NCBI RefSeq assembly: GCF_000376865.1
Contig: NZ_AQXQ01000012.1
Location: 496,001-560,000 of the forward strand
DNA length: 64,000 nt
DNA from: Thioalkalivibrio sp. ALJ7
GTDB taxonomy: Bacteria > Pseudomonadota > Gammaproteobacteria > Ectothiorhodospirales > Ectothiorhodospiraceae
Direction of reading: 5' to 3'
Of the stretch, positions 1-64,000 are shown piece by piece (positions within the stretch are counted from its first letter, which is position 1; each line of letters opens with the position of its first letter). The notes under the pieces were generated by a model. The model saw only the letters and a program-made list of their open reading frames with translations, was not told where the DNA came from and searched no databases. Made by a program: the position numbers and the translations under genes.

Positions 1-973
1 CCACCGCGAGCGCCGCGGTCAACCCGGAGTCGATCCCGCCGGACAGGCCCAGCAGGACACCCGGGAAGCCGTTCTTGGATACGTAGTCGCGGATGCCGAT
101 CATCAGCGCCTGGTAAAGATCGCGGGCATCGGCCTCGTCCGGTTCCGGGCCAGGATCGGTCAGCGTCGGCCGCAACCCACAGGCGGACAGGTGCATGTGC
201 TCCTCATGCGGCTTCAGGTCGATGCCCGCGGCTGTGCGGCGCACCTCTACCTGTCCCTGACCGGTAGCCCAGGCCGGCAGCACGGCCCGTGCACCGTGCA
301 CCGTGTCGTGCACGAAGGAGCGGCCATCGAAAACCAGTTCGTCCTGCCCACCCACCTGATTCACGTAGACCACCGGACACCCGGTCTCGGCGACCCGCGC
401 GCCCACCACCGCCAGGCGCTCCTCAGCCTTGCCGCGGTGGTAGGGCGAGGCATTCAGGTTCAGCAGCAATTCGGCCCCTGCCGCCTGAGCACTCGCGGCC
501 GGGCCGGGTTGCCAGATGTCTTCACAGACGGTGAGTCCGATCCGCCAGCCATCCAGCTCGACCACGCAGGGGGTATCGCCCGCCACGAAATAGCGTTCCT
601 CGTCGAACACCGAGTAGTTGGGCAGGACCTGCTTTGCGTACTGCGCAATGCAGGCGCCGTCGCGCAGCCACAAGGCCGCATTGGTCAGGTCGCCACCCGC
701 GCGTACGGGCGCGCCCAGGATTACGTCGATCCCCCGTGCCGCCTCGGTAATCGCGGCCACCGCCCGCTCCACGCCCAGCCGGAAGGCCGGACGCAGCAAC
801 AGGTCTTCGGGGGGGTAGCCGGTCACGGCGAGTTCGGGGAAGACGACCGCCCGGGCCCCACTCGCGCGTGCCTGTTCGATGGCCTCGAGGATCAGGTGGC
901 GATTACCATCCAGTCCGCCCACAACGGGATTGATCTGGGCCAGGGCCAGACGCAGCGGCTGGTCAGAGGTCAT
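1..973 (-). CDS. nadE: Glutamine-dependent NAD+ synthetase, C-terminal part cut by window edge
   Basis: Makes NAD+ from deamido-NAD+, ATP and ammonia, the ammonia being released from glutamine by an N-terminal nitrilase-like domain. Translating the minus strand from the ATG at 973 gives about 324 residues with no stop before base 1, so the 3' end lies outside the window. Nitrilase-fold catalytic elements are visible in order: FPELAVTGYPPEDLL (Glu), AKQVLPNYSVFDE (Lys) and LTVCEDIW (Cys). The first part of the synthetase domain follows, with the ATP-binding P-loop LSGGIDSG encoded near bases 25-50. A full-length member has about 540-570 residues. The start lies 8 bp downstream of the sucD stop, so it is probably the distal gene of a sucC-sucD-nadE unit. 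Confidence 0.95.
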   Translation of the reverse strand, partial: MTSDQPLRLALAQINPVVGGLDGNRHLILEAIEQARASGARAVVFPELAVTGYPPEDLLLRPAFRLGVERAVAAITEAARGIDVILGAPVRAGGDLTNAALWLRDGACIAQYAKQVLPNYSVFDEERYFVAGDTPCVVELDGWRIGLTVCEDIWQPGPAASAQAAGAELLLNLNASPYHRGKAEERLAVVGARVAETGCPVVYVNQVGGQDELVFDGRSFVHDTVHGARAVLPAWATGQGQVEVRRTAAGIDLKPHEEHMHLSACGLRPTLTDPGPEPDEADARDLYQALMIGIRDYVSKNGFPGVLLGLSGGIDSGLTAALAV

Positions 974-980
974 CGAGGGT

Positions 981-1856
981 TCAAGCGCTGGCAAGGGCAG
1001 ACTGCATCGCGGAGCCCAGCTCCGCCGGGCTCTCCGCCACGGTCGCGCCGGCCTCGCGGAGGGCCGTCATCTTTTGCTCCGCCGTACCCTGTCCGCCAGC
1101 GATAATTGCGCCGGCATGGCCCATGCGCCGCCCCGGCGGTGCGGTGGCCCCGGCGATATAGGCGGCCACCGGCTTGTCGAATTCATCCGCGATAAAGCGC
1201 GCCGCGCGTTCCTCGGCGTCACCGCCGATCTCGCCGACCATCAGCACGCCCTCGGTCTCCGGGTCGTCGCGGAACAGGCGCAGGCACTCGACGAAATCCA
1301 GCCCCTGAATCGGATCGCCCCCAATACCCACGCAGGTGCTCTGACCCAGCCCGAGATCCGAGGTCTGCTTGACGGCCTCGTAGGTCAGCGTGCCCGAGCG
1401 CGAAATGATCCCGATGCGGCCGCGCGTATGGATATAGCCGGGCATGATCCCGACCTTGCAGGCATCCGGGGTGATGATGCCGGGGCAGTTCGGCCCGATC
1501 AGGCGCGTGGGGCTGCCCGCCAGCACCTGCTTGACCCGCACCATGTCCTGTACCGGAATGCCCTCGGTGATGCACACCGCGAGCTCGATCCCGGCGTCGG
1601 CCGCCTCGCAAATCGCGTCCGCCGCAAACGGTGCCGGGACGTAGATCATGCTGACCGTGGCGCCGGTCTGGCCCGCCGCATCGGCGACGGTATCGAACAC
1701 CGGCCGGTCCAGATGCGACTGGCCGCCCTTGCCCGGGGTCACGCCACCCACCAGGCGCGTGCCATAGGCGATCGCCTGTTCGGAGTGAAAACTGCCCTGT
1801 TTGCCGGTAAAGCCCTGGCAGATCACCTTGGTGTCGCGGTCGACGAGTATACTCAT
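981..1856 (-). CDS. sucD: Succinyl-CoA ligase (ADP-forming) alpha subunit
   Basis: Alpha subunit of the TCA-cycle enzyme that interconverts succinyl-CoA and succinate with substrate-level phosphorylation; cytoplasmic, works with SucC. The 291-residue length is normal for the family. The N-terminal CoA-binding Rossmann part begins [20 protein letters not shown], and the phosphorylated active-site histidine is in [18 protein letters not shown] at about residue 247. The start codon overlaps the sucC stop by 4 bp (ATGA), indicating translational coupling. No other TCA genes lie nearby. The identification is secure. Confidence 0.97.
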
Positions 1857-3013
1857 GCCACCGCCTCCACCACGGCGCGGGCCGCCGCATCCAGATCGGC
1901 GGCCGGGATCACGTCGAGACCGGAGTTGGCCAGCGCATTGCGGCCCTGTTCGGCGTTGGTGCCCTCGAGCCGCACCACCACCGGCACCTGGACCTGCACC
2001 TCGCGAATGGCGGCGATGATGCCCTCGGCGATCAGGTCGCAGCGCACGATGCCCCCAAAGATATTGACCAACACGGCCTTCACCGACGCATCCGACAGAA
2101 TCAGCTTGAACGCCGCGGTCACCCGCTCCACCGTCGTGCCGCCGCCGACATCCAGGAAATTGGCGGGTTCGCCACCGTGGTGCTGAATCAGGTCCATCGT
2201 CGCCATGGCCAGGCCGGCACCATTGACCATGCAGCCGATGGAGCCGTCCAGGCGGATGTAGTTAAGGTCATGCTCATGCGCCTGCTCCTCGGCCGGGTCG
2301 CGCTGGCGCGCGTCGCGCTCGGCGAAGAGGGTCTTCTGGCGATAGGCGGCCGAGTCGTCGATGGTCAGCTTGGCGTCGATCGCCAGCAGCTGATCCTCAT
2401 GGGTCAGCACCAGCGGGTTGATCTCCAGGAGCTGCGCATCGATTTGCTGGAACAGGGCATGGGCATTGGTCACCAGTTGCGCCATCGCCTTGGCCGCCTC
2501 GCCGGACAGCCCGAGAGTCGATGCCACGCGCCGCCCGTGGAACGGCATCACGCCGGTGGCTGGGTGGATCGGAAGCGTCACCACCGCCTCCGGGCGCTCG
2601 GCCGCCAGGGTTTCGATGTCCATACCCCCCTCGGCCGAGACCACCAGGGCCAGGCGCTCGCGCGAGCGATCCACCAGCATGGCGAAGTAGAACTCGCGGG
2701 CAATTTCGGCCGCCGGTTCCAGCAGCAGCTGGTCCACCGGCAGGCCTTCGGGGCCGCTCTGACCGGTCACCAGACGCGAGCCCAGCAGCTTGTCCGCCGC
2801 CTCGCGCGTGGCCTCCGCGGAGTCCGCCATCACCACTCCGCCGGCCTTGCCGCGCCCGCCGGAGTGCACCTGCGCCTTGACCAGGACACGCTCGGCGCCC
2901 AGGCCCTGCCAGGCGGAAGTCACCTGGTCAGCAGATTCGATTACCCGGCCATCGGGAACGGGGATGCCGGCGTCGCGAAAGCGCGCCTTGGCCTGAAATT
3001 CATGGAGATTCAT
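1853..3013 (-). CDS. sucC: Succinyl-CoA ligase beta subunit
   Basis: Beta subunit of succinyl-CoA synthetase, carrying the ATP-grasp domain that binds nucleotide and succinate. The 386 residues match the family length. It starts [20 protein letters not shown], the typical SucC opening, with the ATP-grasp region [15 protein letters not shown] near residue 50 and the conserved [12 protein letters not shown] and FLDVGGGTT segments in the C-terminal half. It is the first gene of a sucC-sucD-nadE run on the minus strand. About 150 bp of non-coding DNA separates it from the panD 3' end, so it probably has its own promoter. Confidence 0.97.
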
Positions 3014-3084
3014 GGGCGTCGAGGATAGCGGTGCGACCCCGCGCCTACAACTGCGGGGCGCACGCGAAGATGGGGATTCTGAAT

Positions 3085-3110
3085 TCCTGGGGAAGCACTG
3101 AATAAAGCCC
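3085..3110. repeat. Possible single-end relic of the MITE-like element
   Basis: The segment around ggggaagcactgaataaag resembles the left terminal inverted repeat of the element at 55885-56208 (aaggaggcgctggtttaatc). No second end is seen nearby. It lies in the gap between panD and sucC. The similarity is by eye over roughly 20 bases with several mismatches. Confidence 0.3.
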
Positions 3111-3135
3111 TCTTGGCTATCTCAGCGCGCGCGGC

Positions 3136-3156
3136 GCTGCAAACGCGGTTTGCAGC
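3136..3156. other. Perfect hairpin between panD and sucC
   Basis: GCTGCAAAC, a GCG loop, then GTTTGCAGC: a 9-bp perfect stem starting 5 bp beyond the panD stop codon. No U-tract follows in the panD direction, so a classical intrinsic terminator is not supported. It may stabilise the panD mRNA 3' end. Confidence 0.45.
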
Positions 3157-3161
3157 TTGCT

Positions 3162-3542
3162 TCAGGCGGCCTGGACCGGGATGCCGTGGCCGGTACGCAA
3201 GATGCGATTGTTGGCGTCGAGATAAACCAGCTCGGGGGAAAATTCGCGCGCTTCCGCCGCATCCATCTGGCCGTACGCGCAGATGATCACGCGGTGCCCC
3301 ACCGCGGCCTTGTGCGCGGCCGCACCGTTCACCGAAATAATCCCGGAACCGGCCTCGCCCTCGATCGCGTAGGTGGTAAATCGCTCGCCGTTGTCGATGT
3401 TGTAGATCTGGATCTGCTCGAACGGCAGGATCCCGGCCGCCTCCAGCAAGCGGGTGTCGATGGCGCACGAGCCCTCGTATTCCAGCTCACAATGCGTGAC
3501 CCGGCCTTGGTGGAGCTTGCCCTTGAGCATGGTGACGTACAT
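3162..3542 (-). CDS. panD: Aspartate 1-decarboxylase precursor
   Basis: Pyruvoyl enzyme converting L-aspartate to beta-alanine for pantothenate synthesis. The precursor self-cleaves between Gly24 and Ser25, and here EGSCAID puts the pair exactly at residues 24-25 when translation starts at the ATG at 3542 ([13 protein letters not shown]). That choice gives 126 residues, as in E. coli. The reading frame stays open further upstream into repeat DNA, but that extension has no family counterpart. The next ATG (3530) would shift the cleavage site to 20-21. Pantothenate genes panC and panB follow upstream on the same strand, separated from panD by a repeat element. Confidence 0.95.
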
Positions 3543-3634
3543 ACGGCGCAATCCCGACTTAACCGCGGAGGGGCGGAAAATTATCCGCGATCCCGATCGC
3601 CACGGCAAACCGGCCACTGTGAACCGATGGATTT

Positions 3635-3878
3635 TCCACCACGAAGCACACGAAGAGACGAAGCAGGTCAAAGGATTTTTCACCACAGAGGGCGCGGAGG
3701 GCACGGAGGGCACGGAGGGCACAGAGAAAAAACGAATTGCTGATGCCTGGAGGGGGAATGCGGAATTCGATGGGTCTTGCCCTTCAACCCTGATCGTCTC
3801 CGTGTCCTCCGTGCACTCTGTGGTTCAAACCGCCCTTGAAGTTGACCTTCTTCGTGGTTTCGTGCGCTTCGTGGTGAA
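3635..3878. repeat. Intergenic hairpin repeat, CACGAAG/CACGGAG family, copy 1
   Basis: About 244 bp of the panD-panC gap. The left arm holds ccaccacgaagcacacgaag and then runs of cacggaggg; the right arm holds the reverse complement pattern (ctccgtgtcctccgtgcac, then ttcgtgcgcttcgtggtg). The whole can fold as a long imperfect hairpin. Related copies are at 40313-40576 and 53718-53914. Together with the panD leader this accounts for the gene-free stretch 3543-3891. No convincing ORF is present; the frames that cross it are low-complexity translations of the repeats. Confidence 0.85.
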
Positions 3879-3891
3879 TCCAATAACGGAA

Positions 3892-4770
3892 TCAGTCGGT
3901 GCGGGTGCGGACGTTGTCGATCAGCCGCACGCCCTCCAGCCAGGCGGCAGCGAGAACCACCAGGTCCTGTTCGGCCAGCGGCACACCGGTCTCTGGGTCC
4001 ATAAGATCGTCCGCTCGGCGGATGGACAGGTATTCCGGATCGAACCCGGCCTCGCGCAGGCGATCACAGGCGCGGGCCTGGACCTCGGGGATGCGGTCGG
4101 CATCGAACACGGTGGCCGTGCGGCAGACCGTAGCGACCTCGTCCAATACCCGCTTGAGCTCCGGCGCGGTGGCGCGGGAGGTCTCCGATAGCTGGCGGTT
4201 GCGGGAGCTAAAGGCCAACCCGTCCGGCTCGCGCACGGTGGGGATCGCCTCCACCCGGGTCGGGATATCCAGCCCCTGGACCATGCGCTCGATCAGCTTG
4301 AACTGCTGTAAATCCTTCTCGCCAAATAGCGCGAGATCCGGGCGCACCAGATTGAACAGCTTGGTGACCACGGTGGCCACGCCATCGAAATGCCCGGGAC
4401 GATAATCCCCTTCCAGAATCTCGGACAGCCCCGGGACGACGACCTTGACCGGCGGCATGCCATCGGCGGGATACATGTCGTCATCCGTCGGACAAAACAG
4501 GGCGTCCACTCCAGCATCGGTGGCCAGACGAGCGTCCTCTTCCAGGGTGCGCGGATAACGCTCCAGGTCCTCGGCACGATCGAACTGAAGGGGATTCACA
4601 AAGATCGACACGACGACGCGCTGGGCGCGTGCACGGGCATGACGGATGAGCGTCATGTGCCCTTCGTGGAGATTGCCCATGGTCGGGACAAGGGCCACGG
4701 TGCCACGCCCCTTGCGGGACCATTCTCGGTGCATGGCCACCAATTGCGGCCGATCGCGCAGGATTCTCAT
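3892..4770 (-). CDS. panC: Pantothenate synthetase (pantoate-beta-alanine ligase)
   Basis: Joins pantoate and beta-alanine with ATP through a pantoyl-adenylate intermediate. The 292 residues fit the family. ATP-binding HIGH-like motif PTMGNLHEGHMTLI lies at about residues 29-42, followed by VSIFVNPLQF and the KMSKS-like region AFSSRNRQL near residue 185. It is the central gene of the minus-strand order panB-panC-panD, with panB ending 31 bp upstream of its start. Repeat DNA immediately follows its 3' end. Confidence 0.97.
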   Translation of the reverse strand: MRILRDRPQLVAMHREWSRKGRGTVALVPTMGNLHEGHMTLIRHARARAQRVVVSIFVNPLQFDRAEDLERYPRTLEEDARLATDAGVDALFCPTDDDMYPADGMPPVKVVVPGLSEILEGDYRPGHFDGVATVVTKLFNLVRPDLALFGEKDLQQFKLIERMVQGLDIPTRVEAIPTVREPDGLAFSSRNRQLSETSRATAPELKRVLDEVATVCRTATVFDADRIPEVQARACDRLREAGFDPEYLSIRRADDLMDPETGVPLAEQDLVVLAAAWLEGVRLIDNVRTRTD

Positions 4771-4801
4771 GGGTCAGGGTCCATCCTCTGCAAGGCGAGC
4801 A

Positions 4802-5596
4802 TCAACTGAACGTATGCACGCCGGATTCAGGAAAACTGCGGGCGCGGACGGCCTCGCAATAGCCGCGGACAGCCCCTTCCAGAGAGCCGCCATCGGCAAG
4901 AAAATCGCGGGCAAAGCGCGGCGGGTTCGGGGTCAACCCCAGCACATCCGACAGCACCAGCACCTGTCCATCGCAGCGCGGGCTGGCACCGATGCCAATC
5001 ACCGGGATGCCGGCACTGCGAACGATGGCATCGGCCAGGTTCTCGGGGATGCCCTCCAGCAACAGGGCCTGCGCGCCGGCATTTTCGAGCCGCGCAGCCA
5101 GGGATTCCATCTCGGCCGCGGCCTGCGGGTCACGCCCCTGCACCCGGTGGCCGCCCAGGCGATGCACGGCCTGCGGCGTTAGTCCCAAGTGCGCACAGAC
5201 CGGGATCCCGGCGGAGACCAGGCGCTCCACGATGGGCACCTCGACCGCCCCACATTCGACCTTGACCATATGCGCACCAGCCCGCAGCAATGCCCCAGAC
5301 TGAGCCAGCGCAGTGGGTGGATCGACGTCGCCCAGGAACGGGATGTCGGCCATGATCATGGCGTTCTCGCTGCCACGCGCTACGCTGGTCACGTGGTAGA
5401 CCATGTCCTCCAGCGTGACCGGCAACGTCGTCGAATGGCCCTGGACCACCATACCCAGCGAATCGCCCACCAGGATCACGTCGATCCCGCAGCGGTCCAG
5501 CAGCCCGGCGAAAGCGGCATCATAGGCCGTGAGGCAGGCAATCGGCTCGCCCGCCTGCTTGCGCTTGGCCAGGGTGTTCACGGTAATCGGCCGCAT
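4802..5596 (-). CDS. panB: 3-methyl-2-oxobutanoate hydroxymethyltransferase
   Basis: First committed step of pantothenate synthesis: adds a hydroxymethyl group from methylenetetrahydrofolate to ketoisovalerate. Starting at the ATG at 5596 (MRPITVNTLAKRKQAGEPIA) gives 264 residues, the E. coli length. A GGGAGG ribosome-binding site 7 bases upstream supports this start over the ATG two codons earlier. The conserved GDSLGMVVQGHSTTLPVT segment and the Mg2+/substrate regions ADIPFLGD and VKVECG are present. It sits just downstream of a nucleoside kinase gene and folK, so a folate-linked enzyme follows a folate gene in the same run. Confidence 0.97.
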   Translation of the reverse strand: MRPITVNTLAKRKQAGEPIACLTAYDAAFAGLLDRCGIDVILVGDSLGMVVQGHSTTLPVTLEDMVYHVTSVARGSENAMIMADIPFLGDVDPPTALAQSGALLRAGAHMVKVECGAVEVPIVERLVSAGIPVCAHLGLTPQAVHRLGGHRVQGRDPQAAAEMESLAARLENAGAQALLLEGIPENLADAIVRSAGIPVIGIGASPRCDGQVLVLSDVLGLTPNPPRFARDFLADGGSLEGAVRGYCEAVRARSFPESGVHTFS

Positions 5597-5630
5597 GGTC
5601 ATGCCTCCCGGGCAGTCCGGCTTGCCGCCA

Positions 5631-6281
5631 TCAGAGCGTGATCGGCAACGGGTTGAAGTAGTGCCGCCCACCCTGAATCGGCTCCAGGAACTGCACCAGC
5701 TGGTCGAAGTCGGCGGGGTTGTTCACCCAGTCGATCTCGGTGGCGTTCACAATCACGAGCGCCGGTCCTTCAAAATGATAGAAGAATTCCGCGTAGGCGG
5801 CGTTCAATCGCTCCAGGTAACCGGCCTCGATGTGACGTTCGTACGGTCGCGCCCGCCGGCGGATGCGCTCTTGCAGTATATCCACCGGCGCCTGCAGGTA
5901 GATCACCAGGTCCGGCTGCGGCAGCCCGCCTCGCAGGTGGCGGAACATCTCGCGATAGATCTCCAGCTCGTCCGGGTGCAGGTTCAACTCGGCGAACAGC
6001 GGATCCTTGTCCATCAGGTAGTCAGACACATGACGCTGCTCGAACAACCCCTTCTGCGCCACCGGGGTCAGCTGCCGCACACGCTGCACCAGGAAATGCA
6101 GCTGGGTCGCCAGCGCGTGTTTCTGTGGTTCTTGATAAAAACGATCAAGGAAGGGGTTCTCGTCCGGCTGCTCGAAGATCCCCTCGGCCTGCAGGTGCTC
6201 GGCCAACCGCCGAGCCAGGCTCGACTTGCCAACCCCGATGGGGCCCTCCACCGCGATGAAGTCGAAATCGGTCAGGCTCAT
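5631..6281 (-). CDS. Deoxynucleoside kinase (dGK/dCK family)
   Basis: Likely phosphorylates deoxynucleosides in a salvage pathway. The 216 residues open with a Walker A loop, VEGPIGVGKSSLARRL, at about residues 9-24. The family ERxxxD-like segment is EQRHVSDYLMDKDP and the lid-like arginine run RIRRRARPYER is near residue 140. Similar genes often sit between folK and panB in gammaproteobacteria, as here. Its start overlaps the folK stop by 4 bp. The exact substrate (deoxyguanosine, deoxyadenosine or deoxycytidine) cannot be told from the sequence. Confidence 0.88.
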   Translation of the reverse strand: MSLTDFDFIAVEGPIGVGKSSLARRLAEHLQAEGIFEQPDENPFLDRFYQEPQKHALATQLHFLVQRVRQLTPVAQKGLFEQRHVSDYLMDKDPLFAELNLHPDELEIYREMFRHLRGGLPQPDLVIYLQAPVDILQERIRRRARPYERHIEAGYLERLNAAYAEFFYHFEGPALVIVNATEIDWVNNPADFDQLVQFLEPIQGGRHYFNPLPITL

Positions 6282-6817
6282 CCGCGCCCCTCCGCGGTCG
6301 CCACGGCCTCCCCCGGTTCCACGATCGGGACCAGGCTCGCCCCATCAAAACGTTCGGCCAGTTGCTCCAGCGCGCCCACACCCGGCACCTGCAACCCCGA
6401 CGCCAGCTCCAGTAGCGGCAGGATCACGAAGTCGCGCTCGGCGATCCCTGGGTGCGGAACCTGCAACCCGGGCAGATCCAGCACCTGATCCGCAAACAGC
6501 AACAGATCGAGATCCAGCAGGCGCGGTCCCCAGCGGGTACCGTCGCGCTCGCGCCCGCAGGCGCACTCGATCGCCTGCAAGCCCTCCAGCAGCGCCAGGG
6601 GCTCCAGGCGGGTATGCAGGCGGGCGACCGCATTGACGTAGTCCGGCTGGTCCTGCGGACCCATCGGCGGGTTGCGAAACAGCCGCGAGCGCCCGGTCAG
6701 GCGCGTCTGCGGCAGTTCGCAGGCCAGACGGGAGAAGGATTCACGAACCTGCGCCTCGGGATCGCCGAGATTCGCGCCAATGCCGACATAGGCCTGCACA
6801 CCACTGGCCACCGTCAT
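6278..6817 (-). CDS. folK: 2-amino-4-hydroxy-6-hydroxymethyldihydropteridine pyrophosphokinase
   Basis: Transfers pyrophosphate from ATP to 6-hydroxymethyl-7,8-dihydropterin in folate synthesis. The start at 6817 (MTVASGVQAYVGIGANLGDP) gives 179 residues and leaves the typical GIGANLGDP motif near residue 12. The signature RWGPRLLDLDLLLF is at about residues 110-123, and PHPGIAERDFVILPLLEL follows. A longer open frame upstream is arginine-rich out-of-frame pcnB sequence. The ATG overlaps the pcnB stop by 4 bp, with an AGAAGG ribosome-binding site. The pcnB-folK order is the common gammaproteobacterial one. Confidence 0.96.
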   Translation of the reverse strand: MTVASGVQAYVGIGANLGDPEAQVRESFSRLACELPQTRLTGRSRLFRNPPMGPQDQPDYVNAVARLHTRLEPLALLEGLQAIECACGRERDGTRWGPRLLDLDLLLFADQVLDLPGLQVPHPGIAERDFVILPLLELASGLQVPGVGALEQLAERFDGASLVPIVEPGEAVATAEGRG

Positions 6818-8235
6818 GCGCCTTCTCCCTTCTCGCCCCCGGAACCTTTGCCCTGGGTATCGCCCGCGCCGTCCGCGCCACCCTTGCGACCGCGTCGGCG
6901 GCGACGCCCGCCGCGGCGGGATTTGCCCTTGGCGCCCTTGCCAGGCGCAGCCCCCGCGAGGGCCTTCTGCCCAGCCTCGTCCTGTTCCTGGATCTCGGTC
7001 CACCAGCGGCACAGCTCCGAGTCGGCATCGCCGGCACGGGCCCGCAGGCAGAGGAAGTCGTAGCCAGCTCGAAAGCGCGGGTGTGACAACAGGCGCAGCG
7101 CGCGTGCCCCCCGGTGACGTTCGAGGCGTGCCTGCAGCTCCCAGATCTCGCGCACGATCAGGCTGAAACGCTTGGGAATGGAGACGGTCTTCACCTGGCG
7201 CTCCAGCACCTCGGCCATCGCCTGCTGCCAGGCCGGGATCTCCTGCTCGCCGTCCTCGATACGTCGAGCCGCGGCGATCTGCACCGGGGCCCAGAGTATC
7301 GCGGCATAGAGGAACGCCGGGTTCACACCCAACCCCTCGTTGATGCGCTTGTCGGTATTGAGCAACGACTCGACCAGGAACTGGCGGCGCTCGGCGCCGG
7401 CATCCGGGTCGGCGAAGCAGGTCGCAGCCTCCGGGAACATCGGCTCGAACAGGCCGAAGCGTTCCAGCTCGTCCAGACAGGTGACCGCCGCACCGCTGTG
7501 GAACAGCTTGATCACCTCGTCGAACAGCCGCGCGGGCGCCACCGTCTGCATCAGTGTGGCGAGTTCGTGGATGCCGGCCTCGACCTCCGGTGCGATGCTC
7601 AGCCCCAGCTTGGCGGAAAAACGCACCGCGCGCAGCATACGCACCGGATCCTCGCGCAGCCGGGTCTCGACGTCGTCGCCGATCAGGCGCAGCACGCCCT
7701 TGCGCAGGTCTTCGACCCCGCCGGTGTAGTCCAGCACCGAGAAGTCCTCGATGTCGTAGTACAGCGCGTTGACGCTGAAATCGCGGCGAATCGCATCCTG
7801 CTCGATCGTCCCGTAGCGGTTGTCGCGCAGGATGCGGCCCTCCTCGCTCAACGCGACCTGGCCTTCGTCCTCGGACTCGTCGTCGTGCGGGGCGCGGAAG
7901 GTGGCGACCTCGATCATCTCGCGCCCGAACAGCACATGCGCGAGGCGGAAGCGTCGTCCGATCAGGCGGCAGTTGCGGAATAACCCGCGCACCTGCTCCG
8001 GCGTGGCATTCGTCGCCACGTCGAAGTCCTTGGGCTCGCGCCCCAGTAGCAGGTCACGCACACCCCCGCCCACCAGACAGGCGCGATACCCCGCATCGCG
8101 CAGGCGATAGAGCACCTTCAGGGCGTTGTCGTCAATCGCAGCGCGCGAGATGCCGTGCTCCGCACGGTCATAGACGCGCGGTTCCGGCAGGTCGCTGTCG
8201 GGCCGGGATCGGGTTGCGGGGTCAGCCTGAGTCAC
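6814..8235 (-). CDS. pcnB: Poly(A) polymerase I
   Basis: Adds poly(A) tails to RNA 3' ends and so promotes RNA decay. The 473-residue protein has the class II nucleotidyltransferase head CLVGGGVRDLLLGREPKDFD at about residues 53-72, in which the two Asp residues of the DFD motif bind metal. The RNA-binding neck/body follows (RRDFSVNALYYD and DPVRMLRAVRFSAKLGL). The C-terminus is a lysine/arginine- and glycine-rich tail, probably a basic RNA-binding extension. A tRNA nucleotidyltransferase is the main alternative, but length, tail and folK neighbourhood favour PcnB. Confidence 0.94.
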   Translation of the reverse strand: MTQADPATRSRPDSDLPEPRVYDRAEHGISRAAIDDNALKVLYRLRDAGYRACLVGGGVRDLLLGREPKDFDVATNATPEQVRGLFRNCRLIGRRFRLAHVLFGREMIEVATFRAPHDDESEDEGQVALSEEGRILRDNRYGTIEQDAIRRDFSVNALYYDIEDFSVLDYTGGVEDLRKGVLRLIGDDVETRLREDPVRMLRAVRFSAKLGLSIAPEVEAGIHELATLMQTVAPARLFDEVIKLFHSGAAVTCLDELERFGLFEPMFPEAATCFADPDAGAERRQFLVESLLNTDKRINEGLGVNPAFLYAAILWAPVQIAAARRIEDGEQEIPAWQQAMAEVLERQVKTVSIPKRFSLIVREIWELQARLERHRGARALRLLSHPRFRAGYDFLCLRARAGDADSELCRWWTEIQEQDEAGQKALAGAAPGKGAKGKSRRGGRRRRRGRKGGADGAGDTQGKGSGGEKGEGA

Positions 8236-8287
8236 ACGAAACCGTATCGGTGGTCGAAAGCGCCGTATGGTAACAGCTTCAACGGCT

Positions 8288-8758
8288 TCATCCTGCCTTT
8301 GACCCGCCGTGCAGGGCCGCGGTCTCCCCGGTCAGGCGCCAGCGCAGGTAGTCGTCGAGGATGCGCCGGTGATCAAATGCCAGGGACTGCCCCGGATCGT
8401 CCGGGGCCAGCCAGGCGCAGACGGCGGCATCGTCGGCCGCCTGTGCCTGACCCCGACCTTTGGCGACGTATACCGCACTGACCGTGTGTCCGCGCGGATC
8501 GCGTTCCGGATCGGAGTAGACGCCCAGCAAGGTCTCCAGCTCAACCTCCAGCCCGGTCTCCTCGTACGCCTCGCGCACCGCTGCATGCTCGGTGGTCTCG
8601 CCGACGTCGACGAAGCCGCCGGGCAGCGCCCAGCCGTGCGGGGGATTACGCCGTTCGATGACCAGCACCTGCCCCGGATGGGCCGGATGATGGATCACCA
8701 GATCCACCGCCAGAAGGGGCGTTACCGGTGGGCCGCCACTGCCTTCGGGAGATGTCAC
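8288..8758 (-). CDS. Nudix hydrolase
   Basis: Probable nucleoside-diphosphate-derivative pyrophosphatase. The 156 residues contain a complete Nudix box, GGFVDVGETTEHAAVREAYE followed by ETGL, at about residues 47-70, preceded by NPPHGWALPGGF. The core resembles ADP-ribose/NADH-type Nudix enzymes, but the substrate cannot be inferred. The start overlaps the end of hslR by 4 bp, so the two are co-transcribed. The stop is 52 bp from the pcnB start. Confidence 0.9.
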   Translation of the reverse strand: MTSPEGSGGPPVTPLLAVDLVIHHPAHPGQVLVIERRNPPHGWALPGGFVDVGETTEHAAVREAYEETGLEVELETLLGVYSDPERDPRGHTVSAVYVAKGRGQAQAADDAAVCAWLAPDDPGQSLAFDHRRILDDYLRWRLTGETAALHGGSKAG

Positions 8759-9213
8759 TCGGATCCACTCCTGTCGTGGTCTTCCTGGCGAATAAAGCGA
8801 CGAATCTTGCGCCGCTCGCGCTTGTCCGGTCGATGGCTGGGCGCGCTGTCGGCCACCGCACGTTCGGCGCGCCGACGTTCACTTTCGGCCTCGCGCCGAG
8901 CCTGGCTCTCCGGGGTTTCCTCGTACAGGGCCTGCGCCTCCCGGGCCGGGCGGCGCTGTTCGTTGAGGTCGACGACGTCCAGCTCCCAGACCTGCGTGCC
9001 GCGGTGCACGGTCAGACGATCACCGGGGTGCACCCGTCGCGCGGGCTTGCAGCGCTCGCCGTTCACATGGACCTTGCCACCGCCAACCGCCTCGCTGGCC
9101 AGGGCTCGCGTTTTGTAGAAGCGCGCGGCCCACAGCCACTTGTCGACCCGCAGCCCCGGGCTGGGCGGTTCCTGGTGGCCGCCGCCCTTACCCAAGGCGG
9201 TCCCGGGCCCCAA
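8755..9213 (-). CDS. hslR: Heat shock protein 15, S4-domain RNA-binding protein
   Basis: Hsp15 binds stalled 50S subunits carrying nascent chains and helps recycle them. The S4 domain begins LRVDKWLWAARFYKTRALAS at about residue 21 and contains GGKVHVNGERCKPARRV. The family C-terminal signature EQRRPAREAQALYEETPES is near residue 85, followed by a charged tail with RRPDK-like HRPDKRERRKIRRF. Length is 152 residues against 133 in E. coli; the extra residues are at the N-terminus, so the true start may be slightly downstream. It is divergent from the downstream glutathione transferase-like gene. Confidence 0.93.
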   Translation of the reverse strand: MGPGTALGKGGGHQEPPSPGLRVDKWLWAARFYKTRALASEAVGGGKVHVNGERCKPARRVHPGDRLTVHRGTQVWELDVVDLNEQRRPAREAQALYEETPESQARREAESERRRAERAVADSAPSHRPDKRERRKIRRFIRQEDHDRSGSE

Positions 9214-9328
9214 GGCTTTCCCAGGTCGTCACGAGGGAGGACAATGCGCAACTTTTCGAGACAAGGAGCTGACGCCCCGGAGAGATCCCCAGTGGGTTTG
9301 TCTCCGCCAGCGGGCGCTTTGAATCAAG

Positions 9329-10018
9329 ATGAATCTGCCGCATCTGCACCTGATCAGTTTCGCCATCTGTCCGTTCGTCCAGCGTAGCGTGATCACGCTG
9401 AAATACAAGCAGACGCCATTCGATTTGACCCTGATCGACCTGGCCGACCCGCCGGACTGGTTCCGCGGGCGCTCGCCGCTGGGAAAAGTGCCTGTGCTCA
9501 TCGTTGACCAGGACACCGCGCTGTTCGAGTCGGCGGTCATCAATGAGTACATTGACGCGATCACCCCGCCCGCACTGATGCCCGCAGACCCGCTGGAGCA
9601 GGCGCGCACCCGGGCGTGGATCGAGTATCTATCCGAGCAGACCTTCGCCCAGTACCACTGGATGACGGCAGCCACCGAGGATGCCTTCGAGCTGGCGCGC
9701 CACAATGCCGCGCGCGGTCTGGAGCGCCTGGAGCAGCAAATGATCCAGGACGATCGCCTGGGAAGGTCCGCATTCTCGCTGATCGACGCGGCCCTGGCGC
9801 CGATCCTGATGCGCTATGCGCTGCTGACCGATCCGGACAGTCCCTGGGAGGCCGATGCCTTCCCGCGCCTGGCCGCGCGCTGGGACGAGCTGCGCCAGAT
9901 GCCGGCCGTGCGGGACTCGGTACCCGCCGACTTCACGGCGCAGCTGGTGGATTACCTCCGCGCCCAGGAAGGCTTCGCGCCGGCGCATTTCGCGGCGAAG
10001 CTCGACGCCTCCGCCTGA
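9329..10018 (+). CDS. Glutathione S-transferase family protein
   Basis: A 229-residue protein with a thioredoxin-fold N-terminal domain. SFAICPFVQRSVITLKYK at about residues 10-27 carries the CPxxQR active-site region, and LGKVPVLIVDQDTALFESAV contains the cis-Pro and the ES glutathione-binding pair. The C-terminal half is helical, as in GSTs. It resembles Pseudomonas-type GSTs, but the reaction is unknown; a stringent-starvation SspA-like role is less likely because the linker is different. It is divergent from hslR and is followed by about 900 bp of non-coding repeat DNA. Confidence 0.87.
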   Translation: MNLPHLHLISFAICPFVQRSVITLKYKQTPFDLTLIDLADPPDWFRGRSPLGKVPVLIVDQDTALFESAVINEYIDAITPPALMPADPLEQARTRAWIEYLSEQTFAQYHWMTAATEDAFELARHNAARGLERLEQQMIQDDRLGRSAFSLIDAALAPILMRYALLTDPDSPWEADAFPRLAARWDELRQMPAVRDSVPADFTAQLVDYLRAQEGFAPAHFAAKLDASA

Positions 10019-10081
10019 CCCGGGTTTTCACCGGCCACTCACCCCTTGGGTCGTGCCCCGTTCGGCATCGGGTGTTTGCAC

Positions 10082-10875
10082 TGCCTCCGGCCGGTCGCCT
10101 GCCGGGTTGAGGCTGGTCCTGGTTCTGCATCGGGTGTTTACGGTGGCTCCGGTCCGCATACTGCCCGGCGCTGACTCGCCAGCGCGCCGCGAGGTCCTTT
10201 CTTGCTTGCCCAAGAAAGGACCCAAAGAAGGGCACCCGGATTTCGCCCGGGAACCTCGCTCCGGACGCGCTGGGCCGGCGGCGCTGAACTCGCTGCGCTG
10301 CGCTCCGCTCAAACATCCAGCGCCTTCTCCCGGCCCATCACGCCCTCCACGAGGGGCTCCATACGGGAGGGGAAGGTCAAGACAGAAGGTATTCCGGCTC
10401 TACGAAACAACAATGGGCCCTGCCGCCTGAAAGCCCCCGGCGCCCGCGTGCGGGCGCGGCACGCAACGGCCAAAGGCCGCGCGTGCCCAGATGCTGGAAA
10501 GCCTAGCCTCCAACCAATAGCGCGAATGTCAGGACCGCCGTTGTCTTGACCTTGAACCCCCGTTGTCGTCGCGCCGAGTGGAGAGGGTTTTCGCGGGATT
10601 CAAGGTGCTGGATGTCTGAGCGGAGCCGAAGGCGTAGCGAGTTCAGCGCCGCCCGCGAAAAGCCTCGGAGCGAGGGAAACCCCGGCCCGCGCAGCGGGCC
10701 GGGGTCGCGGCAGTCGGGCGTGTTTCTTGGGTACTTCTTTGCACGAGCAAAGAAGTCACTCGGGGCGCGCTGGCGAGTCAGCGCCGGGCAGTATGTGGAC
10801 CGGAAGCACCGCAAACACCGGGCGATGAACCAGGACCAGCCAACCGTGGCTGGCGGCCGGATGAGGCCACCGGAA
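10082..10875. repeat. Long imperfect inverted repeat, non-coding element
   Basis: Two arms of 113 bp, 10111-10223 and 10729-10841, are near reverse complements. Both contain ggctggtcctggtt, cggtgttt/cgggtgttt, and the exact stretch catactgcccggcgctgact followed by cgccagcgcgcc. Inside them 10271-10322 and 10609-10650 match again (gaactcgctgcgct against its complement). The central 280 bp hold a GC-rich spacer without a convincing ORF. No transposase is encoded. This accounts for the gene-free stretch between the GST-like gene and fur. Confidence 0.85.
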
Positions 10876-10925
10876 ACGTCAGGCGATGGCGGTGGAGATC
10901 CGCCGCGAATGCAGAGGACGCGTAG

Positions 10926-11351
10926 TCAGGCCGGGCGATGCGGACAGGCGTTGTCGGTGCAATCGCCGTACAGGACCAGGGCGTGGTCCTTGATGGCAAA
11001 GCCGTGATGCTGTGCGACTTCACGCTGGCGCCGTTCGATGGTCTCGTCGAAAAACTCCTCGACCCGGCCACACTGGTTGCAGACGATATGGTCGTGATGC
11101 CCACCGCGCTCTAGCTCGAATACCGCCTGATTCCCCTCCAGATGCAAACGGCAAACCAGCCCCGCCGCCTCAAACTGGGTCAGCACACGGTACACCGTCG
11201 CAAGGCCGATCTCCTCGCCGGAATCGAGCAGCTCGCGGTAGATCGCCTCGGCCGTCAGGTGCCGCGTTTCCGAATTCTCGAGGATCTCGAGAATCTTCAT
11301 CCGCGGCAGCGTGACCTTGAGCCCCGCCTTCTTGAGATTGCTGGTTTCCAT
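10926..11351 (-). CDS. fur: Ferric uptake regulator
   Basis: Fe2+-dependent transcriptional repressor of iron uptake genes. The start at 11351 (METSNLKKAGLKVTLPRMKI) gives 141 residues. The winged-helix DNA-binding domain (GLATVYRVLTQFEAAGLV) is at about residues 50-67. The metal-binding and dimerisation domain has GGHHDHIVCNQCGRVEEF near residue 86 and a second Cys pair in GDCTDNACPH near the C-terminus. It is divergent from bamE, the arrangement known from Pseudomonas and relatives. I could not find a clear Fur box in the 98-bp divergent gap. Confidence 0.96.
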   Translation of the reverse strand: METSNLKKAGLKVTLPRMKILEILENSETRHLTAEAIYRELLDSGEEIGLATVYRVLTQFEAAGLVCRLHLEGNQAVFELERGGHHDHIVCNQCGRVEEFFDETIERRQREVAQHHGFAIKDHALVLYGDCTDNACPHRPA

Positions 11352-11449
11352 CACTCGATTCCCCGGTCCGTTTGGCTTGAGAGCTACAGGACGCTTTGGT
11401 GTACCATGCGCGTTCACGGCCCACCAGACGCCGAGGACCGCCCGCTCAG

Positions 11450-11809
11450 ATGATCAAGATTCTCATTTCTATCGCCGTGGCCGCAAGCCTGCTGAGCGCC
11501 TGTGGCGGCCTGAACCAGTTCCGTCTGGACGTACAGCAGGGCAACGTGATCGATCCCGTACAGGTCGCGCAGATCCAGCCCGGCATGACCCCACAGCAGG
11601 TCCGCTTCCTGATGGGATCGCCCCAGCTGGAGCCCGCCTTCCGGGCCGACGACCGCTGGGACTACGTCTACTACCGCCGCCCGGGCTTCGGCTCGACCGA
11701 GCGCCAGCGGGTCACGGTGCATTTCGACCACGGCGTGGTCAGCCACGTGGATGCCGACATCCCGCAGCCGGTCGCGCTGGACGAACACCCGGTGGACATG
11801 GACGACTAG
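11450..11809 (+). CDS. bamE: Outer membrane assembly lipoprotein BamE (SmpA/OmlA)
   Basis: Small lipoprotein of the BAM complex that folds outer membrane beta-barrel proteins. The start at 11450 gives 119 residues with a lipoprotein signal, MIKILISIAVAASLLSAC, lipidated at Cys18. The SmpA/OmlA core IQPGMTPQQVRFLMGSP is at about residues 42-58, followed by RWDYVYYRRPGF. The frame is open further upstream, but that would bury the signal peptide. A GC-rich hairpin with a short T run follows the stop, between bamE and the convergent rnfH. Confidence 0.95.
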   Translation: MIKILISIAVAASLLSACGGLNQFRLDVQQGNVIDPVQVAQIQPGMTPQQVRFLMGSPQLEPAFRADDRWDYVYYRRPGFGSTERQRVTVHFDHGVVSHVDADIPQPVALDEHPVDMDD

Positions 11810-11810
11810 C

Positions 11811-11833
11811 TTCGGCGGCTAAGCCGCCTTTGC
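11811..11833 (+). terminator. Putative intrinsic terminator between bamE and rnfH
   Basis: GGCGGC-TAA-GCCGCC forms a 6-bp GC stem (11814-11828) followed by TTT in the bamE direction. It is positioned 4 bp after the bamE stop in a convergent gap. The U-tract is short, so efficiency is uncertain. Confidence 0.5.
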
Positions 11834-12187
11834 CTATTCCTCGGCGGACTCCCCCGTCGCGTCCTTCGTGTTCTCGCCGTCCGTCTCTGTACCGCCCTTG
11901 CCCGGCTTCTTCTTGCGCCCCTTGCCGGCGCGCTGGCGGCGCACCTCTTTCGGATCTGCAATCAGCGGACGGTAGATCTCGATTCGGTCACGCGGGCGGA
12001 GCACGGTATCGCGCCGGGTGATCTTGCCGAAGATCCCGACCTTCACGTTCTCCAGATCGATCTCGGGAAACTGCGTTTCGATCTCGGACTGGCGCAGCGC
12101 GGTGTCCACCGTCGTCCCCTCGGGCACCACCAATGGCAGGATCACCTGACGATCAGGACACGCATACGCGACCTCTACCCGGATCAT
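11834..12187 (-). CDS. rnfH: RnfH/UPF0125 family protein
   Basis: Ubiquitin-like-fold protein of unknown biochemical role, found with ratA. The family start IRVEVAYACPDRQ begins at residue 2 when the ATG at 12187 is used, and the signature VKVGIFGK and RDRIEIYRPLIADPKEVRRQ follow, giving 117 residues. An ATG 14 codons upstream (12229) is possible and would overlap ratA by 14 bp; AGGGTGG before 12187 favours the shorter form. The Lys/Glu-rich C-terminal tail is longer than in E. coli. It lies downstream of ratA on the same strand. Confidence 0.9.
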   Translation of the reverse strand: MIRVEVAYACPDRQVILPLVVPEGTTVDTALRQSEIETQFPEIDLENVKVGIFGKITRRDTVLRPRDRIEIYRPLIADPKEVRRQRAGKGRKKKPGKGGTETDGENTKDATGESAEE

Positions 12188-12215
12188 GCCACCCTCGGCG
12201 GCTGGGGCCTCCCGA

Positions 12216-12656
12216 CTATCCGCCACCATGAACCTCACGCGCACGCTGAACAAACGCATCGACCAGCGAGTTGGCGATCTGGTTGAACACCGGTCCAATC
12301 GCAAAGGCCATGATGCGGTTGGCAAACTCGAATTCCAGCTCCAGGGCGATACGGGTCTTGCCCCCCTCGACCTGGCTGAATGTCCAGGTGCCGTGCAGGC
12401 GCCGGAACGGCCCCGAGACCAGACGCATGTCGATGCTCTCCGGGCGCTTGAGGGTATTACGGGTGGTGAACGATTTGTGCAGCGCGCCCTTGGCCAGCTC
12501 GATCGTCCCCTCGACCTCGTGCTCACCGCGCGGGCGCGCCGATGCACTGCGGCAGCCGGGAAGGAACTCCGGGTAGGAGTCAACGTCGTTGACCAGGTTG
12601 AACATCTGCTCACGGGTGTAGGGCACATCCGCGTAGCGGCGAATCTTCGAGGCCAT
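12216..12656 (-). CDS. ratA: RatA-type START/polyketide-cyclase-like protein
   Basis: Member of the Coq10/START family described as ribosome association toxin RatA in E. coli; an alternative role in ubiquinone handling is known for the eukaryotic Coq10 relatives. The start at 12656 ([20 protein letters not shown]) gives 146 residues. The fold-specific LVNDVDSYPEFLPGCRSA segment is near residue 21 and the helical C-terminus ends FVQRAREVHGG. The ATG shares one base with the stop of the upstream sodium symporter gene. ratA-rnfH next to smpB and bamE is conserved in gammaproteobacteria. Confidence 0.92.
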   Translation of the reverse strand: MASKIRRYADVPYTREQMFNLVNDVDSYPEFLPGCRSASARPRGEHEVEGTIELAKGALHKSFTTRNTLKRPESIDMRLVSGPFRRLHGTWTFSQVEGGKTRIALELEFEFANRIMAFAIGPVFNQIANSLVDAFVQRAREVHGGG

Positions 12657-14014
12657 CAAATCAGCTCCACCGCACGCAGGAACACAAACAGGATCGCGAC
12701 TGGGGCCACGAAGCGCACCAGGAAATACCAGACCTGGTAGAGGACGGGATTTTTCATGCGCAGTTCGGACTGCACCGATCGCTCGGTCATGCGCCAGCCG
12801 ACAAAGATCGCGATCAGGAACCCGCCGAGCGGAAGCAGGATGTTGGCCGTGACGTAGTCCATCAGGTCCAGGACCCCCATGTCGAACAGGGTGTAGCCGG
12901 ACCACACGTTCAGCGACAGCAACGCCGCGATACCGAGCAGCCAGGCGGCGATGGCAATCCACGAAGTGGCCATCACACGGCTCAAGCCCATGTTCTCGAC
13001 CAGGAAGGCGACCGCTGGCTCAATGATGGAGATCGCCGAGGTCCAGGCCGCGAATACCAGCAGCACAAAGAACATCGTGCCGAAGTACAGCCCCCCCGGC
13101 ATGTCCGAAAACGCCAGTGGCAAGCTCACGAAGATCAGCCCCGGCCCCTGCTCGGCGGAAAGCCCCGCCCCCAGCACGATCGGGAAGATCGCCAGCCCGG
13201 CCATGATCGCAACGAGAGTATCCGCCCCGACCACAGCTGCGGAGGTACGCGCGATGGACGCCTCGCTCTGCAAGTAACTGCCGTAGATCATGATCGCGCC
13301 CATGCCGAGGCTCAACGTAAAGAAGGCCTGCCCCATGGCCAGCAGCACCGCATTCGCAGAGAGCGAACTGAAGTCGGGATACAACAGGAACTGCAATCCG
13401 GCGAGGAACTGCCCCTGCACCATCGCATAGCCGACCATCACGACCAGCATCACAAACAGCAGCGGCATCAGGATGGTCACCGCCTTTTCCAGGCCGGACT
13501 GGACCCCACGTGCCACCACCATCGCGGTCATCACCATGAAGATGGTGTGCCAGGCCAGGAGAGCTTCCGGGTCCGCCAGCATGTTGCTGAACATGGACTC
13601 CGAACCATCCGAGTCCAGCCCCATGAACCCGCCGGTCCCCGACTTGAAGACGTAGGACAGCGACCAGCCGGCGACGACGCTGTAGAACGACAGGATCAGG
13701 AACCCCGCCAACACCCCGATCCAGCCGATCATGCCCCAGGAGCGCGTCAATCCTTCCTCGCGCGCCAAGGCCGACATGGTGTTGATCGGGCTCTGGCGGC
13801 CACGCCTGCCCAGCAGGATCTCCGCCATCATGACCGGCAGGCCAATCAGCAGGATGCAGCCGAGGTACACCAGCACGAAGGCCCCGCCGCCGTTCTCGCC
13901 CGCGATGTAGGGAAAACGCCAGATATTGCCCAGGCCAACGGCCGAACCAGTAGCCGCTAGGATGAAGGCCAGGCGGGTCGTCCATTGCCCGTGGATCGAG
14001 GTCGTGGCAGGCAT
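12656..14014 (-). CDS. Sodium-dependent transporter, NSS/SNF family
   Basis: Inner-membrane sodium symporter, probably for an amino acid or related solute. The start at 14014, with a GAGGAG ribosome-binding site, gives 452 residues. TM1 has the family signature [20 protein letters not shown] (about residues 16-35) containing the Na+ site, followed by [11 protein letters not shown]. About eleven to twelve hydrophobic segments are visible. The substrate cannot be deduced. In many relatives smpB and ratA are direct divergent neighbours; here this gene stands between them and runs directly into ratA. Confidence 0.92.
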
Positions 14015-14252
14015 CTGTGGCTCCTCTTTGAGCGGAGACGGAAGGCGCGCATGCCGCCGCCACGCCCGCAATCCTCCGGGGCTGGCCGCACACACGCATC
14101 GCCGAGTCCGCGGGAATTGTGGGGCAGCGGGTCGCCAGGCTCAACTTTCCCCCTGCAGAGCAGCTGATCAACGTGCACATCAACGAGCGTGTTTCTGGCA
14201 GGCACCGACGCAAACTGCTTCTGCCGGCTGCGTGCAGTACACTGCGCGGGCT

Positions 14253-14732
14253 ATGGGAAAGAAGAAGAAACAAGGCGGAGACAACTCCAGCACCATCGCC
14301 CTCAATCGCAAGGCGCGCCACGAGTTTTTTATCGAGGATCGGCTGGAGGCGGGGCTTGAGCTCGAGGGGTGGGAGGTCAAATCCATGCGGGCCGGGCGCG
14401 CGCAGCTCAGCGAGGCTTACGTCTTGCTGCGCAACGGCGAGGCGTTCCTGTTCGGATCCCACATCACGCCGCTCCCCACCGCCTCCACCCATATCAATCC
14501 GGATCCCAGCCGCACGCGCAAGCTGCTGCTGCACCGCTCCGAGATCAACCGTCTGGTCGGCGCCGTGGAGCGCAAGGGCTACACCCTGGTTCCGATGGCG
14601 CTGTACTGGAAGCGCGGTCGCGCCAAGCTCGAGATCGGGCTGGCCAAGGGGAAGAAGGAATACGACAAGCGTGCCGACAAGAAGGACAAAGACTGGGAGC
14701 GCGAACGCGCGCGTATTCTAAAACACGGCTAA
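14253..14732 (+). CDS. smpB: SsrA-binding protein
   Basis: Binds tmRNA and delivers it to stalled ribosomes for trans-translation. The start at 14253 ([20 protein letters not shown]) gives 159 residues. The OB-fold core is visible as [39 protein letters not shown] and [19 protein letters not shown]. The basic C-terminal tail [19 protein letters not shown] contacts the ribosome decoding centre. The longer upstream frame is the antisense of the symporter gene. No tmRNA gene is seen in this window. Confidence 0.96.
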
Positions 14733-14740
14733 CGCGAACG

Positions 14741-14766
14741 CGCGATTCAATCAGCGTCTCCCTGAG
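14741..14766. repeat. Single-end relic of the MITE-like element
   Basis: The sequence cgcgattcaatcagcgtctc, continuing with cctgagg, closely resembles the right terminal repeat of the element at 55885-56208 (tgcgattaaaccagcgtctc, then cttaaagg). It lies directly after the smpB stop, in the convergent gap with the next minus-strand gene. No opposite end is found nearby. Confidence 0.45.
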
Positions 14767-14776
14767 GACAGCACCA

Positions 14777-15055
14777 CTATCGTAACCAGTGCCGCGCGAC
14801 CCAGATCAGCTTCCCGGTCAGTAGCAATCCAGCGCCCACAGCCCGCACGGGCCGTGGGCCCAGCAATGCCCGGAGTTGATCCATGGCATAGCCGGCCAGA
14901 AAGGCCTTCGGGATCATTTCCGGAGAGGCCACGCGTTGTCCGGCCCGCCACCAACCGGACGCCTGCAGCCGACCCGCCGCTTGACGAGCGTCCTGCTTGA
15001 CCTGACGGCGCAGGCCGCGTGCGCGCCGGTCCAGTCCCATCCAGTCACGCCACAT
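14777..15055 (-). CDS. Small basic protein, YqjK-like position
   Basis: Not recognised by sequence alone. It encodes 92 residues, strongly basic in the first half (DRRARGLRRQVKQDARQAAG) with a moderately hydrophobic C-terminal segment around AGLLLTGKLIWVARHWL. It lies 3 bp after the YqjE-like gene and is the last of a YqjD-YqjE-YqjK-like order, so it may be the third member of that membrane-associated stress set. Function is unknown. Confidence 0.65.
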   Translation of the reverse strand: MWRDWMGLDRRARGLRRQVKQDARQAAGRLQASGWWRAGQRVASPEMIPKAFLAGYAMDQLRALLGPRPVRAVGAGLLLTGKLIWVARHWLR

Positions 15056-15058
15056 GAC

Positions 15059-15484
15059 CTACGCCTCCCCGCGGGCGCCAACCGCCGCCAAAAAATCGCG
15101 CATGAGCGCCCGAGTCTCAGGATAGGTCATCCCACGCAGCAACTGCCGCAGCCCCCAGATCGCGATCGCCGCGGACACCAGGGTGCCCAGCGCCGTTAGC
15201 AGCAACGCCTGCATCATCGACAGGGTGAACTGTGCGTGCAGCCAAAAAACCCCGGCAGCCAATGCCACCAACCAGGTCGACACGAGCAGGACACCCAGCC
15301 CAACGGCCAGCACCAACACACCGATTGTGTTTCGGATCAAGCGGCGGGTCTCGATCCCGAACAGACGACCCGAATCCGCCAGCATGCGCCCGACATCATC
15401 CGCCAGGGCTTGCGGGTCGGCCGTCGGCTCCGCCGCATCCTCGTTGGGGGGATTCGGCGCCTCGCGGCCTTCACCACTACTCAT
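15059..15484 (-). CDS. YqjE-like/phage holin family membrane protein
   Basis: Predicted inner-membrane protein of 141 residues. An acidic, proline-rich N-terminus is followed by two strong transmembrane segments, IGVLVLAVGLGVLLVSTWLV (about residues 54-73) and MMQALLLTALGTLVSAAIAI (about residues 90-109). This matches the Actinobacterial holin-X/YqjE architecture. It sits between a DUF883 (YqjD/ElaB-like) gene and a small basic protein gene, as in the E. coli yqjCDEK region. The biochemical role is unknown. Confidence 0.8.
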   Translation of the reverse strand: MSSGEGREAPNPPNEDAAEPTADPQALADDVGRMLADSGRLFGIETRRLIRNTIGVLVLAVGLGVLLVSTWLVALAAGVFWLHAQFTLSMMQALLLTALGTLVSAAIAIWGLRQLLRGMTYPETRALMRDFLAAVGARGEA

Positions 15485-15493
15485 GGGAAACGA

Positions 15494-15826
15494 CTAGCGG
15501 CGCCGCGTAAGCGACGAAAACAGCGAGCCGGCGACAAATGCCAGACCCACTGCCGTAAGAGGATTCTCCCGAATATAGTTTCCCACCGCACGCAGAACGT
15601 CCTCCGATCCCTGGCGTGCCTTGGCGGCCCGTTCACGGACCTCCTCATCCGCCGAGTTCATGCCCTCGCGGATTCGTTCCTCTGCCTGTCCGGCATGCTC
15701 GGCCGCCCAGTCCACGGCCTCGTGGGCCTGCTCGGCAACGCGCTGTGTCGTATTCGGCGCGCTATCGGCTTCTTTCTCGGTGCTCGCCTTCTCCGACGTC
15801 TTTTGCGAGCTGCTTTTCGTTGCCAT
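15494..15826 (-). CDS. YqjD/ElaB-like DUF883 membrane-anchored protein
   Basis: A 110-residue protein from the ATG at 15826, preceded by GGAGAC. A hydrophilic, Ala/Glu-rich helical N-terminal body (about residues 20-80) is followed by the family C-terminus YIRENPLTAVGLAFVAGSLF and a final SLTRRR. YqjD and ElaB are tail-anchored inner-membrane proteins that bind ribosomes in stationary phase in E. coli; transfer of that role here is inference. It is the first of three small genes and lies 61 bp downstream of the PerM-type gene. Confidence 0.88.
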   Translation of the reverse strand: MATKSSSQKTSEKASTEKEADSAPNTTQRVAEQAHEAVDWAAEHAGQAEERIREGMNSADEEVRERAAKARQGSEDVLRAVGNYIRENPLTAVGLAFVAGSLFSSLTRRR

Positions 15827-15887
15827 TGCACTGTCTCCATTACCCGATGGCAGCCATTTGGCTCCCGCTGGCTGCCGTCGCGGGACA

Positions 15888-17075
15888 TCAATCGGAACGG
15901 TGGTCGCGGCCCTGATGCAAGTTGGCGTCACGCCAGTCGGTCGACATATCCAGTTCCGAATGCTGCAGATCAGGGGTATCCACCACCGCCGAGGCCCATT
16001 TCTCCTTGGCGTGTTTCCACAGGCTTACTAAAAATGCAGACAACGGGACGGCGAGAATCATTCCAATGATGCCGCCCAAGGCCGTACCCCAGAAGAAGAT
16101 CGAGATCACGACAATAGCGGGATGCAGACCGGATCGATCGGCCATGATCTTGGGGGTCAGCAACCAGCTCTCGATGAGCTGAACCACCACAAATACTGAC
16201 AACACGAGCGCCACCAGCAGCAACCCACCACCCGGCTGAAGGTACGCAACCGGAAGGGCGAGAAGCAGTCCCACGATCGTGCCCAGGTATGGAACGATGT
16301 TCAGCATTCCCAACAACAAGCCGAACAGAATCGCAGCCTCCAGCCCCGCGATGGTGAACCCGATGGCCAGCAACACGCCCATGATCAGCGCGATCACGAC
16401 CTGCCCCTGGAAAAACGCGGTGATATAACCGATGAACAGCCGCATCAGGTACATCGCGTCGGTCTGAACTTGGGGGCTGAAGATCGACAGCAACTCGCGC
16501 GCGCCATCTTTCAGCCGTTCCCCCGACAGCAATGCAAAGAACAAATACAGGGGCACAAAGCCCAGCCCCACCACAACCCCGGCATAGGTCAGCAGCCGGC
16601 TGCCGATACCTTCCACGTTGGGGAGCAGGCTTTCCAAATCCATCTCGGAGATCGTATCGGCCATAAACTCGGTCGCCTTCGGAAAACGCCACGAGAGCGA
16701 GTCGTAGGCGTTCTCGGCCAACTCGGGCGCGGTATCAACAAAATCCCGAATCTGATCACTCGCGGCCGGCGCCACCACAACCACCACCATCGCAAGGACC
16801 GTCAACACTGCCGCAAACAGGACACTCACCACGGTCACCCGGGGCCAACGCGTCACGCGCTGGATCCAGCACACCACGGGATAAAGGATCAGGGCGAGCA
16901 CACCGGCCACCAACAGCGGCAGCAACAGGGCATAGAAAAAGGAAACGACCTGCCCCAGGGCCCACACAATCAGCCCCACCAGCCCCACCAGCACCACGGC
17001 CGATGTGAGCACGATGGAATAGCGCAACAGCGCGCGCTCAAGGGTTGTCAAACGAAGCGGTTGATTTGGATCCAC
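15888..17075 (-). CDS. AI-2E transporter/PerM family membrane protein
   Basis: Inner-membrane protein of 395 residues with a GTG start at 17075 and a GAGG ribosome-binding site five bases upstream. Two hydrophobic hairpins near the N-terminus (residues 15-90) and a C-terminal block with the family motif GLLLGMLNIVPYLGTIVGLL (about residues 250-269) are visible. Members have been linked to autoinducer-2 export, permease function or Na+/H+ antiport, so substrate is open. It precedes the yqjD/yqjE-like genes on the same strand and may be in one transcript with them. Confidence 0.9.
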   Translation of the reverse strand: MDPNQPLRLTTLERALLRYSIVLTSAVVLVGLVGLIVWALGQVVSFFYALLLPLLVAGVLALILYPVVCWIQRVTRWPRVTVVSVLFAAVLTVLAMVVVVVAPAASDQIRDFVDTAPELAENAYDSLSWRFPKATEFMADTISEMDLESLLPNVEGIGSRLLTYAGVVVGLGFVPLYLFFALLSGERLKDGARELLSIFSPQVQTDAMYLMRLFIGYITAFFQGQVVIALIMGVLLAIGFTIAGLEAAILFGLLLGMLNIVPYLGTIVGLLLALPVAYLQPGGGLLLVALVLSVFVVVQLIESWLLTPKIMADRSGLHPAIVVISIFFWGTALGGIIGMILAVPLSAFLVSLWKHAKEKWASAVVDTPDLQHSELDMSTDWRDANLHQGRDHRSD

Positions 17076-17222
17076 AAAGGCCTCGGGTATAGATCTCCTT
17101 CTACCCTAGCCCCATACCGGCCCTCATCCGGGATCGCTATCCGGATCTCGGGCAGTAACTGTGACCCCGATCACCCGGCCTGGAAGGAAATGCAACCGAG
17201 TTCACGGGCACTGCTGCGCACT

Positions 17223-17939
17223 TCAGCTGCCTTGAGGAGAGCGCCAGCGGCAGGGACCGCCGGCCGCTTCGTCGAGGGTCCGCAGGAGTATCTCGTGGGC
17301 GGCCTGCTCTTCGGGAGTCGGCTCGATGACGGGCAGTGGCTTGCCCGAGCGCCGCGCCTTGACGGGACCCGCCGCGGCCCCGCCATCGCCTCCGGCATCC
17401 AGGGTCAGGGCTACCTGCCCACCGGTCATCGCCAGATAGACATCCGCCAGCAGCTCGGCATCCAGCAACGCCCCGTGCAGGGTGCGCCCGGAGCCATCGA
17501 CCTCGTAGCGTTTGCAGAGCGCATCCAGCGAGTTGCGCGCCCCTGGGTGCATACGCCGCGCCATCACCAGCGAATCCAGCACCGTGGAGACCTCCGCTAC
17601 TTCGGACGCCGGGGCGGCGTCACCGAGTAGGACCAGTTCATGGTTGATGAAGCCCACATCGAACGGTGCGTTGTGGATGATCAACTCGGCGCCACGGATG
17701 AACTCGATGAACTCGCCTACGACGTCCGCAAACCGCGGCTTGTCTGCCAGAAACTCATTGGTAATACCGTGCACCTCGATCGCACCGGCATCGATCTCGC
17801 GATCCGGCTGCAGGTATTCATGCAGCTTGCGCCCGGTCGGCCGGCGGTTATCCAGCTCCAGGCAACCGATCTCGATGATGCGGTGGCCATCGGAGGGTTC
17901 AAGGCCCGTGGTCTCGGTATCCAACACGATCTGGCGCAT
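17223..17939 (-). CDS. dnaQ: DNA polymerase III epsilon subunit (3'-5' proofreading exonuclease)
   Basis: Proofreading subunit of the replicative polymerase core. The 238 residues hold the DEDDh exonuclease motifs: IVLDTETTGLEP (Exo I, Asp7 and Glu9), HNAPFDVGFINHEL (Exo II, about residues 90-103) and LHGALLDAELLADVYL (Exo III with catalytic His). The C-terminal about 60 residues are a flexible Gly/Ala-rich linker and a tail that would contact the alpha subunit. It follows rnhA by 10 bp on the same strand; in E. coli the pair is divergent, so this tandem layout differs. Confidence 0.95.
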   Translation of the reverse strand: MRQIVLDTETTGLEPSDGHRIIEIGCLELDNRRPTGRKLHEYLQPDREIDAGAIEVHGITNEFLADKPRFADVVGEFIEFIRGAELIIHNAPFDVGFINHELVLLGDAAPASEVAEVSTVLDSLVMARRMHPGARNSLDALCKRYEVDGSGRTLHGALLDAELLADVYLAMTGGQVALTLDAGGDGGAAAGPVKARRSGKPLPVIEPTPEEQAAHEILLRTLDEAAGGPCRWRSPQGS

Positions 17940-17950
17940 CGCGGCTTCCT

Positions 17951-18412
17951 TCAGTTCTCGATCGGTTCGCCGGCCAACAGGGCATCGATGCCCGCGTTGG
18001 CGAGTTCGTCGGCGCGTTCGTTCTCCGGATGGCCGCTATGACCGCGCACCCAGTACCACTCAATGTCGTGGCGCTGGGCCTGCGCATCCAGCTCTTCCCA
18101 CAGATCGCGATTCTTTACCGGCGAGCCACTGGCGGATTTCCAGTTGTGCCGTTTCCAGCCGGGCAGCCACTCGGTCACGCCCTGTTTCACGTACTTGGAA
18201 TCCGTCACCAGCTCCACCTTGCAGGGCCGCTTCAGGGTCTCCAGCGCACGAATCGCGGCGGTCATCTCCATCCGGTTGTTGGTGGTCTCCGCCTCGGCCC
18301 CGTAGAGCTCGCGCTCGCGTCCGGCGAAGCGCAGGATCGCGCCCCAGCCACCCGGCCCGGGATTCCCGCGGCAGGCCCCGTCGGTATAGATGTACACGCG
18401 TTCGTCAGCCAT
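17951..18412 (-). CDS. rnhA: Ribonuclease HI
   Basis: Degrades the RNA strand of RNA:DNA hybrids. From the ATG at 18412 ([20 protein letters not shown]) it has 153 residues. The catalytic carboxylates are visible: Asp in [15 protein letters not shown], Glu in [12 protein letters not shown], Asp in [11 protein letters not shown] and the last Asp in [10 protein letters not shown]. It lies 4 bp after the YafS-like methyltransferase gene and just before dnaQ. The identification is secure. Confidence 0.97.
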
Positions 18413-18416
18413 CGGT

Positions 18417-19160
18417 TCAGCGCGCTCGGGATTGGGAATGGAAATGGGAATGGGAGGAGCGCGAGGATACCAGCCCCGGTCGCATCGCGGGGTTGGGGGT
18501 CGCAAAGCGGAAGCGCTGCGCCGGACGCAAGGGCATATCCACTCGCTTGTGCGCCACGGTCAGGATCATGCTAGCCAGCGGCGGCAGGCCGCGCAGGGTC
18601 CAGGCATCCATGGCCGCCAGGCGCTTCTGCCAGGCCGCCGGCAACCCCGGCGGCAACAGGCTGAGGCTCCACTGATCCAGCACCTCCAGGTCCGCCCCTT
18701 CCAGGAGCTCGCGGTACTGGCGCCGGCGCAGACCTTCAGGAAGCGCGGATGCCCGCACCCCGTTGCGCCCCGCCCGTTGCAGGCGATTCCCCTCCAACAG
18801 GAAGATACGCCCTTCCGGTTCCAGCACTCGCGCCGCTTCGGCCACGACCGCGGCCGGGTGCGGGCTCTGGGCACCGGGATGGGCCAGCACGACGCGCTGC
18901 GCGCAGGCGGATTCCAGCGGCCAAGCCTCCGGATCCATACGCAGCATCGGGTTCGGGGAGGCAATCCGGATCAGCGGGGCCTGCAGCGCATCGCAATCCT
19001 CCAGTATGGGGATCGGGGCCAGCTCCACCGCGAGGTCGCCGGGGCCTGGTTCGCCATAGCGCCGAATGCGTTCCAGAAAGCGCTCTCGGACCTGTCGCCC
19101 CTGCGGTTGGGCATACCACTGCGCCAACCAGTTCAGAAACGGGTCTTGGTAATCCTCCAT
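18417..19160 (-). CDS. YafS-like class I methyltransferase-related protein
   Basis: A 247-residue protein whose fold resembles SAM-dependent methyltransferases of the UbiE/YafS type, but the SAM-binding glycine loop is not clear. Recognisable parts are [20 protein letters not shown] and [18 protein letters not shown] (post-I to III region). The start at 19160 is preceded by GGAGGA; a longer form from 19184 would overlap the start codon of the divergent mltD. In E. coli yafS lies between rnhA and gloB/mltD, so the neighbourhood supports the assignment. Substrate is unknown. Confidence 0.75.
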
Positions 19161-19182
19161 CTCTGGTTTATCCTCCAGCGCC

Positions 19183-20763
19183 ATGAAACCACGCCTCCAA
19201 TCGCGGCTCACGACCGCCCTGACCCTCGGCCTGACGGCCCTGTTCGCCTCTGCCTGTAGCCTACACGACTCCGAGCGCACACTGGATACCTCGGCGGCGG
19301 GTCAGCCGATCGTCGAACCGCGCACCACGGAGGACGTGCAGGCCGCGATGGAACGGCAAGACCGAGAGGCCTCGCAGCGCGCCGCCGAGACCGACGACCT
19401 GTGGGAGCGTGCACGCCTGGGCTTCGGCTTCAATGACGCGCTGGACCACGAGCGCGTCGAACGCTACATCAAGCACTACAGCGACCACCCCCGCATCATC
19501 GAGCATGCCACGCGCCGCGCGGAGCCTTTCGCCTACTTCATTCTGTCCGAGATTGAAGCGCGCGACATGCCCGCCGAGCTCCTGCTGCTGCCGATTGTGG
19601 AGAGCGGGTTTGTCGCGCATGCGACGTCGCGCAGCCGCGCCGCCGGGATCTGGCAATTCATGCCGGCGACCGGGGACCATTTCGACCTGTCACGCGACGA
19701 CTGGTACGACGGGCGCCGCGATGTCTACAAGTCGACGCTGGCAGCCCTGGACTATCTGCAGGCACTGCACCGACGCTTCGACGACTGGTATCTGGCTCTG
19801 GCCGCCTACAACTACGGCCAGGGGAACATCCAGCGCGCGATCAACCACAACGCGGCACGTGGTGAGCCCACCGACTACTGGAGCCTGGACCTCCCGGCAG
19901 AACCGACCGCCTATATTCCGCGCCTGCTGGCCCTGCGCCACCTTTTCATGGATCCCGACGCCCACGGCGTTGCCCTTACGCCGATTGCCAACGAACCGGC
20001 CCTGGAGATGATCGAACCGGGCCGCCAGGCGGATTTCGCGTTGATCGCGGAACTGGTCGAGCTGGATCCCGAAACCCTGAAGGCGCTCAACCCCGGCTAC
20101 CGCCGCCATGCCACCCACCCCGGTGGGGCGCAACACCTGTTCGTCCCCCGGGAGGTCGTACCAGTGCTCGAAACAGCGCTGGAAGACCGTGACGACGAGC
20201 CTCTAATTCGCTTTCGCGAGTACACCGTACGCGGTGGAGACAACCTGGGCCAGATCGCCGAACGCGCCGGTACCCAGGTTGCGGTACTGCGTGACATGAA
20301 TGACCTGAGCGGTGACATGATCCGCGCCGGACAGACCTTGCGCCTCCCCGCCAGCGCACCCGACCATGACGACTCGCTGCCGGTCGCCAGCGACAATGGT
20401 GCGATCACCGAAGACTACGAGATCCAGCCTGGCGACAGCCTATGGCACATCAGCCAGCACACCGGCATGACGATTCGCGAGCTACGCGCCGCGAACGACC
20501 TTGAGGCAGATGCCATCCTGCGTCCGGGCGACACGCTCAAGGTGGTGCAGAGCGACCCCGACCGCGGGCCCGATGGGCAGCGCGTCGAATACGAGGTTCA
20601 GCCGGGTGATTCGCTGTCCGGAATCGCCCGCCGCCACCAGGTCAGCATCGGCGACCTGAGGCGCTGGAACAGCCTCAATGGAGATGGCATTCGCGCTGGC
20701 GAGACCCTGACCCTGTATCTCGCCAGCGCCGACCTCGACTCCGTCGCCACCGGCGAAACCTGA
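19183..20763 (+). CDS. mltD: Membrane-bound lytic murein transglycosylase D with three LysM domains
   Basis: Periplasmic lipoprotein that cleaves peptidoglycan glycan strands to 1,6-anhydromuropeptides. The N-terminal signal LTLGLTALFASAC ends in a lipobox-like site. The SLT domain carries the catalytic Glu in LLLLPIVESGFVAHATSRSR (about residues 130-150), then AAGIWQFMPATGDHFDL and AAYNYGQGNIQRAI. Three LysM peptidoglycan-binding repeats start near residues 343, 408 and 468 (EYTVRGGDNLG, DYEIQPGDSLW, EYEVQPGDSLSG). The 526-residue length is slightly above the E. coli protein. It is convergent with hflX. Confidence 0.95.
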   Translation: MKPRLQSRLTTALTLGLTALFASACSLHDSERTLDTSAAGQPIVEPRTTEDVQAAMERQDREASQRAAETDDLWERARLGFGFNDALDHERVERYIKHYSDHPRIIEHATRRAEPFAYFILSEIEARDMPAELLLLPIVESGFVAHATSRSRAAGIWQFMPATGDHFDLSRDDWYDGRRDVYKSTLAALDYLQALHRRFDDWYLALAAYNYGQGNIQRAINHNAARGEPTDYWSLDLPAEPTAYIPRLLALRHLFMDPDAHGVALTPIANEPALEMIEPGRQADFALIAELVELDPETLKALNPGYRRHATHPGGAQHLFVPREVVPVLETALEDRDDEPLIRFREYTVRGGDNLGQIAERAGTQVAVLRDMNDLSGDMIRAGQTLRLPASAPDHDDSLPVASDNGAITEDYEIQPGDSLWHISQHTGMTIRELRAANDLEADAILRPGDTLKVVQSDPDRGPDGQRVEYEVQPGDSLSGIARRHQVSIGDLRRWNSLNGDGIRAGETLTLYLASADLDSVATGET

Positions 20764-20820
20764 TCCAAACCCTGAAGCCGCCGTCCTCGATTCGCGCGGG
20801 GGCGCGCGGCTGCGGCCCTC

Positions 20821-22161
20821 TCAGCGTCCGGCGGCGACTGCCCCCAAATCTTCCGGCTGCAGAAGGCTCGTCTCGGGATCCAGCCCAGCCGCGCGGAAGA
20901 GCTGCTCGAAGCGCCGCTGCGGCAACTGTACGCGGAGCTGGATCGAGCCATTCGACGTGGTCTGTTCGGACTCCACAGCCTTTTCCTCGTAGAGGCGCGC
21001 GCGCAGCCGGCCAGCGGAAGGCGGAAGCTCGACCCAGCCCTGGACCATGGATTCGGTAAAAGTCTCGGCCAGGCGCTGCTCCAGGCGCTCAACGCCCTCA
21101 CCCGTGTGTGCCGACAGCCAGAAGGCATCGTCCGCCAGCCCGAAGCGGTCGTCCGGGTCTTCGGCAGGGTTTTCCAACTGGTCGATCTTGTTGTAAACCC
21201 GCCAGCAGGGGACGTCCTCGGCGCCGATTTCCTCCAGGACTTCCTCGACCTGGCGGATGCGCGCCTCGCGCTCGGGGTCTGCGGCGTCGATCACGTGCAG
21301 CAGCAGGGCCGCCTCGCGGGTCTCGGTGAGCGTGGCCTTGAACGCCGCGACCAGTTCGTGTGGTAGGTCGCGCACGAAGCCGACGGTGTCCGCCAGGATC
21401 AGCGATTGGTGTGGCGCCAGATCCAGACGGCGCAGGGTCGGGTCCAGGGTCGCGAACAGCTGGTCCGCCTGGTAGACATCCGAGTGCGTGAGGCGGTTGA
21501 ACAGGGTCGACTTGCCGGCGTTGGTGTAGCCGACCAGCGACACCGTAGGGATCTCGTTACGCAGACGCGCCTGGCGGCCCTGCTCGCGGGTACGCTCGAC
21601 CTTTTCCAGGCGCCGCTCGATGTGCTTGATACGCCCCGCCAGCAGGCGGCGGTCGGTCTCCAGCTGGGTCTCCCCCGGACCGCGCAGGCCAATCCCGCCC
21701 TTCTGCCGCTCCAGGTGAGTCCAGCCGCGCACCAGGCGCGTGGACATATGGCGCAACTGGGCCAGCTCTACCTGCAGCTTGCCCTCGTGGGAACGGGCCC
21801 GCTGGGCGAAGATATCGAGAATCAGGCCGGAGCGGTCCAGCACCCGGCATTTCAGGTGGGTCTCGAGATTGCGCTCCTGGCTGGGCGACAGGGCGTGATT
21901 GAAGATCACGACGTCTGCCGCGGAGGCCTCCACCGCGTCGCGGATCTCATCGGCCTTGCCGGCACCGACGAACAGCTTGGGATGCGGCCGATCGCGCGAG
22001 CCGCGCACCACCGCCAGGACCTCGGCGCCGGCCGAGCGCACGAGCTCATCGAACTCCTGAACCTGGGCCTCGATATCGGGGTTGTCCCCAATGTTCAGCG
22101 CGACCAGGATCGCGCCATTGCCAACGGCGGCCTCGCCGCCACTCTCCGGACGCTCAAACAA
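20821..22161 (-). CDS. hflX: Ribosome-associated GTPase HflX
   Basis: GTPase that splits stalled or heat-damaged 70S ribosomes. The 446 residues include the HflX N-terminal domain (KLFVGAGKADEIRDAVE and FNHALSPSQERNLE), the glycine-rich linker GGIGLRGPGETQLETDRR, and the G domain: G1 GYTNAGKSTLFN, G3 DTVGFVRDLP, G4 NKID. The start appears to be TTG at 22161, 18 bp after the hfq stop, without a strong ribosome-binding site; translational coupling to hfq is likely. hflK and hflC, next in E. coli, are absent here because convergent mltD follows. Confidence 0.95.
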   Translation of the reverse strand: MFERPESGGEAAVGNGAILVALNIGDNPDIEAQVQEFDELVRSAGAEVLAVVRGSRDRPHPKLFVGAGKADEIRDAVEASAADVVIFNHALSPSQERNLETHLKCRVLDRSGLILDIFAQRARSHEGKLQVELAQLRHMSTRLVRGWTHLERQKGGIGLRGPGETQLETDRRLLAGRIKHIERRLEKVERTREQGRQARLRNEIPTVSLVGYTNAGKSTLFNRLTHSDVYQADQLFATLDPTLRRLDLAPHQSLILADTVGFVRDLPHELVAAFKATLTETREAALLLHVIDAADPEREARIRQVEEVLEEIGAEDVPCWRVYNKIDQLENPAEDPDDRFGLADDAFWLSAHTGEGVERLEQRLAETFTESMVQGWVELPPSAGRLRARLYEEKAVESEQTTSNGSIQLRVQLPQRRFEQLFRAAGLDPETSLLQPEDLGAVAAGR

Positions 22162-22179
22162 GCCGGGGACCCGTCGTCA

Positions 22180-22434
22180 TCAAGACTCGGCCTCCGCAGA
22201 GGCGGCGGCCTCGCCCTCGAGGTTCATGTTCACCTGGCGAGCCGGGACGATTGTGGAGATCGCATGCTTGTAGACCATCTGCGAGACCGTGCTGCGAAGC
22301 AGCACCACGAACTGGTCGAACGACTCGATTTGCCCCTGCAGCTTGATCCCGTTCACCAGATAAATGGAGACCGGGATCCGGTCCCGACGCAGCGCATTCA
22401 GGAAGGGTTCCTGCAACATTTGCCCTTTGGCCAT
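22180..22434 (-). CDS. hfq: RNA chaperone Hfq
   Basis: Sm-like hexameric RNA chaperone for small-RNA regulation. The 84 residues contain the Sm1 segment [20 protein letters not shown] and Sm2 motif [15 protein letters not shown], including the conserved [11 protein letters not shown] contains the Gln/Phe region of the proximal face. The tail is short and acidic ([12 protein letters not shown]), unlike the long E. coli C-terminus. It lies between miaA (109 bp upstream) and hflX, the classical order; the 109-bp gap may hold its own promoter. Confidence 0.97.
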
Positions 22435-22543
22435 CAGTGCGTTCCTTGATCGTTATTATTGGCTCGACGCCCGCTCGGCATATGCCGATCCAGCGGTTGG
22501 GCGGGCCTTCTTGAAGCGTAGCATACCGGCTCGACATTGCCGC

Positions 22544-23533
22544 TCAAGGTGCAAGGTCGGCGTTATTCGGTGACGTCTTACGTTCGGTGGGTGCGATGGA
22601 CGCCGCATGAATCGCTTCGAGGGCCTGCGACAGATCCGCGTTCTCGGCGTTCAGCCGGGCATGCAACGGGAAGCGGCGCAGGCCGGTCAGCTGGCGCTTG
22701 GCCAGCTGGCGAGTCGCGGCGATCGCCCGCTCGCGGAAGGTAGCCAGATCATATTCGCCGGCCAGCCACTGCCAGCCCTGGCGATACCCGACCGCACGCT
22801 GCGAGGGGTGCTCCGCGGTCAGGCCCGCGCGCCGGGTCAGGGCCATCAATTCATCGACGAAACCGGCCTCCAGCATCGCGTCGAAGCGCTGTGCAATCCG
22901 CGCCCGCAACCGCTCACGATCCTCCGGCCATAACGCCAGCGACACCCAGCCTGCGGGAACGGTGGCTCCCGCACCCCGCTGAAACACCGACAGCGGCTGG
23001 CCACTGGCGGCAAAGACCTCCAGGGCCCGCAGGATGCGCTGCGGGTCGTTCGGGTGGATGCGCGCGGCGGCCTCCGGATCCACCGTCGCGAGCTCGGCGT
23101 GCAGGGCCCCGGCCCCCTCCTGCTCCAGACGGGCACGCACGGATTCGCGCACCGCATCCGGTACCGGCGGGATCGGGTCGAAGCCATCCAGCAAGGCCCG
23201 CAGGTAGAGCAGAGTACCGCCCGCCAGCAGGGCCACCCGACCACGCGCGTGGATGGCATCGATCGCGGCCTGCGCATCGCGGGCGAAGTCGGAGGCGTTG
23301 TAGGTGTCCTCCGGGTCGCGGATGTCCAGCAGGTGGTGCGGGACCCGGGCGCGCTCCGCGGCATCCGGCTTGGCGGTGCCAATATCCATGCCACGATAAA
23401 CCAGCGCCGAGTCCACGCTGACGATCTCCGCGTCCAGGGCCTCGGCCAGTTCCAGCGAAAGCGCGGTCTTGCCCGTGGCGGTCGGACCGGCCAGCATCAC
23501 CACCGGCGGCCGGCCGGGTCCGAATGCGCCCAT
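22544..23533 (-). CDS. miaA: tRNA dimethylallyltransferase
   Basis: Isopentenylates adenosine-37 of tRNAs that read UNN codons. From the ATG at 23533 the protein has 329 residues. The P-loop VVMLAGPTATGKTALSLELA is near residue 10, followed by DSALVYRGMDIGTAKP and PHHLLDIRDPEDTYNASDFA. A conserved RQLAKRQLTGLRRFP segment contacts tRNA near the C-terminus. The ATG shares one base with the mutL stop. The longer frame upstream is out-of-frame mutL sequence. Confidence 0.96.
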   Translation of the reverse strand: MGAFGPGRPPVVMLAGPTATGKTALSLELAEALDAEIVSVDSALVYRGMDIGTAKPDAAERARVPHHLLDIRDPEDTYNASDFARDAQAAIDAIHARGRVALLAGGTLLYLRALLDGFDPIPPVPDAVRESVRARLEQEGAGALHAELATVDPEAAARIHPNDPQRILRALEVFAASGQPLSVFQRGAGATVPAGWVSLALWPEDRERLRARIAQRFDAMLEAGFVDELMALTRRAGLTAEHPSQRAVGYRQGWQWLAGEYDLATFRERAIAATRQLAKRQLTGLRRFPLHARLNAENADLSQALEAIHAASIAPTERKTSPNNADLAP

Positions 23534-25428
23534 CAACGCCCCCGAAGGAACAACCGATCGAGTGCCTGGTGGTCCAGCTCCACCCAGGTCGGGCGCCCGT
23601 GATTGCACTGGCCACTGCGCTCGGTGGCCTCCATGTCGCGCAGCAGCTGGTTCATCTCGGGCAGGGTCAGCCGGCGCCCGGAACGCACCGAGCCGTGACA
23701 GGCAATGGTGCCGAGCACCGCGTTCATCGCCCCCTCGGCACGGTGGCTATAGCCAACGCTCGCCAGGTCGGCGAGCACGTCACGCACCAGCTGGGCGACA
23801 TCCTGATCGCGCAGCAGGGCCGGGGCCGCCCGCAGGGTCAGGGTCTCGGGGCCGGCGCGGTCCAGCTCGAAGCCGAACTCGCCCAGCAGACCCGCATGCT
23901 CCTCGGCCAGCTCGGCCTCGGCCGGGGTGACCTCCAGCGTCTCCGGCACCAACAGCGGCTGCGAGGTCACCCGCGCCCCCTCCCACTCACGCTTGAGGCG
24001 CTCGTAGGTAATGCGCTCGTGGGCCGCGTGCATGTCGACCACGATCAGGCCCTGGGCGCTCTCAGCCAGGATAAAGGTCTCGGCCACCTGGCCCAGCGCG
24101 AACCCCAGGGGCGGCATGCCGTCGGCATCGGCCGGGGGCTCGGGGGCGGTGGAGGCCGCCGTAACGGCCGCGGCCTCGTACGCTGTGGCTGCATAACCGG
24201 CGGGCCGGGCTTCGGCGACGGACGCGCCTCCGCGAAACTCCGCCCAGGCGGCGCCAAACCCAGGGTCGCGGCTACCGGACGCTGGGCGTGGTTCACGTGC
24301 CGGGGCGTAACCACCCGCGCTCGGCCCGTCTAACCCCGACAACGGGCGATCCTGCTGTTCCGGCCAGGCGCCGCCGCGCTCGCGGGGAGCCGATGCGCCC
24401 ATGCCGGGAACCGCCGCGGCATGCCCGGCATCTCCGGGGCGCAATGCCGCCAGGGCCTTGTGCAGGGCATGGAAGATGAAATCGTGGACCATGCGCGACT
24501 CGCGGAAACGCACCTCCTGCTTGGTCGGATGCGCGTTCACGTCCACCTGGGTCGGATCCAGCTCCAGCTCCAGAACGAACATCGGATGCCGCCCGTGGTA
24601 GAGCACATCCTGGTAGGCCTTGCGCACCGCCGCCGCCAGCACGCGGTCGCGGATCGCCCGTCCGTTCACAAAGAAGAACTGCTGGTCGGGCTGGGCCCGC
24701 GACTGGGTCGGCGAACCCAGCCAGCCGGACAGAGTCAGGCCGGCCCGTTGCTCGTCCACCGGGGTCGCATGCTCCATGAAGGCATCGCCCAGCAGCGCGC
24801 GAACCCGCTCGCCCGGATCACCTGCGGCCGGCAGGTCCAGGGTGACGCGGTCGTTGTGGCGCAGGCTGAAGGCCACCTCGGGGCAGCAAGCGGCCTGGGT
24901 GCGGATCACGTTTTCGCAATGGTTGTACTCGGTACGCTCGGTGCGCACGAACTTGCGCCGCGCCGGGACATTAAAGAACAGGTCGCGGACTTCGACCGTC
25001 GTACCCACCGGGTGCGCGGCCGGGGCGGCCTCGCGGAAGATATCGGAGCCGTCCCCGGTCAAACGCCAGCCATTGCGCTCGCCTTCGACCATGGAGGTCA
25101 GCGACAGCCGCGAGACCGAGGCAATGGATGGCAGCGCCTCGCCACGAAAGCCCAGTGTATGCAGAGCCTCGAGGTCATCCATGCAGGCGATCTTGCTCGT
25201 GGCGTGGCGCGACAAGGCCAGCGGCATCTCGTCGCGGAAGATTCCGCCGCCGTTGTCGCTGATCTGGATCAGCCGGATGCCGCCCTGCTCCAGGCGCACG
25301 TCCACCCGCGTCGCGCCCGCGTCGAGGGCGTTCTCCAGCAGTTCCTTGACCACCGAGGCCGGGCGCTCGATCACCTCGCCGGCCGCGATCTGGTTGATCA
25401 GTTGTTCGGAGAGCTTTGCGATCGCCAC
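23533..25428 (-). CDS. mutL: DNA mismatch repair protein MutL, endonuclease-motif type
   Basis: ATP-dependent mismatch repair coordinator, 631 residues. The GHKL ATPase domain is clear: LINQIAAGEVIERPASVVKE, NALDAGATRVDV, ISDNGGGI and THGFRGEAL-like TLGFRGEALPSI. A long Pro/Ala-rich linker (about residues 335-440) precedes the C-terminal domain, which contains DMHAAHERITYE at residues 465-476. That fits the DxHA(x)2E(x)4E metal-binding motif of MutL proteins that nick DNA themselves, as in Pseudomonas. The C-terminus has the family motif QCNHGRPTWVEL. It overlaps miaA by one base. Confidence 0.96.
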   Translation of the reverse strand: MAIAKLSEQLINQIAAGEVIERPASVVKELLENALDAGATRVDVRLEQGGIRLIQISDNGGGIFRDEMPLALSRHATSKIACMDDLEALHTLGFRGEALPSIASVSRLSLTSMVEGERNGWRLTGDGSDIFREAAPAAHPVGTTVEVRDLFFNVPARRKFVRTERTEYNHCENVIRTQAACCPEVAFSLRHNDRVTLDLPAAGDPGERVRALLGDAFMEHATPVDEQRAGLTLSGWLGSPTQSRAQPDQQFFFVNGRAIRDRVLAAAVRKAYQDVLYHGRHPMFVLELELDPTQVDVNAHPTKQEVRFRESRMVHDFIFHALHKALAALRPGDAGHAAAVPGMGASAPRERGGAWPEQQDRPLSGLDGPSAGGYAPAREPRPASGSRDPGFGAAWAEFRGGASVAEARPAGYAATAYEAAAVTAASTAPEPPADADGMPPLGFALGQVAETFILAESAQGLIVVDMHAAHERITYERLKREWEGARVTSQPLLVPETLEVTPAEAELAEEHAGLLGEFGFELDRAGPETLTLRAAPALLRDQDVAQLVRDVLADLASVGYSHRAEGAMNAVLGTIACHGSVRSGRRLTLPEMNQLLRDMEATERSGQCNHGRPTWVELDHQALDRLFLRGR

Positions 25429-25543
25429 GGGCAGGACCTGGGAAAAACGGGATCCCTAGCCTAACCGGGGCGGTGCCGGAGTGCCTAGCCGAAGGGTGGA
25501 CGGTTGACGCAAGGCGTGACGGGCTGCCCGCGTATCGGCGCCT

Positions 25544-26899
25544 TCAGCCGTCGCGCGGGATGCGCAGGACCTGGCCTGCAAAGATGCGGTCGTCACTCAC
25601 GTCGTTGGCCGAGCGCAGGTCCGCCACGGACAGGCTGTAGCGATCAGCAATCCCGGAGAGGGTCTCGCCCGGGCGGATGATGTGCTGGTCCGGCTGCCCG
25701 TCGGCGATCAGCGTTCCGGGCCGAGCGTGGGTGGAGAAGTACGACCGCAAACCGGTCAGCATGGCGTCCGCCAGCGACTCCTGGAAACTGGTGCTGCGAA
25801 GCTTGCGCTCCTCGGAGGGGTTGGAGATAAATGCCGCCTCGACCAGGATCGACGGGACATCCGGCGCGCGCAGCACCGCGAAGTTGGCCCGCTCCACCTC
25901 CGGCTTGCGCACCTTGCCCACCCGGTGCAGCTCCGAAATCATCCGCTCGGCCAGGGTATTGCTGGCCTCCAGACTCCCGCTCTGCGCCAGGTCCAGCAGT
26001 ACGTTGGTGAGGGAGTCATCCTTGCCGTTGATCGGCACGCCACCCAGGCTCAGGTCGGCCTGATTCTCGCGCTGGGCCAGGAACCGCGCGGCCTCACTGG
26101 AAGCCCCGCGCTCGGAAAGCATGTACACCGAGGACCCCTGCACGTTGCGGTTGGCAATGGCATCGGCATGGATCGACACAAAGATGTCCGCATCCGCCTT
26201 ACGCGCCCGCTCGATGCGCTCGCGCAGCGGCAGGAAGTAGTCGCCGGTGCGGGTCATCACGGCCTTCATGCCGCGTTCGTTGTCTACCCGTTCGGCCAGA
26301 CGCTTGGCGATCTGCAGGACCACATCCTTTTCGCGCGTGCCCGCGGGGCCAATCGCACCCGGATCGTGTCCACCATGGCCGGGGTCGATCGCCACCACGA
26401 CATCGCGCAGGTTCTCCTGCGAACGCCCACGGCGCGACCCGTTGTCCTCGGCCGAGCGCGGCGCCGCCGGCGCATCCCCGCTCGTCAGGTCAAGAACCAG
26501 ACGATGTGGCGAACCCTGTGCCGGCATCAACACAAAACTGCGCGGCTCCACCGGCTTGCGCAGATCGAAGACCACCCGCAGATCCGAGCCATTGCGTGCC
26601 GCATGGCGCACGGCCTTGATCGCCGAGCGCGGGTTGTCGCTAATCTTGAGGTCTTCCACCGCCCTGGCGTTCTCGATATCCACGACCAGGCGGTCCGGAG
26701 ACTGCAGGTGGAACATCGAGTACTCCGCCTCGCCGTCCATGTCGAACACCAGACGGGTCGTATCGCCGTCCACCGACATGCGCACGCGCTGCACCCCGGT
26801 CCGGGCCAGGGCCGGCAAAGGCATCCCGACCAGCCCCAGGGCAGTCATGGCGCACAGCAACTGACGGCGGCGCAGATTCGGAGGTGTTGGTCGGCCCAC
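25544..26899 (-). CDS. N-acetylmuramoyl-L-alanine amidase (AmiC-like) with AMIN and LysM domains
   Basis: Periplasmic zinc amidase that cuts peptide stems from murein at division. GTG start at 26899 with AAGGGA before it. A probable twin-arginine signal (NLRRRQLLCAMTALGLVGMP) precedes an AMIN septal-targeting domain (about residues 35-140). The Amidase_3 domain has VVAIDPGHGGHDPGAIGP (His zinc ligand), then SIHADAI and the catalytic-Glu region VPSILVEAAFISNPSEER. A C-terminal LysM domain (HIIRPGETLSGIADRYSLSV) lies near residue 400. It takes the place of E. coli amiB between tsaE and mutL. An unusual palindrome lies just upstream. Confidence 0.94.
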   Translation of the reverse strand: MGRPTPPNLRRRQLLCAMTALGLVGMPLPALARTGVQRVRMSVDGDTTRLVFDMDGEAEYSMFHLQSPDRLVVDIENARAVEDLKISDNPRSAIKAVRHAARNGSDLRVVFDLRKPVEPRSFVLMPAQGSPHRLVLDLTSGDAPAAPRSAEDNGSRRGRSQENLRDVVVAIDPGHGGHDPGAIGPAGTREKDVVLQIAKRLAERVDNERGMKAVMTRTGDYFLPLRERIERARKADADIFVSIHADAIANRNVQGSSVYMLSERGASSEAARFLAQRENQADLSLGGVPINGKDDSLTNVLLDLAQSGSLEASNTLAERMISELHRVGKVRKPEVERANFAVLRAPDVPSILVEAAFISNPSEERKLRSTSFQESLADAMLTGLRSYFSTHARPGTLIADGQPDQHIIRPGETLSGIADRYSLSVADLRSANDVSDDRIFAGQVLRIPRDG

Positions 26900-26911
26900 G
26901 GTGATTCCCTT

Positions 26912-26934
26912 TGTAATCAGGGGTTCTGATTACA
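26912..26934 (-). promoter_or_regulatory. Perfect palindrome in the amiC leader
   Basis: TGTAATCAG-GGGTT-CTGATTACA is a 9-bp perfect inverted repeat whose inner edge is 12 bp from the GTG start of the amidase gene. It lies in an AT-rich island within otherwise GC-rich DNA. It could be an operator for a dimeric regulator or an mRNA hairpin close to the ribosome-binding site. Confidence 0.5.
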
Positions 26935-27021
26935 TTGTGGACGCTTTTTCTGGAAAAGCAATAGTGATTTTCGTTCCTTATGAGCGAGATATCGCGGTTT
27001 TTGCGCGTGGAAGGGCAACTT

Positions 27022-27510
27022 TTACGCGTCCGCCACGACACCGCGCTCAAGCAACGCCTCGCGATAGGCCGCGGCCAGCGGACCTTCCAGATTCAATTCG
27101 CGGCCCTCGGCCGTATCCGCACGATGGCCCAGACGCACCACCAAATCTGCCGTAGGCAGCCAGCCCTGCCCGCGTTCGGGCCACTCCACCAGCCACAGGA
27201 CCTCCCCGCCAAAGTCCTCGCGCACACCGAGATACTCCAGCTCTTCAGGGTCTCCCAGGCGGTAGAGATCGAAATGCAGGACCTCGCGGCCCCCAAGCAC
27301 ATAGGGCTCGACCAGGGTATAGGTGGGGCTGCGCACGGCGCCCTCGTGTCCCAGTCGGCGCAGCAGGCCGCGGACCCAGGTCGTCTTGCCGACGCCCAAA
27401 TCGCCCTCCAGGTAGACGATCCGGGGCGCCTTCATCTCCGCCAGCAGCGCCCCGGCCGCCTCGGTCGCCTCCAGACGCGGCAACAGCAGCGCGGATCCAG
27501 GACCCGTCAT
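27022..27510 (-). CDS. tsaE: tRNA threonylcarbamoyladenosine biosynthesis ATPase TsaE
   Basis: ATPase partner of TsaBD in forming t6A37 on tRNA. From the ATG at 27510 it has 162 residues. Walker A is VYLEGDLGVGKTTWVRGLLR (about residues 32-51), followed by VRSPTYTLVEPY and the conserved LHFDLYRLGDPEELEYLG. WLVEWPERG is the typical C-terminal signature. The start overlaps the upstream nnr stop by 4 bp. The downstream amidase is separated by an AT-rich 122-bp gap. Confidence 0.96.
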   Translation of the reverse strand: MTGPGSALLLPRLEATEAAGALLAEMKAPRIVYLEGDLGVGKTTWVRGLLRRLGHEGAVRSPTYTLVEPYVLGGREVLHFDLYRLGDPEELEYLGVREDFGGEVLWLVEWPERGQGWLPTADLVVRLGHRADTAEGRELNLEGPLAAAYREALLERGVVADA

Positions 27511-29018
27511 GGCTGGGCTCCAGCGGCCGCCGGAAGCGCTGCGGCAAGGTCGCCGGCCAGCATGCCGCGCCCACCGCCCAGCCAATCGCGAGCGATACCA
27601 GCCGCCGCGCAGTGCCAGGCGGCTCCGACCTCGGCCGCGGTGCGGGCATCGGCCCCCTGCCCACGCAGGGCCGCAATGATACCGGTCAGTACGTCGCCGC
27701 TGCCGGCAGTTGCCATACCGGGGTGCCCGCCGGTGACACAGGCGAGCGGACCCGACTCCGAGCCGGCGACCAGCGTGCCCGCTCCCTTGAGCAGCACCAC
27801 ACCCCCCAGGCGTTCGGCCAGGGCGCGGGCGTGGGCCGGACGGTCGGCCTCGATGGCCGCCGCCTCCACACCCTGCAGGCGAGCCGCTTCGCCAGGATGC
27901 GGGGTCAGCACCCAGTCTTCGCCCCGGCGCGGGGCCTCGGCCAGCAGGTTCAGCGCATCGGCGTCAACGACGCGAGGCAGACCGGCATCGGCGGCCGCCA
28001 GCCACAGGCCCCGGCCCCAGGCGTCCTGCCCCAGGCCCGGCCCCACAGCCACCACATCCACCTGACGCATCAAGGCCTGCAGCTCCCCGGAACTGGATAC
28101 TCCGCGCACCATCAGCTCCGGGCGTTCCAGGTTGGCCGAGGCCGCATGATCGGGATGCGTGGCCAGGGTCACGCGCCCGGCGCCGGCGCGCAGGGCCGCC
28201 GTTGCCGCCAGCCGAGCCGCCCCCGAATAACCGGGTGCCCCGCCCACAACCAGCACGTGACCGAAGTCGCCTTTGTGCGCCCCCTTGCGCCGGATCGGCA
28301 GGCGGTGGCGCCAGTCGTCCGGACCTACCCGGCGGGCGACCGGGGCGATGCCCGCCGCTACGGTCGTGGGGAGATCCAGGGGGGCCACTTCCACCTGTCC
28401 GACACAGTCCACCGCCGCGCCGGTATGCAGCCCCAGCTTGTCGGCGATCATGGTCAGGGTGTGCTCGGCACGCACGGCCACACCCAGCACCCGGCCGGTA
28501 TCGGTATCCACGCCCGAGGGCACATCCGCCGCGAGTACCGGCCGGTCACTTGCATTCAGCTGTTTGATCAACGCCCCATAGGCATCGGTAAGCGGACGCT
28601 CCAGCCCGATCCCGAACAGGCAATCCACCCAGACCTCGGCGGCGGCCGGATCAAAACCCTCCAGTGCATGCACGGCGCCGCCGCCTTCCTGCCAGCGGCG
28701 ATGGGTCCGCCGACCATCGGACTCGGGGCGCGCCCGCGACGGGCCACCATGCACCACCACCTCCAGTCCCGCCGCGGAGGCCAGACGCGCGAGCACATAG
28801 CCATCACCACCGTTATTGCCGGGCCCGCAGAGGATCCCGATTCGCCGGGCCAGCGGCCAGTGGCGTTGCAAGGCCTCCAGCAGGGCCTGGCCGGCGCGCT
28901 CCATCAGCTCGCCCGGCGCCATGCCGGGCAGGGCCAGACCGGCGGCATCCAGGGCACGCATGCCCGCATTGTCGAACAGTGCGCTGGTCAAGGCTTGGGG
29001 GTCGGGTTCATGATTCAC
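27507..29018 (-). CDS. nnr: Bifunctional NAD(P)H-hydrate repair enzyme (epimerase/dehydratase)
   Basis: Repairs hydrated NAD(P)H: the N-terminal YjeF domain epimerises and the C-terminal ribokinase-like domain dehydrates with ADP. A GTG start at 29018 with AAGGAG nine bases upstream gives 503 residues; the frame is open further but would overlap divergent queG. Epimerase motifs: LCGPGNNGGDGYVLARLA and ADVPSGVDTDTG. Dehydratase motifs: KGDFGHVLVVGGAPGYSGAA, VLTPHPGEAARL, GGVVLLKGAGTLV and HPGMATAGSGDVLTGIIAAL. It is first in the nnr-tsaE-ami-mutL-miaA-hfq-hflX series and divergent from queG by 31 bp. Confidence 0.95.
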   Translation of the reverse strand: MNHEPDPQALTSALFDNAGMRALDAAGLALPGMAPGELMERAGQALLEALQRHWPLARRIGILCGPGNNGGDGYVLARLASAAGLEVVVHGGPSRARPESDGRRTHRRWQEGGGAVHALEGFDPAAAEVWVDCLFGIGLERPLTDAYGALIKQLNASDRPVLAADVPSGVDTDTGRVLGVAVRAEHTLTMIADKLGLHTGAAVDCVGQVEVAPLDLPTTVAAGIAPVARRVGPDDWRHRLPIRRKGAHKGDFGHVLVVGGAPGYSGAARLAATAALRAGAGRVTLATHPDHAASANLERPELMVRGVSSSGELQALMRQVDVVAVGPGLGQDAWGRGLWLAAADAGLPRVVDADALNLLAEAPRRGEDWVLTPHPGEAARLQGVEAAAIEADRPAHARALAERLGGVVLLKGAGTLVAGSESGPLACVTGGHPGMATAGSGDVLTGIIAALRGQGADARTAAEVGAAWHCAAAGIARDWLGGGRGMLAGDLAAALPAAAGAQP

Positions 29019-29049
29019 GCCATCAATCTCCTTCGCGGAAGCCGAAATC

Positions 29050-30174
29050 GTGCCTGAGCGCCTCGATCCACGCCAATGCGCCGAATTGGCCGAGCGCATC
29101 CGCCGCTGGGCCCAGCACCTGGGCTTTCAGGCGGTCGGCATCGCCCCGGCCGAAGTCCCGGCGGCGGATCGCCAGCATCTGGATGACTGGCTGGCCCAAG
29201 GCTCGCATGGCGACATGGACTGGATGGCCGAACGCGCCCCCCTTCGCCATGACCCGGATGCGCTGGTTCCCGGCGTACAACGCATCATCAGTGTACGCAT
29301 GGATTACTTCCCGCCGGCCACCCGCCGCCCGGCCATCCAGCTCGCCGCGGGCGAGCGCGCCTACATCTCCCGTTACGCCCTGGGCCGCGACTACCACAAG
29401 CTGGTGCGCAAACGCCTGACCACGCTGGGGCGCTGGATCGAGGCCGAGATCGGCCCGTTCGGCTACCGCGCCTTCACCGACAGCGCCCCCATCCTGGAGA
29501 AGGCCCTGGCCGCCCGCGCAGGGCTCGGCTGGATTGGCAAGAACACCAACCTGCTGGCGCGCGAGAGTGGCTCCTGGTTCTTCCTCGGGGAACTCTTCAC
29601 CGACCTCCCGCTGCCATTGGACGAGCCGGTTGGGGAACACTGCGGCCAGTGCACCGCCTGCCTGGACATCTGCCCCACGCAGGCCTTTCGCGGACCCTAC
29701 GACCTCGATGCCCGGCGCTGCATCTCCTACCTGACCATTGAACTGAAGGGCTCCATCCCCGAGGACCTGCGCCCGCTGATCGGCAACCGCATCTACGGCT
29801 GCGACGACTGCCAGCTGGTCTGCCCGTGGAATCGCTTCGCCGAGGTCAGCGCGGAACCGGATTTCATCGCCCGTCACGGGCTGGATGCCGCCAGTCTGGC
29901 GGAGCTGTTCGCCTGGGACGAAGCCACCTTCCTGGCTCGGACCGAAGGCATGGCCATCCGACGCATCGGGCACATCCAGTGGCTGCGCAACATCGCCGTT
30001 GCCCTGGGCAACGGCCCGGCCACACCAGCGGCCGAGGCGGCCCTCGCGACGCGCGCCGAGCATGACTCGGAACGGGTGCGCGAGCACGTGGCCTGGGCCC
30101 GCGCGCGGCTGCGGGAACCCGAGCGGCAGGAACCGGCTGCAACGTTTGCCCGGCTCACCCAAGCCCCGGCCTGA
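29050..30174 (+). CDS. queG: Epoxyqueuosine reductase QueG
   Basis: Cobalamin and [4Fe-4S] enzyme that reduces epoxyqueuosine to queuosine at tRNA position 34. The 374 residues begin at a GTG (29050). The substrate/cobalamin region has YALGRDYHKLVRKRL and the conserved DSAPILEKALAARAGLGWIG. Two ferredoxin-type clusters are visible: CGQCTACLDICPTQAF (about residues 198-213) and CDDCQLVCPWN (about residues 255-265). HEAT-like helices with RIGHIQWLRNIAVALGN close the protein. It is divergent from nnr, a common adjacency. Confidence 0.96.
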   Translation: MPERLDPRQCAELAERIRRWAQHLGFQAVGIAPAEVPAADRQHLDDWLAQGSHGDMDWMAERAPLRHDPDALVPGVQRIISVRMDYFPPATRRPAIQLAAGERAYISRYALGRDYHKLVRKRLTTLGRWIEAEIGPFGYRAFTDSAPILEKALAARAGLGWIGKNTNLLARESGSWFFLGELFTDLPLPLDEPVGEHCGQCTACLDICPTQAFRGPYDLDARRCISYLTIELKGSIPEDLRPLIGNRIYGCDDCQLVCPWNRFAEVSAEPDFIARHGLDAASLAELFAWDEATFLARTEGMAIRRIGHIQWLRNIAVALGNGPATPAAEAALATRAEHDSERVREHVAWARARLREPERQEPAATFARLTQAPA

Positions 30175-30294
30175 GCTTGCCAGGGACTTTGTGACCGGCG
30201 ACACTCCATGCTTGTTCGCGCGAGTCGTACAACCATGATCAGGTGACCTCGCGCGGCTTGCCGCCCGTCACCCAATGGATCCGAGCCAGCCGCC

Positions 30295-32721
30295 ATGCCC
30301 GACTACCCGGACGCCACGCGCTATCAAAGGATCTTCGAACAGGCGCCCGAGGCCCACCTGGTCCTCAGCCGCAGTGGTGGCATCGTCGCGGCCAACCACG
30401 CCGCCTGCGACCTGCTGGGTTACACCGAGGCCGAGCTGACCGCCGGGGTCCATATCACTGATCTCGACCTGCAGGCGACCCAGGCCGACGTCGAACAGGC
30501 CCACTCCGACCCCGAGCGTCGCCTCCCGGCCCACTTCGAGAGCCGTTACCGACGCCGCGACGGCAGCGAATTTCCGGCAGAGGTGTTCATCAATGCCATC
30601 CGCACCGACGGGGAGCTGGAAGTCTTCACGACCGTGCGCGACATTACCCGTGAACACCAGTCGGAACAGGCCCTCAGGACCCTCGAGACGCGCCTGGGCG
30701 CGACCATCCGCAATGCCCCGCTGATCCTGTTCGCGCTCGACTCCAACGGCCGCTTCACCTTGTCCGAGGGCGCTGGACTGAAGGTTCTGGGACTGGAGCC
30801 CGGCGAGGTCGTCGGTCGTAGCGCACGCGAGGTCTACGCGGACCACCCGGAGATCCTCGCAGCCCTGGACCGAGCGCTGGCCGGGCAGACCTTCGAGGAC
30901 GAGGTCCGCATACAGGGCAACCATCTCCGGGTCAGCTGGATGGACCTCAAAGCCCAGGACGCCGGGGTGCTGGGCGTCGCCTGGGATGTCACCTCCCTGC
31001 GCGTCGCCGAGGCGGCCACCGGCGCGGAACGCGACCGACTGCTAACCACGCTGCAATCGATCAATGACGGCGTCATTACCACCGACATCCGCGGGCGCCT
31101 GACCTATCTCAATCCGGCTGCTCAGGCGCTTCTGGGGATGGACTCCACCCAGGCGCAGGGCTGCCTGGTGGACGAGTTGCTGGAACTCGAAGACACGCGC
31201 ACCGGAAGTAACGTACACCGCCCGGTCGAGCAGTGCCTGAGCCTGGGGGGCACGGTGGAATCACCCGAGCGCGTGCTGCATCGAGCCGACGGCGGCACGC
31301 GCGTGGTGCGACTGCTGGCCTCGCCCCTGCAACGGCCCGGCAGCGAGACCCAGGGCGTCGTGATCGTGCTGCACGACCATACCGAGTTGTGGCGAATGAC
31401 CCAGCAGCTCAACCACCAGGCGACGCACGACGACCTGACCGGGCTGTGCAACCGCCGCGAATTCGAACGCCGCCTCCAGGAGGCCCTGCACACGTTGGAG
31501 GAGGGCCAGACCCCACATACGCTGCTCTACATGGATCTGGACCAGTTCAAGATCATCAACGACACCTGTGGCCACCAGGCGGGCGATGAGCTGTTGCGCG
31601 AACTCTCCGAGCACTTGGGACACCTGATCCGCGAGAACGACACCCTGGCACGACTGGGTGGTGACGAATTCGGGCTATTGCTGTGCCACTGCCCTCCAGA
31701 GCGCGCCGAGGCGATTGCCGGGAAGATCCTGAATACGGTACAGGCCCTGCGCTTCGAGTGGGAAGGACGCCGCTTCGATGTCGGCGTCAGCATAGGCCTG
31801 GTGCCAGTCGCCAGCCCCGCGCCTACCCTCCCCGAAATCCTCAGCCAGGCCGACTCCGCCTGTTACGCCGCAAAAGAGGAAGGCCGCAACCGCCTCTATG
31901 TATGGAAACCCACGGACCAGGCCCTGCGTCGCCGGCGCGGGGAGATGGAATGGGTGGGCCGCATCCGGACCGCGCTGGAACAACAACGCTTTACCCTGTT
32001 CGGACAGGCCGTGCACCCACTCGGCCCCACCGACCCAGGCCTGGCGCACATCGAGGTCCTGATGCGCCTGCTGGACGAAGACGGAAACATGGTTTCCCCA
32101 GGCGCCTTCATCCCCGCCGCCGAGCGCTATCACCTGATGCCGGAGATCGATCGCCATATCATCGACCATGCCTTGGCCGTGCTGGCCCGGCACCGCGGGA
32201 CTCGGGAAGATGCCTCCGGCGAACCCAGCATCGCGATCAACCTCTCCGGTCAGTCCCTGGCCCAGGAGAGCATGCTGGGGTTCATCACCGAGCGCCTGCA
32301 GCACTACGCGATCCCGGCACACTGCATCGTGTTCGAGATCACCGAGACCGCGGCCATCAGCCACCACGACCGCGCGCAAAGCCTGATCCGCACCCTGCGC
32401 TACATGGGCTGCCGCTTCTCGCTGGACGACTTCGGCACCGGATTGTCGTCCTTCGGCTACCTGAAAAACCTGCCCGTGGACCTGATCAAGATCGATGGCA
32501 GTTTTGTGCGCGATATCGCCCACAACGCGGTGGATTCGGCGATGGTCACGGCCATCCACCGCGTGGGCCACGTGCTGGGCCTGCGGACCGTCGCGGAGTG
32601 TGTAGAGTCGGAGGCCACCATGGAACACCTGCGCGGGATCGGGCTGGACTTCGTGCAGGGGTTCTACCTGTCCGAACCGGCGCCGCTGGAACAGCTCCTG
32701 CCGCCCGCTAGGGAGATCTGA
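30295..32721 (+). CDS. PAS-GGDEF-EAL cyclic-di-GMP turnover protein
   Basis: Cytoplasmic sensor-type protein of 808 residues with no membrane segment seen. Three PAS-like domains (about residues 8-115, 130-240 and 250-365) precede a GGDEF domain with an intact LGGDEFGLL motif at about residues 454-462. The EAL domain begins with IEVLMRL at about 586, so the motif reads EVL, keeping the metal-binding Glu. Other phosphodiesterase residues are present: INLSGQS, FEITETAAI, LDDFGTGLSS and IKIDGSFV. Both synthesis and hydrolysis look possible. The first PAS domain has AANHAACDLLGY but no heme or flavin signature that I can identify. Confidence 0.93.
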   Translation: MPDYPDATRYQRIFEQAPEAHLVLSRSGGIVAANHAACDLLGYTEAELTAGVHITDLDLQATQADVEQAHSDPERRLPAHFESRYRRRDGSEFPAEVFINAIRTDGELEVFTTVRDITREHQSEQALRTLETRLGATIRNAPLILFALDSNGRFTLSEGAGLKVLGLEPGEVVGRSAREVYADHPEILAALDRALAGQTFEDEVRIQGNHLRVSWMDLKAQDAGVLGVAWDVTSLRVAEAATGAERDRLLTTLQSINDGVITTDIRGRLTYLNPAAQALLGMDSTQAQGCLVDELLELEDTRTGSNVHRPVEQCLSLGGTVESPERVLHRADGGTRVVRLLASPLQRPGSETQGVVIVLHDHTELWRMTQQLNHQATHDDLTGLCNRREFERRLQEALHTLEEGQTPHTLLYMDLDQFKIINDTCGHQAGDELLRELSEHLGHLIRENDTLARLGGDEFGLLLCHCPPERAEAIAGKILNTVQALRFEWEGRRFDVGVSIGLVPVASPAPTLPEILSQADSACYAAKEEGRNRLYVWKPTDQALRRRRGEMEWVGRIRTALEQQRFTLFGQAVHPLGPTDPGLAHIEVLMRLLDEDGNMVSPGAFIPAAERYHLMPEIDRHIIDHALAVLARHRGTREDASGEPSIAINLSGQSLAQESMLGFITERLQHYAIPAHCIVFEITETAAISHHDRAQSLIRTLRYMGCRFSLDDFGTGLSSFGYLKNLPVDLIKIDGSFVRDIAHNAVDSAMVTAIHRVGHVLGLRTVAECVESEATMEHLRGIGLDFVQGFYLSEPAPLEQLLPPAREI

Positions 32722-32874
32722 TGGCCACAACGATCACCTGAAGCTTGTCCTTCGCGCCGCCCTCTCAGGCGCGCCATTTTCTGAGTGTTTTCCTTGGTTT
32801 TTGCCTGCGCTTTCGCGGTCGGGGTAGGGACTTGATAGCGTAACGGCGAACAAAAACAGGGAAGCCTCGCACCC

Positions 32875-33666
32875 ATGCCGTATTCGGAAGAACGCATCAC
32901 CTCCACGCGACGCTGGTCGAACAAGACCTTCAGCTTCACCACCACGCGACCGGAGGGCCTGGAGTTCAAGAACGGGCAGTTTGTCACCCTGGGGCTGCGC
33001 CCCGAGGGCAAGCTGGTCCCGCGCGCGTACTCGATCGTCTCCGAACCCGAGGCCGAGGAACTGGAGTTCCTGAGCATCCACGTACCGGACGGCGCGCTGA
33101 CCAGCCGACTCGCCGAGGCCGGACCGGGCGACTCGATCTGGATCAACACCAAGGTCACCGGCTCGCTCACCTTCGACTACGTGCAGCCGGGTCGCACCCT
33201 GTACATGATTGCCACCGGCACCGGGCTGGCTCCGTTCATCTCGCTGATCCGCAGCCCGGAGCTGCTCGAACACTTCGACAACGCGGTGCTGGTGCACAGC
33301 GTCCGTACGGTCGAAGAGTTGGCCTACCGCGAGGAAATCGAATCGCGCATCAGTAACCGCCTGCGCTACGTGCCCACGGTGACCCGCGAGAACCACGACT
33401 TCGCCTGCCCAATCGCGCAACAGCCGTATGACAACAACCAGCGCGGCGCAGACATGTTCCGTTCCGGCGAACTGAGCCGGGTGCTGGAGCTACCGACCCC
33501 GGATCCGGAACATGACCGCGTGATGCTCTGCGGCAACCCCGCGATGAACCGCGAGATGAGTGAGTGGCTGACCGAACACGGCTGGGTCCAGACCAACTAC
33601 AAGGGCGTGGGCACCTTCACCGTGGAACAGGCCTTCGTGACCACGATGTCCGACTCGGACGACTGA
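32875..33666 (+). CDS. fpr: Ferredoxin/flavodoxin-NADP+ reductase
   Basis: FAD enzyme exchanging electrons between NADPH and ferredoxin or flavodoxin. The 263 residues show the FAD-binding RAYSIVSEPE (RxYS motif, about residues 50-59), the NADP-binding IATGTGLAPFISLI (about residues 113-126) and the C-terminal VMLCGNPAMN. The end VEQAFVTT is typical of the bacterial subclass. About 150 bp of AT-richer DNA separates it from the upstream c-di-GMP gene. It is convergent with the DnaJ-related gene 15 bp away. Confidence 0.95.
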   Translation: MPYSEERITSTRRWSNKTFSFTTTRPEGLEFKNGQFVTLGLRPEGKLVPRAYSIVSEPEAEELEFLSIHVPDGALTSRLAEAGPGDSIWINTKVTGSLTFDYVQPGRTLYMIATGTGLAPFISLIRSPELLEHFDNAVLVHSVRTVEELAYREEIESRISNRLRYVPTVTRENHDFACPIAQQPYDNNQRGADMFRSGELSRVLELPTPDPEHDRVMLCGNPAMNREMSEWLTEHGWVQTNYKGVGTFTVEQAFVTTMSDSDD

Positions 33667-33681
33667 GCCCTAAAAAACGCC

Positions 33682-34293
33682 TCAGCGGTCGGCGAGCAGT
33701 ACCCATCGAGCCGCATTGATCTGCTGCAGGGTGGCCGTGTCACCACCCCGGTCGGGGTGATGGCGCTGTGCCATCCTGCGGTACTGACGCTGCACGGTAT
33801 CCGCATCCACCGGATCCGCAAGATCCAGCACCGCCAGGGCCTGCTCACGCCGCTGATCGCGGCCCAGCCGCAGCCAGAACTCGCCCAGAAGTGCCTCCAC
33901 CGCCGCCGTATCCATCCGCTCCAGTTGCGTCAGGTCGAGGTAATAGGTCCGCAGCGGATCGCGGTGCGCCGGCAAACCCGCCGCACCAGCCCCCGGCCCG
34001 CCACTTGCCCGTTCGATCCCGATATCCAGGCAGTGGATGCTCACCCACTCGCCCTGCCCCAGCAGGTGATCGCGCAGCCGGTACAGGCAGTGGAACAGCA
34101 GGAAGTGGGTCTGGAACAGACTCAAGGGCTCCTGTAGCCGCGCCCCCGCAAACGGCTCCACACCCGCGGCGCGCAACTGCCCGATCAGGGCGTGTTCGGT
34201 CAGCCCGGACGGCTGCACCCGCAGGCACTCCAGCACCCGCTCCAACAGCGCCGCATCCACCGGCGAGTCGACGCTGTCCGGCCCATGCGTCAT
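33682..34293 (-). CDS. DnaJ-related protein with C-terminal J-domain
   Basis: A 203-residue protein from the ATG at 34293. The N-terminal two thirds match the DNAJ_related domain pattern (QEPLSLFQTHFLLFHCLYRL near residue 50). The last about 55 residues are a J-domain fragment with the HPD tripeptide in MAQRHHPDRGGD, which would stimulate an Hsp70 ATPase. Its target is unknown. The ATG overlaps the YchJ-family stop by 4 bp, so the two are probably co-expressed. A much longer open frame upstream is not supported by family length. Confidence 0.87.
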   Translation of the reverse strand: MTHGPDSVDSPVDAALLERVLECLRVQPSGLTEHALIGQLRAAGVEPFAGARLQEPLSLFQTHFLLFHCLYRLRDHLLGQGEWVSIHCLDIGIERASGGPGAGAAGLPAHRDPLRTYYLDLTQLERMDTAAVEALLGEFWLRLGRDQRREQALAVLDLADPVDADTVQRQYRRMAQRHHPDRGGDTATLQQINAARWVLLADR

Positions 34294-34697
34294 ACCCCCG
34301 GAAACACCCCGTCGACATAGACCCAGCGCCCAGCCTCGCGGCGAAAGCGGCTCCGCTCGTGCAGCCGCACGCCCTGACCTTGCACACGGGAACGCGCAAC
34401 AAACTCCACCCAGCCTTCGGCGTCCTCCGCCCCACCCGCCTCCGTCGCGCGGATATCCAGTCCCAGCCAGCGCTGATCGGGATCCAGCGTGAGCGATTCC
34501 GGGCGCGTTTCCGCCGCCCAGGTCGCCCGCAGATAGCCCTCGCGCCCTTCCACGAACGCGGTGTAACGCGAGCGCATCAGGGCCTCCGCCGTCGGCGCCG
34601 AAGCCCCGCCATCCAGATACGGCCCGCAGCAGGCCGCGCGGTTGTGACCTGAACCGCAAGCGCAGACGTCTCCCTGTTTACGACGGGACTTGCCCAA
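34290..34697 (-). CDS. YchJ/UPF0225 family protein with N-terminal SEC-C zinc motif
   Basis: A 135-residue protein of unknown function. A SEC-C-type zinc knuckle, CACGSGHNRAACCGPYL, lies near the N-terminus, followed by the YchJ core PTAEALMRSRYTAFVEGREG and VEFVARSR. The best start is TTG at 34697, preceded by AAAGGAG with 7-8 bases spacing; the upstream ATG has no comparable site. It lacks the second C-terminal SEC-C motif found in some relatives. It is divergent from the SDR-family gene and coupled to the DnaJ-related gene. Confidence 0.85.
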   Translation of the reverse strand: MGKSRRKQGDVCACGSGHNRAACCGPYLDGGASAPTAEALMRSRYTAFVEGREGYLRATWAAETRPESLTLDPDQRWLGLDIRATEAGGAEDAEGWVEFVARSRVQGQGVRLHERSRFRREAGRWVYVDGVFPGV

Positions 34698-34825
34698 TCG
34701 AGCTCTCCTTTCCGTTCCCGAGACCGAGCATGCCGCAGGCGATCGCCCCCGTCGAACCCCCACTTGGGGGCTGGTCTTTCACGCAAGGAAACGGTAGCGT
34801 TCGAATGCACCGCGTGGAGGGAACA

Positions 34826-35674
34826 ATGGCCAACATCCTGATCATGGGCTGCGGCGACCTCGGCTGTGCCATCGGCGCGCGACTCGCCCACGCCGGCCAC
34901 ACCGTCTGGGGCCTGCGTCGCCAGCCGCAAGCGATCCCGGAGCCGATCCGCCCTCTGGCTGGCGACTTCGCCCGGGCCGACGGGTTACCGGAGTTGCCCC
35001 CGACACTCGACACCGTCTACTTCATCGCAACCCCGGGCGAGTTCACCGAGGCCGCCTATCGCCGCGCCTATGTCGACGGCCTGCGCAACACCCTGACCAA
35101 CCTGGAACGTGCACAGCAACAACCGCGCCGGATCGTGTTCGTGTCCAGTACTTCCGTCTACGGTGCCGACGACGGACGCTGGGTGGACGAGACCAGCCCC
35201 ACCGAACCCACCCGCTTCTCCGGCCGCTGCCTGCGCGAAGCCGAACAGTTACTGTCCGATAGCCCGGTCCCCGGCGTCGTCGTACGATTCGGCGGCATCT
35301 ACGGCCCAGGACGCGACTACCACCTGCGCAAGGTGCGCGAAGGCATCCGAGGCCTACACGAACCCCCGGTCTGGACCAACCGCATCCACCGCGACGACTG
35401 CGTCGGCCTACTGACCCATCTATTCCACCTGGATCACCCGGACTCGATCTATCTCGGCGTCGACGACGCTCCGGTCCTACGTCACGAACTGCTCGCCTGG
35501 CTGGCCCAGGAGATGGGCCTCGACACGCCCGGCACCACACCCCCCATGCCGGAGGGCGCAGTCCACGGCAAGCGCTGCGGAAACGCACGCCTGCACGCCA
35601 GCGGCTACCACCTCCAGTACCCCGACTACCAAACAGGCTACCGAGCCCTCCTCGACCAGCCCACCACAACCTGA
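34826..35674 (+). CDS. NAD(P)-dependent epimerase/SDR family protein (YeeZ-like)
   Basis: Extended short-chain dehydrogenase-type protein of 282 residues; the start at 34826 has GGAGGG six bases upstream. The Rossmann loop is ILIMGCGDLGCAIGARL (about residues 4-20), the active-site region is VFVSSTSVYGADDGRWVDET and FGGIYGPGR follows. The classical YxxxK is not obvious: after the SVYG motif, FSGRCLREAEQLL carries Arg/Cys where Tyr-xxx-Lys would be expected. So it may be a non-canonical reductase. Substrate is unknown. Confidence 0.82.
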   Translation: MANILIMGCGDLGCAIGARLAHAGHTVWGLRRQPQAIPEPIRPLAGDFARADGLPELPPTLDTVYFIATPGEFTEAAYRRAYVDGLRNTLTNLERAQQQPRRIVFVSSTSVYGADDGRWVDETSPTEPTRFSGRCLREAEQLLSDSPVPGVVVRFGGIYGPGRDYHLRKVREGIRGLHEPPVWTNRIHRDDCVGLLTHLFHLDHPDSIYLGVDDAPVLRHELLAWLAQEMGLDTPGTTPPMPEGAVHGKRCGNARLHASGYHLQYPDYQTGYRALLDQPTTT

Positions 35675-35947
35675 GTCAGCGGCGCCCCAGTTGCCAGGGA
35701 CGAATGCGGGAAAAGCGGGACACTCGCGCCCGCTACTCAGGGTTGATACCGCCCGGCGGAGCGTCCTCGCATCACGAGGGAGACCGTGCCTGGGCGGGGC
35801 GGGACGACTGGCGCGCGGTTGGACTGGAACCAGCCGGGGACGGGCCTTCGCTGGACACCGGCAACAAGCCCGCATCGGCTGGCCGTTTGTGTTTCTCTCC
35901 CAGTGCCTTCGCTCGGAGTCTCGTACCCTCGCAACGGATCGAAGATA
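35675..35947. other. Gap upstream of ppnN without a recognised gene
   Basis: About 270 bp of GC-rich DNA. The ppnN frame stays open through part of it, but the translation (about 54 residues) has no counterpart in the family. Presumably it holds the ppnN promoter and leader; I see no clear -35/-10 pair and no strong hairpin. Confidence 0.4.
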
Positions 35948-37357
35948 ATGCCGCCTATGGATGATCATACCAATGCAGGCACGCCCTTCGGCGGTACCAA
36001 GATATCGACCCGGGTCTATCCGGCCGGGACGTTAAACATGCTCTCGCGCGAGGAAGTCGCGCGCTTGTCAGATGCCACTGAAGAAGTTGGCGAAGTTCTG
36101 CGCCAGTGCGCGTTGGCCGTGCTCAACTCGGGCGAGCAGGGCGATGATGTCGAATCCATGCTGCGCGCCTACGAGGATTTCCGCATCCAGGTCCACCAGG
36201 TCAATCGAGGCATGCGCATCGACCTGGAAAACGCACCGGCCTGCGCCTTTGTCGACGGCAAGATGATTCGCGGGATTCGCGAACTGCTGTCGGCCGTGGT
36301 CCGCGACATCGTCTACTTCCACACCGAGATCGGGTCCAACCCCAATTTTGATCTGGCCGAACCGGAAGGCATCACCAACACCGTTTTCGAAATCCTGCGC
36401 AACGCCCGTCTGCTCGACGCCCAGCGCGAACCCAACGTGGTGGTCTGCTGGGGCGGGCACTCGATCAGCGGTGAGGAGTACGACTACACCAAGGAAGTCG
36501 GCTACCAGCTGGGCCTGCGCGGCCGCGACATCTGCACCGGCTGCGGCCCCGGAGCCATGAAGGGCCCGATGAAAGGAGCGACCATCGGCCACGCCAAGCA
36601 GCGCACCCTGCCGGGCCACTATGTCGGCGTCTCCGAGCCGGGGATCATCGCCGCCGAAGCGCCCAACCCGATCGTCAACGAGCTGGTCATTCTGCCCGAC
36701 ATCGAAAAGCGCCTCGAGGCCTTTGTCCGCCTGGGCCACGGGATCGTTGTGTTCCCTGGCGGCGTGGGCACGGCCGAAGAGATCCTGTTCATACTCGGCA
36801 TCTTGCTGAATCCGGCCAACCGCGAAGCACCGTTTCCGCTGATCTTCAGCGGCCCGGAGTCCTCGCGCGACTACTTCGAGGAGATCGATCGATTCATCGG
36901 CCTGACCCTGGGCGACCGGGCACGCGAGATCTACCGCATCGTCATCGATGATCCGGTCGCCGTGGCTCGAGAGATGACCCGCGGCATCGATCAAGTCCGG
37001 GAGTGGCGTGTGCATGTCAACGACGCCTTTTATTTCAACTGGCTGCTCGACATCCACCCGGATTTCCAGCAGCCCTTCGAGCCCAGCCATGCGGCCATGC
37101 GGTCGCTGGAAATCTCGCGCGAGCTGCAGCCGCACCATCTCGCGGCCAACCTGCGCCGGGCCTTCTCCGGCATCGTCTCCGGCAACGTCAAACCTCAGGG
37201 CGTGCGCGCCATCCGTGAGCACGGCCCTTTCGAGATTCACGGCGAACCCGACATCATGGAAGCCCTCGACCAGCTCCTGCGCCGATTCGTCGCCCAGAAC
37301 CGCATGAAACTCCCCGGCGGCGCGGCCTACGAGCCTTGTTATCGGATTGTCAGCTAA
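35948..37357 (+). CDS. ppnN: Pyrimidine/purine nucleotide 5'-monophosphate nucleosidase PpnN
   Basis: Cleaves nucleoside monophosphates to base and ribose 5-phosphate; the E. coli enzyme (YgdH) is stimulated by (p)ppGpp. Starting at 35948 gives 469 residues, close to the 454 of E. coli. An N-terminal family domain contains LAVLNSGEQGDDVES and AFVDGKMIRGIRELL. The LOG-like catalytic core shows WGGHSISGEEYDYT, GPGAMKGPMKGATIGHAKQR and the signature FPGGVGTAEEILFILGIL (about residues 275-292). An ATG three codons later (35957) is equally plausible. Neither has a strong ribosome-binding site. Confidence 0.93.
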   Translation: MPPMDDHTNAGTPFGGTKISTRVYPAGTLNMLSREEVARLSDATEEVGEVLRQCALAVLNSGEQGDDVESMLRAYEDFRIQVHQVNRGMRIDLENAPACAFVDGKMIRGIRELLSAVVRDIVYFHTEIGSNPNFDLAEPEGITNTVFEILRNARLLDAQREPNVVVCWGGHSISGEEYDYTKEVGYQLGLRGRDICTGCGPGAMKGPMKGATIGHAKQRTLPGHYVGVSEPGIIAAEAPNPIVNELVILPDIEKRLEAFVRLGHGIVVFPGGVGTAEEILFILGILLNPANREAPFPLIFSGPESSRDYFEEIDRFIGLTLGDRAREIYRIVIDDPVAVAREMTRGIDQVREWRVHVNDAFYFNWLLDIHPDFQQPFEPSHAAMRSLEISRELQPHHLAANLRRAFSGIVSGNVKPQGVRAIREHGPFEIHGEPDIMEALDQLLRRFVAQNRMKLPGGAAYEPCYRIVS

Positions 37358-37480
37358 AGCAATCCAACCGCTTCCACCACAATGCCCCCTTGCCCAATAG
37401 TAATTTCAAGGCCCCACTCCCACCCCATGCCCCAGGGGTAGCTGGCTGAAAACCGCCGGGCGGCGAGCGGGCCACGCCGT

Positions 37481-37486
37481 TATAAT
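37481..37486 (+). promoter_or_regulatory. Putative valS promoter -10 element
   Basis: A perfect TATAAT about 40 bp before the valS ATG in otherwise GC-rich DNA. No good TTGACA-like -35 is present at 16-18 bp spacing (the region reads ggggcggcg), so the promoter call rests on the -10 only. Confidence 0.45.
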
Positions 37487-37526
37487 GCGCGGCTTTCCCC
37501 ATTCTGACCCGAGCGCGCCCGCGATC

Positions 37527-40304
37527 ATGGACAAGAGCTTCGACCCCAAGAGCATCGAGCAGACCCAGTACGAACGCTGGGAGGCCGCGAACATCTTCGC
37601 GCCGCCGGAGTCGGGCGAGGCCAGTTACTGCATCCTGCTGCCGCCGCCGAACGTGACCGGCACGCTGCACATGGGGCATGCGTTCCAGCACACCCTGATG
37701 GACACCCTGATCCGCTACCGGCGGATGCACGGCGATCGCACCCTGTGGCAGGGCGGCACCGACCATGCCGGGATCGCCACGCAGATGGTGGTCGAACGCC
37801 AGCTCGCCGCCGACGGCAAGAGCCGCCACGACCTCGGGCGCGAGAAGTTCCTCGAGGCGGTCTGGGACTGGAAGGGCCAGTCCGGCGGCACCATCACCCG
37901 CCAGATGCGGCGCCTGGGCGACTCGGTGGACTGGTCGCGCGAGCGCTTCACCATGGACGAGGGCCTGTCCGCCGCGGTGCGCGAGGTCTTCGTGCGCTTG
38001 CATGAGGAGGGCTTGATCTACCGCGGCAAGCGCCTGGTCAACTGGGACCCGGTGCTGCACACCGCGCTGTCCGACCTGGAGGTGCTGTCGGAGGAGGAAA
38101 ACGGCCACCTGTGGCACTTCCGCTACCCGCTGGCCGACGGCTCCGGGCACCTGACCGTTGCGACCACGCGCCCGGAGACGATGCTGGGCGATACCGCCGT
38201 CGCCGTGCACCCGGAAGACGAGCGCTACCGGCACCTGATCGGCCAGACGATCAAGCTGCCGCTGATCGGGCGCGAGATCCCGATCATCGCCGACGACTAT
38301 GTCGAGGCCGAGTTCGGTTCCGGCTGCGTAAAGATCACCCCGGCGCACGATTTCAACGACTACGCGATGGGCCAGCGTCACGACCTGCCGGTGATCAACA
38401 TCCTGACCATCGACGCCTGCCTGAACGACAACGTGCCGGAGGCCTACCAGGGCCTGGACCGCTATGAGGCGCGGCAGAAGGTCGTCGACGACCTGGACGC
38501 CCTGGGGCTGCTGGAGAAGATCGACGACCACAAGCTGATGGTCCCGCGCGGCGACCGCTCCGGCACCGTGGTCGAGCCCTATCTGACCGACCAGTGGTAC
38601 GTGAAGGCCGGCCCGCTGGCCGCGCCGGCGATCCAGGCGGTGGAGGACGGGCGCATCCGCTTCGTGCCGGAGAACTGGTCGAAGACCTACTTCGAATGGA
38701 TGCGCAACATCGAAGACTGGTGCATCTCGCGCCAGATCTGGTGGGGCCACCGCATCCCGGCCTGGTACGACCGCGATGGCAACGTCTTTGTGGGCCGTTC
38801 CGAGGACGAGGTGCGCGACAAGCACGGCCTGGCGGCCGATGTGGTGCTGACCCAGGACGAGGACGTGCTCGACACCTGGTTCTCCTCCGCGCTATGGCCG
38901 TTCTCCACCCTCGGCTGGCCGGAACAGACGCCGGAGCTGCGCGACTTCTACCCGACCAGCGTGCTGGTCACCGGCTTCGACATCATCTTCTTCTGGGTCG
39001 CCCGCATGATCATGATGGGCGAGCACTTCATGGGCGACGTGCCCTTCCGCGAGGTGTACGTCACCGGCCTGATCCGCGACTCGGAAGGCCAGAAGATGTC
39101 CAAGTCCAAGGGCAACGTGATCGACCCGATTGACCTGATCGACGGCATCAGCGCCGACGACCTGGTGGCCAAGCGCACCCAGGGCCTGATGCAGCCGCAG
39201 ATGGCCGCGAAGATCGAGAAGACCACGCGCAAGGCCTTCCCCGACGGCTTCCCCGCGTTCGGCACCGATGCCCTGCGCTTCACCCTCGCGGCGCTCGCCA
39301 CCACCGGGCGCGACATCAAGTTCGACCTCGGCCGCATCGAGGGCTACCGCAACTTCTGCAACAAGCTGTGGAACGCCTCGCGCTTCGTGCTGATGAACGT
39401 CGAGGGCCACGACTGCTCGGCGGCCACCGACACGGCGGAACACCGCACCCTGGCCGATCGCTGGATCCTCGACCGCCTGGCCGCCACCGCCGCGACCGCC
39501 ACGCAGCAGCTCGATGCCTACCGCTTCGACCTAGCCGCGCAAACGCTGTACGAGTTCACCTGGCACGACTACTGCGACTGGTACCTGGAGCTGACCAAGC
39601 CGGTCCTGAACGACGAGGCCACCCCGGAGGCAGTCAAACGTGCCACCCGCAACACCCTGGTCACCGTGCTGGAGGCCCTGCTGCGCCTGCTGCATCCGGT
39701 CACCCCGTTCATCACCGAGGCGATCTGGACCAACGTGAAGCCACACGCCGGCATCAGCGACGACATCGAGTTCCTGGTGCAGCGCCCGTGGCCCACCCAG
39801 GACGGCTTCCCGCGCGACGAGACCGCAACGGCCGAACTCGACTGGGTGAAGGACTTCATCACCGGGCTGCGCCGCATCCGCGCGGAGATGGATATCGCCC
39901 CGGGCAAGCCACTGCCGGTGCTGGTGAAGAACTGGACCGACACCGATCAGGAACGCTACACCCGCCACCGCGGCCTGCTGGAATTCCTGGCCAAGCCGGA
40001 AAGCGTCACCTGGCTCGACGCCGCCGACGAGGCGCCGGAATCGGCGATGGCCCTGGTCGACGAGATGCAGCTGCTGATCCCGCTGGCCGGGCTGATCGAC
40101 AAGGATGCCGAGCTGGCCCGTCTGGACAAGGAAATCGGCAAGCTCGACAAGAACCTGGAGCAAAGCGAAAAGCGCCTGTCCAACGCGAGCTTCGTCGACC
40201 GCGCCCCAGCCGACGTGGTGCAAAAAGAACGCGATCGCGTCGCCGAAATGCACGCCACCCGCGACCAACTCGCCGCCCAGCGCGAACGCATCCGCGCGAT
40301 GTAA
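37527..40304 (+). CDS. valS: Valyl-tRNA synthetase
   Basis: Charges tRNA-Val; cytoplasmic class Ia synthetase. The ATG at 37527 ([20 protein letters not shown]) gives 925 residues. HIGH motif: [20 protein letters not shown] (about residues 41-60). The editing domain has [24 protein letters not shown] motif: [20 protein letters not shown] (about residues 526-545). The C-terminal coiled-coil arm typical of ValRS is rich in Lys/Glu ([20 protein letters not shown]). A repeat element follows its 3' end. Confidence 0.98.
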
Positions 40305-40312
40305 GGGCCTGT

Positions 40313-40576
40313 ATTCACCACGAAGCGCACGAAGACACGAAGAAGGTCAGGGGCGAAAAACCTTTTTCACCACGGAGCACACAGAGGACACGGAGGAAGG
40401 ACGGTTCGGGCCGGGAAGTCGCGGGGGCGTTGCCCCATCCTGGAGCGGGCCTGAATACCGCGGAACGCATCTATCCCGCTGGGGACCTTTCGATTTTCTC
40501 CGTGAACCCCGTGTCCTCTGTGGTAATAAGCTCTTGACCTTGCCCCTCTTCGTGCCTTCGTGCGCTTCGTGGTGAA
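40313..40576. repeat. Intergenic hairpin repeat, CACGAAG/CACGGAG family, copy 2
   Basis: Fills the convergent gap between valS and the YdcF-type gene. The left arm begins ttcaccacgaagcgcacgaa, then ttcaccacggagcacacaga; the right arm carries the complements ending cttcgtgcgcttcgtggtga. The interior differs from the other copies. Arms can pair into a hairpin of more than 50 bp. The frames crossing it are not convincing genes. Confidence 0.85.
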
Positions 40577-40580
40577 CAAC

Positions 40581-41252
40581 TCAGCTGATGCGTTCGAGCA
40601 TGCCGCGGTGGCGGATGAGGCGGGCGAAGCCGCGGCCCACGTGATACCAGTGCAGCATCCAGGCCTCGCGGGCCAGGCGGGCCGCGGATACCTGCGCGCC
40701 CGGCTCCGCCGGACAGGGACATACTTGTAACCCCACGCCCCGCGCGATGGCGACCGCACGTGCCAGATGAAAGCGGCTGGTTACCAGGACCAGGGGCTCG
40801 TCCGCATCCTGCTGCCCCACCAGCAAGTCGCGCGCGTTGCGCAGGTTCTCCAGGGTATGCAGCGAGGCATCCTCGGTCTGGATGCGTTCGCGGGCGATGC
40901 CGTACTGCTGCAAGAACTCGGCGCCCGCAGCGGCCTCGGTCGGCCCCTGTTCCGAGGTCTGTCCACCCAGCACCAGGATTCGGGCCTGCGGATTACGCCG
41001 CGCCAGCCGCACTGCGCGGAGCAGACGCAGGCGATAGCCCGGCCCCGGCACCCCAGCCACCAATTGCTGCCCCAACACCAGAATGCAATGGCCACGACCC
41101 GGGCAGCGGAGGCCCCGCGACCAGCGCAGGGTGTAGCCCCACAGCAGCAGCCAGGACAGGCCACCGGTCGCCAGGATCAGGAGATTGGAAAGCGCGAAGG
41201 TGGCCAGGCCGTCCGGGCCGATGCGCCGAAGTCCAACCCGCGGCGTACCCAT
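40581..41252 (-). CDS. YdcF/SanA/ElyC family (DUF218) membrane-anchored protein
   Basis: A 224-residue or slightly shorter protein from the ATG at 41252 with one N-terminal hydrophobic segment (FALSNLLILATGGLSWLLLW). The DUF218 core shows HCILVLGQQL, LRAVRLARRNPQARILVLGG and EDASLHTLENLRNARDLLVG, with VTSRFHLARAVAIAR near the C-terminus. Related proteins affect envelope polysaccharide or permeability; the molecular role is unclear. It lies 10 bp after the halogenase-like gene on the same strand and so may be part of the pigment locus by transcription, though function need not be shared. Confidence 0.85.
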   Translation of the reverse strand: MGTPRVGLRRIGPDGLATFALSNLLILATGGLSWLLLWGYTLRWSRGLRCPGRGHCILVLGQQLVAGVPGPGYRLRLLRAVRLARRNPQARILVLGGQTSEQGPTEAAAGAEFLQQYGIARERIQTEDASLHTLENLRNARDLLVGQQDADEPLVLVTSRFHLARAVAIARGVGLQVCPCPAEPGAQVSAARLAREAWMLHWYHVGRGFARLIRHRGMLERIS

Positions 41253-41262
41253 GGCGACCCCG

Positions 41263-42621
41263 TCAGGCCTCGTCTTCCGGGGTGGTGCCGCCGGTGAAGC
41301 GCAACCGGGCATTGCGGCGACGGCGGGACCAGAAATGCAGCGCGCGGGGCAGATTCAGCGCCATTTGGGTGTAATAGACCGCCTTGAAGGCCCGCAAGGA
41401 CCACTGCACGCGGGTATTGCGATAGACATCCCCGGCCAGCAGCGAGATCACCGCCTGTTCCATGCCGAGCGTGTTGCGCGGCCCCATGAACAGCTTGCGC
41501 ATCACCGGGCTGTTGAAGCGGTAGATCAGCCAGGAGAAGCGGCGGACCCCGCGGCGGACATCGCGTTCAAAGGCGCGCAGGTAACGACCGGCTCGCGCCG
41601 GCCGATCCAGGCACTGATCCACTGCGTCGGCTGCCCGGAAGGCGCCGGACATCGCGATGTACACCCCGCTGGAGAACACCGGGTCGACAAAGGTGAAGGC
41701 ATCACCGACCAGCAGATAGCCCGGCCCGTAGGCCTGACTGGAGCGGTAAGAAAAATTGCCGGTCGCATTGACGGGACCGGCCAGGGTCGCGCCCTGCATG
41801 CGCTCGAAGGCGGGCGGGCATAGCTTCAGCGTGTCCCAGAGGAACACCTCCGGCTTGCTCTTGCGGGTCTTCAGGTATTCCGGGAAACAGACAGCACCTA
41901 CGCTCATCGCCCCGTCGCGCAGCGGGATCATCCAGATCCAGCCGTGCTGGAACCAGTAGATGCTGATGTTGCCCGCATCCCGCCCCGCGCGACGCGGCAC
42001 ATCATTAAAGTGGCCGAAGATCGCGGCGCTGTTGTGCTCGGGGTTGCGCGCCTTCAGATCCAGGCGCCGGGCCAGAAAGGTGTCGCGGCCGGAGGCGTCG
42101 ACCACGAAGTCCGCCTCGAACTCCAGCGAGTGGCCCGCCGCATCGCGAGCCGTGACCTGCTGGGTACCGCCCTTGGCGGGATCGGTCAGAGCCACATCAG
42201 AGACCGTAACCTCTTCCAGGACCCGAACCCCCAGGCGCGCGCTGTTCTCCAGGAGCAGGTGATCGAACTCCGAACGCCGAACCTCGTAGGCCGAGGCCGG
42301 GGTGTCTTCGTTCAGGGCACGCTCGAAGTAATAAGTGCGCGGCTCATCGGGGGCCTCGGGGATGGTGAACTCGGCCCCGTGTTTGGGGATGCCAATGGTC
42401 GCCACGGCGTCGCTAATGCCCAGCTCATCGAACAGCGGCATGTTCATCGGTAGCAGGGATTCGCCGATATGGAAGCGAGGGTGCCGAGCCTTCTCCAACA
42501 GCACCACGTCGCGACCCTTTTGCGCCAGTCGGGAAGCGACCGTGGAACCGGCCGGACCGCCGCCAATGACCAGCACCTGGCAGCGGCCGTCCGTTACCGC
42601 CTTCTCTCCCGCGTGTCTCAA
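41263..42621 (-). CDS. FAD-dependent halogenase-like oxidoreductase
   Basis: Flavoprotein of 452 residues of the tryptophan/phenol halogenase family. Visible are the FAD loop VIGGGPAGSTVASRLA (from residue 18), HIGESLLPMN, a lysine in IPKHGAEF (Lys80) at the place of the halogenase catalytic lysine, the halogenase fingerprint WIWMIP (residues 228-233) and FVDPVFSSG (311-319), which fits the Fx.Px.Sx.G pattern. GDAFTFVDP is the C-terminal FAD motif. It is divergent from the polyene cluster by 173 bp. A related enzyme occurs in xanthomonadin-type clusters. It could be a non-halogenating monooxygenase or reductase; motifs alone do not prove chlorination. Confidence 0.85.
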   Translation of the reverse strand: MRHAGEKAVTDGRCQVLVIGGGPAGSTVASRLAQKGRDVVLLEKARHPRFHIGESLLPMNMPLFDELGISDAVATIGIPKHGAEFTIPEAPDEPRTYYFERALNEDTPASAYEVRRSEFDHLLLENSARLGVRVLEEVTVSDVALTDPAKGGTQQVTARDAAGHSLEFEADFVVDASGRDTFLARRLDLKARNPEHNSAAIFGHFNDVPRRAGRDAGNISIYWFQHGWIWMIPLRDGAMSVGAVCFPEYLKTRKSKPEVFLWDTLKLCPPAFERMQGATLAGPVNATGNFSYRSSQAYGPGYLLVGDAFTFVDPVFSSGVYIAMSGAFRAADAVDQCLDRPARAGRYLRAFERDVRRGVRRFSWLIYRFNSPVMRKLFMGPRNTLGMEQAVISLLAGDVYRNTRVQWSLRAFKAVYYTQMALNLPRALHFWSRRRRNARLRFTGGTTPEDEA

Positions 42622-42794
42622 ATGCAGTCTCCGCTTGCCATCCGGGAACCCAAAACGGCGACCCGAACTGGTCGCGAGGGTACCACGACCCCCAAGGTGT
42701 GGGTATCATCGGCGCCCAGCAGGGTGACCGTCACGCGAACCGGAAGTTCGCGGGGGGTCACAAAACCGCACATCACCACATCCCGGGGGAACAC

Positions 42795-43067
42795 GTGGCA
42801 TCGCAAACAACGTTCGAGCAGGAAGTCGCCCAATTGATCGTCGACAGCCTCAATCTGGAGGACGTAGCCGCGGAAGAGATCGAACCCGAAGATGCCCTGT
42901 TCCGCGAGGGGCTGGGGCTGGACTCCATCGATGCCCTGGAACTGGCCCTTGCGATCTCGCGCGCCTACGGCGTTCAAATCCGTTCCGACGACGAGAACAA
43001 CCGCCAGATCTTTCAGTCCCTGCGTGCCCTGAGCGCCCACATCGAGGCGAACCGAGCCGCGTCGTGA
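42795..43067 (+). CDS. Acyl carrier protein of the aryl-polyene-type cluster
   Basis: A 90-residue carrier protein that would hold the growing polyene on a phosphopantetheine arm. The prosthetic-group serine is in GLDSIDALEL (Ser44). The GTG start at 42795, after GGGGGA, gives normal ACP length; the frame is open upstream through the intergenic region without family match. It is the first gene of the plus-strand array and overlaps the next gene by 4 bp. It corresponds to ApeE/ApeF of E. coli and Xenorhabdus clusters; only one is seen here. Confidence 0.88.
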   Translation: MASQTTFEQEVAQLIVDSLNLEDVAAEEIEPEDALFREGLGLDSIDALELALAISRAYGVQIRSDDENNRQIFQSLRALSAHIEANRAAS

Positions 43068-43678
43068 ACACCCCCCTCGCCGCCAGCGTGGCCCTGAGCT
43101 ATCCCGTCGCGGTTGTACTCGGCGTGACCTTCGATGTCCCTCTGTTGCCGCTGGCGATCCTGGCTACCCTCATCCTGGTGGCAAGCTGGGCCTCCCTGGG
43201 CTCCGCGGGCCGGACCGCGCTGGTCGCGGCGCTGGTTGCCGCCATCGCGCTCGTACTGACGCTCGGCGCCGGAACCTGGTTGCTGTACGCGATGCCGGTA
43301 CTGATCATGGGGCTGCTGGCGTGGCTGTTCGCGCGCTCGCTGCGCCGCGGCTCCACACCGCTAATCACCCGCTACGCTCTGGCGATGGGCGCCTCCGACA
43401 CCCCCCCGGTACACCGCTACACGCGCAACCTCACCCTGGCCTGGGCGCTTCTGTGCGGCACCCTGGCGGTCGCCTCCGGCCTGCTGGCCGTGTTCGCCTC
43501 CGCGACCACCTGGGCCTTGTTCGCCAACGGCGTGAACTATCTGCTACTGACCGCTCTGTTCCTGCTGGAGTACCCACTACGGCGCTGGCTGTTGCATAAC
43601 GAGCCCCGGCGCGGCTTTCTTGCCTACCTCGTCGAACTCGCCCACGTGGATCATCAGCGGATGCTGAAACAACCATGA
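43064..43678 (+). CDS. COG4648-type membrane protein of the polyene cluster (ApeG-like)
   Basis: A 204-residue inner-membrane protein starting at GTG 43064, overlapping the ACP stop. Five to six hydrophobic segments are visible, for example LAILATLILVASWASLGSAG and ALVAALVAAIALVLTLGAG. A conserved-looking loop RYALAMGASDTPPVHRYTRN lies in the middle and the C-terminus ends LRRWLLHNEPRRGF. Proteins of this family are regular members of aryl-polyene clusters, but their biochemical role is unknown. Confidence 0.82.
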   Translation: MNTPLAASVALSYPVAVVLGVTFDVPLLPLAILATLILVASWASLGSAGRTALVAALVAAIALVLTLGAGTWLLYAMPVLIMGLLAWLFARSLRRGSTPLITRYALAMGASDTPPVHRYTRNLTLAWALLCGTLAVASGLLAVFASATTWALFANGVNYLLLTALFLLEYPLRRWLLHNEPRRGFLAYLVELAHVDHQRMLKQP

Positions 43679-45033
43679 CCGGGACCCAAGACCACCCGCA
43701 GGACATCCTGCCGCTGCTGGCCGACACGCCCGCGCCCCTGGCCCGTATCGGCGAGCGGACGGTCTCGCGCGCTGCATTCCTGGCCGATGTGCAGGCCCTG
43801 GCCGCGCGCCTGCCGCAAGCCCGGGCCGCCTTCAACCTGTGCCAGGACCGCTACCACTTTGCAGTCGCCTTCGCCGCGATCCTGCTGCGCCGCCAGATCA
43901 ACCTGCTGCCGCCGAACCGCGGGCGCACCACCCTGGCGGAGATCGCCGGCCAGTACCCGGACGCCCCCGCCCTGGTCGACGGACCGGATGCCGAGATCGC
44001 GATCCCGGTCCTGCGGGTATCCGCCTGCGGCGAGGCCGGGGAGAGCGCGGAGCCAATCCCGACAATCCCCAGCGACCAGACCGCCATCCTCGCCTTTTCT
44101 TCGGGCAGCACCGGCACGCCCACGGTCCATGCGCGGAGCTGGGGCGCCCTGCATGCGGTCACCCATCAGGCGCTGGAATGCTTCGGCCTGCAGGACGGGG
44201 CCGGTCCGACCCTGGTGGGGACAGTCCCGCCGCAGCACATGTACGGCCTGGAATCGACCATCCTGTATGCCCTGCTGGGCCATGCGACCTTGCTGAGCCA
44301 GCGGCCGTTCTATCCCGAGGACGTGCGCGCCGCGCTGGCGGCCTGCGCCCCGGCCGTACTGGTCACCACACCCTTTCACCTGAATGCCTGCCTGCGCGCG
44401 GGACTGGAATGGCCGCAACCAGAACGCATCCTCTGCGCAACTGCACCACTGGACCCGGAGACAGCGGGCGCGGCCGAGCGTGTATTCGGTTGCCGCCTGG
44501 ACGAGATCTACGGCTGCACCGAGGCCGGGGCCATCGCGACCCGGCGCACCACCCGCGAGAGCGACTGGACCACCTACCCCGGGGTGGAGATCCACGCCAA
44601 AGATGACGGCATCGTCCAGGTCCAGGGGCCGCAGCATCCCGCAGCGGTCCCGCTGCCGGACCATATCGAAGCCCGCGACGCCCACCATTTCCGCATGGAG
44701 GGACGTCTGGCCGACCAATTGAACATTGCCGGCAAGCGGGCCTCCCTGGCCGACCTGAACCGGCGCCTGAACGCGATCCCCGGCGTCCTCGATGGGGTCT
44801 TCATCCCGCCGGAGCCGAGCACCGACGCCCGCGGCGTAACACGCCTGGCCGCGCTGGTGGTAGCACCTGGGCGCAGCGAGGCCGAGATCCAGGCCACGCT
44901 GGCCGAATGCCTGGACCCCCTGTTTCTGCCGCGCCCACTGGTCCACGTCGACCACCTGCCGCGCTCGGCAACCGGCAAGCTGCCGCGTCAGGTCCTGCTG
45001 GATCTCCTCGCACGCCACGGCGAGTGCGCCTGA
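43675..45033 (+). CDS. AMP-ligase/acyl-CoA synthetase (ApeH-like)
   Basis: Would adenylate the aryl starter acid and load it for polyene synthesis. The 452 residues are shorter than typical ANL enzymes but hold the main motifs: AFSSGSTGTPTVHARSWGAL (P-loop-like A3, about residues 141-160), MYGLESTILY, IYGCTEAGAIATR (A5) and a C-terminal RSATGKLPRQVL with the catalytic lysine. It overlaps the preceding gene by 4 bp (ATGA) and is followed after 14 bp by a hot-dog dehydratase. Starter specificity, for example 4-hydroxybenzoate, cannot be read from the sequence. Confidence 0.88.
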   Translation: MTGTQDHPQDILPLLADTPAPLARIGERTVSRAAFLADVQALAARLPQARAAFNLCQDRYHFAVAFAAILLRRQINLLPPNRGRTTLAEIAGQYPDAPALVDGPDAEIAIPVLRVSACGEAGESAEPIPTIPSDQTAILAFSSGSTGTPTVHARSWGALHAVTHQALECFGLQDGAGPTLVGTVPPQHMYGLESTILYALLGHATLLSQRPFYPEDVRAALAACAPAVLVTTPFHLNACLRAGLEWPQPERILCATAPLDPETAGAAERVFGCRLDEIYGCTEAGAIATRRTTRESDWTTYPGVEIHAKDDGIVQVQGPQHPAAVPLPDHIEARDAHHFRMEGRLADQLNIAGKRASLADLNRRLNAIPGVLDGVFIPPEPSTDARGVTRLAALVVAPGRSEAEIQATLAECLDPLFLPRPLVHVDHLPRSATGKLPRQVLLDLLARHGECA

Positions 45034-45047
45034 CGCGCGCCCTGCCC

Positions 45048-45380
45048 ATGTTTTCCCCCGTCCAGTCCAGCGTGCGCCGTATCGCGGCCGATCATCCGTC
45101 GCTGCCGGGGCATTTCCCAGGGCACCCGGTCGTGCCCGGCGTGGTCATCCTCGACCAGGTCGCCGCCGTTGCCCAAGCGCATGGCCTGGGCCCGATCGAG
45201 GCCCTGCCCCAGGTCAAGTTCCTGGCCCCGCTGAAGCCGGATGTCGACTTTCGCGTGGAGATCGACCCACCGGGACGCGGCGGTCGCCAGGCCTTCCGCG
45301 TGGTCGCCGACACCGCCGACGCCCCGGTGACCTTCTGTTCCGGGCAACTGCGCACGACCCACGACACTCCGGCCGCATGA
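45048..45380 (+). CDS. Hot-dog 3-hydroxyacyl-ACP dehydratase (ApeI-like)
   Basis: Short hot-dog protein of 110 residues resembling FabZ/FabA dehydratases. LPGHFPGHPVVPGVVILDQ (about residues 20-38) carries the catalytic His and the central-helix start. VKFLAPLKPDVDFRVEI follows. In characterised clusters ApeI acts with ApeP as a paired dehydratase; the second partner here would be the gene at 51284. The start at 45048 lies 14 bp after the ligase; the longer upstream frame overlaps the ligase C-terminus and lacks family support. Confidence 0.85.
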   Translation: MFSPVQSSVRRIAADHPSLPGHFPGHPVVPGVVILDQVAAVAQAHGLGPIEALPQVKFLAPLKPDVDFRVEIDPPGRGGRQAFRVVADTADAPVTFCSGQLRTTHDTPAA

Positions 45381-46276
45381 GCCGCGCCTGGTTCCAGCAG
45401 AAGGAGCGGGGCTCGCCACTGGCCCTGCGCATCATCCTTTGGGTGGCGCTGAATGTCGGCCGCCGCGCCAGCCGCGCCCTGCTCTACCCGATCACCGCCT
45501 ATTTCCTGCTGTTCGCGCCGCAATCGCGGCGCCACAGCCGCAACTACCTGCGGCGCGTGCTGGGGCGCGAGCCACGCCTGATGGACCAGGCCCGACACCT
45601 GCACTGCTTCGCGGCGGTCATCCTGGACCGAGTCTTCCTGCTGGCCGGTCAGGACGACCGCCTGGATATCCAGGTGCACAACCGCGAGGTCTTCCTCGAA
45701 CACGTCGACAGCGGTCAGGGCGCGATCCTACTGGGCGCCCACCTCGGCAGCTTCGAGGCCCTGCGGGCACTGGCGGTCGGCAAGTACGACTTCCCGGTGC
45801 GGGTCCTTATGTACAACGACCACAACCAGAGCATCACCCAGTTTCTGGAGGCCCTGAACCCTGAAGTTGCCGCGTCGGTCATCCCGCTGGGGCGCACCGA
45901 GACCCTGATCCAGGCCCGTGAGTGCCTGGACCGGGGCGAACTGATTGCGACCCTGGGCGATCGTGTGGCCGAGAGCGACAAGATGGTCGCCTGCGACTTC
46001 CTTGGCGACACCGCGCTATTCCCGCAGGGTCCGCTCCTGCTGGCCGCGGTGCTCAAGGTTCCGGTTATCCTGTGTTTCGGGCTCTATCGCGGCGGCAACC
46101 GCTACGATATTGTCTTCGAACCCTTCGCCGAGACCATCGACGCCCCGCGCGGCCAGCGCGACGAAGCCCTGGCACAGTGGGTACAACGCTACGCCAGCCG
46201 CCTCGAGGCACGGGTACGCGAGGCCCCCTACAACTGGTTCAACTTCTATGACTTCTGGGACGACACATCGCGCTAG
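45377..46276 (+). CDS. LpxL/HtrB-type lysophospholipid acyltransferase
   Basis: A 299-residue acyltransferase of the lipid A lauroyl-acyltransferase family. A hydrophobic N-terminal segment (ALLYPITAYFLLF) is followed by the HxxxxE-type motif GAHLGSFEALRAL (about residues 121-133), the substrate-binding region LIATLGDRVAESD and FPQGPLLLAAVLKVPVI. In polyene clusters such enzymes are thought to attach the product to a lipid acceptor, in place of glycosylated or amino-acid carriers. ATGA overlap with the dehydratase gene suggests coupling. It belongs to the cluster; it is not the housekeeping lipid A enzyme by context. Confidence 0.87.
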   Translation: MSRAWFQQKERGSPLALRIILWVALNVGRRASRALLYPITAYFLLFAPQSRRHSRNYLRRVLGREPRLMDQARHLHCFAAVILDRVFLLAGQDDRLDIQVHNREVFLEHVDSGQGAILLGAHLGSFEALRALAVGKYDFPVRVLMYNDHNQSITQFLEALNPEVAASVIPLGRTETLIQARECLDRGELIATLGDRVAESDKMVACDFLGDTALFPQGPLLLAAVLKVPVILCFGLYRGGNRYDIVFEPFAETIDAPRGQRDEALAQWVQRYASRLEARVREAPYNWFNFYDFWDDTSR

Positions 46277-46865
46277 CGGTATCGGGCGAACCCCCCTCCC
46301 GGCCCTGATACTGCTGATGATCGCGCTGCTGGTTCCGGCCGATGCCACCGCTGGCGACACGCTGGACCGCATCCTGGCGGGGCTGGCCACCGATCGTGAC
46401 GCGACGCTCGCATTCGAAGAGCGCCGCGACGACCCGATGCTGGAGTTTCCCGAGACCCGCTCGGGCAGTCTGTCCTTCGAGCCCCCCGATACCCTGATCC
46501 GCCAGGTCGACGGCCCACGCGGCGAGAAGGTCCACATCGAGGGCGACACCCTGACCCTGGAGCGGCGCGGCTCCAGCCGCGAGATCGACCTCAGCGAACA
46601 GCCTGCGCTGGCAACCCTGGCCGGACTGTTCCGGGCCCTGCTGACCGATGATCGCGAGACGCTGGAGGGCGATTTCGAGATCGATCTCTCGGGGGATGCC
46701 GACGCCTGGACCCTGGAGCTGGTCCCGCGCGACCGTGCCCTGCGCCGCATGGTCCCGGAACTGACCCTGAGCGGCACGGATGGAGAGCTGCGCGAGTTGG
46801 TCACCATTGAGTCGGGCGGCCACCAAAGCCGCATGCGCTTCGAACCATCCCAGTACGCAGACTGA
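46248..46865 (+). CDS. LolA-like outer membrane lipoprotein carrier (ApeL-like)
   Basis: A 205-residue protein with an N-terminal signal (PALILLMIALLVPADATAG). The body reads like a LolA beta-barrel half: LAFEERRDDPMLEFPETRSG, SLSFEPPDTLIRQV and a C-terminal ELRELVTIESGGHQSRMRFE. It would shuttle a hydrophobic polyene-lipid across the periplasm. The start is uncertain: the ATG at 46248 overlaps the acyltransferase end by 29 bp, and a later ATG at 46317 would cut into the signal peptide. It is followed after 3 bp by the exporter gene. Confidence 0.8.
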   Translation: MTSGTTHRASGIGRTPLPALILLMIALLVPADATAGDTLDRILAGLATDRDATLAFEERRDDPMLEFPETRSGSLSFEPPDTLIRQVDGPRGEKVHIEGDTLTLERRGSSREIDLSEQPALATLAGLFRALLTDDRETLEGDFEIDLSGDADAWTLELVPRDRALRRMVPELTLSGTDGELRELVTIESGGHQSRMRFEPSQYAD

Positions 46866-46868
46866 CAC

Positions 46869-49226
46869 TTGCACGGCCTCACCTCCCGCATTGCCCTGGG
46901 CCTCTGGCTGATTGCCCTGCTGCTGGCCGCGCTAACGCTCACCCTGCGCGGCGAGCTGGTCACCGATCTGCAGGGCTTCGCCCCGGACCCCATCAGCGAG
47001 GGCGGGGTCCCCCTGGACCCGGGCGCCGGCCCGGCCGGGCGGATCCTGCTACTGGCCATCGAGGGCGGCGACGCCCGTGCGCGAGCGAACGCAAGCGATG
47101 CCCTGGTCGCCGCCCTGGAGGACCAAACCGATGTGGCCGGCATCCACAACGGGCGCCTGAACCCTGACGACCCGGCGCTGGATTTCCTGCTCGAACATCG
47201 CTATCTGCTTAGCCCAAGGGTCAACGCCGAACACTTCGAGGAGGCTCGTCTTGCAGAGCACCTGGAGGCCCGTCGCGACGACCTCTCCAGCAGCGTCCCG
47301 GAACTGCCGCGGGAATTGATCCCGCGCGACCCCACTGCCGAGATCCCCGCTGTGCTGGAACAGCTTGCCGCCGGCGGGGGGCGTGCCACCACCGGGCCCC
47401 AGGGTATCTGGATCGACCCGGATCGGGAGCGGGCCCTGCTGGTACTCCGCGGCGGCGCCGACGGCATGGACCTGGACGCCCAGGCGACATTGATCGAGCG
47501 CACGCAGGCAACCTTCGCCGAGCTGGATACGCCGGATCTGCATCTACGGATCGCGGGACCGGCGGTGATGGCCGTGGAATCCCGCGCCACCATCCGCGGC
47601 GAGGTGACCTGGATCACCGCCGGTGCGAGTCTGGCCCTTGCCGCGTTGCTACTGGCCGTGTTCCGCCATCCCCACCCGGTCTGGCTGGCGGCCGTCCCGC
47701 TGGCCAGCGGCATCCTGGTCGCCGCGGCGACCGTCACCCTGGTATTCGGCCACCTGCACGGCATCGCGTTGGCGTTCGGCATTACGGTGCTGGGGATTGC
47801 CCTGGACTATCCGCTGCACCTGTTCGCCCATGCCCAGCGACCGCGCAGCGCCAGCATCCCGGACATCGCGCGCGAGCTGTGGCCGGCCATCGCCCTCGGG
47901 GCCGGGAGTACCGTGCTGGTCTACGCCCTGATGGCGATGACCGGCTTCTCGGGCATGGCGCAGCTGGGACTGTTCGTACTCACGGGGGTGGCGGTGGCGG
48001 CCCTGGTAACGCGCTGGATCCTGCCTACACTGTTCCCCGCCCGACTGCGCAATGAGGGGCTTCCGCCCCTGCGCCTGCCACTACCCTCCGGCCTCGCCCA
48101 TCCCCCAGTCTGGGCGCGCTGGGGGATGGCCGGGCTGACCCTGGCGGCCGTCGTCGTGATCGTGACCACGGAGCCCTTCCCGTGGGAGGACCGGCTGTCC
48201 GCGTTGCATCCGGTGCCGGACGACCAGGTCGCGCTGGACCAGGAGCTGCGCGAAGCCCTGGGTCTACCGGATGTCCGGCATGCGTTGCTGATCACCGGCG
48301 AGACCCCCGAGCAGGTCCTGCAAGCCAGCGAGGCCCTGGAAATCAGCTTGGCAGCCCTGCAGACCGCGGGCACCCTGGGGGACTACGACCATGCCGCCGA
48401 TGTGCTGCCGAGCCAGGCGCGGCAGAAAGAACGTCAGGTCGCCCTGCCAACACCCGATACCCTGCGCGAACGCCTGGGCGCCGCCAGCACCGGACTGGGC
48501 TTTCGTGACGGGGCGTTTGATCCGTTCGTGGCCGACATCGAGAACGCCCGCCAGCAGAGCCTGTTGACCCCAGAAGCGCTGCCCGAGGGTCCCCTGCGCA
48601 ATGCTCTGGAGCCGCTCCTGCAGGCGCGTGAAGACGGTACGGGCTGGATCGCCTGGGTCCGCCTGCAAGGGGTCCACGACCCAGACGCCCTGGCCCAATG
48701 GGCCGACGATATATCCACCGGCAACGACACCGCGCTCCAGTACATCGACTTCTTCCGCGCCTCGGAGGAGCTGGTCATCGGTTTCCGCAACGAGGCCCTG
48801 GAACGCCTGGCCCTGGGCATCCTCGCAGTCGCACTCTTGCTGCTGGCCGTGACCGGGGCGCCGGGTCGCAGCCTGCGCATCCTGACCGCGGTGGGTACCG
48901 GGCTCTTGCTGACGGTGGCGACGCTGGTGCTGATGGGCGTGCAGCTGTCGCTATTCCACCTGATCGCGCTGCTGCTGATCACCGGTCTGTGCCTGGACTA
49001 CGCGGTGTTCTTCAGCCGTCCGCTGCGCGAGGCCGCCGCACGCCTGCGCAATCTGCGTTCGGTCAGCGTCTGTGCCCTGTCCACCCTGGTGGTCTTCGGC
49101 CTGTTATCCCTTTCCAGTCTTCCGGTCTTGCAGGCCATGGGTCTCACCGTGGTGCTCGGCGTGGTATTTTCCTTCTTCGCTGCAGCGCTGCTGGCCCCCG
49201 AGACGGGACAACAAGCGGCCGCCTGA
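46869..49226 (+). CDS. MMPL/RND-family exporter (ApeM-like)
   Basis: Inner-membrane exporter of 785 residues starting at a TTG 3 bp after the LolA-like stop. The layout is two repeated halves: one TM (ALGLWLIALLLAALTLTLRG), a large periplasmic domain, then five TMs (about residues 255-395), again one TM (about 420-440), a second periplasmic domain, and a final five-TM block (about 655-785). The segment GIALDYPLHLFAHAQRPRS and its C-terminal counterpart GLCLDYAVFFSRPLREA carry the conserved TM4/TM10 aspartate typical of proton-driven MMPL pumps. It probably exports the lipid-linked pigment. Confidence 0.9.
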   Translation: MHGLTSRIALGLWLIALLLAALTLTLRGELVTDLQGFAPDPISEGGVPLDPGAGPAGRILLLAIEGGDARARANASDALVAALEDQTDVAGIHNGRLNPDDPALDFLLEHRYLLSPRVNAEHFEEARLAEHLEARRDDLSSSVPELPRELIPRDPTAEIPAVLEQLAAGGGRATTGPQGIWIDPDRERALLVLRGGADGMDLDAQATLIERTQATFAELDTPDLHLRIAGPAVMAVESRATIRGEVTWITAGASLALAALLLAVFRHPHPVWLAAVPLASGILVAAATVTLVFGHLHGIALAFGITVLGIALDYPLHLFAHAQRPRSASIPDIARELWPAIALGAGSTVLVYALMAMTGFSGMAQLGLFVLTGVAVAALVTRWILPTLFPARLRNEGLPPLRLPLPSGLAHPPVWARWGMAGLTLAAVVVIVTTEPFPWEDRLSALHPVPDDQVALDQELREALGLPDVRHALLITGETPEQVLQASEALEISLAALQTAGTLGDYDHAADVLPSQARQKERQVALPTPDTLRERLGAASTGLGFRDGAFDPFVADIENARQQSLLTPEALPEGPLRNALEPLLQAREDGTGWIAWVRLQGVHDPDALAQWADDISTGNDTALQYIDFFRASEELVIGFRNEALERLALGILAVALLLLAVTGAPGRSLRILTAVGTGLLLTVATLVLMGVQLSLFHLIALLLITGLCLDYAVFFSRPLREAAARLRNLRSVSVCALSTLVVFGLLSLSSLPVLQAMGLTVVLGVVFSFFAAALLAPETGQQAAA

Positions 49227-49288
49227 CACGACACGGACACCACTCACCCGGGGATCCCTCCGGCTACAACCCGCAGACACGCCGCTCC

Positions 49289-50476
49289 ATGGACCCCCTG
49301 GTCATCACTGCCCATACCCTGACAAGCGCTGCCGGCACCGGCATCGCCGCGAATACCGAGGCCCTGAAACACGGGACCAGTGGACTGCGCCCCAGTGACC
49401 TGGATGCCGTCACCCTGGAGACCTACATCGGTCGCGTGCCCGGCGTGGAGGCCATCACCCTGGAGGGGCGCCTGGCTCCGTTCCAGTGCCGGAACAACCA
49501 GCTCGCCGAGCTGGGGCTGCGCCAGGATGGCTTTGCCGAGGCGGTGACCGCCGCGGCACAACGCCATGGCCCGGACCGGGTCGCGGTCCTGCTGGGGACC
49601 AGCACCTCCGGGATCGCCGCCACCGAGGCCGCCTACCACCGGCGCGATCCGCAGACCGGGGTACTACCGCCGTACTACGACTACCAGCACACCCAGAACA
49701 TGTTCTCGCTGGCGGATTTTGTCGCCACCCGCTTTGGCCTGTCCGGCCCGGCCATGGTGATCTCCACCGCATGCTCCTCCAGTGCCAAGGTCTTTGCCGA
49801 CGCCCAGCGCTTCATCGCGGCAGGGCTGTGCGACGCGGCCGTGGTCGGTGGCGTGGACAGCTTGTGCGGCATGACGCTGTACGGCTTCAATGCCCTGCAG
49901 TTGGTGGCCGCCCAGCCGTGCAATCCGCTGGACCGCGACCGTAACGGGATCTCCATCGGCGAGGCCGCCGGCTACTTCCTGCTGGAACGCGCCACCGCCG
50001 ACATCCCCGGCCCGCGCCTGATCGGTCACGGCGAATCCTCGGATGCCCATCACATGTCCGCGCCCCACCCTGAAGGCCTGGGGGCCGCGACGGCCATGCA
50101 ACAAGCCCTGGGGCGCGCGGGTTGCCATGGCGAAGCGGTCGATTACGTGCTGATGCACGCCACGGCCACCCCGGCCAACGACCGCTCCGAGGCCCGTGCC
50201 CTGACGCACAGCCTGGGAACGGGGTGCCGCGCCGTCGGCAGCAAGGGCCTGACCGGGCACACCCTGGGGGCCGCCGGCGCGGTCGGCGTCGCACAGGCCC
50301 TGGCCAGCCTTGCCGGGGGATTCATCCCGCCCACCGCCGGGCTGCAGACCCTGGACCCGGAACTGGACCTGGATGCCCGCGCCGACGTCGAACAGCGACC
50401 GGTGCAGCGGGTCCTGGTGAATGCCTTCGGCTTCGGTGGCAACAACTGCAGCCTGCTCCTGGAGGCGGCCCCATGA
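49289..50476 (+). CDS. Beta-ketoacyl-ACP synthase (ApeO-like ketosynthase)
   Basis: Chain-extending ketosynthase of 395 residues from the ATG at 49289. The Cys-His-His triad is complete: ISTACSSSAKVF (Cys162), LMHATATPANDRSEA (His290) and GSKGLTGHTLGAAGAVG (His324). The C-terminus NAFGFGGNNCSLLLEAAP is typical. The longer upstream frame is antisense-like overlap with the exporter gene. It partners the adjacent chain-length factor, overlapping by 4 bp. Characterised aryl-polyene clusters have a second ketosynthase (ApeR), which I do not see in this window. Confidence 0.92.
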   Translation: MDPLVITAHTLTSAAGTGIAANTEALKHGTSGLRPSDLDAVTLETYIGRVPGVEAITLEGRLAPFQCRNNQLAELGLRQDGFAEAVTAAAQRHGPDRVAVLLGTSTSGIAATEAAYHRRDPQTGVLPPYYDYQHTQNMFSLADFVATRFGLSGPAMVISTACSSSAKVFADAQRFIAAGLCDAAVVGGVDSLCGMTLYGFNALQLVAAQPCNPLDRDRNGISIGEAAGYFLLERATADIPGPRLIGHGESSDAHHMSAPHPEGLGAATAMQQALGRAGCHGEAVDYVLMHATATPANDRSEARALTHSLGTGCRAVGSKGLTGHTLGAAGAVGVAQALASLAGGFIPPTAGLQTLDPELDLDARADVEQRPVQRVLVNAFGFGGNNCSLLLEAAP

Positions 50477-51252
50477 ACCCGATCGGCCTGTACGCCGTGG
50501 GCCTGCTGGGCCCGGGCCTGGAGGACTTCGAGAGTGCCCGGCCGGTGTTGGCCGGCGAGGCGCCGCTGACGAGCCGGGATGTGCAGATCCCGCCGCCGGG
50601 GCTGCTGCCGGCCAACGAGCGTCGCCGTACTACGGCGACTATCCGTCTGGCATTGAAGGTCGCGGAAGAGGCCACCGAAGGTGCGGATCGCAGCCAGCTG
50701 CGCAGCGTGTTTGCCTCGTCCTCCGGCGACATGGACATCATCGATCGCATCTGCGACGCCCTGACCCATCCGGAACCCGTGGTCTCGCCGGTGCAGTTCC
50801 ACAACTCAGTACACAACGCCCCGGCCGGCAACTGGTCCATCGCCACCCGCAACCCGGCCCCGGCCACCGCGCTTTCGGGCTACACCGCGAGCCTTGCGAC
50901 CGGCCTGCTGGAGGCCGCCACCCTGCAACTGACCGAGGGCGGCGAGGTACTTCTGGCCTGCTACGACGTGCCGTCGATGGAGACCTTCGCCCACGTGCGG
51001 CCCATCCACCATCCCTTTGCAGTGGCCCTGCGTCTGGGGCCGCCCGAAGGGGCGCCGTGGCGATTGCAACTAGCGTTCGGGGGGGATGTCCCGGCCGATC
51101 GCTGCCGTGTCGACGAGCTGGAGGCCCTGCGCGATAGCAACCCCGCCGCGCGGGCCTTGCCCCTGCTGGAACAGCTGGCTCGGGGGACCCCCGGCCATGT
51201 TACGCTGCAGGCTCCACTGGGCCGATCCCTGAGCATCCAGATCGAGCCCTGA
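50473..51252 (+). CDS. Ketosynthase chain-length factor-like protein (ApeC-like)
   Basis: A 259-residue protein matching the beta-ketoacyl synthase N-terminal-like (chain-length factor) domain. It has the conserved PLTSRDVQIPPPGLLPANE-type N-terminus and RSVFASSSGDMDIIDRICDA, but no Cys-His-His triad, as expected for the inactive partner of a ketosynthase heterodimer. VSPVQFHNSVHNAPAGNWSI is a family signature. It would set chain length with the ketosynthase encoded immediately upstream. Confidence 0.88.
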   Translation: MNPIGLYAVGLLGPGLEDFESARPVLAGEAPLTSRDVQIPPPGLLPANERRRTTATIRLALKVAEEATEGADRSQLRSVFASSSGDMDIIDRICDALTHPEPVVSPVQFHNSVHNAPAGNWSIATRNPAPATALSGYTASLATGLLEAATLQLTEGGEVLLACYDVPSMETFAHVRPIHHPFAVALRLGPPEGAPWRLQLAFGGDVPADRCRVDELEALRDSNPAARALPLLEQLARGTPGHVTLQAPLGRSLSIQIEP

Positions 51253-51283
51253 TTTGTCCGCCCGGATCAGGAAGATCCCGCGT

Positions 51284-51745
51284 ATGCCACCCCGACCCGA
51301 AAGCCTGGATCACGAGGCCATTTGCCGGCTGCTGCCGCATGCCGGGGCCATGTGTCTGCTGGATTCCGTGGAAGACTGGTCCGACACCATTATCCATTGT
51401 CGTGCCGATCACCACCGCGACCCGACCAACCCGCTGCGCGGGGAGGCCGGGCTACACGCCCTGGCCGCGCTGGAATACGGAGCTCAGGGTATGGCCGTGC
51501 ACGGCGCGCTGCTGGCCGACGCCGGGCCGCCCCGCGCCGGCTACCTGGCCGCCGTCCGCGACCTGAAGTTGCCGGTTCAACGACTCGACGACCTGGAGGC
51601 CCCGCTGACGATCGAGGCCGAGCGCATCCTGTCGGATGCCAACAGCTCCATATACGACTTGCGGGTCACCGCGGGCACGCAGGCCGTGCTAAGCGCCCGC
51701 GCGACGGTCATCCTGCAACCCGCCGACGAGGAACCAACGTCATGA
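51284..51745 (+). CDS. Hot-dog 3-hydroxyacyl-ACP dehydratase (ApeP-like)
   Basis: A 153-residue hot-dog protein. ICRLLPHAGAMCLLDSVED (about residues 13-31) contains the PHxxxMxLLD motif of this dehydratase family, and ALEYGAQGMAVHGAL forms the central helix. The start at 51284 has AGGAAG nine bases upstream; a TTG 10 codons earlier is also possible. In characterised systems ApeP pairs with ApeI as the dehydratase. The stop overlaps the ketoreductase ATG by 4 bp. Confidence 0.87.
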   Translation: MPPRPESLDHEAICRLLPHAGAMCLLDSVEDWSDTIIHCRADHHRDPTNPLRGEAGLHALAALEYGAQGMAVHGALLADAGPPRAGYLAAVRDLKLPVQRLDDLEAPLTIEAERILSDANSSIYDLRVTAGTQAVLSARATVILQPADEEPTS

Positions 51746-52464
51746 CCATCCGCGCCCTGATCACCGGTGCCAGCGGCGCGATCGGCGCCGCGATTGCCGA
51801 GGCCCTGGCCGTATCCGGGCATGAGGTCATCCTGCACGCCCATCGCAATGCCACAACGGCCGAGGCAACGGCGCAGGCCATCAGGGCGGCCGGAGGGCAA
51901 GCCCAGGTGCAGGTATTCGACATCACCGACGAGGCTGCCTGCCGCGCAACCCTGGAGCCTCTGGCGGCCGAACAGCCCATTCAGATCCTGGTCCACAACG
52001 CGGGAATCCACGATGACGCCCCGCTGGCCGGGATGAGCCGGGAACAATGGGATCGCCCAATCAATGTTGGGCTGAATGGCTTCTACAACGTTACCCAACC
52101 GCTGCTACTGCCGATGATTACAACTCGTTGGGGGCGGGTGATTGCGATCTCGTCGGTCGCCGGGCAGATCGGCAACCGCGGCCAGACCAACTACGCCGCG
52201 GCCAAGGCCGGGCTCCACGGCGCGATCCGCTCCCTCGCCCAGGAAGTGGCCTCACGCGGGATCACCGCCAATGCGGTCGCGCCCGGGATCATCGAGAGCC
52301 CGATGAGCGAATCCAGCTTTGATGCCGACACCGTCCGCAGCATGGTCCCGATGCGCCGCGCCGGCCAACCCGCGGAAGTCGCGAACGTGGTCGGCTTCCT
52401 CGCCAGCGAGGCGGCCAGCTATGTCTCCGGCCAGGTGATCGGCGTCAACGGCGCCCTCGCCTGA
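51742..52464 (+). CDS. 3-oxoacyl-ACP reductase, FabG type (ApeQ-like)
   Basis: NADPH ketoreductase of the polyene cluster, 240 residues. The TGxxxGIG-like cofactor loop is ALITGASGAIGAAIAEAL, the nucleotide-binding NAG is in LVHNAGIHDDAPL and the catalytic Ser-Tyr-Lys is AISSVAGQIG followed by TNYAAAKAGLHGAI. The C-terminus AASYVSGQVIGVNGALA is typical for FabG. One observation: GMSREQWDRPINVGLNGFYN has Pro where the usual catalytic Asn motif (DxVxxxNL) is expected upstream; overall it looks functional. Confidence 0.92.
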   Translation: MTIRALITGASGAIGAAIAEALAVSGHEVILHAHRNATTAEATAQAIRAAGGQAQVQVFDITDEAACRATLEPLAAEQPIQILVHNAGIHDDAPLAGMSREQWDRPINVGLNGFYNVTQPLLLPMITTRWGRVIAISSVAGQIGNRGQTNYAAAKAGLHGAIRSLAQEVASRGITANAVAPGIIESPMSESSFDADTVRSMVPMRRAGQPAEVANVVGFLASEAASYVSGQVIGVNGALA

Positions 52465-52471
52465 TCGCGCC

Positions 52472-53194
52472 ATGACCGCCGTCGTCGCCCTGATCCCGGC
52501 CCACAACGAGTCCGCCACCATCGAGGCGGTGGTGGCCGGTGCCCGCGCCCATGTCGACCGCGTGATCGTGGTCGACGACGGCTCCGACGACGATACGGCC
52601 AAGCGGGCCGAGGGACAGGCCGAGGTCCTGCGACAGAACACAAACGGCGGCAAGGCCGCCGCCCTGTGGGCCGGCATGCAGCACGCCCTGGCCACTGGTG
52701 CGGATGCGGTCGTAACCCTGGATGCCGATGGACAGCACGACACCCGCGAGATCCCCGCACTGATCGCCGCCTGGCAAGAGACCCCGAACCGGCTAATCCT
52801 GGGCGCGCGCCTGAAGGGCCGCGAACACACGCCTCCGCTGCGCCTGTTTGGTAATCGAATGGCGGACTTCTGGATCGCCTGGGCATCCGGACAGCCATTG
52901 CAGGACTCGCAATCGGGCTTCCGCCTCTATCCGTCCGCGTTGTTGCAACGCCTGGATTTGCGCCACCACCGGTCCCGTGGCTTCGTGTTCGGATCCGAGG
53001 CACTGATCGTCGCCGAACGCCTCGGGTTTCCCGTGCGGGTCGTCCCGGTGCGCTGCATCTATCCGGAGGACTGCCGCCCCAGCCACTACCGACCCACTGC
53101 CGACACCCTGCGGATTATCGCGATGGTGGCCAGCCACCTGCTGCGCCGCGGGATGCGGCCCGCAGGGCTGTGGCGATCCCTGCGTAGACCTTGA
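52472..53194 (+). CDS. Family 2 glycosyltransferase
   Basis: A 240-residue GT-A fold transferase resembling dolichyl-phosphate mannosyltransferase-type enzymes. VVALIPAHNESATIEAVVAG is the N-terminus, VVDDGSDDDTAKRAE carries the nucleotide-binding DD, and VVTLDADGQHDTREIPALIA holds the DxD-like metal site. DSQSGFRLYP is typical for the family. No membrane anchor is seen. It starts 7 bp after the ketoreductase stop, so it belongs to the cluster and may glycosylate the polyene or its lipid anchor. Confidence 0.88.
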   Translation: MTAVVALIPAHNESATIEAVVAGARAHVDRVIVVDDGSDDDTAKRAEGQAEVLRQNTNGGKAAALWAGMQHALATGADAVVTLDADGQHDTREIPALIAAWQETPNRLILGARLKGREHTPPLRLFGNRMADFWIAWASGQPLQDSQSGFRLYPSALLQRLDLRHHRSRGFVFGSEALIVAERLGFPVRVVPVRCIYPEDCRPSHYRPTADTLRIIAMVASHLLRRGMRPAGLWRSLRRP

Positions 53195-53268
53195 TACCAA
53201 CCGGCGTGGAAAGCGCGAGCGGACCTGTCTACACTCCCACACGCCAATACCCAGAGGAGGAAAACACC

Positions 53269-53664
53269 ATGCACACCAAGACCTTGCTGGTCATTCTGAT
53301 GGTGGCACTCGTCGCCCTGGCAGGCTGCCGCGGGACCGTGCCAGTTCAGAACATCAGCGACACATCGGTCACCGACGTCGACGGCGAGCGCCCCAGTGCC
53401 GAACAGATGGAACGCGCCATCCGCACCGCCGGTGCCTCGCTGGGCTGGCGCATGGAAGAGACCCAAGACGGCTTGCTGGAGGGCCGACTCAGCCTGCGTG
53501 ACCACGTGGCCGTGGTAGAGATCCCGTACGCCGCGGGCGAATACAGCATCCGCTACAAGGACAGTTCCAACCTGGACTACGCGGACGGCAACATTCACCC
53601 GAACTACAACAACTGGATCCAGAACCTGGACAACCAGATCCGCGCCCAGCTCTCCGCCCTCTGA
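53269..53664 (+). CDS. Small lipoprotein of unknown function
   Basis: A 131-residue putative lipoprotein. The signal MHTKTLLVILMVALVALAGC ends in a perfect LAGC lipobox (Cys20), and GAGGAGG precedes the ATG at 53269. The mature part is mixed: MERAIRTAGASLGWRMEETQ and RDHVAVVEIPYAAGEYSIRY, resembling small periplasmic domains. It lies 74 bp after the glycosyltransferase, so cluster membership is possible. It does not look like the longer DUF3261 lipoprotein (ApeN) of other clusters. Confidence 0.85.
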   Translation: MHTKTLLVILMVALVALAGCRGTVPVQNISDTSVTDVDGERPSAEQMERAIRTAGASLGWRMEETQDGLLEGRLSLRDHVAVVEIPYAAGEYSIRYKDSSNLDYADGNIHPNYNNWIQNLDNQIRAQLSAL

Positions 53665-53717
53665 TCCCGCCCCGCGTCGGGCACACCCCGGCGCGGAGGG
53701 CTCCAGGGGCAAGGGCC

Positions 53718-53914
53718 TTTTCACCACGAAGCCCACGAAGGCACGAAGAAAACCCGAAAAGCGCTCACAGGAAGATGCGAAGACTGGAAGATGGCTTGCA
53801 AGGCAACGTACGCCACATGGGTTGCGTGCCCCTGCGGTCTTCCGGTCTTCTCCCCTTCCTGTAGAGGCCCTTCAGAGCGGGTTTTCTTCGTGCCTTCGTG
53901 GGCTTCGTGGTGAT
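53718..53914. repeat. Intergenic hairpin repeat, CACGAAG family, copy 3 with nested inner hairpin
   Basis: Outer arms are ttttcaccacgaagcccacg and its complement cgtgggcttcgtggtgatga. Inside lies a second inverted pair: acaggaagatgcgaagactg (from 53767) and cggtcttctccccttcctgt (ending 53862). The element fills the convergent gap between the lipoprotein and YhcB-like genes. No ORF is credible. Confidence 0.85.
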
Positions 53915-53938
53915 GACAGATTTTTTCAGTAGCGGCGG

Positions 53939-54442
53939 TCAGTCGGCGCGCGGGCGATCGTCCGGCTTGCGGGGCGCGTCTCCAGAACCCTTGCCCGCCG
54001 GCTCGTCGTCCTGGGCGTCCGACTCGTTGGCGCCACCGGCGGCCTCGCCGGGGCCGGTGCCATAGTCGCTACGCGTCATGTGGGATAACAACTGACCCGC
54101 GCGGTCCTCCAGGCGGTCCCGGGTCGGCTTGTCCGCCAGCTCCTCCGCACTCTGTGCGAGGTGGTGGTAGAGGTCCCGGTAGGACCCCGCCATGGTGGCG
54201 AAAAGCGTGGCGGTGCGATCGAAATGGTCGTTGACCTGGCTGCGGTAGCGGGTCAGCTCCTGCATGCGCCTATCCAGCTCTTCTTCCAGTTCGCGGATCA
54301 GCTTGCGCTCGTCACTGGTCACGCGACCGACCCAGAACCCCACCAGGCCGGCCACCACGATTGCCAGAATCCCGAGGGCCACCCACAGTCCGACTGCTGT
54401 CTGCTCTTCCACCACGACATCCTCTGAAAATGTAAGGGCCAT
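53939..54442 (-). CDS. YhcB/ZapG-like DUF1043 envelope protein
   Basis: A 167-residue protein from the ATG at 54442. A single TM segment near the N-terminus (LWVALGILAIVVAGLVGFWV, about residues 19-38) is followed by a coiled-coil stretch (KLIRELEEELDRRMQELTRY) and HFDRTATLFATMAGSYRDLY, the family signature. The C-terminus is acidic and low-complexity (DAQDDEPAGKGSGDAPRKPD). E. coli YhcB (ZapG) links cell division and envelope synthesis. It is longer at the C-terminus than the E. coli protein. It is divergent from the next gene. Confidence 0.88.
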   Translation of the reverse strand: MALTFSEDVVVEEQTAVGLWVALGILAIVVAGLVGFWVGRVTSDERKLIRELEEELDRRMQELTRYRSQVNDHFDRTATLFATMAGSYRDLYHHLAQSAEELADKPTRDRLEDRAGQLLSHMTRSDYGTGPGEAAGGANESDAQDDEPAGKGSGDAPRKPDDRPRAD

Positions 54443-54568
54443 TGTGCCGCAGCCCCTGGTCGAACGCACTTCCGGGCATGCTAACCTCGCCTCAAGAACG
54501 AAGCCGGACGTCGCAGCAATGTCCTGCATTCGAACCATTCGTCCCAGCATGAGCGAGCCCGTCCCAAC

Positions 54569-55120
54569 ATGATTGACCCGCAACACGCGCAACAAATCCG
54601 TCAGGCGCAGGCCGGCCTGATCAACCTGGTTGTACAGGCCACGCAGAACCCCGAGACGCGCCGTGAACTGGAGCCGGTACTGAACCAGGCGCACGAGGCC
54701 GGATGGGGCGACCTGATCCTGCGCATCCGCCGCGTGCTTGAAGGCGAACGCGACCCGGCCCTGCTGCACGGCCTGGACGATGAAGACACTGTGATCCTGA
54801 CAGCAATCCTGTCCGGACTGCAGGACCCGTCTACCTTGCCCGACCCCGAGCAAAGCGGCGACCCCGCGCAGGCGGCGCCCGGCCTCGCACAGATGATTCA
54901 CGGTGCGGCCCGCGGCGATGTCCAGTCCCTGCACTGGCTGTCGCAGATGGCCGAGCAGATGAGCCGCGCTGGCGGTGACATGGCTCTCCTCGGTGGCATT
55001 ACCAAGCGCCTGGTGGACGGCGAGCGCGACCCCGAGACGCTGTGCCGGGGTATGGGCGCCCAGGGCGAATCACTGGTCCTCTCTATCCTTGCAGAGCTTG
55101 GCAAGCTCGAGCAGCACTGA
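54569..55120 (+). CDS. Unrecognised 183-residue protein
   Basis: I do not recognise a family. The protein is soluble-looking, acidic and largely alpha-helical, with no signal or membrane segment. Two stretches look like an internal repeat: RIRRVLEGERDPALLHGLDD (about residues 47-66) and TKRLVDGERDPETLCRGMGA (about 145-164), with similar following text TVILTAIL / SLVLSILA. So it may consist of two related helical modules. It starts 127 bp from the divergent YhcB-like gene and ends 7 bp before the DUF2459-type lipoprotein. Confidence 0.75.
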   Translation: MIDPQHAQQIRQAQAGLINLVVQATQNPETRRELEPVLNQAHEAGWGDLILRIRRVLEGERDPALLHGLDDEDTVILTAILSGLQDPSTLPDPEQSGDPAQAAPGLAQMIHGAARGDVQSLHWLSQMAEQMSRAGGDMALLGGITKRLVDGERDPETLCRGMGAQGESLVLSILAELGKLEQH

Positions 55121-55127
55121 TCCGCCC

Positions 55128-55757
55128 ATGCGGCCACCCGCTCATCAGCGCCTCCCCGCCCCTCGCGGAGCGCTGGCCCTCCGCCTGGCACTGGTTACAC
55201 TGACTCTGTCGCTGATCCAGGGCTGCGCCGCCGTCACGGTGCAGGCGCCACCGGAACCGGACGACCCCGTGACCGTCGCGCTTCTGGACCATGGCCGTCA
55301 TTCCAGCCTGGTCCTGCCAACCGAGAATGCCGACATCTGGCGCCGCTATTCCTATGGTGACTGGGCCTTTTACGTTGAACGGCGCACAGGCCCCCTGGTC
55401 GGCCTGGCCGGGCTCTTCCTGCCGACACGTGGCGGACTGGGACGCCAGACGCTCACCGGGCCCGAACTGGCGGGCGCGGTGGAGCATCAACTTCGGGTGC
55501 CACTGGAAGAGCTCTATCCGCTAATCGTCACTCGGGAACGGGTCACACGGCTGCGGGAGGAACTGGAGGCCATTTGGGAGACCGGCAACGACGACCGGGC
55601 GCAGTCCACCGAGTGGGACATGGCCTTCGTCGAACACCCGGAGTCCTACACACTACTCAACAATTCCAACCGCATGGTCGCCCGCTGGCTACAGGCGCTG
55701 GAGATCGACGTCTCGCGCCCCCCAATCCTCTCCAACTGGCACGTAGAGCCTCCCTAA
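55128..55757 (+). CDS. DUF2459-type putative lipoprotein
   Basis: A 209-residue protein from the ATG at 55128. The basic N-terminus and hydrophobic segment LALVTLTLSLIQGC suggest a lipoprotein signal with Cys at about residue 33. The mature part resembles the DUF2459/TIGR02117 family: VALLDHGRHSSLVLPTENAD, WRRYSYGDWAFYVERR and LLNNSNRMVARWLQALEIDV. These proteins have a papain-like (NlpC-like) fold suggestion through the DHGRHSS region, but no established function. It follows the unrecognised gene by 7 bp. Confidence 0.78.
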   Translation: MRPPAHQRLPAPRGALALRLALVTLTLSLIQGCAAVTVQAPPEPDDPVTVALLDHGRHSSLVLPTENADIWRRYSYGDWAFYVERRTGPLVGLAGLFLPTRGGLGRQTLTGPELAGAVEHQLRVPLEELYPLIVTRERVTRLREELEAIWETGNDDRAQSTEWDMAFVEHPESYTLLNNSNRMVARWLQALEIDVSRPPILSNWHVEPP

Positions 55758-55771
55758 AACCTGAAATTCAT

Positions 55772-55877
55772 TTACAGGCAGGCTCGAAGACCGGAAGGAA
55801 TGCAACGAGGGCGGCAGCGATGGGTTCCGCTACTAAATCACTACCCCTCTCCCAATCTTCTTGCCTTCCTGTCGATG
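55772..55877. repeat. Short inverted repeat related to the inner hairpin of copy 3
   Basis: The left arm ttacaggcaggctcgaagac pairs with a right arm ending cttcttgccttcctgtcgat. The arms resemble the inner hairpin at 53767-53862. It directly precedes the MITE-like element, together filling the gene-free stretch 55758-56235. Confidence 0.55.
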
Positions 55878-55884
55878 CTTTTTG

Positions 55885-56208
55885 CTTTAAGGAGGCGCTG
55901 GTTTAATCGCGCGTCCGCGCTCGAGTCGCTTTTGCGTGCAAACAAGGCGCGGTGACTGCCGTGCAGTCATTCTGCACAAGGGAACCGCAACGCTGTGCGC
56001 GCGCCCGTTTTTGATCGACAACGGGCGGCCAAGCCCCTGCTTCCAATGGTTTGTGGGGTTGGCGCCCCCTGTTCCCCGATCCTGCGTTGCGCCCCGAATC
56101 CATCAGAAACGGGCGGGTAGAACCACCACCCGCTGCACGACGCGCCTTGTCTCGGAAAACAGGGGGCACCAACGCGGACGTGCGATTAAACCAGCGTCTC
56201 CTTAAAGG
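55885..56208. mobile_element. MITE-like element with about 35-bp terminal inverted repeats
   Basis: The left end reads ctttaaggaggcgctggttt then aatcgcgcgtccgcg; the right end is its near-perfect complement (cgcggacgtgcgattaaacc then agcgtctccttaaagg), with about three mismatches in 35. The 250-bp interior has no ORF of note. No clear target-site duplication is seen (flanks tttg and tcct). It is probably a non-autonomous element without a transposase; single-end relics are noted at 3085 and 14741. Confidence 0.6.
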
Positions 56209-56235
56209 TCCTTGCCATGGAGGCCCGCGGGTGGG

Positions 56236-57735
56236 TCAGAGGCGGTGGGCCCATTCGAGGACCGCATCCTGGAGGTTTCGGCCCATGCCGAGATGGGCAC
56301 GTGGATCGTTGACCAGCACGACCACGGCCAGGTCATCTCCGCCTTGAGTGCGCACATAGCCGGCGACCGTCGAGACCTCGTTCAGATGCCCGGTCTTCAG
56401 GTGCATCTGCCCGCGTAAGTCGCGCTGGCTGCCATTACGGAAACGGTTGCGAAGCGTCCCGTCCAGCCCCGCCAGCGCCAATGAGGACTGAAACTCTGGA
56501 CGGTGGGGGTGCTTCCAGCCCGCCTCCAGGATGCCGCCCAACTGGCGTGCCGTCATCCGGGTGTTCCGACTCAGGCCGGAACCGTTGTCGACCACCATAC
56601 CCCCCACATCAACCCCCATGCCTCGCAGCGATTCCAGCAACGCTTCACGCCCCTTCTCGAGGGTCGCGGGCGGGGTGAAATGGCGAGCCCCCAGGGTCAG
56701 GAGCAGGTGGCGGGTCATCACGTTGGAACTCCACTTGTTGGAGACCCGAATCAGATCCGCCAGCGGCCGCGAGGTATGGCGCAGGATCGGCTCGTCATAC
56801 AAGACGGGCAGGACACCAGGGCGAATCTCGCCGGTCAACTCACCGCCCCATTGTTCCCAGTGCAGGCGGAACATCTCGGCGTGATTGGCCTCCGGCGACA
56901 GCACCGAGCGCAGCATTTCGTAGTCGCCACAGTTGACCGGATACTCGCCAGCGAGGGTGACCCGCTGCGCCTCTGGGTTGGCGTTGAAGCGGATCCCCCT
57001 TTGCCAGGCCCCACAGCTGCCACGGGTTGGTTGCAAGCGGTTCACGATCTCCAGCCCGGGCAGGGGCGGATCGACGGTCACGTCGATGCCGTCCCCGCGA
57101 CGTTCGGGGCGAACCCGAAAGCGCTGGGCGTTGGCATTCACATGCAGGGCGTAGGGCAACTGATTGTAGGCGCGCAGCGGCTGGTCATTGAACGCCGCCG
57201 GATCCTCGGGGGCTAGCTCGAAATGCGAGGCGTCGAGGATGACATTGCCCTCGATGCGCCGGAGCCCGGTCTGGCGCAGCTGTCCCAGCATGCGCCAGTG
57301 TTCCTCGCTGACCATGCCGGGATCGCCGGTCCCTCGAATCACCAGATCGCCCCCCAGCACACCGTCGCGCACCGGACGCGTCGCCCATACCTCGGTGGTC
57401 CAGGTGTAATCCGGGCCCAGTTCGTGCAGGGCGGCCAGCGAAGTCGCCAGCTTCATGGTGGAGGCGGGGTTGTAAGACTGATCGACGTTCAGGCGCGCCA
57501 GCACCGCACCATCGGACATCCGCTGGACCCACAACCCGACATTCTCCGGCGGCAGCCGCTGGCTTTCGATCGCCTGTTGCAACGGACCGGGCAGATGTTC
57601 GAACTGGGCCTGTGCAACCGGCGCTGCCAACCAAAACAGCGCAACCCACCACAGATAACCACCACCCAAAAACCAGCGCCCCCAAGGGCGGCCCTGGCGA
57701 CACAAAGAGCGATACGGAGACATGCGGCGAACCAT
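56236..57735 (-). CDS. dacB: D-alanyl-D-alanine carboxypeptidase/endopeptidase (PBP4)
   Basis: Periplasmic low-molecular-weight penicillin-binding protein that trims or cuts murein cross-links. A signal sequence (YLWWVALFWLAAPVAQAQ) ends at AQA. Active-site motifs: SxxK in YNPASTMKLATSLAAL, SxN in SNKWSSNVMTRHLLL, and KTG in QMHLKTGHLNEVS. The 499-residue length fits PBP4. Start candidates are ATG 57735 and, four codons later, ATG 57723; neither has a strong ribosome-binding site. Next upstream on the strand is epmA, 64 bp away. Confidence 0.92.
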   Translation of the reverse strand: MVRRMSPYRSLCRQGRPWGRWFLGGGYLWWVALFWLAAPVAQAQFEHLPGPLQQAIESQRLPPENVGLWVQRMSDGAVLARLNVDQSYNPASTMKLATSLAALHELGPDYTWTTEVWATRPVRDGVLGGDLVIRGTGDPGMVSEEHWRMLGQLRQTGLRRIEGNVILDASHFELAPEDPAAFNDQPLRAYNQLPYALHVNANAQRFRVRPERRGDGIDVTVDPPLPGLEIVNRLQPTRGSCGAWQRGIRFNANPEAQRVTLAGEYPVNCGDYEMLRSVLSPEANHAEMFRLHWEQWGGELTGEIRPGVLPVLYDEPILRHTSRPLADLIRVSNKWSSNVMTRHLLLTLGARHFTPPATLEKGREALLESLRGMGVDVGGMVVDNGSGLSRNTRMTARQLGGILEAGWKHPHRPEFQSSLALAGLDGTLRNRFRNGSQRDLRGQMHLKTGHLNEVSTVAGYVRTQGGDDLAVVVLVNDPRAHLGMGRNLQDAVLEWAHRL

Positions 57736-57799
57736 CCTGAGAAGGCGTGATGAACAGCTTCCTATACTGGTCTCAAGCGCCCTCCCCGACAAGCCCCGT

Positions 57800-58765
57800 T
57801 TACATCCGTGACCAGGGGAAATCGAGCACCTCGTCAATGCGGGAAACACCCAGCAGACACATCAGCAGGCGATCCACACCCAGGGCCACGCCGGCACAGT
57901 CTGGAAGACCGGCATCCAGGGCCGCCTCCAGGTGCCGATCAGGTGGCGGGAGCGTCTGGCCGCGCTCGCGCCGGATCGCCATATCCCGCTCCCGGCGAAG
58001 GCGAAACACCTCGGGATCTGTCAGTTCGAAATAGCCGTTGGCCAATTCCAGGTCGCCCCAGTAGAGCTCGAAACGGGCGGCGTAGTCCGGCCGGTCGACG
58101 CAGGGGCGTGCGAGCACGGCCTGGCTCTCGGGGTAGTCGAACAAGATCGTCAGCCGGTCCGGCGGGAATCGTGGTGCGATGACCAGACTGATCAGGGCAT
58201 CCAGCCAGCCATCCCGGTCCAGGCCACCATGAATGCTGAGCCCGTGATCCACCGCCACCCGTTCCAGTTCCGCGGCATCCGCGCGCACGGGGTCCACATT
58301 CAGGGTGGTACGAAACAGGTCCGCGTAGGCGATCTCTTCGCAGCCGCTGGGTGCCCGCCAGTCGGGTGACCGGGACGCCTGGTCCACGATCAGCGCGACC
58401 ACCTCGCGAGCCAGTGCATGGTGGTCCAGGTCTCGGCGGTACCACTCCAGCAGGGTGAACTCGGGGTTGTGGCGGGGACCCGTTTCGCCGCCGCGGAAGA
58501 CCCGAGCGATTTGGTAAATATCCGGGGCCCCGCCCGCGAGCAGGCGCTTCATCGGGAACTCTGGCGAGGTCTGCAGATAGCCCCGCTCACCGCCAGGGGC
58601 CTGTGCCTCCCAGCTCTCCAGCATCGGGTCCAGGGGCGCCCCTCGGCTCAGGATCGGGGTCTCCACCTCAAGCACCTCGCGCTCCGCGAAGAATGCCCGC
58701 AGCCCGGCCAGCAGGCGGGCGCGGGCCGTGCGGGCCTCGGCCGCACCCGGACGCCAGTCGCGCAT
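57800..58765 (-). CDS. epmA: EF-P--(R)-beta-lysine ligase
   Basis: LysRS-like class II enzyme that attaches (R)-beta-lysine to EF-P. From the ATG at 58765 it has 321 residues. Motif 2 is RVFRGGETGPRHNPEFTLLE (followed by WYRRD), and motif 3 is GVALGVDRLLMCLLGV near the C-terminus. It lacks the N-terminal anticodon-binding domain of true LysRS, as expected for EpmA/PoxA/GenX. efp lies 19 bp upstream of its start on the same strand, and epmB is divergent beyond efp. Confidence 0.95.
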   Translation of the reverse strand: MRDWRPGAAEARTARARLLAGLRAFFAEREVLEVETPILSRGAPLDPMLESWEAQAPGGERGYLQTSPEFPMKRLLAGGAPDIYQIARVFRGGETGPRHNPEFTLLEWYRRDLDHHALAREVVALIVDQASRSPDWRAPSGCEEIAYADLFRTTLNVDPVRADAAELERVAVDHGLSIHGGLDRDGWLDALISLVIAPRFPPDRLTILFDYPESQAVLARPCVDRPDYAARFELYWGDLELANGYFELTDPEVFRLRRERDMAIRRERGQTLPPPDRHLEAALDAGLPDCAGVALGVDRLLMCLLGVSRIDEVLDFPWSRM

Positions 58766-58784
58766 ACCGTTGGGGCCGGCGACG

Positions 58785-59348
58785 TCAGGCGCGCGAGACG
58801 TATTCGCCGTTGCGGGTATCGACCTTGATCGTCTCGCCTTCTTCCACGAACAACGGGACCTTGACCACTGCCCCGCTCTCCAGCGTGGCCGGCTTGGTGC
58901 CGCCCTGCGCGGTATCCCCACGCAAACCCGGATCGCACTGGGTAATCTTCATCTCGGTAAAGGCCGGCGGCACCACCGAGAGCGGTTCGCCGTTCCACAG
59001 GGTCACCGTGCAGGTGTCCTGCTCCTTCAGCCACTGGCCGGAATCCCCCAGCGCGGCCTCGCCAACGGCGTACTGCTCGAAGGTGTCCGGCACCATGAAG
59101 TGCCAGAACTCGCCATCGTTGTAGAGATACTGCATCTCGGTATCCATTACGTCGGCGGCCTCAACCGACTCACCGGACTTGAAGGTCTTCTCCAGTACCC
59201 GGCCGGTGCGCAGATTGCGCAGCTTCACCCGGTTGAAGGCCTGCCCTTTGCCAGGCTTGACGAATTCGTTCTCGACAATGGACTGCGGATCGCCATCCAA
59301 CAGGAGTTTGAGACCGGCCTTGAATTCGTTGGTACTGTAGGTTGCCAT
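58785..59348 (-). CDS. efp: Elongation factor P
   Basis: Relieves ribosome stalling at polyproline stretches. The 187 residues match the family. The modified lysine is Lys34 in [13 protein letters not shown], exactly the E. coli position. The three KOW/OB domains are visible, for example [17 protein letters not shown] in the middle and [20 protein letters not shown] near the end. The neighbouring epmA and epmB indicate beta-lysylation rather than rhamnosylation. It is divergent from epmB by 58 bp. Confidence 0.97.
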
Positions 59349-59406
59349 TGCGCGCTGTCCTCAAAGATGCGTGGCGCGGACACGCCGCCCCGTCCGGAAA
59401 CGATCC

Positions 59407-60477
59407 ATGCCCACAAAGCCCGTCATGATAACGCGCGCGCCGCGCGGAACCCAGTCATCCACAACGACCGGGCCGCGCACCACACCGCTCTGGCAACAGG
59501 CGCTGGCACGCGCGATCAAGGACCCGGAGACGCTTCTGCAAAGGCTCGGGCTACCCTCCACGTCGCTGCCGGGCGCGCAGGCGGGGCATCGATTGTTCCG
59601 CACCCGCATCCCGGAGAGTTACCTGGCGCGCATGCGTCCGGGCGATCCGGATGACCCGCTGCTGCGGCAGGCCATGCCGCGCAACGAAGAGACCCATGAG
59701 CTTCCCGGCTTCGTCAGCGACCCGGTGGGGGATCACGATGCCCTGGCGGCGCCGGGCGTGGTGCACAAATATCATGGCCGGGCCCTACTGCTAACCACTG
59801 GGGCCTGCGCCATCCACTGCCGCTACTGCTTCCGCCGCGAGTTCGATTACGCCGAACACAATCCTGCCCAGGACGACTGGGAGCCCGCGCTGGACTATAT
59901 CGCGGGCCATCCGGAACTCCACGAAATCATCCTCAGCGGCGGAGACCCGCTAGCGCTTAGTGACGTCCGGCTAAAGCGCCTTGCCGAACGCCTGGCCGCC
60001 ATCCCCCACCTCCAGCGTCTGCGCATTCACACCCGTCTGCCCGTGGTCCTGCCGGAGCGAGTAGACGACGCCCTGCTGACCTGGCTCGGGCAGGGGCGCC
60101 TGCAGCACATCCTGGTGCTGCACGCGAACCACCCGCGCGAATTCGCCGCACCGGCGGATGCGGCCCTGCGGCGACTGCAGGCGGCCGGGATCACCCTGCT
60201 CAACCAGGCCGTCCTGCTCGCGGGGGTCAACGACGATGTCGAGACCCTGGTCGAACTCCAGGAGGCCGGTTTTCGCCTCGGCGTGCTTCCCTACTACCTG
60301 CACCAGCTCGATCGCACCCGCGGCACCGCGCACTTCGAGGTCCCGGACGCGCGCGCCCACGCGCTGTACCAGGCACTGCACGCCCGCCTGCCAGGCTACC
60401 TGGTTCCTCGGTTGGCGCGCGAGATCTCCGGCGCCCCCGGAAAGACGCTCCTGGCACCGTTTCCCGGTCGTGAATGA
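59407..60477 (+). CDS. epmB: L-lysine 2,3-aminomutase EpmB
   Basis: Radical SAM enzyme that converts (S)-lysine to (R)-beta-lysine for EF-P modification. From the ATG at 59407 it has 356 residues. The radical SAM cluster is CAIHCRYCFRREFDYAEHN (CxxxCxxC), followed by HEIILSGGDPLALSD. PLP-lysine is likely in the C-terminal part, near APGKTLLAPFPGRE. It is shorter than clostridial lysine aminomutase, as typical for EpmB. It is divergent from efp-epmA. epmC (hydroxylase) is not in this window. Confidence 0.95.
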   Translation: MPTKPVMITRAPRGTQSSTTTGPRTTPLWQQALARAIKDPETLLQRLGLPSTSLPGAQAGHRLFRTRIPESYLARMRPGDPDDPLLRQAMPRNEETHELPGFVSDPVGDHDALAAPGVVHKYHGRALLLTTGACAIHCRYCFRREFDYAEHNPAQDDWEPALDYIAGHPELHEIILSGGDPLALSDVRLKRLAERLAAIPHLQRLRIHTRLPVVLPERVDDALLTWLGQGRLQHILVLHANHPREFAAPADAALRRLQAAGITLLNQAVLLAGVNDDVETLVELQEAGFRLGVLPYYLHQLDRTRGTAHFEVPDARAHALYQALHARLPGYLVPRLAREISGAPGKTLLAPFPGRE

Positions 60478-60543
60478 AGCTCATCAGCGACCACACCGTT
60501 TGCACGGTTTGCTGCTAAAGTAGCGCCAGCTTTATCGTCTCTC

Positions 60544-62499
60544 ATGCCCGCGAAGACCTTAAGGCCAGCATCTTCCCAGCAACCACTGGATATGCCCATG
60601 CTGCAAGCCCTGCCCGAGCTGCCCGCCCAACCGGCCGGTCCTGGCAGCTTTCCTCACCAGACCCCGCAGGCGCTGAGGGCCTGGTGCGAAGCGCTACCCG
60701 GCAGCGAGCCCGAGCTCGGCATCCGACAGCTGGGGGACGCGGTGAACACACTCAACGCCACCGCCCTGCGCCCCGGTCTGCGGGCCTCGCTGCTGGAGAT
60801 CCTGGAAGACCATCTACTGCCCCTGCTGCCGGCGCTGGAGCGCCTGCTGCGCCAGCGTCCACTCCCGCTAGGCGACCGCAGCCGGGAGCGCGCCGAAAGC
60901 CACAGTACCGTGCTCCATGCCCTGGTCCAGGCCGAGCTGCTGGTCGTACGCGAACGCATCGACACCGTCGACGCTCGCCATCGCGAGCGGGTGGCGCCCC
61001 ACCTGCAAGCGGCCGTCACCCTGCTCGCCGCCTTGAGCGTGCACTATTGGCGACTGTACCAGCCAATGCCTTCGGGGCATTGGCAACAACTCTTCGACCT
61101 GCTGCGGCTGGCCCGATCCCAGGGTCTGGCCAACGAAGCGGCCGCCACGCAGAAACGTCTTGGCCCCCTGTCGGTCGACACCATCGAGAGCGTGGTGGCA
61201 CGCCTGATGGTATTGAGCAACACGGACACGAACGCCCTAAAGATGGGTGAGATCGACATCCTGGCCCACTGGATCGACAAGCTCCCGATGCAGTGCCGCG
61301 CCGCCCCTGACCCCACTCAGCATCCGGAACTCCCGGTTCTGCGCTGCGATCTCGATCGCGACCATGCCCCAGGCCTGGTCCTGCGCAGCAGCCCCCCGAC
61401 CGACTCCGCCTGTTTCGTCGAACTGGCGCCGGTTCTGGAAGAGCTGCGCGAACATCCGGATCGCCTGGAACCCGGTACCCACCAGGACGCAAGCCCCCTG
61501 GCTGAGCACCTCCTTCGACTGTGGTCGCATCTGCCCACCCGCCGTCACAGCCGTGAACGCACCCAGGATCAGCAACGGGTTTGTGTCCTCGGGCTGGAGC
61601 GGATCCACGGTTTCCTGCTGGCCGACATGGAGACCCAGCGCCAGGAACGGGAAGCGCCCACAGAAGGCGATCCGGATGAGGGTCGACCACAATCTCTGCA
61701 ACAACGCGACCGCGGGGTCAGCGTCTTTGCGATGTCCCAGGCGGCCTTGCGCGGCTCGGATCTCGCGCTGGCCGACAGCCCGCAGTCAACCGGTCGTACC
61801 CAGGACCTTCGCCCCCTGATGGACGACACCCCAAGCGGCAGCGCCACGGCCTGGGAAGACGTCAGTCGGGGGCTCGAGATCTCTTCGCGGAACGATCCAC
61901 AGGGTCCGATCACCAAGCGCCACCCCCCGGAACATTGGCGGGTCGACGACGTCGGTGCCGGCGGTGTTCGCCTGAACCTGGACGCGCCCCAGCAACCCCT
62001 GCTAATCGGCGACCTGGTCGGACTGCGCGCGGTAGACGGGCACCGTTGGACGGTGGGCGTGCTGCGCTGGATCCGTTACGACGACGCCCCCGACAACGAC
62101 AGTGGTGCCCGTATCAGCATCGGCGTGGAGCACCTGGCCAACCGTTGCCTGCCGATGCAGATTCAGGACTACCGCAATGGCATTGCCGCCGGGGTACCGC
62201 ACCCCGGCCTTTTTGCCCCACAACGCACCGATGCCGAAGGGGCCGCGTTGTTCCTCCCGGCGCAGGTGTTCGACCATGAGAAACACGTCGTCTGCTGGCT
62301 GAACGGCCGCGCACGTGTCCTCGAGCTGGACAATGAGCGCACAGGCACTACGCTGTTCACCGAAGTGGGCTGCCGTATGACCGCCCTGGAGGTCACCAAG
62401 CCGCCCGACGAGGATTTTGGGGTCAACAACGGACCCGCCCTCGAGAATGACGACGGACCGCCATTCACGACCCGCAACCGCGACGATCAAGCCCCATGA
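60544..62499 (+). CDS. PilZ-like domain protein upstream of fimX
   Basis: A 651-residue soluble protein that I recognise only in part. The N-terminal two thirds are helical with no clear family. A C-terminal PilZ-like segment (about residues 455-550) contains WRVDDVGAGGVRLNL, in place of the RxxxR...DxSxxG motif: DVGAGG has Gly where Ser is usual, so c-di-GMP binding may be lost or altered. Similar chaperone-like PilZ proteins are found beside fimX in relatives (recalled, not checked). Its stop overlaps the fimX-like ATG by 4 bp. Confidence 0.75.
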   Translation: MPAKTLRPASSQQPLDMPMLQALPELPAQPAGPGSFPHQTPQALRAWCEALPGSEPELGIRQLGDAVNTLNATALRPGLRASLLEILEDHLLPLLPALERLLRQRPLPLGDRSRERAESHSTVLHALVQAELLVVRERIDTVDARHRERVAPHLQAAVTLLAALSVHYWRLYQPMPSGHWQQLFDLLRLARSQGLANEAAATQKRLGPLSVDTIESVVARLMVLSNTDTNALKMGEIDILAHWIDKLPMQCRAAPDPTQHPELPVLRCDLDRDHAPGLVLRSSPPTDSACFVELAPVLEELREHPDRLEPGTHQDASPLAEHLLRLWSHLPTRRHSRERTQDQQRVCVLGLERIHGFLLADMETQRQEREAPTEGDPDEGRPQSLQQRDRGVSVFAMSQAALRGSDLALADSPQSTGRTQDLRPLMDDTPSGSATAWEDVSRGLEISSRNDPQGPITKRHPPEHWRVDDVGAGGVRLNLDAPQQPLLIGDLVGLRAVDGHRWTVGVLRWIRYDDAPDNDSGARISIGVEHLANRCLPMQIQDYRNGIAAGVPHPGLFAPQRTDAEGAALFLPAQVFDHEKHVVCWLNGRARVLELDNERTGTTLFTEVGCRMTALEVTKPPDEDFGVNNGPALENDDGPPFTTRNRDDQAP

Positions 62500-64000
62500 A
62501 CGAGACCATTCGCACCCTCTTCGTCACCAGCAACCCCAATCGGGCGGAAGAGGTCATCAGCAACATACGCACTCGCGGTAACGCGATTCGCCCGGAACAG
62601 GTCTCTACTACGGACGCCCTGGCCGAGGCGCTGGAAAACCGGCGCTTCGATGTACTCGTACTCATCGAACCTGGCCTCGGCCTGACCCGGGAACACATCG
62701 ACGAGGCCCTGCTGGCCTCCGGCCGCCGCACGCCCGTCATCGTTTTGACTGAACGCGCTGAGGCGGAGCGGCTGGATGATTACGAGGCGGGTGCCTATGC
62801 CGTTGTGGACCACGAACTGAACGAGCTCGCCAGTATCCTTACCGTTCGCGCCGCCGAGCAATTCCAGCTGCGCCAGCAGATGGCGCGTATCGACACCTCG
62901 TTGCAGGAATCGGAGCGCCGCTGTCAGCTTTTGCTGGATAACTCGCGCGACGCGATCGCCTACGTGCATGAGGGCATGCACATCTACGCGAATGCCTCCT
63001 GGCGCGAGCGGTTCGGGATTGCCGATCCCGAAGAGATTGACGGCCTCCCCCTGATGGACCTGATCGCCCCGGAAAGCCGGGACGAACTGAAGGCCCTGCT
63101 GCGACGCTTCCAGAATGGCGAGGAGGGCGAGCAGGCGCACCAGGCCTTCCAGCTGCAGTCGTTTGACGGCACCCCGTTCGAGGCCAACCTGCGCCTGTCC
63201 ACCGCCAGCGTCGAGGGCGAGGCCTGCACTCAGGTCCTGCTGGACTCGGCCCAGGAAGATCCGGAGCTGGCGGAAAAGATCGACTACCTGTCGCAACGCG
63301 ATCTGGTCACCGGGCTGTACAACCGTCAGCACTTCACCGGGATGATCGAGGCCGCTCAGACCCAGGCCGCCCAGTCGGAGAAACCATTTGCCCTGGTGAC
63401 CCTGGCGGTGGACCGATTCACCGATATCCGGGCCAACGTCGGGATGTCCGCCAGTGACCTACTACTGGCCGATATCGGCAAGCTGATCGAGGACCACTTC
63501 GCCGAACCCGCGATCGCGGCCCGCCTGGATGGCGAGCACTTCGGCATCCTGATTCCCGACACCCGCCGCAACGAGGTCGAATCCCGCATTCATGGACTGA
63601 TGGAGGCCGTCACCGGGCGCGTCTTCGAACTCAGCAATGCCTCCACCAATTGCACCCTGTCGGCCGGGGTCGTGATCGCCGACGAGGCCGCAGCGAACGC
63701 CGAGGAACTGCTCGCTCAGGCAGACCGCGCGCTGCAGAAGGCCGTGGAGGTCGGCGGCGGAGCCCACCGCTTCTTCCGCCCAGCGGAAGGCGAGATGAAT
63801 CAGGCCCAGGCCGACCAGCAGTGGAAGCTGCGCATCCAGGATGCCCTGGATCACAACCGCCTGGAACTGCTGTACCAGCCGATCGTAAACCTTCACGGGG
63901 CCGATCGACCGCGTTACTCCGTCTTCGTGCGTCTGCGTGATGCCGAAGGGCATGTCCACGAACCGGACGCCTTCCTGCCCAGCGCCGAACGTACCGACAT
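62496..64000 (+). CDS. fimX: FimX-like c-di-GMP effector, C-terminus cut by window edge
   Basis: About 501 residues visible, no stop before the window end. Order: a receiver-like domain without a phospho-Asp (DVLVLIEPGLGL), a PAS domain (about residues 140-240), a degenerate GGDEF domain in which the motif is DGEHF (residues 345-349), and the start of an EAL domain whose motif region reads YSVFVRLRD, lacking the catalytic Glu. This matches FimX, which binds c-di-GMP without turning it over and controls type IV pili. It is coupled by a 4-bp overlap to the PilZ-like gene. Confidence 0.88.
   Translation, partial: MNETIRTLFVTSNPNRAEEVISNIRTRGNAIRPEQVSTTDALAEALENRRFDVLVLIEPGLGLTREHIDEALLASGRRTPVIVLTERAEAERLDDYEAGAYAVVDHELNELASILTVRAAEQFQLRQQMARIDTSLQESERRCQLLLDNSRDAIAYVHEGMHIYANASWRERFGIADPEEIDGLPLMDLIAPESRDELKALLRRFQNGEEGEQAHQAFQLQSFDGTPFEANLRLSTASVEGEACTQVLLDSAQEDPELAEKIDYLSQRDLVTGLYNRQHFTGMIEAAQTQAAQSEKPFALVTLAVDRFTDIRANVGMSASDLLLADIGKLIEDHFAEPAIAARLDGEHFGILIPDTRRNEVESRIHGLMEAVTGRVFELSNASTNCTLSAGVVIADEAAANAEELLAQADRALQKAVEVGGGAHRFFRPAEGEMNQAQADQQWKLRIQDALDHNRLELLYQPIVNLHGADRPRYSVFVRLRDAEGHVHEPDAFLPSAERTD

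Follow-up and report, generated by a model that had tools for sequence, protein, structure and literature searches.

A probable IS5-type MITE with a conserved double stem-loop interior in Thioalkalivibrio sp. ALJ7

Thioalkalivibrio is a soda-lake sulfur bacterium, and in the stretch of the strain ALJ7 genome considered here (64,000 nucleotides, hereafter the window, on contig C12 of a 2.71-Mb assembly, G000) two convergent genes, named DUF2459 and dacB in an earlier note on this DNA, are separated by a segment with inverted ends. The questions raised by this locus are whether the segment is a mobile element, what would move it, and whether its interior is anything more than filler. We consider it probable, at roughly 0.85, that the segment is a MITE of the IS5 type, mobilised in trans and carrying a conserved module.

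Limits of the element, its insertion site and its copies

The earlier note placed a MITE-like element at 55885-56208, with terminal repeats of 35 bp. The element and its inverted ends are real, while both measures need correction. Judged from the sister copies of the family, the element occupies 55891-56201 (311 bp, + strand) and belongs to a subfamily termed I here; its TIRs, at 55891-55919 (+) and 56173-56201 (-), are 29 bp each and match at 27 of 29 positions. The first six bases of the 35-bp repeat are the TTAA of the target site plus two bases palindromic by chance. The TTAA duplication, of the YTAR form, is found on both sides, at 55887-55890 and 56202-56205. A repeat search delimits the inverted arms as 55885-55951 and 56141-56207, and the end at 56208 was one base too far. 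Two open reading frames of about 89 residues within the element have no Pfam match at E <= 0.01.

As to the insertion site, the best named relatives of dacB are found in Thioalkalivibrio strains (up to 92% identity), and the gap lacks a full element in 10 of the 11 relatives compared. In strain AKL19 (L118) the flanks on the dacB and DUF2459 sides align, with no element sequence between them, and the element is also absent from the gap in ALE14, ALMg11, ALE31, AL 2, ALJ16, ALJT, ARh2 and ALJ24, while ALJ21 (L125) possesses a tip-only remnant. ALJ3 (L137) has a family copy in the same gap, placed separately at a different position. Of the empty site that the earlier note suggested looking for, the absence of the element is thus seen in most relatives, but the closest named relative has not kept the exact pre-insertion bases, and poor conservation of the gap prevented the recovery of an empty site exact to the base. 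The same gap holds, in ALE14 and ALE31, a segment of about 150 bp in opposite orientations (L119:6470-6650 and L121:6460-6640), lying between inverted CACGAAGCACACGAAGGCACGAAG-like repeats.

A BLAST search of the genome, another of the suggested checks, found 40 full or partial places of the element, and the tip pattern has 26 + 28 matches in this genome, versus 0 + 0 for the reversed pattern, well in excess of chance. With the ends parsed, 108 distinct complete copies are recognised across the genus, 37 of them in G000, where three places (L016, L140, L147) were left out because one end is missing. By BLAST, the family is present in 16 of 58 genomes, all of them Thioalkalivibrio (16 of the 30 genomes of this genus); model R2 matches 17 of the 30, along with two genomes from other genera of the family. 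No match was found in plasmid and phage collections, or in IMG/VR scanned with two core patterns. Two contigs of G000 end inside copies (C9:1-289 and C11:499987-500151), so the repeat breaks assemblies.

The tips are of two types, I (GGAGACGCTGATTKAATCGCACGTCCGCG) and II (GGAAACACTGATTAATGTACACGCTCGCG), and they pair almost exclusively with their own kind: among the 108 complete copies 56 are I/I, 49 are II/II and 3 are mixed or degraded. The arm adjoining the tip tracks the type, with CCCCCTG-type arms in 50 of 56 I/I copies and in none of the 49 II/II copies, and CCCCAGG arms in 42 of the 49 and in none of the 56. Identical flanking 4-mers, expected of target duplications, border 56 of the 108 copies, and 55 of these are YTAR; in G000 identical YTAR 4-mers flank 21 of 37 copies. 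Such flanks are intact at 17 of 19 type I copies in G000 versus 5 of 18 type II copies, and by this sign type I is the younger subfamily. Using a simple home-made gene predictor, 34 of 36 copies are intergenic and 2 overlap a predicted gene; the neighbours are in tandem around 18 copies, convergent around 10 and divergent around 6, so there is no strong bias toward convergent gaps.

Reduced forms are also apparent. A solo type I tip, a remnant on the - strand, is seen at window positions 14744-14765 (14744-14761 as annotated), immediately past the stop codon of a gene judged smpB-like by eye, with no partner end within the window. Tip-to-tip remnants of about 24-30 bp occur at L152 (C12:796719), L055 (C8:202217), L151 (C12:723332) and L125:6390-6425, with the target duplication kept or nearly so, and comparable tip pairs spaced 28-47 bp are present in G051, G439 and G578; these remnants suggest that the interior is deleted in a single event. 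Another arrangement is a stretch of about 1 kb enclosed by a pair of type I tips, each with CTAG beside it (L057:526-1518, that is C9 201448-202440 of G000), with open reading frames for a zinc-ribbon thioredoxin-like protein (trxC-like, by eye) and for a protein of 126 residues; it is either a passenger-carrying unit or two chance remnants. The sequence TCTCTCAATAGGTTGTCCAC recurs beside MITE tips (right part of L055, L057:500-522), and in L055 an open reading frame resembling, by eye, an IS481-type transposase begins beside it.

A conserved double stem-loop and its spread across the phylum

The earlier description left out the interior, which consists of two inverted stem-loops of about 105 nt around a small central hairpin. 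Half B (55919-56036, +) and half A (56059-56172, -, thus in the opposite sense) each read CAAGGCGC, then a stem-loop, then GCAACGC, inside complementary arms. Optional small hairpin modules occur in the halves of aligned copies; one lies within half B at 56002-56027 (+), where other copies have a short CAAAAG version instead. The predicted RNA folding energy of the whole element is -180.5 kcal/mol (z -8.5). The internal loops, CAAGGC / GCAACGC and GAG..G / AAGCGA, are conserved, and the arms vary freely while staying complementary. The central loop is UNCG-like in most sequences, but as UNCG reads as a GNA loop on the other strand, the motif does not discriminate between RNA and DNA. Since the halves are inverted, each strand has one half in the folding sense.

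The pairing was evaluated in an alignment (A3) of 23 half sequences, none from Thioalkalivibrio, two of them (L259 and L260) from other genera of the family. Double changes are seen in 28 of 33 pairs, and 92.6% of cells, which count sequences and not events, are paired. The covariation score is 0.702, versus 0.214 in shuffles (0 of 500 reaching it) and 0.09-0.15 when the alignment is slid. On 107 halves, in an alignment fitted to the model, 31 of 33 pairs covary.

The distribution of the module is much wider than that of the family itself. Of the covariance models, R1 was built from half B in Thioalkalivibrio, and R3 from A3, without any Thioalkalivibrio sequence. Within the class, R1 has matches in 43 of 369 genomes, representing 37 of 271 genera. 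Within the phylum, R3 has matches in 123 of the 398 genomes sampled, representing 56 of 213 genera; 44 of the 123 are from the same class and 79 from other classes, the latter mostly of one family (f207); E-values are rough and R3 copy numbers are lower bounds, as nine candidates were scored per genome. R3 recovers half B of the window element at 55934-56004 (+, 53.2 bits) and half A at 56040-56169 (-, 44.9 bits). All but one (L297:512-607) of 64 R3 matches in 121,587 bases fall on known elements, and none falls on the four insertion sequence (IS) loci included. In G000, R3 marks 83 half-sites in 48 clusters, 35 of them with both halves; BLAST had not listed 11 of these clusters, and R3 in turn misses 3 of the copies found by BLAST. 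The clusters that BLAST missed include C11:113339, C11:279554, C9:73028, C5:36817 and C9:163488, and one such cluster, L279, has the tips GGAAACACTGATCCATG.

Outside the genus, the module is likewise bounded by inverted tips. Thirty such loci, found with R1 or R2, were examined: tips match at 20 or more of 22 positions in 22 loci and at 19 or more in 27, compared to none of 53 control places within the same loci (maximum 17). Complete elements of 235-272 bp can be excised from 24 of the 30, while L218, L229 and L236 have a single half only. The tips are mostly unlike one another and unlike those of Thioalkalivibrio (GGCCTGTTAACACT, GCTCTGTTGACGTTT, GGTGTGTCATCACAC, GGAATCTCTGATTAATTC, TGTCCTGAATCGGAG and others), and the R3-matched loci examined are mostly elements of about 260 bp with entirely different tips. 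The interior in the window is thus one case of a phylum-wide module that stays while the tips change by lineage, and its presence behind differing ends suggests that the interior matters and is not junk.

The strongest alternative is that this is an ordinary MITE whose interior is passive, a functionless double hairpin descended from one ancient element and kept complementary through quasipalindrome correction. Templated correction readily occurs in hairpin DNA, the arms do change freely, and the tip-only remnants indicate that interiors are often lost with the duplication kept. However, the letters best conserved across genera are mostly in the unpaired internal loops (AAGGC, AACGC and parts of AAGCGA), so correction alone is not a sufficient explanation. 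Moreover, the non-canonical cells of the outer helix are uneven, with T.G (97) far above C.A (11), next to G.T (21) and A.C (16), in the model-fitted alignment of related halves, used here instead of the Thioalkalivibrio alignment, whose structure was chosen with wobble allowed; this asymmetry could be mutational in origin. We regard a passive interior as a real possibility, at clearly less than even odds.

It is less probable, and on balance unlikely, that the core mainly represents a structured non-coding RNA or an RNA-processing site, acting in stability, termination or RNase cleavage and repeatedly captured by IS5-type tips. The conserved loops within covarying helices, the UNCG-like central loop and the occurrence of one core with unrelated tips across many genera would all be consistent with such a role. 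On the other hand, inverted tips nearly always bound the core, with ambiguity at L237 and a few others, and signals of the kind expected are not beyond chance: no promoter-like site was found in the window copy, and it has one terminator-like site, versus 0.8 expected. Nor does Rfam provide a relative: 7 loci gave no match at E <= 1, and 10 loci gave nothing credible (3 sub-threshold miRNA matches).

A probable partner insertion sequence of the IS5 family

The earlier note saw no transposase in the window and proposed mobilisation in trans. The absence extends to the whole genome of ALJ7, with no match to PF01609 at E <= 0.01 and no relative of P0001, the transposase of the partner IS described here, at E <= 1e-5. 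In relatives, a look at IS tips, also suggested earlier, did find the same ends. The partner IS is about 1.2 kb long and encodes a transposase of 321 residues, P0001, that matches NF033581 (transpos_IS5_4) with 319 bits (cut-off 140; 2.2e-95). The IS is present, whole or as remnants, in 8 of the 30 genus genomes, all of them among the 16 that bear the MITE (p 0.002, ignoring kinship).

Its right tip in G022, GGAGACGCTGATTTAATC, is identical to the type I tips of sister copies, with close variants in other genomes, and over the first 18 bases differs from the left and right TIRs of the window element at 2 positions and 1 position, respectively. Its left tip reads GGAAACGCTGATCAATGG; taken as GGAAACGCTGATCAATG, the left tip is one base away from a type II tip. 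The right end of the IS thus matches one MITE subfamily and the left end matches the other, from which it follows that type I MITEs have two right-type ends and type II MITEs have two left-type ends. Identical 4-bp flanks border the IS copies at L163 (CTAG), L157 (TTAA), L167 (GTAG) and L158 (TAAG), while the flanking 4-mers of L159 and L164 are not identical. The IS5 group within the IS5 family is recognised by a 4-bp YTAR duplication and a transposase of that family, and both are found here, the latter being the NF033581 protein of the partner. In G029, a MITE copy (G029:C1:84311-84626) directly adjoins a copy of the matching IS (L091/L155).

The transposase of the partner would move the MITE in trans, recognising tips of about 17 bp. 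As the IS is not found in G000, the window copy is probably immobile unless G000 acquires the transposase anew. As to other lineages, only 5 of 17 module-bearing genomes contain NF033581, and no IS partner for GGCCTGTT tips was found via this family in the 17; likewise, nine other genomes revealed no tip pair at IS distance and no IS partner for GGCCTGTT tips. One NF033581 IS, in G117 (L302), has the tips GGAGCCTCTGAAC / GGAACCTCTGATC, resembling MITE tips in G250 (L233) and unlike those of the MITE in the same genome (L222).

Matching tips would also be expected if the MITE were an internal deletion derivative of the known IS5-family IS. However, MITE and IS interiors have nothing in common beyond about 17-20 bp at the tips, each MITE carries two copies of one IS end and not a left with a right one, and the MITE interior is far wider spread than the IS. 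A simple origin of this kind is rejected, as the likeness is confined to the tips, and we consider it very improbable. A chance inverted repeat or terminator is hardly conceivable, as the position between convergent genes and one weak terminator-like match are outweighed by tens of genomic copies with target duplications, by the tip-pattern counts and by the mere 10 of 36 copies in convergent gaps, and this explanation is refuted.

Overall, the data reveal a repeated family with inverted ends and YTAR duplications, absent from this gap in most relatives, whose tips match those of an IS5-family IS of the genus: a short, non-coding element with TIRs, at multiple sites, as expected of a prokaryotic MITE. 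Since both further copies and a transposase with matching ends exist, the interpretation of the earlier note is supported.

Known elements and the role of the interior

REP/RAYT systems are built of palindromes of 20-40 bp that bear a GTAG-type tag and are mobilised by RAYT. The Correia/NEMIS, ERIC and Nezha elements have ends and duplications other than those of the window element. Correia elements/NEMIS (of Neisseria), ERIC and Nezha are counted as MITEs in the accessible part of one source (PMC3733652) and, like the window element, are repeated, hairpin-forming and intergenic; they are set apart from it by their descriptions, and Rfam gave no relative. REPs are reported for Thioalkalivibrio in the portions available of two papers (PMC3733652, PMC3116915). 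REP, BIME and REPIN share with the window element paired inverted palindromes in intergenic DNA, but, as far as the consulted text goes, REPs measure 20-40 bp, in contrast to halves of about 105 nt between IS5-type tips with target duplications (PMC3733652); the separation from REP/RAYT is by size alone. The closest likeness in kind is with IS5-family MITEs and prokaryotic MITEs in general, which are, in the sections available of a review, under 500 bp, gene-less, with TIRs and a short target duplication, and mobilised in trans through a related IS (PMC10969869). Size, TIRs, duplication, intergenic position and a strong predicted fold are common to both, and the difference is the inverted stem-loop pair that is conserved phylum-wide while the tips change; no such shared interior is described in those sections (PMC10969869). 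One example from the same text is Chunjie of Geobacter uraniireducens, of 178-235 bp, which by description alone resembles the window element in its TIRs, direct repeats, tens of copies and partial copies (PMC10969869). The element itself is not described in the accessible portions of the literature consulted, including PMC3733652, PMC10969869 and PMC4853749, with subscription papers outside this scope.

How the module would serve the element is a matter for more cautious proposals. The conserved fold and the inverted halves fit action as a single strand, RNA or single-stranded DNA, whatever the orientation of insertion, and the stem-loops may well act in this form, though we are less sure of this than of mobilisation in trans. 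Our first choice, a tentative one, is that the stem-loops fold in transcripts crossing the element either way, which would make an intergenic insertion tolerable and let the element amplify. As a second choice, folding would take place at the DNA level and place both tips side by side for the transposase. Somewhat nearer to even odds, though still short of them, is the broader proposal of a phylum-wide hitch-hiker, in which the core is selected as a single-stranded structure, repeatedly acquires IS5-like tips and is itself the lasting replicating unit.

In conclusion, as a MITE the element is ordinary, and what seems to be new is the conserved interior under different tips. The interiors of MITEs are usually treated as decaying filler, but this one is conserved across genera and classes, with covariation at 28 of 33 pairs, while the tips, on which transposition depends, differ. 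The covariance model now allows the module to be counted in any proteobacterial genome. If this pattern holds, the interior would be an adaptation, making it testable why some MITEs succeed.
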